DNA of 47,541 nt from Clostridiaceae bacterium (GTDB lineage Bacteria; Bacillota; Clostridia; Saccharofermentanales; Fastidiosipilaceae): the NCBI GenBank assembly GCA_012520525.1, contig JAAYOA010000037.1, forward strand, positions 1 to 47,541. Direction: 5' to 3'. Under the pieces are notes generated by a model that saw only the letters and a program-made list of their open reading frames with translations, was not told where the DNA came from and did no database searches. A program made the position numbers and the translations under genes. Positions 1-47,541 of the stretch are shown here, in pieces (position 1 is the stretch's first letter; every line of letters begins with the position of its first letter).

Positions 1-90
1 ATATATTAAATTTTCTCAAAAAGAAGCCGCTCCAGCCAGAGGTTACGGCAGCTGGAGCGGCTTCTTTTTGAGAAAATTTAATATATTTTT
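1..90. repeat. 36-bp perfect inverted repeat (terminator-like or MITE-like)
   Basis: Bases 1-36 and 51-86 are exact reverse complements around a 14-nt loop (37-50). The outer half of each arm is AT-rich and the inner half GC-rich. A T run follows at 86-90, so it could terminate transcription in either direction. A stem of 36 bp or more is much longer than a usual intrinsic terminator. Because the arm begins at base 1, it may extend beyond the window. Confidence 0.85.
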
Positions 91-131
91 CCATTAAATA
101 AGCGCGTTGGCATTTACTTGATAAATATAGA

Positions 132-160
132 TTTACTAACTTGAAAATTGACGCTATAAT
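132..160 (+). promoter_or_regulatory. Predicted sigma-A promoter for the molybdenum genes
   Basis: A perfect -10 TATAAT lies at 155-160, with TTTACT (4 of 6 matches to TTGACA) at 132-137 and a 17-bp spacer. A second overlapping TATAAT is at 160-165. The moaA start codon is about 75 bases downstream of the -10. This is prediction from consensus only. Confidence 0.5.
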
Positions 161-234
161 ATAATTTAACAGCGAGTTACTTTTGAATACAATTCGATAA
201 ACTGCATAATGTAAATTCTATTGCAGGTGAGTAA

Positions 235-1188
235 ATGATTGATGCCCATGGACGAGAATTAAATTATTTGCGCATTTCCGTCACTGATCGCTGCAATTTG
301 CGGTGTCACTACTGCATGCCCCCGGAGGGTGTTGTGCCGAAAATGCACGAAGCTATTTTGACATATGAAGAGATCGTTGAAATTGCTTCTGCAGCGGTGG
401 ATTTAGGTGTCAAAAAAATACGTCTCACTGGGGGTGAGCCCTTGGTACGCCGCGGCATTGTCGATTTGTGTATTAATTTGGCAAAGCTAAAGAATAAAGG
501 ATTGGAAGAGTTATGTCTGACGACAAATGGTTCTCTATTGAGTAAATTTGCCGAACCCTTAAGACGGGCTGGAGTTGATAGGCTCAATGTGAGTTTGGAC
601 ACCCCTTCAGCCGAGCTTTATAAAGAAATGACCCGCGGTGGTGACATCGAGGATGTATTTGCAGGACTTAAAAAAGCGCGGGAAGTCGGATTCACTGGTA
701 CAAAAATAAATGCAGTTTTGATAAATGACTTTAATGACTTGGATCTGCGTACGTTATCTGAATGGACTAGGAAATATCCTATTGACGTACGCTGGATTGA
801 ACTTATGCCCATTGGGGAAGCAGCAGAGTGGCACAAAGAGTCGTTTTTGTCATGTGAGACGGTGTTGACGGTTATTCCTGAACTCGAATATGTAGGTGAA
901 AAGGGTGTAGCAACGCTTTATCGCTTTCCCGATGGAAAAGGACACGTGGGTTTGATTCGACCACTCAGCCATCACTTTTGTAGTACCTGTACCCGCTTGC
1001 GCCTAACGGCGGACGGTTATCTGAAAACTTGTTTGCATAGTCGCGGCGAGATCCAACTGCGAGGACTGTCTGGAAATGAATTAAAAGCGGCTTTCCGCCG
1101 GGCGGCAGCCGATAAACCGTGGGAACATCACTTGAATGAGCGGGGAGTCAGTGACACAATCCGCTATATGAACCAAATAGGAGGATAG
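235..1188 (+). CDS. moaA: GTP 3',8-cyclase MoaA
   Basis: This is a radical SAM enzyme that, with MoaC, converts GTP to cyclic pyranopterin monophosphate, the first step of molybdenum cofactor synthesis in the cytoplasm. The N-terminal radical SAM cluster motif is C20-x3-C24-x2-C27 ([13 protein letters not shown]). The second 4Fe-4S cluster is C249, C252 and C266 near the C terminus. The protein ends in Gly-Gly, as active MoaA proteins do. At 317 residues it is full length. An AGGTGAG ribosome binding site precedes the ATG at 235. It heads the molybdenum block and its stop codon is one base before moaC. Identification is firm. Confidence 0.96.
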
Positions 1189-1189
1189 A

Positions 1190-1687
1190 ATGTCTGACCA
1201 ACTCACTCATTTTGATGCCGATGGCAGAGCCCATATGGTTTCGGTCGGTGGAAAAGATATAACGAGCCGCCAGGCCACAGCTCGGGGATCAGTTTGGCTG
1301 AACAAAGAGACGTTCGCCCGGATAACGGAGGGAAATGTAAAAAAAGGAGATGTCTTAGCGACGGCACAAATCGCTGGCATTATGGGTGCTAAGCGCACAC
1401 CGGATCTTATCCCCCTGTGCCATCCTCTCTTACTGACAGGCGTAGATATTGAATATGATATCGATGGAGAGGCTTGTCGAATCGATATTTTTGCTACCGT
1501 CCGCTGTAATGGCAAAACAGGTGTGGAGATGGAAGCTTTGACGGCTGTAGGAGTGACTGCCCTTACGATTTATGATATGTGCAAAGCCATGCAGAAGGAT
1601 ATTCGGATCGGCGACATATATTTGCTTGAAAAAATGGGCGGTAAAAGTGGTCATTATAAGCACACGTCCTCTACTTTGACTGATTAG
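1190..1687 (+). CDS. moaC: Cyclic pyranopterin monophosphate synthase MoaC
   Basis: MoaC turns the MoaA product (3',8-cyclo-GTP) into cyclic pyranopterin monophosphate. The protein has 165 residues, a normal length, and carries the LCHP motif at residues 76-79, the YDMCKAM catalytic stretch around residues 129-135, and the [10 protein letters not shown]-terminal motif. Its ribosome binding site (GGAGG) lies inside the end of moaA, whose stop codon is one base upstream, so the two are co-transcribed and probably translationally coupled. No moaD, moaE or moaB follows here, so the later steps must be encoded elsewhere. Confidence 0.95.
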
Positions 1688-1724
1688 CTACAGGTTAGAT
1701 AACGCGAACCAAGAAGGAGAAACA

Positions 1725-2717
1725 ATGAAAAAAGTCAGCGTGTATGATGCAGTGGGTAAACAGTTGTTTCATGATATGACAGCAATTTTAGAGGGCGGCT
1801 ATAAAGGTCCTCGCTTTAAACGGGGGCACGTCATAACCCTTGAAGACATTCCGGTGTTGTTGGACATGGGAAAAGAACATATATTTATCTGGGAAAATGA
1901 TCCTAATTTAGTACATGAAGAGGATGCGGCATTTGCAGTTGTAGAAGCAGCGACAGGGGAAAACATAATCATTCCATCTCCAAGTGAGGGTCGTTTTCCC
2001 TTAAAAGCTTCCTGTGACGGAGTATTCGTACTCAATAGGGATGGATTAAAAGCCATTAATTCAGTGCCGGATTATACTTTTGCGACTTTGCGCCACGGCG
2101 CACCGGTTAAACAAGGGGATCTGGTTGTAGGAGCAAGGATTGTGCCCTTGGTGACAACAGTGGAACGGGTCGAGCAGGCTAAGGAAGCAGCTCAGCTCTA
2201 CGCCCCTGTCTTTTCGATTGCTCCCTATCGCCCTCTCAAGACGGCCATGGTCATCACAGGGGGAGAGATCTATAGTGGTCGGATCAAAGATGCCTTTGCC
2301 CCTATATTGCGTCGCAAGATCGCTACCTATGGTGGCATCGAATTAGGCGCAACGATCTGTCCCGATGACATCAACTTTATTGCTCAAGCTGTCATAGATT
2401 TTAAAGATCAAGGTGCAGATCTAGTCCTCATGACTGGTGGTATGTCTGTCGACCCCGATGATGTTACGCCCACTGTAATCCGTCAGCTGGCTGATTCTTT
2501 CTTGTTCCAAGGGTTGCCGGTACAACCTGGCAATATGTTGACGGTAGGATCTATGGATAAAACTGTCCTAGTAGGTGTGCCGGGTGCTTCCATGCACAGT
2601 CCGGTCACTAGTTTAGATCTTTTTTTGCCGCTGATATATGGCGGTGTTCCTTTTGATAAAGAAGATGCTATTCAATTGGGCGAAGGCGGCTTAGACATCT
2701 GTCGCCGCTGGTCATAG
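1725..2717 (+). CDS. Molybdopterin-binding protein, MoeA/MoaB-like
   Basis: This 330-residue protein has a C-terminal MoCF-biosynthesis (MoaB/Mog-type) domain. The motif MTGGMSVDPDDVTPTVI, around residues 235-251, matches the molybdopterin-binding TGG-S-D-D-TP signature. It starts with about 160 residues that resemble the MoeA-like N-terminal region seen in the clostridial molybdopterin-binding protein family. It is shorter than classical MoeA (about 400 residues), so I do not assign moeA. Role: probably binding molybdopterin or its adenylate during metal insertion. AAGGAGAAAC precedes the ATG, 37 bases after moaC. Membership of the molybdopterin-binding fold is confident; the exact step is not. 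Confidence 0.85.
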   Translation: MKKVSVYDAVGKQLFHDMTAILEGGYKGPRFKRGHVITLEDIPVLLDMGKEHIFIWENDPNLVHEEDAAFAVVEAATGENIIIPSPSEGRFPLKASCDGVFVLNRDGLKAINSVPDYTFATLRHGAPVKQGDLVVGARIVPLVTTVERVEQAKEAAQLYAPVFSIAPYRPLKTAMVITGGEIYSGRIKDAFAPILRRKIATYGGIELGATICPDDINFIAQAVIDFKDQGADLVLMTGGMSVDPDDVTPTVIRQLADSFLFQGLPVQPGNMLTVGSMDKTVLVGVPGASMHSPVTSLDLFLPLIYGGVPFDKEDAIQLGEGGLDICRRWS

Positions 2718-2746
2718 TTGCGCAACTAAACACAAATTAATTTGTG
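2717..2746. promoter_or_regulatory. Two adjacent palindromes upstream of modA
   Basis: GTTGCGCAAC (2717-2726) and CACAAATTAATTTGTG (2731-2746) are perfect palindromes in the short gap between the molybdopterin-binding gene and modA. They could be operators for a molybdate-responsive regulator or a weak terminator stem. They do not match the Escherichia coli ModE consensus. The function is inferred only. Confidence 0.4.
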
Positions 2747-2773
2747 ATTAGAGATGTAAATAAGGAGGGACTT

Positions 2774-3679
2774 ATGGAAAATATCGTAAAAAAACTGATC
2801 AGTTTGTGGTTGTGTGCAACCCTGTTGCTAGGTTTAGGTGCCTGCGGCAGCACATCTGAGCAGACCGACAACAATATCGCTGATGAAGAGACTGGGACAA
2901 CGGCGACACAGGAAGCCATAAACGAAACAGCTGAAGATGAAGACGCCATTGATGGCACTACAGAAGATTCAGCTTCGGGTGGTAAATCGATGGAACTATA
3001 TGTGTCGGCGGCGGCCAGCTTGACCGATGCGGTGACCGAGCTAAACCAAATTTTTAATGAAGTGCATCCGGAAGTGGAGTTAGTCGTGAACTATGGGTCG
3101 TCCGGCAAACTGCAACAGCAGATTGAAGAAGGCGCACCTGCCGACGTATTTGTTTCTGCCGGTCAAAAGCAAATGAATGCTTTAGAAGAACAAAATCTTG
3201 TAGACACAGACAGTCGCATTGATTTATTAGAAAATAAAGTTGTGCTCATCCAACCCGCTACTGCAGAACATGAATTGGCGAGTTTTGAAGATGTATTAAA
3301 TGATGATATTAAAATGATTGCAATTGGTGAATCATCAGTGCCGGTCGGGCAATACACCGAAGCAATTTTTACAAACCTTGGTATTTGGGATCAGGTTCAG
3401 ACCAAAGCTAACTTCGGTCAAGATGTGCGCAACGTGTTAGCCTGGGTTGAAACAGGGGATGCCGATTGCGGTGTCGTCTACGCTACCGATGCGGCAATCT
3501 CCGATAAGGTAAAAGTGGTTACTTTCGCACCTGAGGGAAGTCATGATCCGGTCATCTATCCGGCGGCAGTCATGGCGGGCAGCGACCAACCCGATATGGC
3601 CAAAGCTTATCTAAATTTCCTGACTTCACCGGAGGCTTCGGCGGTTTTTGAGCGATATGGTTTTGATCCTGTCAACTAA
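2774..3679 (+). CDS. modA: Molybdate ABC transporter substrate-binding lipoprotein ModA
   Basis: This is the extracellular molybdate-binding subunit of ModABC. A signal peptide ends in the lipobox LGAC with the acylated Cys at residue 24, followed by an acidic Thr/Glu-rich linker to about residue 75. The mature domain has the ModA hallmarks AAASL, GSSGKLQQQIEEGAPADVF and VPVGQYTE. I chose the ATG at 2774 because AAGGAGGG sits just upstream; a GTG at 2744 in the same frame lacks a ribosome binding site and would disrupt the signal peptide. It has 301 residues. Molybdate versus tungstate preference cannot be read from sequence, but it is ModA-like rather than TupA-like. Confidence 0.94.
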   Translation: MENIVKKLISLWLCATLLLGLGACGSTSEQTDNNIADEETGTTATQEAINETAEDEDAIDGTTEDSASGGKSMELYVSAAASLTDAVTELNQIFNEVHPEVELVVNYGSSGKLQQQIEEGAPADVFVSAGQKQMNALEEQNLVDTDSRIDLLENKVVLIQPATAEHELASFEDVLNDDIKMIAIGESSVPVGQYTEAIFTNLGIWDQVQTKANFGQDVRNVLAWVETGDADCGVVYATDAAISDKVKVVTFAPEGSHDPVIYPAAVMAGSDQPDMAKAYLNFLTSPEASAVFERYGFDPVN

Positions 3680-3817
3680 AGAACGATGCTTAAATATGCA
3701 GTGAAATTAAAGGCGTGGCGTACTTTTGGGTCAATATTCCTGTAGATAAAATGACCTATTAGGGTTAAATACAGGTTGTACTTAATTAGAAAATAGTATT
3801 TATGGTAAGGAATTAGG

Positions 3818-4519
3818 ATGGATTTATCACCGCTCTGGATTTCAATGAAAATTGCACTGTGCGCGACGGTAGTCACGTTGATTTTTGGTGTGCTGGCGGC
3901 GTGGTGTGTTTTTCGAATGCGACGCGGTTGGCAAATACTGGATGGTTTATTTACGTTGCCTATGGTGTTGCCTCCGACTGTCGTGGGTTTTGGCTTGCTC
4001 GTTATTTTTGGTCGCAACAGTGGCTTGGGCAGGTGGCTGGAGTCGGTGGGATTGCCCGTTGTGTTCACATGGTACGGTGCTGTGATTGCAGCTTCCGTCG
4101 TTGCCTTTCCTTTACTTTACAGAGCGACTCGAGGTGCCTTTGAGCAGCTGGACCCAGACCTCATTGCCTGTGCCCGCACGTTAGGAATGACGGAGTGGCA
4201 AATTTTTCATAAGATTCTGATACCCAATGCTTGGCCCGGTATTCTTTCCGGTGTTGTACTCTCTTTTGCCCGTTCGATGGGGGAATTCGGTGCCACGACA
4301 CTGATTGCCGGCAATATTCCCGGGCGCACCCAGACGATGGCGTTGGCTATTTATAGTGCTGTTCAGAACAACAAAAAGACATTGGCTACTCGCTGGTCTT
4401 TGATTATTATGGTTATTTCTTTTGTAGCTATCTTTTTAATGAATTTAACTTTGAAAGAACGCAAGACAGCACATTGCTACAATAAATGTGGAGAGAAACA
4501 GCGGGAGATGACACCATGA
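3818..4519 (+). CDS. modB: Molybdate ABC transporter permease ModB
   Basis: This is the membrane permease of the molybdate importer, with 233 residues and about five hydrophobic segments. The permease EAA loop that contacts ModC is visible as CARTLGMTEWQIFHKILIPN, around residues 115-134. FARSMGEFGATTLIAGNIPG, around residues 149-168, is typical of ModB. The ATG at 3818 has an AAGGAATTAGG ribosome binding site. The 138-base gap after modA has no clear terminator. The gene overlaps modC by the sequence ATGA. Confidence 0.94.
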   Translation: MDLSPLWISMKIALCATVVTLIFGVLAAWCVFRMRRGWQILDGLFTLPMVLPPTVVGFGLLVIFGRNSGLGRWLESVGLPVVFTWYGAVIAASVVAFPLLYRATRGAFEQLDPDLIACARTLGMTEWQIFHKILIPNAWPGILSGVVLSFARSMGEFGATTLIAGNIPGRTQTMALAIYSAVQNNKKTLATRWSLIIMVISFVAIFLMNLTLKERKTAHCYNKCGEKQREMTP

Positions 4520-5616
4520 AGCTGGAGGTAAAGATCACTAAGCGCCTTAAAAATTTCGTCTTAGATGTGGATTTTATTCACGAACAAGGCGTCCTGGGTC
4601 TTTTAGGTCATTCGGGCTGCGGCAAGAGCATGACTTTAAAATGCCTAGCTGGCATCGAGACCCCCGACAGAGGCAGAATCGTCTTAAATGACAAGGTATT
4701 ATTTGATTCAAATTTAGGTATCAATCTAAAGCCACGTCAGCGCAAAGTAGGTTATCTGTTTCAGCGCTATGTTCTATTTCCAAATATGACGGTGCGGGAA
4801 AATATTCTTGCCGGAATGTTGGCACGACAAGTTGAGGACAAAGAGCAGATTGTGGATAGCTATATTCAGCATATGTATTTACAGGGGCTTGAAGATCAGT
4901 ACCCTTATCAATTATCGGGCGGTGAACAGCAGCGCGTCGCTCTAGCTCGCATGTTGGTAACGAATCCAGAGGTTCTGCTTCTCGACGAACCCTTTTCGGC
5001 CCTTGATACTTTTTTAAAACAACAGATGGAACATGCGATGTTTGATCTTTTTGACCGTTATGGCGGCGGTGTCATCTATGTGACCCACAACCGGGATGAA
5101 ATCAATCGATTTTGTGATTGGGTCGCCGTAATGGAACAGGGGTCTGTCGTGGAATTATTGTCAAAACGAGATTTATTTGAAAGACCTGTCCATTTGTCAA
5201 CGGCAAAATTATCCGGCTGTAAAAACTTTTCAAAGGCAACAGTTGTACAGAAATCCGGTTCAATTGATGAAGAACATCCCTCCGGTGGTCGCGTTCAAGC
5301 CCTAGATTGGGGAACGGAGTTAACCGTTTCAGGCATACTACCTGCTGAAACAAACTATATAGGTGTAAGGGCTCACTATATTCAACTGAGCAAAGAAAAG
5401 ACAGCTAACAGTATTCCTGTCCGACCGGTGAGGGTAATCGAAAATCTATTTGAAACATCTGTTATCTGTTGTCCTATAAATATTGAATTTAATAGTAGAC
5501 CAGAAAATATTATTCAAATTGATCTTGAACCTAGGATCTGGCGATCCTTTAATTCAATGTCGCAATTTTGGCTTAAAATAGATCCAGAGGTAATTATGCC
5601 TCTTCAGTCAACTTAA
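4516..5616 (+). CDS. modC: Molybdate ABC transporter ATP-binding protein ModC
   Basis: This is the cytoplasmic ATPase driving molybdate uptake. Walker A is GHSGCGKS (31-38), the ABC signature LSGGEQQ is near 133-139, Walker B is VLLLDEPFSALD near 154-165, and the H-loop reads VTHNRDE. The C-terminal third (about 230-366) is a weakly conserved TOBE/Mop-like regulatory region (GVRAHYIQL). The ATG at 4516 overlaps the modB stop (ATGA), so translation is coupled. A longer reading from 4486 adds ten residues without better support. Length is 366 residues, normal for ModC. Confidence 0.94.
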   Translation: MKLEVKITKRLKNFVLDVDFIHEQGVLGLLGHSGCGKSMTLKCLAGIETPDRGRIVLNDKVLFDSNLGINLKPRQRKVGYLFQRYVLFPNMTVRENILAGMLARQVEDKEQIVDSYIQHMYLQGLEDQYPYQLSGGEQQRVALARMLVTNPEVLLLDEPFSALDTFLKQQMEHAMFDLFDRYGGGVIYVTHNRDEINRFCDWVAVMEQGSVVELLSKRDLFERPVHLSTAKLSGCKNFSKATVVQKSGSIDEEHPSGGRVQALDWGTELTVSGILPAETNYIGVRAHYIQLSKEKTANSIPVRPVRVIENLFETSVICCPINIEFNSRPENIIQIDLEPRIWRSFNSMSQFWLKIDPEVIMPLQST

Positions 5617-5646
5617 AATGAATACTTAAATGAGAGAGGTCAAGCC

Positions 5647-6654
5647 TTGAAAATTAGAACTTATATCATAACAGTGAGCGATAAAGGTGCCCGTGGTGAG
5701 CGAGAAGATGTGACAGGACCGAAACTTAAAGATATGTTGGTGCAAGATGTCTATGAGGTTGTGGGACATGAAATCCTTCCCGATGAATATAGACTAATCG
5801 TCGACAAACTCTGTGAGTTGGCGGACGGCGGAGATGTTGATCTTATTTTAACCAATGGCGGTACCGGTTTCTCTCCCCGGGATGTGACGCCAGAAGCTAC
5901 TTTAGAGGTGGTTGATCGGCGAGTTCCGGGCATTCCCGAAGCGATGCGGCAGGCTTCCTTGGTCATCACACCCATGGCTGTGTTGAGTCGCAGTGAAGCG
6001 GGGATTAGGAAACGAACTTTAATCGTAAATCTACCTGGCAGTCCCAAGGCTGCCACTGAGAATTTGGCGGCGGTGATCGCCGCTCTGCCCCACGGCATCG
6101 AAGTTATGAGAGGGGAAGTTGGTGACTGTGCCGAACCTGTAGTAAACGAACCTGTGGTGAACGAAGTGGCCAATGCCGTTGCAGAAGCTGCCCTGACAGC
6201 CGATGTGGCTGCAGCTATCAAGGGCGTTGTCGTCGCCGTGAACGTCAGTGAGCGAAAAGGGACGACTAAAAAAGAAGTTGAGTCAATCCTCTTACGACCC
6301 GACTGGGGGATCGAAGGCGATGCCCATGCTGGTAATTGGCATCGTCAAGTAAGCTTGTTGGCGGAGGAAAGCATAGATATTATGCGCGCCCAAACAGATA
6401 TGGATTTGGAAAATGGTATTTTTGCTGAAAACATAAATACTCGAGGGATTGATCTCAAGTCGTTGCCGATCGGCACTCGATTGGCTGTCGGATCTGCAAT
6501 TTTAGAAGTCACTCAAATTGGCAAAGAGTGCCACGACGGAGGCTGTGCCGTCATGCGGGCAGTCGGCCATTGTATTATGCCGCGGGAAGGTATTTTTGCG
6601 AAAACGATTCAAGGGGGCACGGTGCGGGCAGGTGATCCCATCCATATTATCTAG
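5647..6654 (+). CDS. MogA/MoaB-domain and MOSC-domain fusion protein
   Basis: This is a two-domain protein of 335 residues. Residues 1-160 form a Mog/MoaB domain (TVSDKGARGER near the start, then TNGGTGFSPRDVTPEAT), expected to adenylylate molybdopterin. Residues about 196-335 form a MOSC domain with IEGDAHAGNWHRQVS and a Cys-rich GKECHDGGCAVM followed by CIMPREGIFAKTI. MOSC domains handle sulfur on molybdenum cofactors. The linker (about 162-195) contains a small PVVNE duplication. The start is TTG at 5647, chosen for the GAGAGG ribosome binding site; no better ATG exists. It closes the block, 30 bases after modC. Confidence 0.9.
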   Translation: MKIRTYIITVSDKGARGEREDVTGPKLKDMLVQDVYEVVGHEILPDEYRLIVDKLCELADGGDVDLILTNGGTGFSPRDVTPEATLEVVDRRVPGIPEAMRQASLVITPMAVLSRSEAGIRKRTLIVNLPGSPKAATENLAAVIAALPHGIEVMRGEVGDCAEPVVNEPVVNEVANAVAEAALTADVAAAIKGVVVAVNVSERKGTTKKEVESILLRPDWGIEGDAHAGNWHRQVSLLAEESIDIMRAQTDMDLENGIFAENINTRGIDLKSLPIGTRLAVGSAILEVTQIGKECHDGGCAVMRAVGHCIMPREGIFAKTIQGGTVRAGDPIHII

Positions 6655-6701
6655 CTGTCATTAACCTGAATCTTTGGACTTTAAAATAGGATCTTAATAT
6701 T

Positions 6702-6783
6702 ATTCCAGACTTTAAAGTGATGTGTCGGTTTGGAATGTCCATACAGGAGTAACTAATTTTAGAATATCAGTTCCCTGCCTGTA
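6702..6783. other. Structured intergenic stretch with two hairpins
   Basis: Two hairpins sit back to back between the Mog-MOSC gene and the lacI-type gene. ATTCCAGAC (6702-6710) pairs with GTTTGGAAT (6728-6736) with one G-T pair. TACAGG (6742-6747) pairs with CCTGTA (6778-6783), with an inner AACT/AGTT pairing. Neither ends in a T run. It may be a 3' UTR structure or a small RNA; no known riboswitch was recognised. Confidence 0.4.
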
Positions 6784-6821
6784 GAATTATGTACCCTGTC
6801 AATTCAACTCAATAGATATAG

Positions 6822-6864
6822 AATGCCTCTACAGCTGCGGCGCAGATCTGTAGGGCATTTTATG
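6822..6864. terminator. Bidirectional terminator between convergent genes
   Basis: AATGCCTCTACAG (6822-6834) pairs with CTGTAGGGCATT around a loop, leaving one unpaired T in the left arm. The right arm ends near 6859 and runs into T-rich sequence. It lies between the + strand Mog-MOSC gene and the - strand LacI-type gene, so it can serve both. Confidence 0.65.
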
Positions 6865-6941
6865 TTTAAGACATCGATAGGTTATAGAACGAGGCGCGGG
6901 AAAACTTGAAGCGAGATTGAGAACAATTAATATGGTGACAG

Positions 6942-7979
6942 CTAGATCGATTCTCTCAAATTATATGAATTATAAATATCAATATGGGTGAAGTGGTTCT
7001 CTTGCTCTGGTTTAATTCCGCTGATAATATAATCTATTAGTATATTTACTGGCTTCACAGCCTGAGTTTTTGCACCTTGGTCAACAATAAAATCAATCAA
7101 CCCATTTTTTAGATTAACGATATTTTCGGGTACTAGATCGTGGCAGATCATGTGTACTTGATCGCCGATACCGAGTTCTTTTACGGCATCACATGTTCCT
7201 AGCTGACCATTTGCAGTGTTATATATACCTTGCAGGTCAGGTTGTTCTTGAAATGCTTTTTTTACAAGTTCGCGGGCTATATCTCTCTTATCTTGACAGG
7301 CCACGACGGGAAGTAATTCGATGTCTTTGAAGACATTTTTTATTTCGTGACGAAATCCTTCTACACGGCGTTGGTGGGAGATGCTGTTGTGGTAACCTGT
7401 AACGATTAAAACTTTACCTTTGCCACAGAGCAGACCATTCATCAAACTGGCGCAAGCTCTGCCACTTTGATAGTTATTTTGACCCACATAACATAATCGC
7501 ATCGAATCAGGCAGGTCGGTATTGAATGTGACGACGGGAATATTCTCTTCTTTTAATTTATTGATTTTTTGGACGACCCGATGGTCTTGTATGGGTGCCA
7601 AAGAAATGCCGTCTACGCCTTCTTTATACAACTCATCTAAGGCCTGCAGCTGTTTCTTTAAATCAAGTTGCTCGTTTGTATAGAGGATCAATTCGGCACC
7701 ATTATTTTTAATCTCCTCGCGCGCTGCCTCGATCTCTGAAAGAATTTTTTGAATGAATGGTGTTTCCGTCGATTGAATGATGACACCTAACTTTAATGGT
7801 CGGTGGGTGCGGACAAGCATTGAGCCGGCTCGATTAGGCTGATAACCTAATTCTTCGGCAATGGCTAAGATGCGTTCGGCGACTTCTTGTTTGACCGGTC
7901 CACTTTTATTAAGTGCTCGGTGCACTGTGCCGCGCGAAACGCCGGCTAAATCGGCAATTTGTTGCTGGGTAACAGCCAT
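6942..7979 (-). CDS. LacI-family transcriptional regulator
   Basis: This is a sugar-responsive regulator. The N-terminal LacI helix-turn-helix is at residues 4-24 (TQQQIADLAGVSRGTVHRAL), followed by the hinge region and a periplasmic-binding-protein-like effector domain to residue 345. I chose the ATG at 7979 because an AGTAGG sequence lies six bases upstream. ATG at 7985 and a longer form from 8021 are possible. It diverges from the dehydrogenase/binding-protein/isomerase operon, which it probably controls through the operator-like palindrome at 8315-8330. The GTVHRALN recognition-helix variant is common among regulators next to Gfo/Idh and sugar isomerase genes. The effector is unknown. Confidence 0.9.
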   Translation of the reverse strand: MAVTQQQIADLAGVSRGTVHRALNKSGPVKQEVAERILAIAEELGYQPNRAGSMLVRTHRPLKLGVIIQSTETPFIQKILSEIEAAREEIKNNGAELILYTNEQLDLKKQLQALDELYKEGVDGISLAPIQDHRVVQKINKLKEENIPVVTFNTDLPDSMRLCYVGQNNYQSGRACASLMNGLLCGKGKVLIVTGYHNSISHQRRVEGFRHEIKNVFKDIELLPVVACQDKRDIARELVKKAFQEQPDLQGIYNTANGQLGTCDAVKELGIGDQVHMICHDLVPENIVNLKNGLIDFIVDQGAKTQAVKPVNILIDYIISGIKPEQENHFTHIDIYNSYNLRESI

Positions 7980-8043
7980 AAACATCCTACTCTCTGTGAG
8001 AAATATATCAAGATCGAGCACAATTATATGTGTTCAATAATAT

Positions 8044-8075
8044 TAGAATATAATTCATAATCTAGTTATATTCTA
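8044..8075. promoter_or_regulatory. Inverted repeat upstream of the LacI-type gene
   Basis: TAGAATATAA (8044-8053) and TTATATTCTA (8066-8075) are perfect reverse complements separated by 12 bases, so the half-site centres are about two helical turns apart. It may be an operator for the regulator gene itself. It is AT-rich, so chance is possible. Confidence 0.35.
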
Positions 8076-8314
8076 TCAAAAAAATTCGTTTTTACTGGAT
8101 TAGAATTATTAAACAAGAGAAGTACATATTTCAATATCTAGAGAAACAGAAAACTGACGTATGGTTCATCCTGTTGGAACTTTTGAAATCATGCAGACGT
8201 ATTTTCTGATTGTTAACAATCGAGGTGTACGAAAGCCACATTTAAAGCTTGAGTTTATCAACAAGTTGCACAAATATAAAAAAAAATGTGCAAAATTGTT
8301 ATACTTTTTGCATT

Positions 8315-8345
8315 GTGTTCACGTGTACACTTGTGTTAATATAAC
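8315..8345 (+). promoter_or_regulatory. Promoter with LacI-type operator for the dehydrogenase operon
   Basis: GTGTTCACGTGTACAC (8315-8330) is palindromic at seven of eight base pairs with a central CG, the usual form of LacI-family operators. It overlaps a possible -35 (TTCACG, 8318-8323) that is 16 bases before a -10 TATAAC (8340-8345). Repressor bound here would block RNA polymerase. The match is by pattern, not by a known regulon. Confidence 0.55.
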
Positions 8346-8401
8346 ATTAAAGTAGTTAAAACCCATTAGTGAGCAGCATGAGCTGCAAAAGGAGCTACAG
8401 T

Positions 8402-9415
8402 ATGGATGTTTTAAAAGTAGGTGTCATTGGTTGTGGTGCGATTGGTCGCGAACATATTAAACGTTTACACAACAAATTACAGGGCAGCCGCGTTGTCGCT
8501 GTCATGGACGTGTTCCCAGAGAGTGCCCAGAGAGGTGCTGATTTGGTCGGTAGCGATTGCAAGATTTATGACAATATTGAAGGCATCGTTAACGATTCAG
8601 ATGTCGATGCATTGGTTGTAACAACCCCTGGTTTTGCTCACAAAGAGCCGATTATGGCGGCAATTAAGGCGGGCAAACCTGTGTTTAGTGAGAAACCTTT
8701 GGCCACGACAGCAGCCGATTGTAAAGAAATTGTCGATGCTGAAATGGCGGGCGGTAAAAAACTTGTACAAGTTGGCTTTATGCGTCGCTATGACAAGGGT
8801 TATCGTCAAGTTAAAGAATTGCTCGACGGCGGCACCTTTGGTAAACCTCTGTTGGCAAAATGTACTCACAGGGCAATTTCGGTAGATCCGTCTTATACGA
8901 CAGACATGGCTGTTACAGACACAGCTATTCATGAGATTGATTGTATGCATTGGCTGCTCGATGATGATTGGACACAAGTTCAAGTAATCATGGGTGCAGA
9001 TACTAAACATGCCCATGAAGGTCTCAAAGATCCCCAGATCATGATCTTCAAATCTAAAAAAGGTTATACAGTTATCCTTGAAGTTTATGTCAACAGTAAC
9101 TTCGGTTATGACATTAACTGTGAAGTGGTCTGTGAAGAGGGCGTCATCAATCTCCCCGCACCGGCATATCCCACAGTTCGTAAGAATCAAATGATCTCAA
9201 CACCGATTGAACAAGACTGGATTAATCGCTTTATTGATTCCTACGATGTTGAATTACAGGAATGGATTGATGATACGAAGAAGGGTGAAGTCAACGGACC
9301 GAGCGCATGGGACGGTTATATCGCAGCTGTTACAGCAGATGGTTTAGTCGCATCTCAGACGAGCGGTGTCATGGAAGATGTATCTGTAGGTGAAACCCCT
9401 GAATTCTATCGTTAA
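8402..9415 (+). CDS. Gfo/Idh/MocA oxidoreductase, inositol 2-dehydrogenase-like
   Basis: This is an NAD(P)-dependent dehydrogenase of the Gfo/Idh/MocA family. The Rossmann motif GVIGCGAIGREH is at residues 7-18 and the EKPL motif (VFSEKPLATT) is near residue 97. The C-terminal part contains the family's substrate-side DTAIHEIDCMHWLL stretch. At 337 residues it has the length of IolG (myo-inositol 2-dehydrogenase), which is its closest familiar relative. I take the ATG at 8402, preceded by AAGGAG, over a GTG at 8369. It is the first gene of an operon with a sugar-binding protein and an isomerase. The substrate could be inositol, another cyclitol or a sugar. Confidence 0.88.
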   Translation: MDVLKVGVIGCGAIGREHIKRLHNKLQGSRVVAVMDVFPESAQRGADLVGSDCKIYDNIEGIVNDSDVDALVVTTPGFAHKEPIMAAIKAGKPVFSEKPLATTAADCKEIVDAEMAGGKKLVQVGFMRRYDKGYRQVKELLDGGTFGKPLLAKCTHRAISVDPSYTTDMAVTDTAIHEIDCMHWLLDDDWTQVQVIMGADTKHAHEGLKDPQIMIFKSKKGYTVILEVYVNSNFGYDINCEVVCEEGVINLPAPAYPTVRKNQMISTPIEQDWINRFIDSYDVELQEWIDDTKKGEVNGPSAWDGYIAAVTADGLVASQTSGVMEDVSVGETPEFYR

Positions 9416-9435
9416 TACAAGTTACTATGATTTCA

Positions 9436-9477
9436 TGACCTGGTGATCCGGCGAGGACAGCGCTGGATGTCAGGTTA
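9436..9477 (+). other. Intercistronic hairpin before the sugar-binding protein gene
   Basis: TGACCTG (9436-9442) pairs with CAGGTTA (9471-9477) with one G-T pair. Inner pairings ATCC/GGAT and GGCG/CGCT extend the stem across a small internal loop. No T run follows, so it is more likely a processing or mRNA-stability element than a terminator. Such elements often raise the level of the binding-protein mRNA relative to its neighbours. Confidence 0.45.
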
Positions 9478-9541
9478 AGAAATATATTTGGAAAGGTGAC
9501 TTTGAGTCACACACACTGAATAGAGGAAATTGGAGGATAAA

Positions 9542-10633
9542 ATGAAAAAATTTCTAGCTATTATGTTATCGGCTGTTATGGCAGTCGGTCTGGCCGTCGG
9601 ATGTGGCGGCGGTGACAGCGGTGATGCTGAAGAAACGACAGCAGCAACAGAGGCAGGTGCAGATGCTGATGCAGACGCAGGTACAGATGCTGATGCAGAC
9701 GCAGGTGCAGACGCTGGTGCTGCTAGCGCAGACGATGCAGTCGCTGACAGTCTCGGTGAAGTTAAAGCCAACGGCTCTTACAAGATCGGTTTCACGATCT
9801 CTGCTCGTGACCAGTTCTTGTCTGCCATGGAGGCTGCTGCTGATGAGCAAGCAAAAGCCATGGGCGTTGAAATGACAGTTGTTGACGCTAATAACAATGC
9901 TAATACACAGATTCAAAACGTTCAGACCTTTGCAAGCCAAGGTGTCGATGCGATCATCGTTAATCTGGTTAACTCCGATAACATGGAGCAAATCATGAGC
10001 TCTGCAGGCGATATTCCAGTTGTATTCGTTAACCGTAAACCGTCCGGTGAACTGGAGGCTGGCAAGGCCACTTACGTTGGTTCTGACGAAAACAACTCTG
10101 GTCGCTATCAGGGCGAATTCCTTGCTGAACATTTTAAAGGTGAAGGTAAAGAAGAAATAGACGTTGTTCTGCTCCAAGGTATTTTGGGTCTGCAGCACAC
10201 CATTCTACGTACAGAGTCCGCGAAAAAGGCTCTCGAAGACAACGGCATCAAAGCTAACATTATTTACGAAGATACTGCAGAGTTTGACCGTGCCAAGGCT
10301 CAGAATAAAATGCAGACCTTCTTGGGTACGAACCAGTCCTTTGACTGTGTCATCGCCAACAATGACGAAATGGCTCTCGGTGCAATCGAAGCTATGAAAT
10401 CTGCTGGTCTTGATCCGAAGGAAATCCCCGTTGTTGGTATCGATGCTACGCCCGCCGGTTTGACCGCTATGGACAATGGCGAACTCATGTTCACCGTCTT
10501 CCAGAATCCGGTTGGTCAAGGTGCTGGTGCTGTCCGTGCCGCTGTTCTCTTTGCTAACGGCGATGATGTTGACACCGTTGTTGACATTCCGTTCGAGCCT
10601 GTTTCAATGGACAACTACAAAGACTATATGTAA
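9542..10633 (+). CDS. Sugar ABC transporter substrate-binding lipoprotein
   Basis: This is an extracellular lipoprotein that binds a sugar or cyclitol. The signal peptide ends in LAVGC with the lipid-anchored Cys at residue 21. A low-complexity Ala/Asp-rich linker (about 24-66) follows, then a periplasmic-binding-protein domain of the ribose/galactose/inositol type (IGFTISARDQFLSAMEAAADEQ.. and VVGIDATPAGLTAMDNG). The ATG at 9542 follows GGAGGATAAA; a TTG at 9530 would include the ribosome binding site in the gene. It has 363 residues. No permease or ATPase gene is adjacent, so it must work with a transporter encoded elsewhere or act as a sensor. Confidence 0.9.
   Translation: MKKFLAIMLSAVMAVGLAVGCGGGDSGDAEETTAATEAGADADADAGTDADADAGADAGAASADDAVADSLGEVKANGSYKIGFTISARDQFLSAMEAAADEQAKAMGVEMTVVDANNNANTQIQNVQTFASQGVDAIIVNLVNSDNMEQIMSSAGDIPVVFVNRKPSGELEAGKATYVGSDENNSGRYQGEFLAEHFKGEGKEEIDVVLLQGILGLQHTILRTESAKKALEDNGIKANIIYEDTAEFDRAKAQNKMQTFLGTNQSFDCVIANNDEMALGAIEAMKSAGLDPKEIPVVGIDATPAGLTAMDNGELMFTVFQNPVGQGAGAVRAAVLFANGDDVDTVVDIPFEPVSMDNYKDYM
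9653..9712 (+). repeat. 24-bp tandem repeat, 2.5 copies, in the lipoprotein linker
   Basis: Units at 9653-9676 and 9677-9700 differ at one base, and a half unit follows at 9701-9712. Each unit encodes AGADADAD-type residues of the linker between the lipid anchor and the binding domain. Copy number probably changes by slippage and would alter linker length without a frameshift, since the unit is eight codons. Confidence 0.85.
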
Positions 10634-10686
10634 TTCATATGCATTAAAACTACATAAAATTCTAAAGTAAGGGCAACAATTAATTA

Positions 10687-10702
10687 GCGCCAACTTTGGC
10701 GC
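10687..10702 (+). other. Short GC-rich hairpin upstream of the isomerase gene
   Basis: GCGCCA (10687-10692) and TGGCGC (10697-10702) form a 6-bp stem with an ACTT loop, 20 bases before the isomerase start codon and just upstream of its ribosome binding site. There is no T run. It may tune translation or mRNA decay. Confidence 0.35.
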
Positions 10703-10722
10703 AGAGAATGTGAGAGGTAAAT

Positions 10723-11586
10723 ATGAAAATTGGATTTAACGAAGGCTGCAATCGCTTTTGTGCAGACCATTCAGTCTTAAAAGACCTAGAGTATTGTGAG
10801 AAGTACGGTTTTGATTACATTGATGTCCAGTCAGAGTGTTTGAATCGTGATCTGGAAGCTGGAAAGTATACGATCGAAGAGCTGGGTGAGTGGTTCAAAA
10901 ATCATAATTTAAAAATGCTCTCTTACAATGCCCTTATTTTCTTCAATATGAAACAGACGCAGGAAGAGAAAGATGCGGTCATGGAAGAGTTGGATGAAAT
11001 CATCCGCCGCTGCAACATTCTTGGTTGCAAAATGATCGTTGTCGTACCTTCTATGGACCTTGATGTTCATGCAACAGTTGCTGAAATCAGAGAAGATGCA
11101 GTTGCTGTATTGAAAGAAATGGTCAAGAAGGTCGAACCGCACGGCATCAAGCTGTCCCTTGAGTTCTGTGGTGCTCCCAGCATGTCGATTAACCGCTTCG
11201 ACTACGCTTATGACATTGTCAAAGAAGTTGATAGCCCGTTGGTTGGTATTACTCTGGATCAGTATCATTTCCACGCAATGGCATCAACGTGGGAAAAACT
11301 CGAGCAAGCCGACGGTGACAAGATCTTTGTATGGCACCTGAATGGTATGGAAGATATGCCCTGTGGCGCACCTTACAACACAGATGAAAAGCGTCTGTGG
11401 CCGGGCGCCGAAGGTGACATCCTCGATCACCAGCGTTTTGCTGATACATTGAAGAAAATTGGCTTTAAAGGCGATGTCATCACAATCGAAGTGTTCCGTC
11501 CGGAATATTACGAAATGACACAAGAGGACAACGTTAAAAAAGCTGCAGAAGTTACTAAAGCTCATGTCGAGAAATATATCAGCTAA
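10723..11586 (+). CDS. Sugar phosphate isomerase/epimerase family protein (TIM barrel)
   Basis: This 287-residue protein is an AP-endonuclease-2-type TIM barrel of the IolE/IolH/IolI and xylose-isomerase-like group. Family signs are KIGFNEGCNRF at the N terminus, DYIDVQSE near residue 33, LSLEFCG near residue 145, GITLDQYHFHAM near residue 175, and a late Glu/His-rich region (WHLNGMED, ITIEVFRPEYY) expected to bind a divalent metal. Acidic and histidine ligands appear intact. It follows the binding-protein gene with an AGAGG ribosome binding site and ends before a strong terminator. Likely roles are isomerisation of an inosose or keto-sugar made by the dehydrogenase; the exact reaction is not readable. 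Confidence 0.85.
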   Translation: MKIGFNEGCNRFCADHSVLKDLEYCEKYGFDYIDVQSECLNRDLEAGKYTIEELGEWFKNHNLKMLSYNALIFFNMKQTQEEKDAVMEELDEIIRRCNILGCKMIVVVPSMDLDVHATVAEIREDAVAVLKEMVKKVEPHGIKLSLEFCGAPSMSINRFDYAYDIVKEVDSPLVGITLDQYHFHAMASTWEKLEQADGDKIFVWHLNGMEDMPCGAPYNTDEKRLWPGAEGDILDHQRFADTLKKIGFKGDVITIEVFRPEYYEMTQEDNVKKAAEVTKAHVEKYIS

Positions 11587-11632
11587 TTGATGTAGGTTCT
11601 TGCTCGCGCTTATTTAGGTCTATAAATGACAT

Positions 11633-11668
11633 AAAACCCGGAAAGCATAGTGCTTTCCGGGTTTTTAT
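11633..11668 (+). terminator. Intrinsic terminator of the dehydrogenase-binding protein-isomerase operon
   Basis: A 15-bp perfect stem (11633-11647 with 11651-11665), a 3-nt TAG loop and a run of five T at 11662-11666. It lies 47 bases after the isomerase stop codon. Confidence 0.92.
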
Positions 11669-11980
11669 ATAAAGTTGCAGTCGTTTCTAGTTCTTGAAAA
11701 GAAGATCAGACCTCTTTGTTCATGGAGAAAAAAATTTATAATCATTTATTAAACAAAAATAGCAAGATTTATGAAAAAATAGTTTAACTAACCTATTCAT
11801 GTAGTCATCTAGCTAACTTACAATAAAGGCAACTAGAAGAAACCCATATCGTCAATCGACCTATTTATAATTTATTAGTAATTAAATAAATTTATATGCT
11901 GGTTAATAAAATAGCAGTACTTGTTATTGGACGCAGTATCTTGTTTCAGCAATCGATTAACTAATTTAGGAGGAGCAAAA
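11669..11980. other. AT-rich intergenic region, no gene seen
   Basis: About 310 bases of strongly AT-rich sequence lie between the terminator and the second dehydrogenase. I found no coding frame with a ribosome binding site and no convincing -35/-10 pair, although several TATAAT-like stretches exist. The promoter of the next gene is expected here, since a strong terminator separates it from the preceding operon. Confidence 0.5.
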
Positions 11981-13159
11981 ATGTTGAATGGTGAGAAAAA
12001 AATAGCAAAACCTTATCGTTGGGCAATGATCGGCGGCGGCCGTACAGGCGGCGTTGGATATAAACATCGTCTGGGGGCGCTGCGTGACAATACGGCATTT
12101 GAACTTGTTGCAGGTGCTTTTGATATTGATCCCGAGCGCGGCAAAGACTTTGGCGTCAATTTGGGCGTCGACCCGGATCGCTGCTATCCCGATTATCAGA
12201 CCATGTTAAAGGAAGAGGCCAAACGCGAAGATGGTATTCAAGTAGTGAGTATCGCCACACCGAATGCCACCCACTTTGAAATTACAAAGGCTGTTCTCGA
12301 AGCCGGTCTGCACGTAGTCTGTGAGAAGCCCCTTTTCTTTGAAGAAGAGGAAGGCGAAATTATTCGCGAGCTGGCAAAAAAACAGAATAAAATTGTCGGA
12401 GTTACATTCGGTTTCTCCGGTAATCCTATGCTGTTACAAATGCGCAGTATGGTAGAAAATGGTGAATTGGGCGACATCCATATGGTCGAACTGCAATACA
12501 CCCACGGCTATGCCTGTGATGAACTGGGCGACACAAACACACCAAGCCAGAAATGGCGTGTAGATCCCAAGATTGCAGGAAGAACCTTCGTCCTTGGCGA
12601 CCTATCTACCCACACCTTCTACATGAGCCAATTAATTCTGCCTAATATGAAGATCGAAAAGTTGCTCTGTGATCGCCAAAGCTTTGTCAAGAGCCGGGCA
12701 CCCCTGGAAGATAATGCCTATGTTATCATGCACTACAAAAACGGTGCGGTAGGCAGAATGTGGACCTCTGCTGTAGATGCTGGTCGGATGGACGGACATC
12801 GCATTCGTATAGTTGGTTCTAAAGCAAGTGTCGAATATAATGATGCCCTAGGAAATCAACTGCGCTATGAGGTACAGGGTGAGCCGTCACGTATTCTCTG
12901 GCGCGGTACAGACTATCTCTCAGATGATTGTTTAGCTTACGAAAGACTAGGCGTATTGCATCAAGAAGGATTGGCTGAAGCTTGGTCAAATATCTACCTA
13001 AAATTTGCCATCGCTATGGATGCCAAGGATCGTGGTGACCAAGAGACTTTGGATAATTTAGTCTATCCTGATTTGGATCACGGCATTGAAGCCATCCGCT
13101 GGGTCAATCGTTGTGCAGAGTCTGCCGACAAAGGATCCGTCTGGGTCAATTGGGATTAA
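11981..13159 (+). CDS. Second Gfo/Idh/MocA family oxidoreductase
   Basis: This is a 392-residue NAD(P)-dependent dehydrogenase. The nucleotide-binding motif is AMIGGGRTGGVGYKHRLGAL (about 15-34) and the family motif CEKPLFF is near residue 115. It is about 55 residues longer than the first dehydrogenase in this window and belongs to the subfamily with a GAFDIDPER-type segment after the first strand. The ATG at 11981 is preceded by TAGGAGGAGC; an upstream start at 11921 would place that ribosome binding site inside the gene. It stands alone between terminators and is convergent with an AraC-type gene. The substrate is unknown, but proximity to the isomerase operon suggests a related sugar. Confidence 0.88.
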   Translation: MLNGEKKIAKPYRWAMIGGGRTGGVGYKHRLGALRDNTAFELVAGAFDIDPERGKDFGVNLGVDPDRCYPDYQTMLKEEAKREDGIQVVSIATPNATHFEITKAVLEAGLHVVCEKPLFFEEEEGEIIRELAKKQNKIVGVTFGFSGNPMLLQMRSMVENGELGDIHMVELQYTHGYACDELGDTNTPSQKWRVDPKIAGRTFVLGDLSTHTFYMSQLILPNMKIEKLLCDRQSFVKSRAPLEDNAYVIMHYKNGAVGRMWTSAVDAGRMDGHRIRIVGSKASVEYNDALGNQLRYEVQGEPSRILWRGTDYLSDDCLAYERLGVLHQEGLAEAWSNIYLKFAIAMDAKDRGDQETLDNLVYPDLDHGIEAIRWVNRCAESADKGSVWVNWD

Positions 13160-13246
13160 ATATCGAGCATATTTGTCGATCAATATGTCGACTCGTATAA
13201 ATATTACCTAACCTTGATTACATACAGAAACTTATCTTATTAACAA

Positions 13247-13290
13247 AAAGAAGACACAGCCGCTCAAATCAAGCGGCTTGTGTCTTCTTT
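13247..13290. terminator. Bidirectional terminator
   Basis: AAAGAAGACACAGCCGCT (13247-13264) pairs with 13272-13290 with one bulged T, around a 7-nt loop. The A-rich left flank and T-rich right flank suit termination from both sides, between the second dehydrogenase and the convergent AraC-type gene. Confidence 0.88.
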
Positions 13291-13351
13291 GGCATATTTT
13301 AAAGTTGCTAAACTGTAGAGCACCAGAGACAACGCAAATTTTATCCCTTGC

Positions 13352-14197
13352 TTAGATCACAACGCGTCTAAACTGCAATGGAGTCATGCCGGTTCGGCGG
13401 GTAAACAGTTGGGAGAAGCTAGAGGGATTCTCATAACCTAAATTAAAGGCTATGTCTGCCACAGAATGATCTGTGGTGCGCAGCCATTCCGCTGCCTTGT
13501 TGACACGCAGGCGGATGAGGAAATTAGCGGGCGTATCCCCTGTTTCTTGTTTAAATTTACGGCTGAAATAGAATGGGCTGAGATCAACTGAAGCGGCGAT
13601 GTCGTGGATAGAAATGGGTTTTTCGATATTTGCTTTCATAAAGCGAATGGCCTTTGCGGACATTGAGTTGCCCTGCAGAAGCAGAGGTTTTTTATGCCTT
13701 ACAGCCAAATAAGACAGACAGTTATATATATTCTGACTGATGCCTATGGGATCATCGCCGACACCACTGACCAAGAGATTGATCTGTCCTTGCATCTGGG
13801 AGGCTACTTTGCTATTGAAAAGATTATTAAATAAGATGCCGCCGTTCTCGGCAATCAACCAGTCGGTTAAACGATGTACGTTTTGTCCGTTGATATGATA
13901 ATACAGGAATTCTGCTTGATCGATGGGATGATACTTATGGGGGTAATTACAGTTCAATAGAATTGCGTCGCCGGTTTGAGCGGTCGCTTCATATTTTTCC
14001 TGGCGAAACTTCATCTTGCCCCGGACGATATAACAAATTAAGACATCGGCAAAGTAATCCCTTTCAATCTGATAATTGGTGTCGCAGTAATAATGACCGC
14101 ACCACGTTATATAGTATAGATGCTCTACTGTATCCATAGTTGGTGTCAAAAAAATACGTTGCGATTTTGGTTTTAATCCTTTTTCTAGAATTGTCAA
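13352..14197 (-). CDS. AraC-family transcriptional regulator
   Basis: This regulator has an N-terminal AraC-type cupin-like ligand domain and a C-terminal double helix-turn-helix (about the last 95 residues: ISIHDIAASVDLSPFYFSRK, then VADIAFNLGYENPSSFSQLF, then RRTGMTPLQFRR). I take the TTG at 14197 as start because AGGTGA lies seven bases upstream, giving 281 residues. A TTG at 14230 would add 11 residues but has no ribosome binding site. It is convergent with the second dehydrogenase and divergent from ctsR. Like other family members it probably activates a sugar-use gene. The target is not evident from the sequence. Confidence 0.88.
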   Translation of the reverse strand: MTILEKGLKPKSQRIFLTPTMDTVEHLYYITWCGHYYCDTNYQIERDYFADVLICYIVRGKMKFRQEKYEATAQTGDAILLNCNYPHKYHPIDQAEFLYYHINGQNVHRLTDWLIAENGGILFNNLFNSKVASQMQGQINLLVSGVGDDPIGISQNIYNCLSYLAVRHKKPLLLQGNSMSAKAIRFMKANIEKPISIHDIAASVDLSPFYFSRKFKQETGDTPANFLIRLRVNKAAEWLRTTDHSVADIAFNLGYENPSSFSQLFTRRTGMTPLQFRRVVI

Positions 14198-14267
14198 TTT
14201 GCAGTCACCTGCCTTCCCATGCGGTTTCAAAAGACACAGAAGTTAACAAAAATTTAATACCTATAAG

Positions 14268-14314
14268 TTGACAGTAGTTATGTATATGCTAGAATATAGT
14301 CAATGAAAGTCAAA
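14268..14314 (+). promoter_or_regulatory. ctsR promoter with CtsR operator
   Basis: A near-perfect sigma-A promoter: -35 TTGACA (14268-14273), a 16-bp spacer with an extended TG motif at 14287-14288, and -10 TAGAAT (14290-14295). Immediately downstream, AGTCAATGAAAGTCAAA (14298-14314) is a CtsR box, two heptads in direct repeat with a 3-base spacer, covering the expected transcription start. CtsR should repress its own operon here. Confidence 0.88.
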
Positions 14315-14362
14315 GACAAACTAGTCGCTTGACCTTTAAGTTTAGTAAGAAAGGAGTGCGAC

Positions 14363-14908
14363 ATGGCCCGCTTAACAGATATTATAGAACAAATGATCAA
14401 AGAAATGATCGATGATAATGACGGACGGGTTGAAATCACGCGGGGTAAGCTGGCAGAAAAAGTCAACTGTGTTCCCTCGCAGATCACATATGTATTGTCG
14501 ACTCGTTTCACAAATGGCCAAGGCTATATCGTTGAAAGTCGTCGCGGTGGCGGTGGTTGGATTCGCATCTCCCGCATAGCCAACGACAATAAGAAAAGCA
14601 ACTATGTCATGCATGTGTTAAATTCACTCGGTGATACGATCAGTCGACATGATGTGGTCATCCACCTGAACAATCTCGTTGATTACGACATCATTGATGA
14701 TAATATTGCCGCAATCATGTATAACGCCACTTCGGATCAAGCCTTGACGCGGATTCAACCGGTGGTTAAAGATCTCATTCGCATGGATATCTTTAAGAGC
14801 ATGTTACTTGGCCAAGCAATTCGCATGGAGCGAGAAGAGAAAGAAGCTGAAACGATGTCTAAGAATACAGAAAAAAAAGACGCAACTAAGCATGATAATG
14901 AAGATTAG
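14363..14908 (+). CDS. ctsR: CtsR, transcriptional repressor of class III stress genes
   Basis: This is the repressor of clp genes in Bacillota. It binds direct heptad repeats (A/GGTCAAA type) and is inactivated under heat or protein-folding stress. It has an N-terminal winged helix-turn-helix (RLTDIIEQMIKEMID, then CVPSQITYVLSTRFTNGQGY) with the glycine-rich wing ESRRGGGGWIRI, around residues 55-70, used as the heat sensor. The C-terminal dimerisation part follows to residue 181, with a charged tail that is longer than usual. AAGGAG precedes the ATG. It is the first gene of the mcsA-mcsB-clpC cluster. Confidence 0.96.
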   Translation: MARLTDIIEQMIKEMIDDNDGRVEITRGKLAEKVNCVPSQITYVLSTRFTNGQGYIVESRRGGGGWIRISRIANDNKKSNYVMHVLNSLGDTISRHDVVIHLNNLVDYDIIDDNIAAIMYNATSDQALTRIQPVVKDLIRMDIFKSMLLGQAIRMEREEKEAETMSKNTEKKDATKHDNED

Positions 14909-14968
14909 AACTTATTCATTGGAATTTGCAAAAGCTAAAATAGAAAAATACGTATTAAAGTAAACAGT

Positions 14969-15019
14969 GCCCCTTTTGCGAGGGGCCTGTTTTGGGAATC
15001 AAGGTCAATGAAGGTCAAA
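14969..15019 (+). promoter_or_regulatory. Hairpin and second CtsR operator between ctsR and mcsA
   Basis: GCCCCT (14969-14974) pairs with AGGGGC (14981-14986), a short stem that could attenuate readthrough from ctsR. Directly after it, GGTCAATGAAGGTCAAA (15003-15019) is a clear CtsR box. I see no convincing -35/-10 pair around it. The arrangement suggests that mcsA-mcsB-clpC has its own CtsR-controlled transcription start inside the 285-base gap. Confidence 0.75.
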
Positions 15020-15193
15020 ACCATTTGATTAAAACCTACAGATATTAAAAAGAAGTGAGGAGCATACGACGATTAAGCATACATTCTATAACAAAATCTT
15101 TATCCAACATAATGAAAACGTTAGTTCTACATTTACTGAATTGACAAGACAGAACAGGAAATCGTCCAGTGACGACCGAAGGAAGGTGATGAC

Positions 15194-15853
15194 ATGAAGT
15201 GTGAAAATTGCAATGAACGGGAAGCATCCGTCCATATAAAACAAAATATAAATGGCGTTGAGTCCGAGCAATATTTATGTCCCCAGTGTGCCGCAGCGCA
15301 CCAGTCCCATTACTCGGTCGGAGATTTCAATCAATTCTTTACGAATCCAGCCTTTGGTAAATCTTGGTTGGGAGATCTTTTAGGCAACGCAGGTATGTTA
15401 TCTCACACAATGCCTCAGACCACAGTAAATTCAGCGGCAGCTCGCTGTCCCAAGTGTAATTGGTCGTTTGAGGATATAAATAAAACAGGACTGTTAGGGT
15501 GTCCCCATTGTTATGAACACTTTGAATCTTCCCTAAAAGGACTGTTTCAGAGAATACAGAGGGGCTCTCAGCACGTCGGTCGCAAACCCGGCAGAAGGGG
15601 ATCTGAGCACGACAATGTAGTGGTTACGGGTTCGGTATCTGATAATAATGCAAAATATACAGACCTTAAAGCAGATCAGGATCAAACAACTCAGAATGAG
15701 AGAGAGACCAAGGAGTTGTCTCCCCTTGAGCAGAAGATCAAATCATTAAAAGAACAACAAGATGAAGCGGTGGCCCGCGAAGACTATTTGGCAGCTGCCA
15801 GGCTGCGAGACGAAATCAAGGAACTGCGCGAAGGAAAGGAGGAAGATCAATGA
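15194..15853 (+). CDS. mcsA: McsA, activator of the McsB arginine kinase
   Basis: McsA is a zinc-binding adaptor that activates McsB and links it to CtsR and ClpC. The 219-residue protein has two pairs of CxxC motifs (MKCENC with LCPQC; RCPKC with GCPHC, ending near residue 116) and a C-terminal UVR motif (about residues 180-215), a coiled-coil protein-binding helix pair also found in ClpC. It is somewhat longer than the usual 180 or so residues because of a charged linker. GGAAGGTGATG precedes the ATG. It overlaps mcsB by ATGA, so the two are translationally coupled. Confidence 0.94.
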   Translation: MKCENCNEREASVHIKQNINGVESEQYLCPQCAAAHQSHYSVGDFNQFFTNPAFGKSWLGDLLGNAGMLSHTMPQTTVNSAAARCPKCNWSFEDINKTGLLGCPHCYEHFESSLKGLFQRIQRGSQHVGRKPGRRGSEHDNVVVTGSVSDNNAKYTDLKADQDQTTQNERETKELSPLEQKIKSLKEQQDEAVAREDYLAAARLRDEIKELREGKEEDQ

Positions 15854-16908
15854 GTTGGTATTTAACTTGCGGTCCAGAACAGGACGTCATCTTGTCTTCC
15901 CGCGTGCGGTTGGCTAGAAACGTCGATACTTATCCATTTACCGGACATCTTGACGATCAACAGGCCGTCGAATTGTCCCAGAAAATTCGCGATTCGATTT
16001 ACGCCGCGAATAGCAAAATGCCTGATTTATATAGAGATTTGGACTTAACTGAGCTGACTGATGTGGCCTGCGAGGCTCTCGTTGAACAGCGTCTAATCAG
16101 TGAAGAATTACTGCACAGTCCAAATAAGAGGCGCAAAGCAGCAAGCCGAGTGGTGATCAGCAACGATGAATCCGTTTCGATTATGATCGGAGAAGAGGAT
16201 CACATTAGAATTCAAGCAATGACTCCAGGATTGGATTTGCAGTCAGCCTACAAGCAGGCGGAAGAAATAGCTCTGCTCGTTGAAGAGCGGCTACCCATCG
16301 CCTATGATGAGCTGTTTGGCTTTTTAACAGCGTGTCCTACTAATACTGGAACCGGCATGAGGGCTTCGGTTATGGCCCATTTGCCCGGTCTGACTCATTA
16401 CAAGCAGATCGATCAACTTCGCCGAAAACTGGATCGCATGGGATTCACTGTGCGAGGAGCATACGGTGAACACAGCAAGGCGGTTGGTTGTCTGTATCAG
16501 ATTTCTAATCAGGTCACATTGGGACTCAGCGAATTAGATATACTAAGCGACCTGCGTTCCATAATCGATCAAATTATTCAGTTGGAACGAAAAGCGCGCC
16601 AAAAAATGCAAGAACACTCAGGAACAAAATTGGAAGACAAACTTTATCGCAATCTGGGTGTTTTGCAGCAGGCTCGTTATATAAGTGGAGCAGAGGCATT
16701 AGAACGCATTTCAGATCTAGCTTTGGCCATTGAATTAGGATATTTTACTGATCTTGATTTCAAGACGATTAAAAAGTTATTGGCAGCGATTGGAGCCGGT
16801 ACCATTCAGCAAAGTTGTGGCGAACAGTTGTCTGCCGATCAATGTGCAAATCATCGAGCAAAGAAAATTAGAGATATTTTATATAAAGAAATTACAAACA
16901 AAGAATAA
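15850..16908 (+). CDS. mcsB: McsB, protein arginine kinase
   Basis: McsB phosphorylates arginine residues in client proteins, marking them for ClpC-ClpP degradation, and inactivates CtsR. The 352-residue protein is phosphagen-kinase-like: SSRVRLARN near residue 13 binds the nucleotide, ACPTNTGTGMRASVMAHLPG around residues 157-176 includes the conserved active-site Cys, and GAYGEHSKAVGCLYQISNQ follows near residue 205. Length and motifs fit active McsB. It starts within mcsA (ATGA overlap) and ends 15 bases before clpC. Confidence 0.96.
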   Translation: MSWYLTCGPEQDVILSSRVRLARNVDTYPFTGHLDDQQAVELSQKIRDSIYAANSKMPDLYRDLDLTELTDVACEALVEQRLISEELLHSPNKRRKAASRVVISNDESVSIMIGEEDHIRIQAMTPGLDLQSAYKQAEEIALLVEERLPIAYDELFGFLTACPTNTGTGMRASVMAHLPGLTHYKQIDQLRRKLDRMGFTVRGAYGEHSKAVGCLYQISNQVTLGLSELDILSDLRSIIDQIIQLERKARQKMQEHSGTKLEDKLYRNLGVLQQARYISGAEALERISDLALAIELGYFTDLDFKTIKKLLAAIGAGTIQQSCGEQLSADQCANHRAKKIRDILYKEITNKE

Positions 16909-16923
16909 TAGGAGCGTGTAATT

Positions 16924-19737
16924 ATGGTTATGAGATTTTCAGATAGAGCAGCAAATGTACTGCGTCATGCCTACGCCGTAGCAACATCATACGGAGTGAA
17001 TTACGTCGGTACAGAACATATTTTAAGTGGGATTATGGCAGAAGGTGCCGGTCCTGCTTATACGGAGTTAACACGTCAAGGTGTGACAAAAGAGAAATTA
17101 GACCAAATCATGGATCAAATTCATGAAAATAAAACGAGTGATATGTCAAACAGCAAAGAACTTAATATACAAGAATTGGTTGACATAATCACGCCGCGGA
17201 CGAAGCGTGTTTTAGAACTTGCCAACTATGAATTGCGTATAAGTGGTTTAAATATCATTGAACCGGAGCAGCTGTTGATCGGTATTTTAAGGGAAGGTTC
17301 AAGCGTTGCCCTCAATGCCCTGCATAGTTTAAAAGTGGACATCCCCACATTGTTTGTGGCTCTGAGATCTGAACAAGGTCAGGCGGCAACTGGAGATGCC
17401 AGTTCCAATGAGCTTGATCGGATCAACCGCAACTTGAAACAACGTCAGGCGGGAGGGAAGTCTGGTACAAAAGGTGGCAACCCTAATACACCTACATTAA
17501 ATGAGTATGGACGCGACCTCACTCAAATTGCCAAAGAAGATGGCTTTGATCCAATCATTGGTCGAGATGACGAAATTCAGCGTGTCATGCAGATTCTTTG
17601 TCGCCGTACCAAAAATAATCCGGTTTTGATTGGTGAACCAGGTGTGGGTAAAACCGCCATCGCCGAGGGTTTGGCTCAGCGCATCGTCGCCGGCAATATG
17701 CCCGAGTTATTACAAGACAAGAAATTGATTTCTATCGATATCGCAGGTCTGCTAGCCGGTGCAAAATATAGGGGAGAGTTTGAAGAGCGTCTCAAAAACT
17801 GTCTCAATGAAGCGACTTCTGCAGGCAACATTATCCTGTTTATTGATGAACTTCACACCGTTGTCGGTGCTGGTGCTTCCGAAGGCGCTGTCGATGCGGC
17901 AAATATGCTAAAACCGATGTTAGCCCGAGGCGATTTACAGATTATCGGTGCTACAACCATCGATGAGTATCGCAAAAATATCGAAAAGGATGCGGCCTTG
18001 GAACGTCGCTTCCAGACTGTCAATATAGATGAGCCAACCCAGGAAGAAGCGGTCCAAATTTTAGAAGGACTTAAAGACAAATATGAGGCACATCACCAAG
18101 TTCAAATTACCGAAGAGGCGATCGCAGCGGCCGTCAATCTGTCTTCTCGTTATATCACTGACCGCTTCCTGCCCGACAAGGCCATCGACTTGATCGATGA
18201 AGGAGCTTCGAAGTTGCGCATGAATATGGCATCTGAGCCCGGTGATCTCAAAGAACTGGAAGAAAAAATTAATAAAATAATCGAGGAAAAAGATGCTGCG
18301 GCTAAGCGGGAGGACTTTGAAAAAGCTGCCGAACTGCGCAAACAGGAGTCTGAGCTAAACAAACAATTAAATGAAAATCGTGCCATCTGGAAAAAAGAAC
18401 AAGACACAGAGCATAATGTCTTGACAGCAGATCACATAGCCGATATTGTCGCCAACTGGACGGGTATACCGGTTCAGAAATTGACGGAATCCGACACCGA
18501 GCGCCTGAGGAATTTGGAGGCAGAACTCAAACGACGTGTCATTGGACAAGATGAAGCAGTTACTGCGGTGGCTAAAGCGATCCGCCGTGGTCGCCTAGGT
18601 CTCAAAGATCCCAGCCGTCCTGCAGGTTCATTTATCTTCTTGGGTACTACGGGTGTTGGTAAGACGGAATTAGCTAAGGCTCTCGCCAACGTCATGTTCG
18701 GTGAGGACGATGCCATGGTGCGACTCGATATGTCGGAATACATGGAGAAATACTCTGTCAGTCGTCTGATCGGTTCGCCGCCAGGGTATGTCGGTTACGA
18801 AGAGGGCGGTCAGTTGACAGAACAAGTGCGCCGTCGCCCCTACTCTGTCATTTTATTCGATGAGATCGAAAAGGCTCACCCCGATGTACTGAATGCTTTG
18901 CTACAAATTTTGGAAGATGGTCGCTTGACCGATGGTCAGGGACGTACGGTTGATTTCCGCAACACCATCGTCATCATGACGTCTAATGTAGGTGCGAGAA
19001 TGTTGACTGGTAGCGAAGGTCGACGCATAGGTTTTGGCAGCAGCAGTACCAATGAAAAGGAGAAGCGCGACGAAGAACTTTACGGCGGTAAATCCTACGA
19101 AGAGGCCAAAGAGATGGTCCTGGACGAATTAAAGAAAGTTTTCCGTCCGGAGTTTATCAACCGCGTCGATGAAATTATTTTCTTCCATATGTTGAATCGG
19201 GATGCGATGAAGCAAATTGTTCGCCTGATGCTGCGCGACTTTGCCGAACGCACAAAAGACATTGGTATCGATCTTCTGTCCACCGAAGAGGCTGAGATAT
19301 TGTTAGCTCAAAGAGGCTATGACCCTGCCTACGGTGCGCGTCCGTTGCGCCGCGAGATTCAGAATTCTGTAGAAGATGCATTCTCAGAAGCTATGTTGGA
19401 CGGCATCGTCAGAGATGGGGATACAGCTGTAATCCTCGTTAAAGATGGTGAGATCCATATCGTCAACGAAAAGAATAATCAAGACGTGGACACGATTCGT
19501 CTTCTTACCGAAGATAAAAACGAGAACACAGAGCCAGCTGATTCAGATGTGGCGAAGGATCATGCCGATGATGTAGATTCGGCTGTCACAGACAATGCGT
19601 CAAAAGATACAACTGTTGAGAAGAACGAAAACGATACCGCTTCTGAGTCCGAATCGGTTCCATCTGAAATAGATGAGACAGAGCAAAAAAATGATAATAC
19701 AGCTGATGATGATTCTAATGCAGTAGATATAGAATAA
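16924..19737 (+). CDS. clpC: ClpC, AAA+ unfoldase with an acidic C-terminal tail
   Basis: ClpC unfolds substrates for ClpP; it recognises McsB-marked proteins. The order is: Clp_N double repeat (1-145), AAA1 with Walker A GEPGVGKT (236-243), the middle domain with a UVR-like helix pair (about 455-480), and AAA2 with Walker A GTTGVGKT (574-581). The IGFG loop, which docks on ClpP, lies near residue 705. Typical ClpC proteins end near residue 815. This one has 937 residues; about the last 85 (from about residue 850) are rich in Asp, Glu, Asn, Ser and Thr with no hydrophobic blocks. GGAG precedes the ATG at 16924. It closes the operon. Confidence 0.96.
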
Positions 19738-19896
19738 CTTATGATATGTGTAAAGTCACAAATTCATATACATATAATGCATAAATTGGCAACTTCTATA
19801 CAATAAATGCAAGTTGAATTGAATCGCAAAATACAAATTAAAGAATCAGTTTTATTACTAATAAGGGAATGAGCATACAAGTAAACGTATGCCAAC

Positions 19897-19947
19897 GAAG
19901 GGAGTTTCAAAGCGCAAATCAGCGCGGAGGGGCTCTCTTCATTTTAT
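19897..19947 (+). terminator. Probable terminator of the ctsR-clpC operon
   Basis: GAAGGGAG (19897-19904) pairs with CTCTCTTC (19933-19940) with one G-T pair, and an inner GCGC/GCGC pair lies in the loop. T-rich sequence follows (ATTTTATTTT, 19941-19950). It lies 160 bases after clpC. Confidence 0.6.
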
Positions 19948-20074
19948 TTTGCATAAAAACATTGAAAAACTTAATTATTGTGGCGTTAAGAATATAATTA
20001 ACAGAGAAATATCATGATTTTATTGCATAAATTTACAAAAAAGTGGTAAACTTCAATAATTAAACCATTTTCTG

Positions 20075-20103
20075 TGGACAGTCCTATAAATATTTTGTAT
20101 TAT
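20075..20103 (+). promoter_or_regulatory. Predicted promoter of the liv operon
   Basis: -35 TGGACA (20075-20080) and -10 TATTAT (20098-20103) are each 5 of 6 matches to consensus, with a 17-bp spacer. The start codon of livJ is 33 bases downstream of the -10. Confidence 0.55.
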
Positions 20104-20135
20104 AGCTACTAATTATCGAAGGGAGATGAATAATA

Positions 20136-21356
20136 ATGCAAAAGAAATTTTTCGCACTTGTGCTTGCTGGCGTTATGGCTTTGTCTGCATTGACAGCCTG
20201 TGGCGGCGACAAAGATACAGCTGATGAAACAACCGCTCCTGCTGGCGATGCAGCAGCCAATGATGATGCTGCTGATGCTGCAACGTCCGATGACGGCGAA
20301 ACATTCCGCCTTGGTGGTCTGGCTCCTCTGACGGGCAGTGTTTCAGTTTATGGTGTCAGCGCCATGAACGGTGTTGAGATGGCTGTCGAAGAAGTTAATG
20401 CCGCTGGCGGAATCAACGGTCAGCAGATTGAATTTAATGTTTTAGATGAGAAGGGTGATGTCACCGAGGCCATTAACGCTTACGGTCGTCTGGTCGCAGA
20501 CCACGACATCGATGCACTAATTGGCGACGTTACGTCCAAACCTTCCATCAGTGTGGCTCAACGGGCTAACGAAGATGGTCTTCCCATGATCACCCCGACG
20601 GGTACTGCGGATGCTATTACCGAACAGGGTGAAACTGTTTTCCGCACCTGCTTCACAGACTCATACCAAGGAAGAGCGATGGCTTCATTTATTGCCGGTA
20701 AAGGTTATTCTAGTGCCGCCGTTCTATATGACAATAGTGATGACTACTCTGTTGCTCTGTACAATGCATTTACTGAAGAGGCAAAAAATCAGGGTGTAGA
20801 AATTACGGCCGAAGAGAGTTTTGGCGCAACGGATTCTGACTTTAAAGCTCAGTTGACCAAGATTGTTTCTACAAATCCAGAGGTTCTCTATGTTCCTGCA
20901 TACTATGAAACAAATGCTTTGATTCTAAGACAAGCTCAAGAAACCGGCTTTAAAGGTCTGATCACTGGTGGTGACGGCTGGGACGGTATTTTGACCCAAT
21001 TCAAAGACGATCCAAGCGGTGCTGATGGCGTCATTTTCTCTAACCACTACTCACTCTATGACGAAGATGAAAAAGTACAGAACTTTGTCAGCAAATATAA
21101 AGAGACCTACGGCGAAGATCCCACTGCCTTTGCAGCGCTGGGTTATGACTCCGTCTATCTGCTGAAGCAGGCTGTTGAAGAGGCGGGCACAAAGGATAAA
21201 GCTGCAGTCGTCGAAGCTCTTAAAAATATTGAGTTTGCAGGTGTTACTGGTTCATTTAAATTTGACGAGAAACGCAACCCGATCAAGACTGTTTCTTATG
21301 TTGTCGTCCAAGGCGGTAAATACGAACTGGATTCAAAAGAGGGCGTTACCGAATAA
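20136..21356 (+). CDS. livJ: Branched-chain amino acid ABC transporter substrate-binding lipoprotein
   Basis: This is the extracellular binding protein for leucine, isoleucine or valine, or a related amino acid. The signal peptide ends in the lipobox LTAC with the lipid-anchored Cys at residue 22, then an Ala/Asp/Thr linker to about residue 52. The mature domain is Peripla_BP_6 type (RLGGLAPLTGSVSVYG, GINGQQIEF, AALGYDSVYLLKQAV). It has 406 residues. GAAGGGAGATG lies upstream of the ATG. It is the first gene of the operon, separated from livH by a hairpin that may favour higher expression of this subunit. Confidence 0.93.
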   Translation: MQKKFFALVLAGVMALSALTACGGDKDTADETTAPAGDAAANDDAADAATSDDGETFRLGGLAPLTGSVSVYGVSAMNGVEMAVEEVNAAGGINGQQIEFNVLDEKGDVTEAINAYGRLVADHDIDALIGDVTSKPSISVAQRANEDGLPMITPTGTADAITEQGETVFRTCFTDSYQGRAMASFIAGKGYSSAAVLYDNSDDYSVALYNAFTEEAKNQGVEITAEESFGATDSDFKAQLTKIVSTNPEVLYVPAYYETNALILRQAQETGFKGLITGGDGWDGILTQFKDDPSGADGVIFSNHYSLYDEDEKVQNFVSKYKETYGEDPTAFAALGYDSVYLLKQAVEEAGTKDKAAVVEALKNIEFAGVTGSFKFDEKRNPIKTVSYVVVQGGKYELDSKEGVTE

Positions 21357-21424
21357 AATTAAGAACATTTGGGAAAAGCCGACAAATACCGGTTGTTAAT
21401 GTTATAATTTTAAATCGAGTCAAT

Positions 21425-21463
21425 ATACAGACTCCCACAGCCTGTGGCCGTGGGAGTTTGTAT
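21425..21463 (+). other. Intercistronic hairpin between livJ and livH
   Basis: A 14-bp stem (21425-21438 with 21450-21463, one G-T pair) encloses an 11-nt loop that can itself form a 3-bp stem. No T run follows. Position after the binding-protein gene fits a stability or partial-termination element that keeps livJ mRNA in excess over the permease genes. Confidence 0.7.
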
Positions 21464-21508
21464 ACGTATTTAACAGAGACCTTTTTGACGTGTAATTGAG
21501 AGGACGCC

Positions 21509-22393
21509 ATGTATTTTTTAGTTCAGCTAATCAATGGCCTACAGATCGGATCCATTTATGCTTTGATCGCTTTGGGCTATACGATGGTTTACGGCATTAT
21601 TAAACTGATTAACTTCGCCCACGGTGATATTATGATGGTCGGCGCCTATTTAGCGCTATTATTACTCAATAATGGAATTCCGATTATTCCTGCCATGCTA
21701 ATTTCTATGGCGGGTTGTGCGATTTTTGGCATCATTATAGAACGGCTAGCTTACAAACCGCTGCGTAAGTCATCCAGACTATCTGCCCTGATTACCGCCA
21801 TCGGTGTCAGTCTATTGTTGCAGAATGCAGCTATGCTTGTGTTCGGCTCAGCGGCTCGAACGTTCCCGGATTTGACTAAAGGTATGCCATCTTTTCAACT
21901 CGGTTCAAACTCTGTCAATATCTTAACCGTCATAAGTATTGTACTCGCCATTGTCGTAATGATTGCCCTGCAGTTATTTGTTACCCGCAGCAAGGCAGGA
22001 ACGGCGATGCGGGCCGTGTCTGAAGATACGGATGCAGCAGAACTCATGGGTATCAATGTCAACACAACGATCTCAATGACCTTTGCGATTGGTTCAGGCT
22101 TGGCAGCTTTTGCCGCGATATTATTCTGTATGGCGTATCCTCAGGTCACACCATATATGGGTGCGATGCCAGGTATTAAGGCATTTATCGCTGCAGTATT
22201 AGGTGGCATCGGCGTCATACCTGGCGCTATGATTGGTGGTTTTATCCTCGGCGTTATTGAAGCTTTGACAAAGGCCTACATCCCTTCGGGCTACTCGGCA
22301 TTGTCCGATGCCGTGGTCTTTGCCATCTTGATTATCGTACTGCTGGTTAAACCTTCCGGTCTGTTGGGTCGACCCCAGCGGGAAAAGGTATAA
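21509..22393 (+). CDS. livH: Branched-chain amino acid ABC transporter permease LivH
   Basis: This is one of the two membrane permeases of the Liv importer, with 294 residues and about eight hydrophobic segments. Family markers are the N-terminal INGLQIGSIYALIALGYTMV, followed by INFAHGDIMMVGAY (around residues 34-47), and AVLGGIGVIPGAMIGGFILG near residue 229. GAGAGG precedes the ATG. livM starts ten bases after its stop. Confidence 0.95.
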   Translation: MYFLVQLINGLQIGSIYALIALGYTMVYGIIKLINFAHGDIMMVGAYLALLLLNNGIPIIPAMLISMAGCAIFGIIIERLAYKPLRKSSRLSALITAIGVSLLLQNAAMLVFGSAARTFPDLTKGMPSFQLGSNSVNILTVISIVLAIVVMIALQLFVTRSKAGTAMRAVSEDTDAAELMGINVNTTISMTFAIGSGLAAFAAILFCMAYPQVTPYMGAMPGIKAFIAAVLGGIGVIPGAMIGGFILGVIEALTKAYIPSGYSALSDAVVFAILIIVLLVKPSGLLGRPQREKV

Positions 22394-22403
22394 GGGGGGC
22401 AGT

Positions 22404-23387
22404 ATGAAAAAGTCATCGTCACGTGTTTTTAAGACGTATGTATTAAATATTGTCATCATTGCTGCTATTTTTATTGCGTTGCAATTGATGATCACAAACG
22501 GTGTGTTCAATAGCTATACTTCAGGTCTGGTCGTTCAGATTTTTATTAATATGATTTTGACCCTTAGCTTGAACGTGGCCACTGGATTCCTCGGTGAACT
22601 TTGCTTGGGTCACGCCGGTTTTATGGCCATAGGTGCCTATACAACAGCTCTACTCACAATTAATTCTGGTCTGCCTGTCATGATTATGTTCCCTCTCGGT
22701 TTAATTGCAGGTATGATTATTTCGGGCATCATTGGTTTCTTGGTTGGTGTACCGGCTCTCCGTCTGAAAGGCGACTATTTAGCAATCATCACTTTGGCAT
22801 TTGGTGAAATGATTAGTATATTGCTGCGTACATTTAAATTTACAGGCGGTGCCCTTGGTCTCAATGGTATTCCCAGGGTTACGTCCTTTGCTTATTCGTA
22901 CTGGTGTTTTATTATCTCACTAGTTTTGATTATTACCTTCATGTTCTCCCGTCATGGTCGTGCTATTCTATCCATCCGCGAAGATGAGATTGCCTCAGAG
23001 GCGACGGGCGTCAATACATTTAAATATAAGATGATTGCCTTTGTCATGTCGGCTATGTTCGCTGGTCTGGCGGGCGGTCTCTTTGCCCACTTCCAGGGCA
23101 ATTTAGCTCCGGAGAAATTTAATTATAATTACTCCATCGATATTATGGTCATGGTGGTCTTCGGCGGTATGGGTTCGGTATCCGGTTCAATTGTATCGGC
23201 AATTATTCTTACTTTGCTGCCCGAGTTATTGCGCGGTTTCTCAGAGTTCCGCATGCTGGTCTATGCCATAATGCTGATTGTCCTGATGATTTTCCGCCCC
23301 GAGGGTATGTTTGGGCGCAAAGAAGTGACTTACAGAGTATTCCGCCGTTTCTTGAAACGCAACAAGCAAAATAAGCCTGTTTCATAA
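22404..23387 (+). CDS. livM: Branched-chain amino acid ABC transporter permease LivM
   Basis: This is the second membrane permease of the Liv importer, with 327 residues. Markers are LSLNVATGFLGELCLGHAGF (about 53-72), GVPALRLKGDYLAIITLAFG (about 114-133) and VVFGGMGSVSGSIVSAI near residue 250. The N terminus has a short basic stretch before the first membrane helix. AAGGGGGGC is the ribosome binding site. livG starts 15 bases after its stop. Confidence 0.95.
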   Translation: MKKSSSRVFKTYVLNIVIIAAIFIALQLMITNGVFNSYTSGLVVQIFINMILTLSLNVATGFLGELCLGHAGFMAIGAYTTALLTINSGLPVMIMFPLGLIAGMIISGIIGFLVGVPALRLKGDYLAIITLAFGEMISILLRTFKFTGGALGLNGIPRVTSFAYSYWCFIISLVLIITFMFSRHGRAILSIREDEIASEATGVNTFKYKMIAFVMSAMFAGLAGGLFAHFQGNLAPEKFNYNYSIDIMVMVVFGGMGSVSGSIVSAIILTLLPELLRGFSEFRMLVYAIMLIVLMIFRPEGMFGRKEVTYRVFRRFLKRNKQNKPVS

Positions 23388-23401
23388 TAAGGAGGTAAGA
23401 T

Positions 23402-24187
23402 ATGGCGTTGCTAGAAGTTGAAAATCTTGGTATTCGCTTTGGCGGCCTCCAGGCAGTTAAGGACGTATCGTTTACCATAGGCAACAATGAAATTGTCGGA
23501 CTGATTGGACCAAATGGTGCAGGCAAAACAACGGTATTTAACTTGTTGACCAATGTTTATCACCCGACTGAGGGAGATATTCGAGTTGGCGGTGTCAGTA
23601 CTTTGGGTAAAAAACAACATGAGACAGTAGACTTTGGTTTGGCCCGGACGTTTCAGAACATCCGTTTGTTCAAGAGTATGTCGGTTATGGAAAATATAAA
23701 AACTGGTTTTCATCACCGAGGGCGTTACAGCATTCCAGCGGCAATTTTTCGCTTGCCGGCCTATTGGCAGGAAGAGGCCAACTATACTGAACAGGCTATG
23801 GATTTGCTGAAGACCTTCGGCATGAGCCATGTTGCCGAGGTTGAAGCAGGTAATTTGCCCTATGGTCAACAGCGCAAACTAGAGATTTGCCGTGCCCTTG
23901 CAACCCATCCTAAACTGTTGCTGTTGGACGAACCGGCGGCGGGGATGAATGCCACAGAAACTCAGGAGCTGATGGATACGATCCGCTTGGTTCAGGAGCA
24001 TTTTAAGATCTCAGTATTACTAATTGAACACGATATGAACTTAGTCATGGGCATTTGCGAGCGCATTATTGTATTAAATTATGGTAAAATATTGGCCAAG
24101 GGTCTGCCCAATGAAGTACGTAATAATCCCGAAGTGATCGGTGCCTATTTAGGAAGTGAGGGTGATCCGAATGCTGTTGTCAGTTGA
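23402..24187 (+). CDS. livG: Branched-chain amino acid ABC transporter ATP-binding protein LivG
   Basis: This is one of the two ATPases of the Liv importer, with 261 residues. Walker A is GPNGAGKT near residue 37; the signature region is LPYGQQRKLEICRALA near residue 154 (the LSGGQ variant usual in LivG); Walker B is LLLLDEPAAGMN near residue 174; the H-loop is LIEHDMN. AAGGAGGTAAG precedes the ATG. It overlaps livF by 17 bases. Confidence 0.95.
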   Translation: MALLEVENLGIRFGGLQAVKDVSFTIGNNEIVGLIGPNGAGKTTVFNLLTNVYHPTEGDIRVGGVSTLGKKQHETVDFGLARTFQNIRLFKSMSVMENIKTGFHHRGRYSIPAAIFRLPAYWQEEANYTEQAMDLLKTFGMSHVAEVEAGNLPYGQQRKLEICRALATHPKLLLLDEPAAGMNATETQELMDTIRLVQEHFKISVLLIEHDMNLVMGICERIIVLNYGKILAKGLPNEVRNNPEVIGAYLGSEGDPNAVVS

Positions 24188-24884
24188 TTCCATCAATGTA
24201 TATTACGGCAGAATTCATGCAGTACGCGACATCTCCTTCGAAGTTGCCAAAGGTGAAGTGGTCACACTGATCGGTGCCAACGGCGCAGGCAAAACCACTA
24301 TTCTACAAACGATTTCGGGCATTTTGCAGCCCAAGTCAGGTACGATTAAGTATGAAGGGGTGGAAATTCAGAATAAACCTGCCTATAAAATTCTCCAGAG
24401 TGGGCTGGCTCAAGTTCCCGAAGGGCGGCGCATCTTTACCAATCTAACTGTGCGAGAGAATTTAGAAATGGGTGCTTATACCCGCCATGACAAGGAAGGG
24501 ATTACTGAGGATCTTAAAAAATCCTTCTCCCGTTTTCCCCGCCTTGAAGAACGACGCAATCAGCATGCTGGTACGTTGTCCGGTGGCGAACAACAGATGC
24601 TGGCAATCGCCCGCGCGTTGATGAGTAAACCTAAATTGCTCTTGCTAGACGAACCTTCTATGGGGTTGTCACCTCTTTTGGTGCAAGAAATTTTCCGCAT
24701 CATCCGCGATGTTAATGAGGACGGGACAACAGTCCTTTTAGTAGAACAAAATGCCCAACTTGCCTTGAGTGTTGCGGACAGAGGTTATGTCTTGGAGACA
24801 GGCAAGGTTATCATGTCCGGCGGTGCGAAAACTCTGCTGGTAGACGAACGAATTAAGGCCGCTTATTTGGGCGGTGAAGCATGA
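24171..24884 (+). CDS. livF: Branched-chain amino acid ABC transporter ATP-binding protein LivF
   Basis: This is the second ATPase of the Liv importer, with 237 residues, the usual length for LivF. Walker A is GANGAGKT near residue 36, the signature LSGGEQQMLAIARAL near residue 136 and Walker B LLLLDEPSMGL near residue 155. The ATG at 24171 lies inside livG, with GAGGGTGAT upstream; a GTG at 24156 would add five residues but gives a less usual N terminus. The stop overlaps the next gene by ATGA. Confidence 0.94.
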   Translation: MLLSVDSINVYYGRIHAVRDISFEVAKGEVVTLIGANGAGKTTILQTISGILQPKSGTIKYEGVEIQNKPAYKILQSGLAQVPEGRRIFTNLTVRENLEMGAYTRHDKEGITEDLKKSFSRFPRLEERRNQHAGTLSGGEQQMLAIARALMSKPKLLLLDEPSMGLSPLLVQEIFRIIRDVNEDGTTVLLVEQNAQLALSVADRGYVLETGKVIMSGGAKTLLVDERIKAAYLGGEA

Positions 24885-25552
24885 GTCTAACCCAATTTCA
24901 CAGAGAAATTCATCGCTGTCCTCGCTGTACCTACGAACAAGAGGTTGTGGTGTGGGATCGGGTGGATGTGACAGCGGAGCCAGATCTCAAGGAACGTCTG
25001 TTGCGGAAACAACTCCAAACATTTGACTGCGAAAATTGTGGTGAGACCCTGTCTGTAAGTGATGGACTTCTCTATATTGACCAGGAAAATAGCCTGTTGA
25101 TATACCGACATCCCCTTTTTCGCGAGGCAGAGGCGGAGCTATTGGTGCAAAAAGACGGGTTAGATCAGCTCAATGAATTGGTCGGTGATTTGAGCCAGTG
25201 GCAAAATCTACGTTTGGTATCAGGGGACAACGAACTTTTAGAGAAGATTCATTTGCAGGACAACGGTTTGGATGACCGGCTCATGGAAATCCTCAAGGTA
25301 GCTCTAAAGGTTCGCTACGAGGAAGAACAGAACAATATAATAGAAGCCTGCTTTTTTTTAGGAACCGACGGCGATATTTTATTGTTACAGACAGAGACAG
25401 CCGAAAAGGGTTGGTATATGTTAGAAATGCCGTGGGAACTTTATCAGAATGCGGCAGACACTCTAGGATCTAATCTACCGGACTTAAGTGGTCGCTGGAC
25501 GATGATTGACCAGCGCTGGGCGGCGGATTTCATTCGCTCTATGACAGAATAA
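24881..25552 (+). CDS. CpXC domain protein
   Basis: This 223-residue protein has the CpXC family layout: a zinc-binding CPRC at residues 13-16 and CENC at residues 50-53, separated by the VVVWDRVDVTAEPDLKERLL segment, then LLYIDQENSLLIY, which matches the family's conserved stretch after the second Cys pair. The remainder (about 80-223) is acidic and not recognisable. CpXC proteins are uncharacterised, so the function is not known. The ATG overlaps the livF stop (ATGA), so its translation is coupled to the transporter operon. It is not a normal component of Liv systems. A strong terminator follows. Confidence 0.85.
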   Translation: MSLTQFHREIHRCPRCTYEQEVVVWDRVDVTAEPDLKERLLRKQLQTFDCENCGETLSVSDGLLYIDQENSLLIYRHPLFREAEAELLVQKDGLDQLNELVGDLSQWQNLRLVSGDNELLEKIHLQDNGLDDRLMEILKVALKVRYEEEQNNIIEACFFLGTDGDILLLQTETAEKGWYMLEMPWELYQNAADTLGSNLPDLSGRWTMIDQRWAADFIRSMTE

Positions 25553-25560
25553 ATGAATTA

Positions 25561-25588
25561 AAAAAAAGCTCGGTTAGGAGCTTTTTTT
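25561..25588 (+). terminator. Intrinsic terminator of the liv operon
   Basis: An 11-bp stem (25561-25571 with 25578-25588), a 6-nt loop and a T run within the right arm, eight bases after the CpXC stop. The A-rich left arm lets it work in both directions, including for the leftward gene at 25689-26609. Confidence 0.92.
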
Positions 25589-25688
25589 GTTGCAAATTAA
25601 TTTTTGTACAGTTGGAATTCAGTAGTTGAGTTATTTAAAAATTTATTTTTATCTGCGGTGTGAGATCACACAACGTGATCAGCGACAT

Positions 25689-26609
25689 CTATGTGATAGG
25701 AATAAAGCCAAAATTAGATATATTTGGAAACGTGAGGTTGATCAAAAGTCCTGCTATTAGACACTGGAGCAAGATGGCAATGCTGACTTGTTTTAACATT
25801 TCACCATCAGGTTGACCTGAGATCTCCCTCAGAGAAATATAGTCAACGATTAGTTGGACGCTGATGCCCGAAGACACTAGGAATATTGTGGTGACGCCAG
25901 AACCTCCAGCTGTAAGATGACCTATGACCATAAAAATATTGAAATAAATAAGTCCAGGAATGACGGCTTTAAAGAAGCTCGTCATCGGATAATGCAGCTT
26001 GCCGATAAATTGTACAGTCAATCGGTACGTAATTATTCTGATCAAGACCATTGAAAAGGTTAATAAAATACATATAAGTGTGACTAAAATTATTAGAGTG
26101 GTGAGATTAAATTCAGCATTGGGTCGAACTGCAGCAAAAACTAAGAGATTACCTAAGTTACTGTGCCCTACGGAGCGCATAGTCATCGTTGTAAACAAGA
26201 GACATGAAACAGCAATATTTGCGATTAGCCATCCTAATGAGGAATGAACCAGTTGGTTGATTCCTTGGATGGGGTTTGAAAGTAACAACCAAATTTTTTC
26301 AATTATATTACGGAACTGGGTCCGTAAATTGGTACGTCCTCTATTTCTTGATCGCGTACCCCACTGTTGGAATGGAGAACTGTAGCTTTGTTGATAGCGA
26401 GCCCCTGTATTTTCGGCATAGCGACGGTTTTGGCTGCGCTGTTTTTTAAAACGCTCCCAAAAAGATCCACTTGCCTCACTTGTATGATTATATTCAGAAG
26501 GTTCCTCCGTCTCGGTGGTTTTCTGATCATTAATCTTTTGAGCGTATCGACAAGTGCACCGTTCACCAGGTTTTAGTTCTTTTCCACAATAAAAACAATA
26601 TCGTGACAT
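25689..26609 (-). CDS. Zinc-ribbon membrane protein, function unknown
   Basis: This 306-residue protein has an N-terminal zinc ribbon (C5-x2-C8 with C18-x-C20: YCFYCGKELKPGERCTC). A hydrophilic, Arg/Gln/Ser-rich stretch follows to about residue 118, then about five or six hydrophobic segments to the C terminus. Small zinc-ribbon plus membrane-domain proteins, sometimes Yip1-like, are common and uncharacterised in Clostridia; I could not place this one further. GAGGATTGC precedes the ATG at 26609. It stands alone on the - strand, convergent with the liv operon and divergent from aroF. Confidence 0.8.
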   Translation of the reverse strand: MSRYCFYCGKELKPGERCTCRYAQKINDQKTTETEEPSEYNHTSEASGSFWERFKKQRSQNRRYAENTGARYQQSYSSPFQQWGTRSRNRGRTNLRTQFRNIIEKIWLLLSNPIQGINQLVHSSLGWLIANIAVSCLLFTTMTMRSVGHSNLGNLLVFAAVRPNAEFNLTTLIILVTLICILLTFSMVLIRIITYRLTVQFIGKLHYPMTSFFKAVIPGLIYFNIFMVIGHLTAGGSGVTTIFLVSSGISVQLIVDYISLREISGQPDGEMLKQVSIAILLQCLIAGLLINLTFPNISNFGFIPIT

Positions 26610-26725
26610 GCAATCCTCAAAATTAAATGGAATAATAACAAAATAACATTTTTATAATTCTAATAGTTTATCATAGGCGATATATAGACCTTTTGCATAA
26701 AAGCAAATTGTTTGTTAAGAACCAT

Positions 26726-26775
26726 TTGACGTTGACCACTTGGTTGGTAGAATATTTACACATCGCATTTGCGAT
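26726..26775 (+). promoter_or_regulatory. Predicted promoter and palindrome for the aro genes
   Basis: -35 TTGACG (26726-26731), a 16-bp spacer with an extended TGG before the -10, and TAGAAT (26748-26753). Just downstream, ATCGCATTTGCGAT (26762-26775) has 6-base arms around a central TT, well placed near the expected transcription start to act as an operator. The leader is too short for a T-box. Confidence 0.6.
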
Positions 26776-26818
26776 AAAGTAGTACGGTAGTTTAGGTAGA
26801 ATAAGGAGATTTACGTTT

Positions 26819-27841
26819 ATGATTATTATTATGAAACCGAAGGTGCGTCAATCCGATGTTGATAACATTGTCAGCATTTTGGAAACACATGATCTCGTTC
26901 CCCATATATCAGAGGGTACGTTCCGCACGATCATCGGTGTAGTTGGTGACAAGACAAAACTCGATACCGACCATCTTTCTCTGCAACCGGGCGTAGAGCG
27001 CCTAGTGCCGATCTTATCATCATACAAATTAGCAGGGCGTTCATTTAAACCTGAAGGTTCAGTTTTTTCCATCGGCGATGTAGAGTTTGGCGGCTCTAGC
27101 CCTGTGCAAATAGCCGGCCCCTGTGCGGTGGAAAGTTATGATCAAATTTTTACTGTGGCGAAAGTGATCAGCGACTGTGGTGCCAAGGTGTTGCGGGGAG
27201 GGGCTTATAAACCTCGCACATCCCCCTACAGTTTTCAAGGCTTGGGTGTGGCAGGTTTGCAAATGATGCGGGAGGCTGCCGATGCCTTTGGGCTTTTGGT
27301 CATTTCAGAGATCACTTCAGAGTACGACTTAGATGAAGCCGCTAAATATATTGACATTGTTCAGGTCGGAGCGCGTAATGCTCAGAATTTTCGTCTGCTC
27401 GCCGCTATCGGTAAAATCAAACTGCCGGTTATGCTAAAGCGAGGGATGGCGATGAGCATCGAAGAATGGCTCGGTTCAGCCGAGTATATTTTATCGGAAG
27501 GAGAGTACCGTGTTATGCTCTGTGAGCGAGGGATTAGTACTTTTGAGACGGCCTATCGCAGCACCTTAGATATTGGTGCTATCCCTGTTTTGAAAGAGAA
27601 AACCCATTTGCCGGTTTTTGTAGATCCTTCCCATGCTGCTGGTCGAGCCGCTTTGGTCCCTCCTTTGGCGAGGGCAGCGATCGCAGCTGGTGCTGACGGT
27701 CTGCTTGTAGAGGTTCATCCCAATCCACCGGAAGCCAAATCTGATGCTGCGCAGCAATTGCGGCCTGAGGCATACGTGGAGTTGATGCGACAGATCAACG
27801 GTATGTTGCAGTATATTGAAAAGGTAAAAAATCATGACTGA
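26819..27841 (+). CDS. aroF: 3-deoxy-7-phosphoheptulonate (DAHP) synthase, first copy
   Basis: This enzyme condenses phosphoenolpyruvate with erythrose 4-phosphate, the entry step to aromatic amino acids. It is a type I-beta DAHP synthase with an N-terminal ferredoxin-like regulatory domain (about 1-70) and a catalytic barrel. Catalytic-domain markers are IAGPCAVES (metal-binding Cys near residue 101), RGGAYKPRTSPYSFQG near residue 122 and FVDPSHAAGRA near residue 267. It has 340 residues. AAGGAG precedes the ATG. It overlaps tyrA by eight bases. A second copy follows tyrA, which suggests that the two are separately regulated. Confidence 0.95.
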   Translation: MIIIMKPKVRQSDVDNIVSILETHDLVPHISEGTFRTIIGVVGDKTKLDTDHLSLQPGVERLVPILSSYKLAGRSFKPEGSVFSIGDVEFGGSSPVQIAGPCAVESYDQIFTVAKVISDCGAKVLRGGAYKPRTSPYSFQGLGVAGLQMMREAADAFGLLVISEITSEYDLDEAAKYIDIVQVGARNAQNFRLLAAIGKIKLPVMLKRGMAMSIEEWLGSAEYILSEGEYRVMLCERGISTFETAYRSTLDIGAIPVLKEKTHLPVFVDPSHAAGRAALVPPLARAAIAAGADGLLVEVHPNPPEAKSDAAQQLRPEAYVELMRQINGMLQYIEKVKNHD

Positions 27842-29153
27842 AGTTGAACGGGATATTCGTGTAGTCATCATCGGGCTGGGATTGATCGGAGGATCCCTGG
27901 CACGTTCTCTGCGCGGTCGCTGGAATCGTTTACAGCGTTTAGTTGCTCTGGATACCGATCGAGCCAGTTTGAACGAGGCGAAGGATCAGGGTGTGGCTGA
28001 TGCTGTCTACGATATGCCGTCACTACCTCTGTTTCCGCATAAATCAGGAGACGAAGAAGTTGATTCAACTCATCTGCTAGCACAAAGTGAGGTTGATTTG
28101 CAGTTGTATAACCAACTGCCAGAAACAGCTCGGGATGAACTTGCCCAAGCGGATCTTGTCGTTGTGGCAACGCCGTTAGACTATATTCCGTCAATTATGA
28201 GGATGTTGACAAAAGTGACGCCAGCCCTTTTGACCGATATGGGAAGTGTCAAAACAACTGTGTTAGAACAGGCCGGGCCCTGCCGCTTGATTGGTGGTCA
28301 TCCCATGGCTGGTTCTGAGCGACGCAGTTATCGCTGCAGCAGTGAATCGCTGTTTGAAAATGCTATTTATGCCTTGTGTCCCTCGCCTCACTATGTGGGC
28401 GGGGATCTGCTAGAAGATATGGCGTTACTTTGTGAAGTTGTCGCAACAATTGGCGCTTTGCCTCGTTATATGGAGGCGCCGGAACACGATCGGGCGGTGG
28501 CTACCATCAGTCATCTGCCCCATGTGATTGCCACGACTTTAGTTAATACAGCCGCACGGGAAAGCGAACAACTTATTCAGTGTGATTCAGGTTTAGATAC
28601 GTTTTCCACTGCGGTTGATTGCGTTGAAGGTGATCCCCCTGCTTGTAGTTCCGTATCTGACGATATGCCACCGTTGCCTAGTTCAATACTTGATCTCGCA
28701 GCAGGCGGCTTTCGTGACATCACCCGCATCGCTTCATCGGATAGTGATCTTTGGACGGGTATTGTGCGCGGTTCGCGGGAGAAATTGCTGCCAGTTATAG
28801 ATCGCTTTGAACAAGAATTATCTCGCTTTCGAGCGTGTCTTGCCAATGATGATATAGCAGGTCTCAAAGAATTATTTTTCACTGCAGCAAGTGTACGGGA
28901 CGGCTTGCCCCAAGGCGGCAGTGGAGCCTTGGTGACCGAATCGCGAATTCACATTGAATTGGAAGATCGACCAGGCGAAGTTGCTGTGGTCAGCACTTTA
29001 CTTGCTGTGCGAGGCATCAACATTAAAAATATCGGCATGGTTCACGCTCGTCAATACGAGGGTGGGCGTATGCAGCTGTTCCTTTCCTCTGACAATCAAG
29101 TAGAGATGGCTCTGGAAATTTTGCGCAAAGCAGGATACGAGTGCTATGTATAA
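27834..29153 (+). CDS. tyrA: Prephenate dehydrogenase with ACT domain
   Basis: TyrA oxidatively decarboxylates prephenate to 4-hydroxyphenylpyruvate for tyrosine synthesis. The NAD site GLGLIGG is at 14-20, GGHPMAGSE at 154-162, HDRAVATISHLPHV near 218-231 and LAAGGFRDITRIASSD near 288-303. An ACT domain occupies the last 70 or so residues (HIELEDRPGEVAVVSTLL), the place for feedback binding. At 439 residues it is about 70 longer than usual TyrA-ACT proteins, because of two hydrophilic inserts, about 61-98 and 249-285. The ATG at 27834 overlaps aroF. Confidence 0.93.
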   Translation: MTEVERDIRVVIIGLGLIGGSLARSLRGRWNRLQRLVALDTDRASLNEAKDQGVADAVYDMPSLPLFPHKSGDEEVDSTHLLAQSEVDLQLYNQLPETARDELAQADLVVVATPLDYIPSIMRMLTKVTPALLTDMGSVKTTVLEQAGPCRLIGGHPMAGSERRSYRCSSESLFENAIYALCPSPHYVGGDLLEDMALLCEVVATIGALPRYMEAPEHDRAVATISHLPHVIATTLVNTAARESEQLIQCDSGLDTFSTAVDCVEGDPPACSSVSDDMPPLPSSILDLAAGGFRDITRIASSDSDLWTGIVRGSREKLLPVIDRFEQELSRFRACLANDDIAGLKELFFTAASVRDGLPQGGSGALVTESRIHIELEDRPGEVAVVSTLLAVRGINIKNIGMVHARQYEGGRMQLFLSSDNQVEMALEILRKAGYECYV

Positions 29154-29325
29154 GACCAACATCAAATGCAGAGTTAGTCACCTTATATAAATTTATGTGT
29201 GAAGGACTAATCACTGTAGCCGCATTTTAGCAACTATTTCGAGGCATAAATGTTCAGGTTAATGGACAGAGAGAATGACCAGATAACTTGGTATGAGTTC
29301 AGAATAATAAACAGGAGTTATAACG
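29154..29325. other. Gap between tyrA and the second DAHP synthase
   Basis: This 172-base region has no clear hairpin terminator and no convincing -35/-10 pair; TGGACA at 29263-29268 is the best -35-like sequence. CAGGAG at 29312-29317 serves the next gene. Whether transcription continues through it is open. Confidence 0.4.
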
Positions 29326-30372
29326 ATGATCATTATCATGCGACATGACGCGCCAAAAGAGGAAACACAAAAATTAGTGGATTGGCTGGAATCCTTTGAT
29401 CTTATGACGTATCCGATCGTCGGTCAGGCTACCAGCGTCATCGGTCTCGTTGGTGACACGTCGGTCTTAGATAAAGGCAACATTGAACGGTGGCCAATTG
29501 TGGAATCGGTGCTTAAAGTTCAAGAACCGTATAAAAAAGCCAACCGTAAATTTCATCCCGAAGATACCTTAATTAAGGTTGCGGGTAAGTTGGGCGGAGC
29601 GACCGCAACAGCTGAAGATATTGTCATTGGTGGCAATAAAATTGTCGTTGCTGCCGGTCCCTGTTCCGTTGAGTCAAGTGAACAAATCAGCGGCATCGCG
29701 GTTTCCGTTAAAAAGTCAGGGGCGACACTGCTTCGCGGAGGTGCCTTTAAACCGCGTACCTCACCTTATAGTTTCCAAGGACTAAAGGCCGAGGGATTGA
29801 TGTATATGCTGGATGCTAAAGAAGACATTGGTCTACCTATTATCACTGAGATTACCAATCCTTCACAAATTGAAATGTTCAATCAATATGTGGACATTAT
29901 TCAAGTAGGAACGCGCAATATGCAAAATTTCGAGTTGCTCAAACAGCTCGGCACTCTGCGCAAACCTATTTTATTAAAGCGCGGGTTTGCCAATACAATA
30001 GAAGAGTTGTTGATGTCGGCGGAATATATTATGGCTGGTGGTAACGACCAAGTTATACTCTGTGAGCGAGGTATTCGCACTTACGAGACAGCGACGCGCA
30101 ACACTTTGGACATCAGTGCGATCCCTGTTTTGAAAAAAAGAAGCCACTTGCCTGTGTTTGTAGATCCATCCCATGCTAGTGGTCATGCCTGGCTCGTGGA
30201 ACCTCTGGCTAAAGCAGCAGTGGCAGTAGGAGCCGATGGTTTAATCGTGGAAGTTCATAATGATCCACCCCGGGCACTGTCCGATGGGCAACAGTCGCTG
30301 ACGCCGGAACAGTTCGCTGCTCTTATGCAAGATTTGCAGCCGATTGCAGAAGCAGTCGGACGCACCTTGTGA
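29326..30372 (+). CDS. aroF: 3-deoxy-7-phosphoheptulonate (DAHP) synthase, second copy
   Basis: This is a second type I-beta DAHP synthase (348 residues) with the same two-part structure as the first: a ferredoxin-like N-terminal domain (about 1-72) and a catalytic barrel with AAGPCSVESSEQ (metal-binding Cys near residue 112), RGGAFKPRTSPYSFQG near residue 132 and FVDPSHASGHA near residue 277. Both copies begin MIIIM and are alike throughout. The ATG follows CAGGAG. It is probably an ancient duplication rather than a recent one, since the DNA has clearly diverged. The two may differ in feedback by tyrosine and phenylalanine. Confidence 0.95.
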   Translation: MIIIMRHDAPKEETQKLVDWLESFDLMTYPIVGQATSVIGLVGDTSVLDKGNIERWPIVESVLKVQEPYKKANRKFHPEDTLIKVAGKLGGATATAEDIVIGGNKIVVAAGPCSVESSEQISGIAVSVKKSGATLLRGGAFKPRTSPYSFQGLKAEGLMYMLDAKEDIGLPIITEITNPSQIEMFNQYVDIIQVGTRNMQNFELLKQLGTLRKPILLKRGFANTIEELLMSAEYIMAGGNDQVILCERGIRTYETATRNTLDISAIPVLKKRSHLPVFVDPSHASGHAWLVEPLAKAAVAVGADGLIVEVHNDPPRALSDGQQSLTPEQFAALMQDLQPIAEAVGRTL

Positions 30373-30487
30373 CAGTGTTAATAATTAAACTGTGTTCGCA
30401 TAAGTACCCTAATTTGTGTGGCATTTTTAATAAAGCAAAGTTTAGTTTAAGTTATTTTGTTCAATCAAGATATAAGGGAGATGTGGT

Positions 30488-31561
30488 ATGCAAACGATAG
30501 AAGTTGAAACTCGGCAAAGACATTACCAAGTGACGATCGGTAGAGGTGCTTTAGACGAGATCGGTAAGATTGCCGCGCAGGCGACATCGGGACGCACCGC
30601 CATGATTGTCTCCGATGACATTGTTGGACCCATTTATATCCCTAGAATCAATAAGATTTTACGGGAGGCAGGTTTTAAGGTTTTTTCATACACCCACGTA
30701 TCGGGTGAAGCTCATAAAAATATCAATATGTTGCAGCGACTTTACAACATATTCGGTCAATTAGAGTTGACGCGTACCGATCTGATTGTAGCCCTCGGCG
30801 GCGGTGTGATTGGTGACGTGGCTGGGTTTGCAGCAGCAACTTATCTGCGGGGAGTTCCCTACATCCAAGTGCCTACGTCTCTATTAGCTCAAGTTGATGC
30901 TTCCGTCGGTGGAAAGACGGCGATTGATATGCCATTTGGCAAAAATATGGTTGGTGCATTTTATCAACCCTGGGCGGTAGTCTGTGATCCGGATGTGTTG
31001 TCCACTCTGCCGGCACCGCGCATCGCAGAAGGCATGGCCGAAGTGATAAAATACGGCTGTATTAGGGATGCAAGTATACTGAAAAACGCCGCAAATCAAA
31101 AATTTGAGGCAGAAGCAATGATTGCCCGCTGCGTCCAGATCAAGGCCGATATCGTTGCTGCAGATGAGTTGGACAAAGGTGAGCGGATGTTGCTTAATTT
31201 TGGGCATACTCTGGGTCATGCCATTGAGAAAGCAACTAATTATTCGATGTATACCCACGGTGCGGCCGTAGCTTGTGGCATGGTTGCTGCCTTGCGTATA
31301 GGCATTGCCTTGGGAATTACACCGGCTGCTACGGAGTCGATATTAAAGAATTTACTAACTTTATGGCAGTTGCCGACGGCTGCAGCTGTGAGCAAAGACG
31401 AGGTACTTCACACGGTACGACAGGATAAAAAGTGGTTGACTGGAAAATTAAATTTTGTTCTTTTAGAAGACTTCGGACGGGCGGTATTGTATCCTCTTCA
31501 GTTAGACGAAATGACCGAATTAGTTGAAGCAACATGGCTGGAGGCAGGTGTCAATGGATAA
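30488..31561 (+). CDS. aroB: 3-dehydroquinate synthase
   Basis: AroB converts DAHP to 3-dehydroquinate, using NAD and a divalent metal. The 357-residue protein has DLIVALGGGVIGDVAGFAAA (about 98-117), the substrate region PTSLLAQVDASVGGKTAID (around 129-147) and FGHTLGHAIE near residue 238 with metal-binding histidines. AAGGGAGATG precedes the ATG. It overlaps aroA, whose ATG lies five bases before the aroB stop codon. Confidence 0.96.
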   Translation: MQTIEVETRQRHYQVTIGRGALDEIGKIAAQATSGRTAMIVSDDIVGPIYIPRINKILREAGFKVFSYTHVSGEAHKNINMLQRLYNIFGQLELTRTDLIVALGGGVIGDVAGFAAATYLRGVPYIQVPTSLLAQVDASVGGKTAIDMPFGKNMVGAFYQPWAVVCDPDVLSTLPAPRIAEGMAEVIKYGCIRDASILKNAANQKFEAEAMIARCVQIKADIVAADELDKGERMLLNFGHTLGHAIEKATNYSMYTHGAAVACGMVAALRIGIALGITPAATESILKNLLTLWQLPTAAAVSKDEVLHTVRQDKKWLTGKLNFVLLEDFGRAVLYPLQLDEMTELVEATWLEAGVNG

Positions 31562-32882
31562 GAATCAATTAAAAGCTTCTGTTCATCCTATTTTTTTGCC
31601 CGATCATCCGATTCGAGTTATGCCATCTGAACTTAAAGGTACCGTCACACCGCCGCCATCTAAAAGTGTGGCTCACCGAGCGATGGTTTGTGCGGCTCTA
31701 AGTGGAGAGTCCGATTGGCCTCAGTTGATTCAAGGGGTTGAAGGTCCTTTGTCTGATGACTTGCGGGCTACATTCGGTGGTCTGTTGCAATTGCTAGATC
31801 AAACTGACGATGTTACAGAGATTGATGGTAGCACCGTCATAGATTGTTGTGAATCAGGTTCCACACTTAGATTTTTAATTCCGGTTGCTTTAGGTTTGGG
31901 TAAGAAATGTAGATTTATCGGTCAAGGTTTGTTGCCGGAGCGCCCGTTGCGGGAGTTTGTAGATATTTTCCGGGATGATCCTGTGATCCTTGAATTTGAG
32001 AATGGGGACAAAAGCCTGCCATTAACGGTACAAGGGCAATTGACTGGCGGAGAATATAAAGTGCCTGGTCATATCAGTTCACAATATATTACAGGGTTAC
32101 TTTTAGCGCTTCCCTTGACGGGCGAAGAGTCCACAATAACATTGACATCCTCTCTTCAGTCTCAGCCTTACGTGGAGCTGACGATGGATGTCATGGCAGA
32201 CTTTGGTGTGACAGTGGAGTGGGATCAGGACAGAGGTCCTTACGGTGGCTACTATTTGGCAGGTGGACAGGGCTACCGGCGACCCGCTGAGCCTTATTTT
32301 GTGGAAGCTGATTTTTCCCAGGCTGCATATTGGTTGACTGCCGCTTTTATTGCCCATGACCTGAGGATTGCCGGTCTTAATATGCACAGTCGTCAGGGTG
32401 ATCGAGGTGTCATGACCATTTTGGATCGATTACATAAAATTCGCGATAGCCATGAAGGAAATCTCTCTGTAGATATGAAAGATATGCCTGATTTAGTGCC
32501 AATCCTGGCTGTCGCCGCTGCTACTGTGCCGGGTGCCCATGTTTTTCGTGGTTGCCAAAGGTTGCGTTTTAAAGAGAGTGATCGCCTGGCGGCGACCATG
32601 GAGTTGTTGGAGAGTATAGGCGTGCGGTCTCGTTATGACGAAGGAGCCGATGCCTTGACAGTTTACGGCATAGGTCTATATGAGGTGCTCACAGGTCAGC
32701 CAAAAGGAGAACCTACGGTCTCCTGTCGAGGCGATCATCGCATGGCCATGGCTCAGGCAATAGTTGGTATCAGCAGCCGCCATGGTGTGGTCATCGATGA
32801 GCCGAGCTGTGTGGCCAAGTCCTGGCCAGAATTTTTTGTCGAACTCGTCAAATTAGGCGGGGTATTTTTGGAGGAAAATTGA
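31554..32882 (+). CDS. aroA: 3-phosphoshikimate 1-carboxyvinyltransferase (EPSP synthase)
   Basis: AroA joins shikimate 3-phosphate to phosphoenolpyruvate. The 442-residue protein has PPSKSVAHRAMVCAAL near residue 30, ESGSTLRFLIPVAL near residue 101, PGHISSQYITGLLLALP near residue 168, LRFKESDRLAA near residue 338 and GDHRMAMAQAI near residue 394. I chose the ATG at 31554, with GGAGGCAGG upstream inside aroB; an earlier start at 31524 is out of place. The aroC ATG begins on the last base of its TGA stop (TGATG). Confidence 0.95.
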   Translation: MDKNQLKASVHPIFLPDHPIRVMPSELKGTVTPPPSKSVAHRAMVCAALSGESDWPQLIQGVEGPLSDDLRATFGGLLQLLDQTDDVTEIDGSTVIDCCESGSTLRFLIPVALGLGKKCRFIGQGLLPERPLREFVDIFRDDPVILEFENGDKSLPLTVQGQLTGGEYKVPGHISSQYITGLLLALPLTGEESTITLTSSLQSQPYVELTMDVMADFGVTVEWDQDRGPYGGYYLAGGQGYRRPAEPYFVEADFSQAAYWLTAAFIAHDLRIAGLNMHSRQGDRGVMTILDRLHKIRDSHEGNLSVDMKDMPDLVPILAVAAATVPGAHVFRGCQRLRFKESDRLAATMELLESIGVRSRYDEGADALTVYGIGLYEVLTGQPKGEPTVSCRGDHRMAMAQAIVGISSRHGVVIDEPSCVAKSWPEFFVELVKLGGVFLEEN

Positions 32883-33988
32883 TGGGATCCACTTGGGGCA
32901 ATGCATTAAAATTAAGTATTTTTGGCGAATCCCACGGTGCTGGCATTGGGGTCGTCATGGACGGTTTGCCGGCGGGGCAGCCAATTGATTTGGAAGACTT
33001 GCAATTATTTATGGACCGTCGAGCGCCAGGAAGGACGCCTTGGTCGACTTCGCGCCGAGAAGGAGATCAGCCTCGCATCTTATCGGGTCTTTACAATGGC
33101 AAGACAACGGGGACTCCTTTGGCAATGGTTATTGAAAATACAGATACCAGATCTAAAGATTATAGTGAACTGACCATCAAGCCTAGACCGGGACACGGTG
33201 ATCTCACTGGTATTATGCGATACGACGGAGCTAATGATCCTCGAGGCGGCGGACATTTTTCGGGACGTTTGACGGCTTGTCTAGTTGCCGCTGGCGGAGT
33301 TGCCAGACAAATTTTAGCCCGGCGTCGAGTACAGTTGGCAGGGCGTATATTTGGAATAGGCTGTGTTTACGACAGACAGGTATCGTGGGTTAATCCAGAT
33401 CCCGACATTTTAAAAAACCTTGCCAACAAAGCGTTTCCAGTTATAGACGATGACTTGGGCTTGCAGATGGCAGATGTAGTAGCTGCTGCTAGACAAAATG
33501 GCGACTCTGTAGGCGGGACAGTCGAAGTGATCGCTTGGGGATTTCCACCTGGTATTGGTGACCCTATATTTGATGGCTTAGAACCTCGCTTAGGGTCATT
33601 ATTCTTTGCTATTCCTGCTGTTAAAGCTGTGGAATTTGGGGATGGTGTAGCTGTGGCGAACCGTTTTGGTTCAGAGAATAATGATGCTCCATCTTTTGTT
33701 AGTGTCAATGGCGAAACAAAACTGCGGATGCTAACAAATCATGGCGGTGGCAGCGATGGTGGAATCAGCAATGGCATGCCTATTGTGGCAAGGCTTTCCA
33801 TCAAGCCCACTCCTTCCATTGGCAAAGTTCAACCTACTGTCAATCTTACTACCATGCAAAATGATGAACTGCAAATTAAAGGTCGTCACGATCCCTGCAT
33901 TGTACCCCGCGCAGTTCCTGTGGCTGAAGCCGCCTTAGCCATTGGACTGTTAGATCAGTGGTTGGGTATCAACGGCAGGCGTTTTTAG
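32882..33988 (+). CDS. aroC: Chorismate synthase
   Basis: AroC makes chorismate from EPSP, using reduced FMN. The 368-residue protein has GESHGAGIGVVMDGLPAG at residues 14-31, RPGHGDLTGIMRYDGANDPR near residue 100 and RHDPCIVPRAVPVAEAA near residue 334. The ATG at 32882 begins on the last base of the aroA TGA stop, with GGAGG upstream; a TTG one codon earlier (32879) is possible. No terminator is seen before pheA. Confidence 0.96.
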   Translation: MGSTWGNALKLSIFGESHGAGIGVVMDGLPAGQPIDLEDLQLFMDRRAPGRTPWSTSRREGDQPRILSGLYNGKTTGTPLAMVIENTDTRSKDYSELTIKPRPGHGDLTGIMRYDGANDPRGGGHFSGRLTACLVAAGGVARQILARRRVQLAGRIFGIGCVYDRQVSWVNPDPDILKNLANKAFPVIDDDLGLQMADVVAAARQNGDSVGGTVEVIAWGFPPGIGDPIFDGLEPRLGSLFFAIPAVKAVEFGDGVAVANRFGSENNDAPSFVSVNGETKLRMLTNHGGGSDGGISNGMPIVARLSIKPTPSIGKVQPTVNLTTMQNDELQIKGRHDPCIVPRAVPVAEAALAIGLLDQWLGINGRRF

Positions 33989-34067
33989 TTGCATGAAGCA
34001 AGTGTGAAAATAATACTGTAGGATTTATCTTATACTAAATGCACAATTTGTAGAGGAGGTCGGTAAA

Positions 34068-35258
34068 ATGGAGCAGGAACAGAAACAGAATGAACGATAT
34101 AAAGCATTGCTTGCCGACGCGCGAGAAAAGATAGCTACCGCTGACGCTGCAATGCACGAATTAATAAAAGACCGATGTGCGGCTTACGAGGACGTGTGGC
34201 AAGCTAAAAAGGCTCTGAATAGACCAGTGCGTGATCCAGCTAAAGAAATTTCTAAATTACTGGCCGCGCGAGGACAAGAACCCAATGATTCAGTTGGAAT
34301 TTCACACCGCGCTGCCTTAGCTGCTTTGATGCGTGTCTCCCGCATGGATCAATATCGTCGTATGCATGCTGAAATGACAAATCAAGATTGGGCTTTAGGC
34401 AAACTCATTTCCCACGCACCGACGACGATGCCAGAATTTAAAGTAGCTGTTAACCAAGGAACCAAGGCATCCTACTCAGCACAGGCCGCCGCCCACCTCT
34501 TCCCCCAAGCGCGGTTGCTTCAGATTGCCACATTTATGGGGGCAGCCCAACAAGTGAAGGATGAAATTGCTCCAGTTGCGGTTTTGCCTCTTGAAAATAC
34601 TACTGCCGGAACGGTTGATGAAGTCTATGGTCTTTTAGAGCATATGGGACTTTATATTATCGCGTCTATAGATGTGCCTATAAGTCATAATATTTGTGTG
34701 TTGCCAGGCGCGAAGCTGGCAGACATTCGCCAAGTGACGTCTCATCCCCAAGCTTTAGCTCAGTGCTCAATGTTTATTAAGACAATGGGCTGGACAGAAC
34801 GACCGGTTCGCAATACAGCTTTTGCTGCCCGCGACGTAGCTGAAATAGGTGACAAGTCCTTAGCAGCCTTGGCTTCGGCAGATGCCGCTGAAGCATCTGG
34901 CTTAGACATTTTACCTGTAAGAGTTGCCAACAACGCGGTGAATACCACCCGCTTTGTAGCATTGGCAAAGCAACCAATCATCGTCTCCGATGCAAATACG
35001 TTGAGCGTGTTGGTGCATTTATCTCACAAGAGTGGTGCTTTAGCAGATTTTCTCAGTTTTTTGGCTGACTATGACATCAATCTCAAGAAAATACAGTCCC
35101 GTCCGGTACCTGAGCGTCCTTGGGAATATAGTTTTTATATTGATATTGAAGTTCCCCGCGATCATCCTGACATTGTGGAAGTTCTATTTGCCATGGATCA
35201 TGAATTAGATCGAATGCGGGTTCTGGGGTGGTATAAGCAGACCCAGGTCTCGCTTTGA
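34068..35258 (+). CDS. pheA: P-protein: chorismate mutase / prephenate dehydratase with ACT domain
   Basis: This bifunctional enzyme makes phenylpyruvate from chorismate for phenylalanine. The N-terminal part (about 1-95) fits an AroQ chorismate mutase helix bundle, but its motif residues are weakly conserved. The dehydratase domain has VNQGTKASYSAQAA, LPLENTTAGTVDEVYGLL, SHPQALAQC and the catalytic TTRF (293-296). The C-terminal ACT domain has GALADFLSFLADYDINLKKI then QSRP at 343-346, where the phenylalanine-binding motif is usually ESRP. It has 396 residues, similar to Escherichia coli PheA. GAGGAGGTCGG precedes the ATG. Confidence 0.92.
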   Translation: MEQEQKQNERYKALLADAREKIATADAAMHELIKDRCAAYEDVWQAKKALNRPVRDPAKEISKLLAARGQEPNDSVGISHRAALAALMRVSRMDQYRRMHAEMTNQDWALGKLISHAPTTMPEFKVAVNQGTKASYSAQAAAHLFPQARLLQIATFMGAAQQVKDEIAPVAVLPLENTTAGTVDEVYGLLEHMGLYIIASIDVPISHNICVLPGAKLADIRQVTSHPQALAQCSMFIKTMGWTERPVRNTAFAARDVAEIGDKSLAALASADAAEASGLDILPVRVANNAVNTTRFVALAKQPIIVSDANTLSVLVHLSHKSGALADFLSFLADYDINLKKIQSRPVPERPWEYSFYIDIEVPRDHPDIVEVLFAMDHELDRMRVLGWYKQTQVSL

Positions 35259-35443
35259 ATTTTTTGTTAAACTATCGGTGCAGCACACCTCGTGGTGTGG
35301 CTCATAAATTATCTTGTTTTAATACAAGAATTATATTTTAAGACAACCAACTTTGATATTAATGGTGTCGTGCTTTGAGGATTTTTAGTGACAAATCAAA
35401 GCTGATATTTAATTGAAAATAACAGTGGTTAGGAGAACATTAT

Positions 35444-36004
35444 ATGAGTTTAGAGCGTTTTAAAATCAGCCGTGAAGATGCTTATTTGTTAACAATCGAT
35501 ATACAGGAACGCTTGGTACCAGCTGTAGACCAAAGTACTTTCTGTAGTTCCCGAGCCGAACGCATGTTGCTTGCGGCAAAGATCTTTGACCTGCCGGGGT
35601 GTGTCACCGAGCAGTATCCCAAAGGTTTAGGACCGTCGGTACCAGAAATTGCTGCCGCTGCTGAAGCGTGTGGGCATCCTATTTTTTCAAAAATGAGTTT
35701 CAATGCGTGTATAGATGAGGTTATGAATCATTTGGAAAAAAGTGGACGCAAGTCGGTGATTGTTACAGGGGTGGAGACCCATGTATGCGTCTATCAGACA
35801 ACTCGGGCACTATTGGAAAAAGGCTATAAAGTATTTGTTCCAGAGGATGCGGTCAGTTCCCGGACTGCGGAAAATCGCCTCAACGCATTAAATCAATTTA
35901 GAGATATGGGGGCCTGTGTGACCAATACCGAGACAATCCTTTTTGACTTGTTGGGGGTAGCGGGTACACCTGAGTTTAAAGCTATTTCTCAGCTGGTTAA
36001 GTGA
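35444..36004 (+). CDS. Isochorismatase-family hydrolase
   Basis: This 186-residue cysteine hydrolase of the isochorismatase/nicotinamidase superfamily has the catalytic triad Asp19 (TIDIQERL), Lys83 (FSKMSF) and Cys115 (ETHVCVYQT), plus VTGVETHVCVY around residues 108-118 with the expected cis-peptide region. The family covers nicotinamidase, YcaC-like and other amidohydrolases; there is no metal-binding DxH motif for nicotinamidase, so YcaC-like is the nearest label. It lies after pheA by proximity only; direct use of isochorismate is not shown. AGGAGAACATT precedes the ATG. The next gene starts 40 bases later. Confidence 0.85.
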   Translation: MSLERFKISREDAYLLTIDIQERLVPAVDQSTFCSSRAERMLLAAKIFDLPGCVTEQYPKGLGPSVPEIAAAAEACGHPIFSKMSFNACIDEVMNHLEKSGRKSVIVTGVETHVCVYQTTRALLEKGYKVFVPEDAVSSRTAENRLNALNQFRDMGACVTNTETILFDLLGVAGTPEFKAISQLVK

Positions 36005-36044
36005 GTCGATTGATCTGATCTGGAACAATTTAAAGGAAGACAAA

Positions 36045-37667
36045 ATGAAAGAGAGACGAGAAAAGAGCGGCAGATGGCGTGCTGGAATGGCCTTCATTTT
36101 ATCCATCTTGTTGCTTCTTTTGACAGCCTGCACGCCGCCACCTCGCAGTGATCAAAATCGACAGAAGAGTTCAGATATGACAGCTGAAACTGAATCGGCG
36201 GACGAATTGTCTGCTGAAGTGGCGGTGGAACATCCGACCTTGGTTGAGGATTCCCATTTGCTGGACCGTTATCCTGAGGAAGAATTTTCGGCGCAAGATG
36301 ACGATCAGGATACTGAAACGATATCTGCCGTTCCAACTGATACGTCAGAAGATATTGCAGAGGTTGGAGACAGCACAGAGATTGAAGAAAGTACAGAAGG
36401 CGATGTCAACGTCAGCAACGCTGAAAGTTTGATGGACGGTGGAGAGGCGTCTCCCGCTGCTTCTCGAGCGTCTGAAGTAAAAGAATTTGGCATCTTTTTT
36501 CCAGTGCTTGAAATGCCTCCCTATGAGGTAGGGGCGAAGGCATCCATTGTCGCCGTCGGTGACGTCTTGTTTCATTCACACATGATTGCAGGTGGAGAAC
36601 AAGAAGACGGAACCTATGACTATAATTTTATGTTCGAATATATCCGAGACATTAATGGACAAGCCGACTATGCGCTCTGCGATATGGAGGGTACATTGGC
36701 TGGTGAACCTTATACTGGTTATCCATTATTCAGTGCTCCGGATGCCGTCGCGGAAGCAATGAAAAATGGCGGATTTGATATGGTTACGGCAATGAATAAT
36801 CACTCCATTGACCGCTGGGCTGAAGGCGTTGTGCGAACCAATCAGGTTCTACGTGACTACGGGCTTGAAGTAATTGGAACCAGACGTTCGGAAGATGAAA
36901 CGACCTGGTCTGTACAAGAACTCAATGGAATTAAGGTTGGCTTTGCAGCTTGGTCTTATGAAACCGGGCGACAGGACGACCAGCGCTCACTCAACGGCAT
37001 AACCATACCTGAGGATGCCCTTCCGTTGGTCAATTCATTTACCCAGGAAGAACCTTATTTCAGTGAAGATTTAAAGCGCATGACAGATCAAGCGACTGCT
37101 ATGCGGGAGGCCGGAGCAGAAGTATTGATTTATTTTTTGCATTCAGGTACTGAATACAGTTCAGAGCCCAACGATGTCCAACGACAGCTGGCCGAAACGT
37201 TGGCAACCGCCGGCGTGGATGTAATTTTCAATTGTGGACCCCACGTGATTTTGCCTGTGGAATCAGTGCCGCGACCTGACTATCAGACACCAATGTTGTG
37301 TTTCTATTCCCTTGGAAACTGTGTATCAGACCAGCTTTTTGACACCGATAATAACCAAGGAAGAGCTGAGGACGGCATGATTGGCATGGTGCAGTTTGAA
37401 CGGCGGTTCGATGGATCGGTGACCCTGTGTGATGCCGGCTATTATTTGACTTATTGTTATAAGCTAAATGACGGCAACGGACGTACCAAGAATCGACCAA
37501 TTCCAGTGCGTCAGGCTTTGTATGCACCTGGCAGTTTTGGAATTGAAGGCAGTGAAGACCTATTTGAGGATTCACTAGCACGTTCAACGGACATGATGTC
37601 AAACAATAAGGTCGACTTTGAATTTTTTAGTGAAAAGGTGAATCCGAGTGATATTCACGTGGAATAG
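36045..37667 (+). CDS. CapA-family lipoprotein (poly-gamma-glutamate/capsule synthesis-like)
   Basis: This protein has 540 residues and a signal peptide ending in LTAC with the lipid-anchored Cys at residue 29. A long acidic Ser/Thr/Glu-rich linker follows to about residue 165, then a CapA-type metallophosphoesterase-like domain: SIVAVGDVLFHSHMI near residue 167, ALCDMEGTLAG near residue 210 and TAMNNHSIDRWAEGV near residue 247. CapA proteins take part in poly-gamma-glutamate capsule export or anchoring, but no capB or capC is in this window. GGAAGACAAA precedes the ATG. It is 40 bases after the isochorismatase-like gene and 113 bases before the FHA-FtsW gene, so a shared cell-envelope role is possible. 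Confidence 0.88.
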   Translation: MKERREKSGRWRAGMAFILSILLLLLTACTPPPRSDQNRQKSSDMTAETESADELSAEVAVEHPTLVEDSHLLDRYPEEEFSAQDDDQDTETISAVPTDTSEDIAEVGDSTEIEESTEGDVNVSNAESLMDGGEASPAASRASEVKEFGIFFPVLEMPPYEVGAKASIVAVGDVLFHSHMIAGGEQEDGTYDYNFMFEYIRDINGQADYALCDMEGTLAGEPYTGYPLFSAPDAVAEAMKNGGFDMVTAMNNHSIDRWAEGVVRTNQVLRDYGLEVIGTRRSEDETTWSVQELNGIKVGFAAWSYETGRQDDQRSLNGITIPEDALPLVNSFTQEEPYFSEDLKRMTDQATAMREAGAEVLIYFLHSGTEYSSEPNDVQRQLAETLATAGVDVIFNCGPHVILPVESVPRPDYQTPMLCFYSLGNCVSDQLFDTDNNQGRAEDGMIGMVQFERRFDGSVTLCDAGYYLTYCYKLNDGNGRTKNRPIPVRQALYAPGSFGIEGSEDLFEDSLARSTDMMSNNKVDFEFFSEKVNPSDIHVE

Positions 37668-37780
37668 ATTCGATTAAAATCAAAACTATAATACTATATT
37701 TATAAACAGATATTTTGATCACTCAAGTAACTTTTAATTAAGAGTTGCGCTTTACAAAAGTTCGACAGGAGGTTTGAGCT

Positions 37781-39592
37781 ATGAATGCTGCTAATCTGGC
37801 TTATTTAATGCGCTATGTTCTGGCAGGCATTGTGCTGCTCGCAACCATCCTTTTGATGCGCCGCGCTTTACAAGAATTTAGCGGCGGTATGCGGCGGAGC
37901 ATCAAGCCAACACCTGGCTATTTTCTGATCATACCCTCTCGTCCGGGACGACCGGAAGATCATATGCGAAGTTTGCCTCTTTTTCACACGACGATTATTG
38001 GCAGACATAAAAATTGTGATATTCGTATCAAGAATGACAATGTGGGTAAGCGACATGCCACCATCTATCTTTACGACGGTGACTGGTATATTGAACCTCT
38101 CAAATTGAGTCACGAGGTCATGATTCAAGGTGTTCCGATCCGACAGGCTACACCTTTACGTAATGGTGATAAACTTACTTTCGGCGGCGTTCGAGGCATC
38201 ACATTGATTTTTATCGATGAGCGGGAGAGCTCTGCTCGCCAAGGCTTGATCTATGAGGTCCCGTTGGCAGAATATCGAGAGGAATTGCAGCGCCGACCAG
38301 TCAGTTCCCCCTGGGCCTGGTTGCTGATTAATCTGTTTGCCGTTTGCGGTGGACTCTTATTAATTTTGCAAATGCAGGCAGAACTGGGTGTTATGCGCCG
38401 ACCTATTTTATTGATGCTGGCAGCATTTTTTCTGATTATTAATTTATATCAATTGGTACTTCCCCGGATTTTTCGCTACAGTGATCGCATTGTCATTGCT
38501 GCTGTGACCCAACTGATTTATATCGGTATTTTGATTCAATTGCGGTTGACACTCTTGCGACCTGTGGTTATGGAAGGCGCGATCGAAGACCACGGCGGCA
38601 GCATTTTAAGAGCCATGGTAAGCTTGGTAATTCCCCAAATGGGGGCACTTGCCATTGGGCTTGTGGTTTTGCCTATCGTCATGGCCATCGTGGCGAGGAC
38701 AAGATTTTTGGAGATTATCTATCCTGCTTGTCTGGTTTTGACACCACTTTTGCTGATCATTACCTTAATCTTTGGAGGTGGAGCGGAGACCCACGGCGCA
38801 ACGCTATGGTTGACCCTCGGAAACACTAGTATTCAGTTGACAGAGTTTGCTAAAATTACCTACCTTATTGTTCTGGCTACATTTTTTAAAAATCCTCCTC
38901 AGATGCGGGCTCAATTATTTTTTGGCGTCTGGGCTGCGGCGGTCATGTTTTTAATTATGTTGTTGCCAGATTTAGGTATGATTATGATTCTGTTGCCGGT
39001 AACTCTAGTTGTTTATGTTGTCATGACATCAGAATATTTGACTACTTTGGGTATTCTTGTGGCTGGCAGTGGAGTCAGTGTTTTGGCCTATCTTCTCTTT
39101 CCCCACGTCCGCACCCGACTAAGTGGTTGGACGACGCTGTGGGAAGAAGTCAACGACTATAATCGTCAGATTGTATATGGTTTACAGGCCATGTCCCGGG
39201 GAGGGTTGTTTGGTCGCGGCATTGGCAACGGCAGCCCTGACGGCATCCCTGTCGTCGCCTCGGACATGGTGTTTACTGTGTTGTGCGAAGAGTTTGGTCT
39301 GATCGTGGGTCTTTGTGTGGTAGCTATGTTTATTATTATTTGGCTGCGGGGAACAAAGAATATGATACACGTAAAAGATGGCTTTTCGTCAAGCATGACC
39401 CTAGCTGTGAGCACGATGTTTTTCTTTGAAGCAGCCCTCGTCATCGGCGGCTGTACCGGATTGATTCCCCTGACTGGGGTGACTTTGCCGTTTATATCCC
39501 AAGGCGGGAGTTCTTTGTTAGCGAAACTGATTATGGTTGGTATTTTACTCGGTCTAATGGCTCGTCGCACAGAAATGGTGGTGAAAAGATGA
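37781..39592 (+). CDS. FHA domain fused to FtsW/RodA/SpoVE-family protein
   Basis: This 603-residue fusion has an N-terminal membrane helix (about 8-27), a cytoplasmic forkhead-associated (FHA) domain (about 50-150: IIGRHKNCDIRIKNDNVGKRHA), and a C-terminal SEDS domain of the FtsW/RodA/SpoVE family with about ten helices. SEDS signs are LPDLGM near residue 398 and LPFISQGGSSLLAKLIMVGI near residue 568. SEDS proteins polymerise peptidoglycan glycan strands. In this FHA domain the usual phosphothreonine-contact Ser is Gly89, although GRH (74-76) and His92 remain. AGGAGGTTTGAGC precedes the ATG. It overlaps the PBP gene by ATGA, consistent with a SEDS-PBP partner pair. Confidence 0.93.
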   Translation: MNAANLAYLMRYVLAGIVLLATILLMRRALQEFSGGMRRSIKPTPGYFLIIPSRPGRPEDHMRSLPLFHTTIIGRHKNCDIRIKNDNVGKRHATIYLYDGDWYIEPLKLSHEVMIQGVPIRQATPLRNGDKLTFGGVRGITLIFIDERESSARQGLIYEVPLAEYREELQRRPVSSPWAWLLINLFAVCGGLLLILQMQAELGVMRRPILLMLAAFFLIINLYQLVLPRIFRYSDRIVIAAVTQLIYIGILIQLRLTLLRPVVMEGAIEDHGGSILRAMVSLVIPQMGALAIGLVVLPIVMAIVARTRFLEIIYPACLVLTPLLLIITLIFGGGAETHGATLWLTLGNTSIQLTEFAKITYLIVLATFFKNPPQMRAQLFFGVWAAAVMFLIMLLPDLGMIMILLPVTLVVYVVMTSEYLTTLGILVAGSGVSVLAYLLFPHVRTRLSGWTTLWEEVNDYNRQIVYGLQAMSRGGLFGRGIGNGSPDGIPVVASDMVFTVLCEEFGLIVGLCVVAMFIIIWLRGTKNMIHVKDGFSSSMTLAVSTMFFFEAALVIGGCTGLIPLTGVTLPFISQGGSSLLAKLIMVGILLGLMARRTEMVVKR

Positions 39593-40998
39593 AAGCTTTG
39601 CTACACAACATTCGCCTCGTTCTCGTCATTTTTATTTTAGTTTTTATAGGTTTGGTAGCGGGCGTAGTTGTTCAGGAAAAACGCAGCAGCAATCAACTTT
39701 TAGCGGCAGCTGGGGAAAATAAACAGGCTTTAGCGAGTCGTTACAGCCAGGCTGGTTCAATTTATTCAAAAGACGGTTACACGTTGGCTCATAGTGAAGA
39801 AGGTGTTCGTATGTACGCGGAGGATCCCGGTATGGCTGCTTCATGTCTCCAGATTGTCGGTGATTATACCCATAACATTGCCAATACCATTGAGAGCGAA
39901 TATCAGGGGTTTTTGTTGGGGACAGGTCGTCCTTTGATGACTCAGCTACAGTTAGATATAAAGGGAAAAGGACTGGATGGCGATGACATCACTTTAACTC
40001 TGAATGCTGAGTTAAATCAGTTGGCGTGGGATCTCATGGGCGATCAAAGGGGTGCCATAGTTATGCTTGATTACACCACGGGGGATGTGTTGACCTCTGT
40101 TAGTACGCCTACGACTTTGCCTGAAAACGTCATATCTTACACAGAAATTCCCGACAGCGCTCTTTATAACCGTGCATTTTTAGGTACCTATGCACCTGGA
40201 TCATCGTTCAAATATATTACAGCGGCGGCATGGTATACTGCGCCGGAATATGATCCAAACTTGACAGTGGAATGTCTCGGTTCTACGCCTCTCATCGAAC
40301 CAGACGGTGTCAAAGAATATGGTGACTCTACCCATGGCGAGGTGGATCTTCAACAGGCTCTCAATGTTTCCTGTAATCACTTTTTTGGTGAGATCGGCAT
40401 AATCGTGGGTGATAAACATTTGCGTCAGACTGTTCTTGAATTTGGTATTGGCTATCCTATTTCTGTCGATCGCTTGTCGGTCAGTCAGGCGTCTTTTGTA
40501 TTGCCCGATCGCGACAGCACTCGATCGTGGATCAGCATTGGTCAACCGGTTGCTGACAGTGAACTAGCTATTACGCCTCTGCAGCTGGCCATGACCATCG
40601 GCGCTGTGGCCAACGATGGAGTAATGATGACGCCCCACATTATAGATCACATGATCACCCCGCTTGACACCATTTATCAAGAACGACAGGTGCGCGATCT
40701 GTTAAAAGTCTGCGACGAAGTGACAGCGCAGCAGCTGCAGACTTGGCTCATCGGTTCGGTGGCCGAAGGTTCTGGTAATGCAGCACAGGTGGAGGGCTAC
40801 GTCATCGGCGGCAAAACTGGTACTGCCGAGGTGGAAGGTCAGGAAAAAGACAATGCGATCTTTGTGGGATTTATAGATGATCCCGACCATCCTTACGCAA
40901 TAGCCGTTATCTGTGAGGATGCGGGCTTTGGTTCGGCGAATTCCGCACCTATCGCAAGGCAATTATTTCAACGCGCCATCGAAATCGACCAGCGTTAA
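39589..40998 (+). CDS. Class B penicillin-binding protein (transpeptidase)
   Basis: This is a peptidoglycan transpeptidase of 469 residues with an N-terminal membrane anchor (about 8-28). The catalytic motifs are SSFK (Ser205-Lys208), SCN (261-263) and KTG (409-411), all in order. It is shorter than typical PBP2/PbpB and resembles PbpA of actinobacteria, which partners with RodA. Its start overlaps the FHA-FtsW stop (ATGA). The pair is expected to build the cell wall, in elongation, division or sporulation; which one is not readable. Confidence 0.94.
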   Translation: MKALLHNIRLVLVIFILVFIGLVAGVVVQEKRSSNQLLAAAGENKQALASRYSQAGSIYSKDGYTLAHSEEGVRMYAEDPGMAASCLQIVGDYTHNIANTIESEYQGFLLGTGRPLMTQLQLDIKGKGLDGDDITLTLNAELNQLAWDLMGDQRGAIVMLDYTTGDVLTSVSTPTTLPENVISYTEIPDSALYNRAFLGTYAPGSSFKYITAAAWYTAPEYDPNLTVECLGSTPLIEPDGVKEYGDSTHGEVDLQQALNVSCNHFFGEIGIIVGDKHLRQTVLEFGIGYPISVDRLSVSQASFVLPDRDSTRSWISIGQPVADSELAITPLQLAMTIGAVANDGVMMTPHIIDHMITPLDTIYQERQVRDLLKVCDEVTAQQLQTWLIGSVAEGSGNAAQVEGYVIGGKTGTAEVEGQEKDNAIFVGFIDDPDHPYAIAVICEDAGFGSANSAPIARQLFQRAIEIDQR

Positions 40999-41088
40999 AT
41001 CTCCGATTTAAACAAAAAAAATAGAAATAATAGGAATTTGCACAGATTTTAAATAATTGTTGCAAATAACACGGACTATTTTGTAAAA

Positions 41089-41131
41089 AACGTTAATACT
41101 TGTTAGCGTTTTAGTTGTTTGTTTGTATAAT
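41089..41131 (+). promoter_or_regulatory. asr promoter with operator-like inverted repeat
   Basis: -10 TATAAT lies at 41126-41131; no strong -35 fits. Upstream, AACGTTAA (41089-41096) and TTAGCGTT (41103-41110) form an inverted repeat (7 of 8 pairs, 6-base spacer) over the -35 region. It could bind a regulator of sulfite or redox response. It does not match FNR or Rex consensus sequences that I know. Confidence 0.5.
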
Positions 41132-41205
41132 ATCAATAAACATTACTGAAAACTCAATACTACAACAACATTTCAGAAGACATTGTTTAGACAAGGAGAG
41201 GTGCG

Positions 41206-42222
41206 ATGAAGCAAATTGTCTCAAAAGAAGCCTTTAATGAAGGCTTAGCCAAGTTGCTCACCGAATACGACATCTATGGTCCGGTGCGTCATCCCTATCG
41301 TGGAACACATTCTGACACCGACAAGATTCAGTATCAGCAGGTGCACAGCTTCGACGAGATGGAATGGGATGAAAAATCCCAATTTTCACCTAAATCGGCG
41401 GTGCTCCCCATTAACCAATTGTTATTTTATTTTGTAGAGGATCAGTGGCTCGAAGCATCTGAAACGATGCGAAAGATTTTAGTTTTTTTACGCCCTTGTG
41501 ATCTCCATGGCATGAAGAGAATGGACGAAATCTATCTCAATAATGGTGCTCCGGATTATTTTTATGAGCGACGCCGCAAGATGATCAAATTCGTTGTCGT
41601 CGGATGTAAAGAAACTTATCGCAACTGTTTTTGTGTTTCAATGGGCAGCAACGTGCCAGAAGATTATGATGCTGCTTTGAACATCCGGGACGATCATTTT
41701 GAACTAGATATCATTGACGAGGATTTGGCGGTTTTTGCAGGTCGAGAAGCAGATTTTGATATTGACTATGTCACCGAGAATACTTTTAGCATCGAAGTTC
41801 CTGAAGAAGTAGACAGCCAATACCTGGCTGAACACGATATGTGGCGGGAGTTTGACTCGCGCTGCATTGCTTGTGGTCGCTGCAACTATGTCTGTCCTAC
41901 TTGTACATGTTTTGATATGCAAGACATCTACTATAAAGAAAATGAAGATGCTGGTGAGCGTCGTCGGGTCTGGGGTGCCTGCATGGTGGATCGTTACACC
42001 GACATAGCTGGTGGTATTACTTTCCGCAGCAAGTACGGTTCAAGGATGCGCTTCAAAGCGATGCATAAGATTTACGATTTCAGAAAGCGCTTCGGCTACA
42101 ATATGTGTGTCGGCTGCGGCCGCTGCGACGACGCCTGTCCGCAGTACATTAGTTTTTCCGAAACCATCGAAAAGGTTGGCGCTGTGATGAAGCAAAAACT
42201 TAATGAGGAGGATCCGGCATGA
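41206..42222 (+). CDS. asrA: Anaerobic sulfite reductase subunit A (AsrA)
   Basis: AsrA is the iron-sulfur subunit passing electrons to AsrC for sulfite reduction to sulfide. The 338-residue protein ends with two 4Fe-4S ferredoxin motifs: CIACGRCNYVCPTCTC near residue 223 and CVGCGRCDDACPQ near residue 302. GGAGAGG precedes the ATG. Its stop overlaps the asrB start (ATGA). Upstream is the promoter/inverted repeat at 41089-41131. Confidence 0.95.
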   Translation: MKQIVSKEAFNEGLAKLLTEYDIYGPVRHPYRGTHSDTDKIQYQQVHSFDEMEWDEKSQFSPKSAVLPINQLLFYFVEDQWLEASETMRKILVFLRPCDLHGMKRMDEIYLNNGAPDYFYERRRKMIKFVVVGCKETYRNCFCVSMGSNVPEDYDAALNIRDDHFELDIIDEDLAVFAGREADFDIDYVTENTFSIEVPEEVDSQYLAEHDMWREFDSRCIACGRCNYVCPTCTCFDMQDIYYKENEDAGERRRVWGACMVDRYTDIAGGITFRSKYGSRMRFKAMHKIYDFRKRFGYNMCVGCGRCDDACPQYISFSETIEKVGAVMKQKLNEEDPA

Positions 42223-43013
42223 CGAATGAATACATCCCGCAAGCGGCTGTAATTAGAGAAATTATTCCCCACACAGAGCGCGAATGGACGTTTAGGGTAG
42301 AGACCGACGGCACCAACACCAAGCCGGGTCAGTTTTATGAAATAAGTATTCCCCGTTACGGCGAAAGTCCAATTTCTGTCTCTGGTTATGCAGACGACTT
42401 TGTTGACTTTACAATTCGCAATGTGGGTCGGGTGACAAATTATTTATTTGACTTGAAGCCGGGGGACAAATTAGCCCTCCGCGGTCCTTACGGTAATGGC
42501 TTTGATATTGAAGAATTTAAAAACAAAGAAGTGATCATTGTGGCAGGCGGCACGGCTTTATCACCGGTACGCGGTGTGATCGAGTACGCCTATTATCATC
42601 CAGAGGAATTTAAGGGATTTAGTGTCATCTGTGGCTTCAAGTCCCCTGCTGAAGTGCTTTTCCGCGACGACATCGAGCGCTGGAAAGAGCGCCTCAACGT
42701 CATTCAGTGCGTCGATGGCGCTCCCGAAGGATATACCGGTCCGGTGGGAATGGTTACAGCATTTATTCCGGATATAGAAATTAAAGACGCTGAGAATTTA
42801 CAGGCGATCGTTGCAGGTCCGCCGGTCATGATTAAGTTCTCCACGTTGGAACTACAAAAACGCGGCATTATAGACCATAATCTGTGGGTTTCATATGAGC
42901 GCCGCATGCACTGCGGACTAGGTAAATGCGGTCACTGTAAGATGGATGACACCTACATCTGTTTAGACGGTCCGGTATTCCGTTTCACCGATGCTCGCAA
43001 GTTATTTGACTGA
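42219..43013 (+). CDS. asrB: Anaerobic sulfite reductase subunit B (AsrB)
   Basis: AsrB is the flavin/NADH-binding subunit, related to ferredoxin-NADP reductases and dihydroorotate dehydrogenase electron transfer subunits. The 264-residue protein has an FAD-binding region (GQFYEISIPRYGESPISVSG), the NAD-binding VAGGTALSPVRGVIEY near residue 109 and a C-terminal Cys cluster (MHCGLGKCGHCKMDDTYICL) for a 2Fe-2S centre. It overlaps asrA (ATGA); asrC begins 15 bases after its stop. Confidence 0.95.
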   Translation: MTNEYIPQAAVIREIIPHTEREWTFRVETDGTNTKPGQFYEISIPRYGESPISVSGYADDFVDFTIRNVGRVTNYLFDLKPGDKLALRGPYGNGFDIEEFKNKEVIIVAGGTALSPVRGVIEYAYYHPEEFKGFSVICGFKSPAEVLFRDDIERWKERLNVIQCVDGAPEGYTGPVGMVTAFIPDIEIKDAENLQAIVAGPPVMIKFSTLELQKRGIIDHNLWVSYERRMHCGLGKCGHCKMDDTYICLDGPVFRFTDARKLFD

Positions 43014-43027
43014 GGGAGGGAGAGTTT

Positions 43028-43999
43028 ATGCTTCGTGACGTCAATACCAGAAAGGTGATGAAGAATGCGTTCCGCATCACCAAACATAAATACAAGACTG
43101 CACTGCGCGTGCGCGTGCCGGGTGGCCTGGGTGACCCCTTGGTCTTCCGCACTGTGGCTGATATTGCCGAAAAATTTGGCGATGGTCGCATTCACATAAC
43201 AACTCGTCAGGGCTTTGAGATTCTCGGCATCGATATGGAAGACATGCCTGAGGTCAATGAAGCCATTCAGCCAGTAATTGACCATCTGGACACCAATCAA
43301 GAAAAACGCAAGGCTGGTTATCCCGCATCGGGTACCCGCAACGTGGCCGGCTGTATCGGCAATAAAATTTGTCCGAAAGCTCAGTACAATACCACCGAAT
43401 TTGCCAAAGAAATTGAAGACATGATTTTCCCCAACGATTTGCACGTCAAGATTGCTCTGACCGGTTGTCCCAACGACTGTATCAAATCTGTTATGCATGA
43501 CTTTGGTATCATCGGTATGTGTCTGCCAGAATACGACCAGTCCCGCTGTGTTGCCTGTCAAGCCTGTGTAAACAAATGTAAATCTTACTCTGTCGGTGCT
43601 CTGTCAATAGAGAATAATAAAATCGTACGCAACCATGAGAAATGCATCGGTTGTGGTGAATGTGTCCTCAACTGCCCGATGTTGGCATGGACACGCTCTC
43701 CCAAAAAGTATTTCCGTCTAGTCATCATGGGTCGTACCGGTAAAAAGAATCCTCGCATTGCGAAGACTTGGCTCAAGTGGGTCGATAAACCAGCGATCAT
43801 GAAGATTATTGCTAATACTTATGAATATACTGCAGAATATATTGATCCTGAGGCTCCTAATGGCAAAGAACACATCGGTTATATCGTGGATCGCACGGGA
43901 TTTGAAGAGTTTAAAAAGTGGGCACTGAAAGATGTCGAGCTGCCAGAGCGCTGTGAAGTTGTTCCAACTGTCTACTGGGATGAGCGCAAGATTTGGTAA
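43028..43999 (+). CDS. asrC: Anaerobic sulfite reductase subunit C (AsrC)
   Basis: AsrC is the siroheme-containing catalytic subunit that reduces sulfite to sulfide. The 323-residue protein has the siroheme/4Fe-4S Cys motifs C-x5-C (GCIGNKICPKAQYN) and C-x3-C (TGCPNDCIKS), followed by two ferredoxin-type motifs (CVACQACVNKCKS, CIGCGECVLNCPM). GGGAGGGAGAG precedes the ATG. It ends the asrABC set. A formate/nitrite-transporter family gene follows on the same strand after 143 bases without a clear terminator. Confidence 0.96.
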   Translation: MLRDVNTRKVMKNAFRITKHKYKTALRVRVPGGLGDPLVFRTVADIAEKFGDGRIHITTRQGFEILGIDMEDMPEVNEAIQPVIDHLDTNQEKRKAGYPASGTRNVAGCIGNKICPKAQYNTTEFAKEIEDMIFPNDLHVKIALTGCPNDCIKSVMHDFGIIGMCLPEYDQSRCVACQACVNKCKSYSVGALSIENNKIVRNHEKCIGCGECVLNCPMLAWTRSPKKYFRLVIMGRTGKKNPRIAKTWLKWVDKPAIMKIIANTYEYTAEYIDPEAPNGKEHIGYIVDRTGFEEFKKWALKDVELPERCEVVPTVYWDERKIW

Positions 44000-44142
44000 C
44001 AAGACCAGGGGTTAGGAAATCACTTTTAGGGTTATAAATTAGGGTATAAATTAAATAAGAACGTATTAAATAAATCAGGAAATATAGGTAAAGATAGAAG
44101 TAATATATCATTTAAACTGCTATAGATTTTATAAAGGGGATC

Positions 44143-44934
44143 ATGATGGGGTACGAAGTAACAGTAAGCAAAATTGCCGCTGCCGCTGCTGCTAAGAGTA
44201 AACGATTCCGCACGGCGCCGATGCGTTACCTGATGGCGTGTATATGGGCCGGTATGTGGGTCGGCATAGGTATTATTTTGATCTTTTCGATCGGTTCTCA
44301 ACTCTCGGCAGAGGCGCCACATGTTGTCAAGTTGGTTCAAGGTCTGTCCTTTGCAGTGGCTCTCGTTCTAGTCATTATGACTGGTGCAGAACTGTTTACG
44401 GGCAACAATATGGTTATGACCGTCGGCAGTCAACAAAAAACCGTGTCATGGGGTGACACAATTAAGCTTTGGATCTTCTGCTACATTGGTAATTTGATCG
44501 GAGCGATGATCTTGTCGTTGATTTTTGTCTGGACTGGCTTAGCTGGAAATGAAGCCTTGACAGCGACATTCATGGCGGGGGGAATTGCTAAAGCCAGCGG
44601 TTCAGCCCTGAGCTTAATCGCCAAAGGCTTGATCTGCAACGCTTTGGTGTGCGTCGCTGTTCTAGTGACTTTCCGCACCGACAACGATGCTGCAAAGATT
44701 CTTGTCGTGTTCATGTGCCTCTTTGCATTTATTACACCGGGATTTGAACATAGCGTTGCCAACATGACTGTTTACTGTGTCAATTTGTTCAATCCAGCCA
44801 ATACCGATGTAACCATTGGCATGGCGGCAAAGAATTTACTATTTTCGACGCTCGGCAATTTAATTGGCGGCATTATCTTTGTCGGTCTGCCGGCTTGGTT
44901 TATGGGTGCGGATAAAATAACAGAAAAGTCGTAG
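44143..44934 (+). CDS. FNT-family channel, probably hydrosulfide or related anion
   Basis: This 263-residue integral membrane protein of the formate/nitrite transporter family has about six helices and the signature GAELFTGNNMVM near residue 80, plus PGFEHSVANMTVY near residue 197. In Clostridioides difficile an FNT family member next to asrABC acts as a hydrosulfide channel; the same context here makes sulfide export the best guess, ahead of formate or nitrite. Start is ATG at 44143 or 44146, with GGGGA upstream. Confidence 0.88.
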   Translation: MMGYEVTVSKIAAAAAAKSKRFRTAPMRYLMACIWAGMWVGIGIILIFSIGSQLSAEAPHVVKLVQGLSFAVALVLVIMTGAELFTGNNMVMTVGSQQKTVSWGDTIKLWIFCYIGNLIGAMILSLIFVWTGLAGNEALTATFMAGGIAKASGSALSLIAKGLICNALVCVAVLVTFRTDNDAAKILVVFMCLFAFITPGFEHSVANMTVYCVNLFNPANTDVTIGMAAKNLLFSTLGNLIGGIIFVGLPAWFMGADKITEKS

Positions 44935-44969
44935 GTTAATATAATTATCAAATAATAAGGAGCAAACAT

Positions 44970-45428
44970 ATGAAGGCATTTGGTGTCAGTGATCTTTTGG
45001 CCGCAATGGTTCGCTTGGAGCAGACCGGTCACCAATTCTATACAGAGCTTGCAGTTCGGTCGGAAGATGAAGAAGAGAAAAATTTTTTTAGTATGCTTGC
45101 CAAAGAAGAGCTAAAGCACGAAAAAATTTATGCCGACCTGGCTGAACAATATAAGAGCGTTGAACCAGAGAATCAGCTGGATGAGCCCTATGGTGCATAT
45201 CTGGATATTCTCATCAACCAGAACTTCTCGTTCACTGAGGAAGATCTGAAGGATCGGGAAACGGCTTTCAAAATTGCTGTGGGTCTGGAAAAAGATACGC
45301 TGTTATTTATTAGTGAAGTTGAACTGTTGATCGACACAAATCACAAAGAAGTCTTTGAAAAAATTAAAGCAGAAGAGCGTAGCCATCTGAGAGCCCTTGT
45401 CGCCTATCGCGATTCTCACAACATTTAA
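44970..45428 (+). CDS. Ferritin-like/rubrerythrin-type diiron protein
   Basis: This small four-helix-bundle protein of 152 residues has diiron ligands in the ferritin/rubrerythrin order: Glu17, Glu47 and His50 (EELKHEK), Glu107, Glu136 and His139 (EERSHL). It lacks the C-terminal rubredoxin domain, so it is not a full rubrerythrin. Members guard anaerobes against peroxide or store iron. AAGGAG precedes the ATG, 35 bases after the FNT gene, and a hairpin follows. Confidence 0.85.
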   Translation: MKAFGVSDLLAAMVRLEQTGHQFYTELAVRSEDEEEKNFFSMLAKEELKHEKIYADLAEQYKSVEPENQLDEPYGAYLDILINQNFSFTEEDLKDRETAFKIAVGLEKDTLLFISEVELLIDTNHKEVFEKIKAEERSHLRALVAYRDSHNI

Positions 45429-45446
45429 TTTCTTAAAACCTAAAGT

Positions 45447-45507
45447 TTGCTAAAATAGATTTAGCAATCGCGACCGCGTATCGAATTTAGCGATGCGCGG
45501 TTGTTTC
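45447..45507 (+). terminator. Tandem hairpins after the asr/FNT/ferritin-like genes
   Basis: TTGCTAAA (45447-45454) pairs perfectly with TTTAGCAA (45460-45467). A second, GC-rich stem of about 14 bp spans 45470-45503 (CCGCGTATCG with CGATGCGCGG at its core, one G-T pair) and is followed by T-rich bases. The second is the likely terminator. Confidence 0.7.
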
Positions 45508-45633
45508 ATTAGTATCAAATTCTGCGATGAGCAGTTACGTCTGAAAACTGTTCAAATGAAGAAATATGTACCAGTCTGTCACAAGTGACTTATGGTGAAT
45601 GAGCGGTATTTGCAGATGGATAAGGAGTACAAA

Positions 45634-46476
45634 ATGAAAGATCAACGGCTAGAACGAGAACGTTATTGGAATGAAGTCAAAGCAGCAGCAGAATATATTA
45701 AATCAAAAGACAATAGAAAATTTGAAGTTGCACTCGTGCTGGGTTCAGGCTTGGGACCAATTGCAGATCGCATCGAGAATGTTAAGCGACTGCCTTATAG
45801 TGAGATCCCAGGTTGTCCGGTTTCGACGGCACCTGGTCATGAAGGCAACTTATTGATCGGTACCTTAGCTGGACAAAATGTTGTGGCGATGCAGGGACGT
45901 TTTCATTACTATGAAGGCTACAGTATGGAGAAAGTAGTCTTTTTGATCCGAGTTATGGCTGTATTAGGAGTAAACAGTTTAATTTTGACCAATGCCGCCG
46001 GTGGCGTAAATAGAGCTTTTAATCCCGGCGATCTGATGATTATCACCGACCACATAGGTTTCAATTGTGTCTCTCCCCTGATTGGGCCAAACATTGAGGA
46101 ATTAGGTCCCCGCTTTAACGATCAAACCCACGTCTACGATCCCCAATATATTGCTTTAGCCAAACAAGTGGCTCAAGACTTAGACATCTCACTTCAAGAA
46201 GGGATCTATTATTATACTCAAGGTCCTTCCTATGAGACACCCGCTGAAATTCAGGCCATTGGCAGATTGGGCGGCGATGCAGTTGGTATGTCCACAGTAC
46301 CGGAAGCCATCTGTGCCAACCACGCCGGCATCCGCATCTTTGGTCTGTCTTGTATTACTAACTATGCGGCTGGAATCATTGATGAACCGCTTAATCATGA
46401 AGAAGTTTTAGCGATAGGTGCCAAAGTGTCTGCACAAGCGGTTGCTCTGGTGGAAGGGATGCTTAACTCTATGTAG
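45634..46476 (+). CDS. Purine nucleoside phosphorylase
   Basis: This enzyme phosphorolyses purine nucleosides (inosine, guanosine) to base and ribose 1-phosphate in salvage. It is a trimeric-type (PNP/MTAP family) protein of 280 residues: VLGSGLGPIAD near residue 34, the substrate region GRFHYYEGYS near residue 89, TNAAGGVN near residue 118, GPSYETPAEI near residue 196 and VGMSTVPEA near residue 216. The ATG at 45634 is chosen for AAGGAG; an earlier ATG at 45592 gives 14 extra residues with no ribosome binding site. It stands alone between terminators. Confidence 0.93.
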   Translation: MKDQRLERERYWNEVKAAAEYIKSKDNRKFEVALVLGSGLGPIADRIENVKRLPYSEIPGCPVSTAPGHEGNLLIGTLAGQNVVAMQGRFHYYEGYSMEKVVFLIRVMAVLGVNSLILTNAAGGVNRAFNPGDLMIITDHIGFNCVSPLIGPNIEELGPRFNDQTHVYDPQYIALAKQVAQDLDISLQEGIYYYTQGPSYETPAEIQAIGRLGGDAVGMSTVPEAICANHAGIRIFGLSCITNYAAGIIDEPLNHEEVLAIGAKVSAQAVALVEGMLNSM

Positions 46477-46520
46477 GCATATTGATTAAGTACAATACTA
46501 TGAAAATATGAATAGTAACC

Positions 46521-46556
46521 GAATCGAGTCTGTTCAGGCTCGATTCAATTATTTTC
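46521..46556. terminator. Bidirectional terminator after the purine nucleoside phosphorylase gene
   Basis: A 10-bp stem (46521-46530 with 46537-46546, one G-T pair) with a TGTTCA loop is followed by AATTATTTT. It lies between the phosphorylase gene and the convergent membrane-protein gene. Confidence 0.85.
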
Positions 46557-46597
46557 TGGAGGATTCAAATATAGTTGTATTTGATTCGTGGATTTTA

Positions 46598-47296
46598 TTA
46601 GCGGTGTTTTTTGAGGTGTGGTTCACGGCGTTGAACCTTAACTCCCCAGATCGTCAGTAGAACTAAAGGGATCAACAGCCATAGTGACCAAGCCGAAGTG
46701 GATGTAGGCTTAAGACGCTCCGCAAACCAGGGGCGCTGAAGCAGAAAAGTACGTACGACATTAATGACCAACCAGCTGCCAGCTGATGCTGTAATTCCGC
46801 GAATAAACCAGACATAGGCAAGGGATGCGAGAATACCTCCAGCAAGACCGCAGACGAGGACCGAACTAACACCTAGGATCTGTGGTGTACCTGGATGGAC
46901 GAATGTCCAGGCAAATAAAGCGCCGGTTGCAAAACCTGCGGTGACAATAAAGCCTCGCATAAGAGTAGCAAATAGTCCGATACCTATTAAAGTAAAGATG
47001 CCAATAATGATTAGACTAGGTGACGAAGGATTGATTAAACGGGCAATAAATCGTCCACAAATTGAGCCTACTAAAGCACCGCACAAAACCATCCACAGAC
47101 GAAATAGTCGCTCGCCACGAAATATTAGCAGACAACCCAGTATCAAACAAATAACAAGAACAATGGTTGCGATAGCTGTGCTGCTGCTGTTAAGCCGTGT
47201 GGGTAAATCGATTCCCTCTTTGACGAGCAACTGCTGTAGGTCGGTCCACTTCAAATTTACATCCAGAGAAGACAGGGAGAGGTTATTCGTGAACAT
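46598..47296 (-). CDS. Multi-pass membrane protein, possibly DUF4203/TMEM198-like
   Basis: This 232-residue protein has a short soluble N terminus (1-38), then about six hydrophobic segments with glycine-rich helices (LWMVLCGALVGSICGRFIA, IIIGIFTLIGIGLFATLMRG). It ends in a basic tail (KVQRREPHLKKHR). The glycine-rich helix pattern resembles the DUF4203/TMEM198 family, but this is a weak match by eye. Function is unknown. AAGGAGATTT precedes the ATG at 47296. It stands alone and convergent with the phosphorylase gene. Confidence 0.75.
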   Translation of the reverse strand: MFTNNLSLSSLDVNLKWTDLQQLLVKEGIDLPTRLNSSSTAIATIVLVICLILGCLLIFRGERLFRLWMVLCGALVGSICGRFIARLINPSSPSLIIIGIFTLIGIGLFATLMRGFIVTAGFATGALFAWTFVHPGTPQILGVSSVLVCGLAGGILASLAYVWFIRGITASAGSWLVINVVRTFLLQRPWFAERLKPTSTSAWSLWLLIPLVLLTIWGVKVQRREPHLKKHR

Positions 47297-47441
47297 AAAA
47301 TCTCCTTTATCCTTGCCACACTGATATTGGTGACAAGGAGGCTATTACTAAATTATACATTTATTAAGAATACACGGAATCCATGGGGTTGTAAAAATTG
47401 ATCTAATTTAATTGGCTAATATTTTATTGCAATAGTAAGGA

Positions 47442-47471
47442 CGCTGTCTCAGATGAGAGGCAGCGTCTTGT
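47442..47471. terminator. Hairpin near the right window edge, probable terminator
   Basis: GACGCTG and CAGCGTC form the outer stem of a hairpin at about 47442-47468, with a 2-base bulge and an inner CTC/GAG pairing. T-rich sequence follows on the + side. It may end transcription from a gene outside the window. The rest of 47297-47541 is AT-rich with no gene seen. Confidence 0.5.
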
Positions 47472-47541
47472 GTTTATTCTATAGCTTTATTAAATAAAAA
47501 CTCAACTCGTTTATCAGATGATTTTTGGTTATTCGTCGACA

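Follow-up and report, generated by a model that had tools for sequence, protein, structure and literature searches.

In the window (i.e., the whole stretch of 47,541 nucleotides analysed here), the six genes of Table 1 were all confirmed from their open reading frames and Pfam matches, and the starts of the first and second dehydrogenase genes were placed at 8402 and 11981, respectively, on the basis of ribosome-binding sites. The gene content proposed by an initial annotation made from the sequence stands, except that the AraC-family gene lies outside the interval then given for the block (which begins exactly at the 16-bp palindrome, at 8315) and is convergent with the second dehydrogenase gene. 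The LacI-family gene diverges from iolG, the binding-protein gene and iolI, which are separated by 126 bp (iolG to binding protein) and 89 bp (binding protein to iolI), as measured between ORF ends. Since a strong terminator-like stem, together with an AT-rich stretch of about 300 bp, lies between the isomerase and the second dehydrogenase, these two genes apparently belong to two transcription units; the scan lists the stem (11633–11665) on the minus strand, and on the plus strand the stem itself ends in a run of T. Judged from sequence, the block looks like a three-gene operon (iolG, the binding-protein gene and iolI), next to which the further dehydrogenase gene forms a unit of its own. As had been announced, neither a permease nor an ATPase gene is found within the block (open reading frames and Pfam). 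Elsewhere in the window (3818–6654), the translations read as genes resembling a molybdate ABC permease and ATPase, then a MogA/MOSC-like fusion.

Table 1. Features of the block and its immediate surroundings (window coordinates).
Feature	Position	Strand	Basis and remarks
LacI-family regulator	6942..8021	-	Pfam LacI and Peripla_BP_4; probable start near 7979
Predicted operator GTGTTCACGTGTACAC	8315..8330		Even 16-bp palindrome, central CG
IolG-type inositol dehydrogenase (Gfo/Idh/MocA)	8402..9415	+	Best PDB 3mz0; Pfam
CUT2-type substrate-binding lipoprotein, predicted inositol binder	9542..10633	+	Peripla_BP_4; best PDB 4yo7
IolI-type inosose isomerase, AP_endonuc_2 TIM barrel	10723..11586	+	Best PDB 1i60
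Terminator-like stem, end of the iolG-binding protein-iolI operon	11633..11665		15 pairs, 7 G-C
Second, longer Gfo/Idh/MocA dehydrogenase, predicted inositol-isomer dehydrogenase	11981..13159	+	Best PDB 7d5m/7d5n
AraC-family regulator, convergent with the second dehydrogenase	13352..14230	-	ORF and Pfam

Among solved structures, the first dehydrogenase is closest to inositol 2-dehydrogenase/D-chiro-inositol 3-dehydrogenase (3mz0, 379 bits), and its top matches are entries of a single enzyme (374–379 bits) covering the whole protein. Both this inositol dehydrogenase and IolI (1i60, discussed below) are presumably B. subtilis proteins. With the NCBIfam equivalog model for the bifunctional IolG (NF052679), the protein scores 460 bits, i.e., under the cut-off of 540, and we therefore name it IolG-type without equating it with the NCBI equivalog. 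The IolG groups are distinguished in section 7 of PMC9603128 by motifs including a Lys-Asp-His triad, an acidic residue at position 35, GF(M/N)RR(Y/F)D and Y233-G-Y235. In our alignment, the first dehydrogenase keeps the triad (K99, D174, H178) and the NAD+ aspartate (D37), all numbered by reading from 8399, the lysine and the histidine being conserved in 51/51 sequences, D174 in 49/51 and D37 in 50/51. GFMRRYD is present and the equivalent of Y235 is kept, with Y233 replaced by F; the marker of group ii, a basic residue at position 235 typical of the scyllo group, is absent. Under the scheme set out in that section of PMC9603128, the protein thus resembles the NAD+ myo/D-chiro group of IolG.

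The TIM barrel matches IolI (1i60) from end to end (1–287) with 217 bits, against 36 bits for the next solved protein. Residues E147, D179, H205 and E256, aligned to what we take to be the metal-ligand positions of 1i60, are conserved in 74, 75, 75 and 74 of 75 sequences, respectively (the window protein and the 74 of its 78 relatives that are over 200 aa). It is predicted to be an IolI-type inosose isomerase, and together IolG and IolI should feed both myo- and D-chiro-inositol into scyllo-inosose.

The best solved match of the binding lipoprotein is 4yo7, whose ligand we take to be myo-inositol; a literature search found no paper on 4yo7 or on the 7d5m enzyme. On contig C18 of the same genome lies a complete CUT2 operon, in which the genes for binding protein, ATPase and permease are followed, in this order, by one for a TIM barrel (c4 family, described below). 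The C18 binding protein is 67% identical to that of the window, for which the other best matches in the compared set reach 39–46%. Among the 12 PF02653 permease matches of the genome, the one on C18 is the nearest to the iolI-flanking permease of other genomes (47% identity), while the C18 ATPase shares 65% identity with its counterpart in the sets adjoining iolG-iolI in relatives; both families adjoin iolG-iolI in other Clostridia. Given this operon, with its 67% identical binding protein and its related ATPase and permease, a matching transporter exists in the genome, and the window lipoprotein probably serves it as a duplicated receptor. Contig C18 starts 24 nt before the binding-protein gene, with the promoter off the contig. 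That some bacteria keep inositol transporter genes apart from the iol cluster is stated in a passage of PMC9430895. On contig C135 (L114:1435–2919), a CUT2 ATPase gene is broken by one in-frame TAA, possibly reflecting a pseudogene or an assembly error; as read from the sequence, it adjoins a binding protein, a permease and a gene resembling xylose isomerase.

IolB, IolC, IolD, IolE and a further IolG were sought in the same assembly (92.7% complete, 165 contigs). Genes for a second IolG (450 bits, cut-off 355), IolD (891 bits, cut-off 715) and IolE (408 bits, cut-off 290) are grouped on contig C100, and no IolC (best 184 vs. 300) or IolB (two weak paralogues at 86 and 83 vs. 205) is above cut-off in the genome. 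The best IolC match (184 bits) fits a fructokinase equally well. Kinase and IolB-like proteins of C3, C101 and C161 were not accepted as IolC or IolB: the one on C3 scores equally as a fructokinase and adjoins galE and corA, and the IolB-like ones are far below cut-off. With iolD, iolE and iolG2 on C100, no IolC above cut-off and only weak IolB paralogues, the canonical arrangement, in which one cluster unites iolB, iolC, iolD and iolE with iolG, is rejected as well, and the initial annotation was right in holding that the block is not a standard one.

The comparison set consisted of 78 loci in other genomes, obtained from one scan and carrying the isomerase at 50–87% identity, which were surveyed by tblastn with fixed thresholds and without gene calling. 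The IolG type of the window occurs in 35/78 loci (in 34 of these within 2.6 kb of iolI) and the other IolG type in 10/78; neither is above threshold in 33/78, in a set where 13/78 loci are under 8 kb. A LacI homologue was detected in 47/78 loci, IolE in 6, IolD in 5 and an IolB-like protein in 5. Transporters are of several kinds (SSS symporter: 20 loci; CUT2 permease: 12; GPH symporter: 6), with 35/78 loci having one or more of the three and 43/78 none. The isomerase was detected in seven of the 148 genomes searched, among which that of the window is counted, but not in any of the 11 listed genomes of the same family, yet its best match elsewhere, in Butyricicoccus, is 87% identical, which makes a horizontal spread of the gene likely.

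The C18 TIM barrel (L112:3982–4866) is 74% identical to the c4 proteins that adjoin iolI in relatives. This uncharacterised and highly conserved AP_endonuc_2 TIM-barrel family is often found beside iolI, sometimes between iolI and iolD; it occurs in 16/78 loci by tblastn, and at ≤1.5 kb from iolI in 14/78. It has no match in NCBIfam or among solved structures, and its predicted structure (mean pLDDT 61) was deemed of insufficient quality for a fold search. It is a candidate for an extra inosose isomerase, epimerase or dehydratase.

The GTGTTCACGTGTACAC palindrome was first spotted in the window, whereas the looser consensus GYGTTCWCGTGWACRC was written afterwards with the relatives in view. 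At ≤1 mismatch, GYGTTCWCGTGWACRC yields 42 sites in 31/78 related loci (1.14 Mb in total), a count inflated by kinship among loci, compared to 0 sites for the reversed pattern and 0 or 1 for twelve permuted palindromes. Sorted by neighbour, with double counting possible, these sites lie next to iolG (27), lacI (8), a CUT2 binding protein (4), SSS (3), GPH (3) or other genes (5). The GTGTTCACGTGTACAC of the window is the sole perfect or strong site of its own genome, the other matches being weak and at the control rate; no second strong operator was found in the contigs, which include only 24 nt upstream of the C18 operon. In Butyricicoccus, two operator copies precede a CUT2 binding-protein gene at each of two loci (L086:1331–1485 and L020:5542–5696), which supports the co-regulation of the transporter with iolG-iolI there. 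As for the LacI-family protein, its relatives at 48–55% identity are encoded near iolG or transporter genes, and we predict an inositol-responsive repressor. According to part of PMC4052901, the LacI family includes seven groups for inositol, named IolR, and the typical site is an even palindrome centred on CG.

The second dehydrogenase is closest to 7d5m/7d5n (528 bits), followed by 3dty (504 bits), 7d5m being presumably an Azotobacter “inositol dehydrogenase homologue”. Matches at E ≤ 1e-40 occur in 27/148 genomes searched (own included), and the neighbourhoods of six relatives were examined. A 70% relative has LacI genes, an IolG and the ATPase and permease of a CUT2 system as neighbours (L159); a 65% relative is found with LacI, a full CUT2 set and a further 313-aa ORF (L160); a third one, at 53% identity, is clustered with an IolB-like protein, IolE and IolD (L164). 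Such neighbourhoods, with iol and CUT2 genes, link the family to inositol without fixing its substrate. The remaining three relatives (L161–L163) are grouped with relatives of an IolE-like TIM barrel and of an AraC gene that lie on contig C65 (L115) of the window's own genome, together with a 54% paralogue of the second dehydrogenase (the TIM barrel scores 168 vs. 290 bits as IolE); paralogue, TIM barrel and AraC gene thus form a recurring separate cassette (C65, L161–L163). The second dehydrogenase is not part of the conserved iolG-iolI core, as tblastn detected it beside none of the related isomerase genes (0/78 loci).

Altogether, we regard the block as a LacI-controlled inositol entry module, with a probability of roughly 0.83. 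With iolG-iolI as its entry module, the pathway is a scattered one, of which the chemistry is known and the layout unusual, with an orphan receptor and both the transporter and the lower pathway encoded elsewhere. Inositol would be captured by the binding lipoprotein and taken up by means of a CUT2 ATPase and permease whose genes lie outside the block, with C18 as the most likely location. Based on sequence, conserved residues and the B. subtilis pathway, IolG would use NAD+ to oxidise both myo-inositol, giving scyllo-inosose, and D-chiro-inositol, giving 1-keto-D-chiro-inositol, which IolI would then turn into scyllo-inosose. The latter would be dehydrated and ring-opened by IolE and IolD, for which the genes are present on C100. 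The LacI-family protein may repress the operon through 8315–8330 until inositol or a keto-inositol binds to it. The weakest step concerns the second dehydrogenase, which, as its own unit by the AraC gene, probably oxidises a further isomer, e.g., scyllo-inositol.

The initial annotation had hesitated between inositol and glycosides. The inositol half is favoured by the IolG and IolI types, the iol genes of C100 and the CUT2 set of C18, and iol genes adjoin relatives of all three enzymes. In the glycoside half, a Gfo/Idh enzyme would make a 3-keto-glycoside, the TIM barrel would eliminate the aglycone and the second dehydrogenase would reduce the product. The enzymes do belong to the same superfamilies, and both dehydrogenases weakly match DgpA and glycoside 3-dehydrogenase models, but these matches are marginal (23–66 bits, vs. 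379–528 for the best solved matches). Identity with glycoside/disaccharide 3-dehydrogenase (BT_2158/BT_2159; 35–51 and 23–40 bits vs. cut-offs of 750/650) was rejected, and so was identity with DgpA (only 66 and 60 bits for the first and second dehydrogenase, respectively). Moreover, IolI is the only solved protein that the TIM barrel matches strongly, the block has no recognised glycosidase gene and the neighbours of relatives include iol genes, all of which makes this reading extremely improbable. The initial annotation had itself named close matches of all three enzymes to a characterised inositol or sugar pathway, with the transporter elsewhere in the same regulon, as evidence against its proposal; much of this was found, as for two of the three the match is to a characterised inositol enzyme, and the genome encodes a transporter elsewhere.

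Other readings keep the inositol chemistry and change its purpose or its substrate. IolG and IolI might interconvert isomers instead of supporting growth, turning myo-inositol into D-chiro- or scyllo-inositol to provide a compatible solute or a lipid head group: the pair is reversible and yields D-chiro-inositol from myo-inositol in IolE-defective B. subtilis, as related in a passage of PMC3176187, and no IolC is above cut-off. Nevertheless, IolE and IolD exceed their cut-offs on C100, while the binding lipoprotein and the LacI-type regulator in the operon point to uptake and use, so that we judge interconversion very improbable. That another cyclitol (pinitol, an amino-inositol or some inositol derivative) is taken up and oxidised, the second dehydrogenase being specific to it, seems very improbable too. 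In favour of this reading, the family of the second dehydrogenase has no verified substrate, and its C65 paralogue is paired with an IolE-like protein (168/290 bits). Against it, nothing specific to derivatives, such as a demethylase or an aminotransferase gene, was recognised beside the second dehydrogenase, and the specificity markers of IolG fit plain inositols.

The preferred reading, i.e., an inositol entry module, removes a proposed unusual glycoside pathway and provides an example of inositol catabolism scattered over one genome. Going further, iolG-iolI might, together with a LacI repressor of its own and a transporter that can be exchanged (SSS, GPH or CUT2), form a portable D-chiro-inositol entry cassette that spread between gut and digester Clostridia and is marked by GYGTTCWCGTGWACRC, while the c4 and second-dehydrogenase families would extend the pathway to further inositol isomers; this broader idea is tentative, and we are inclined to doubt it more than to accept it. 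The operator and the gene pair could serve as a marker in the search for Clostridia that may use D-chiro-inositol, a point of relevance to inositol isomers in the diet.

With respect to known systems, the family of the window binding protein and the C18 ATPase and permease are like those of CUT2 transporters of the Mgl/Rbs type, whereas the window operon, unlike such sets, holds the binding protein only. In Anaerostipes rhamnosivorans, which converts chiro-inositol, three consecutive genes (AR1Y2_1057–1059) for a dehydrogenase, an enzyme predicted to isomerise inosose and a putative transporter lie apart from several other iol genes, although the authors tie the use of chiro-inositol to another dehydrogenase copy, AR1Y2_0342 (PMC8355322, in part). 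As far as this description goes, and likened by description only, our block similarly combines a dehydrogenase, an isomerase and, for transport, a binding-protein gene away from other iol genes. In B. subtilis, IolG and IolI form the published D-chiro-inositol route, with IolE and IolD acting next (from a part of PMC3176187). IolG and IolI of the window have their best solved matches in this system, with the catalytic and metal residues kept and the same reactions predicted; unlike in B. subtilis, iolE, iolD and iolG2 are on another contig, the regulator is of the LacI type and the operon includes an ABC binding protein. Finally, with respect to the LacI-family IolR regulons, the 16-bp site of the window, an even palindrome with a central CG, fits the form given as typical in PMC4052901.
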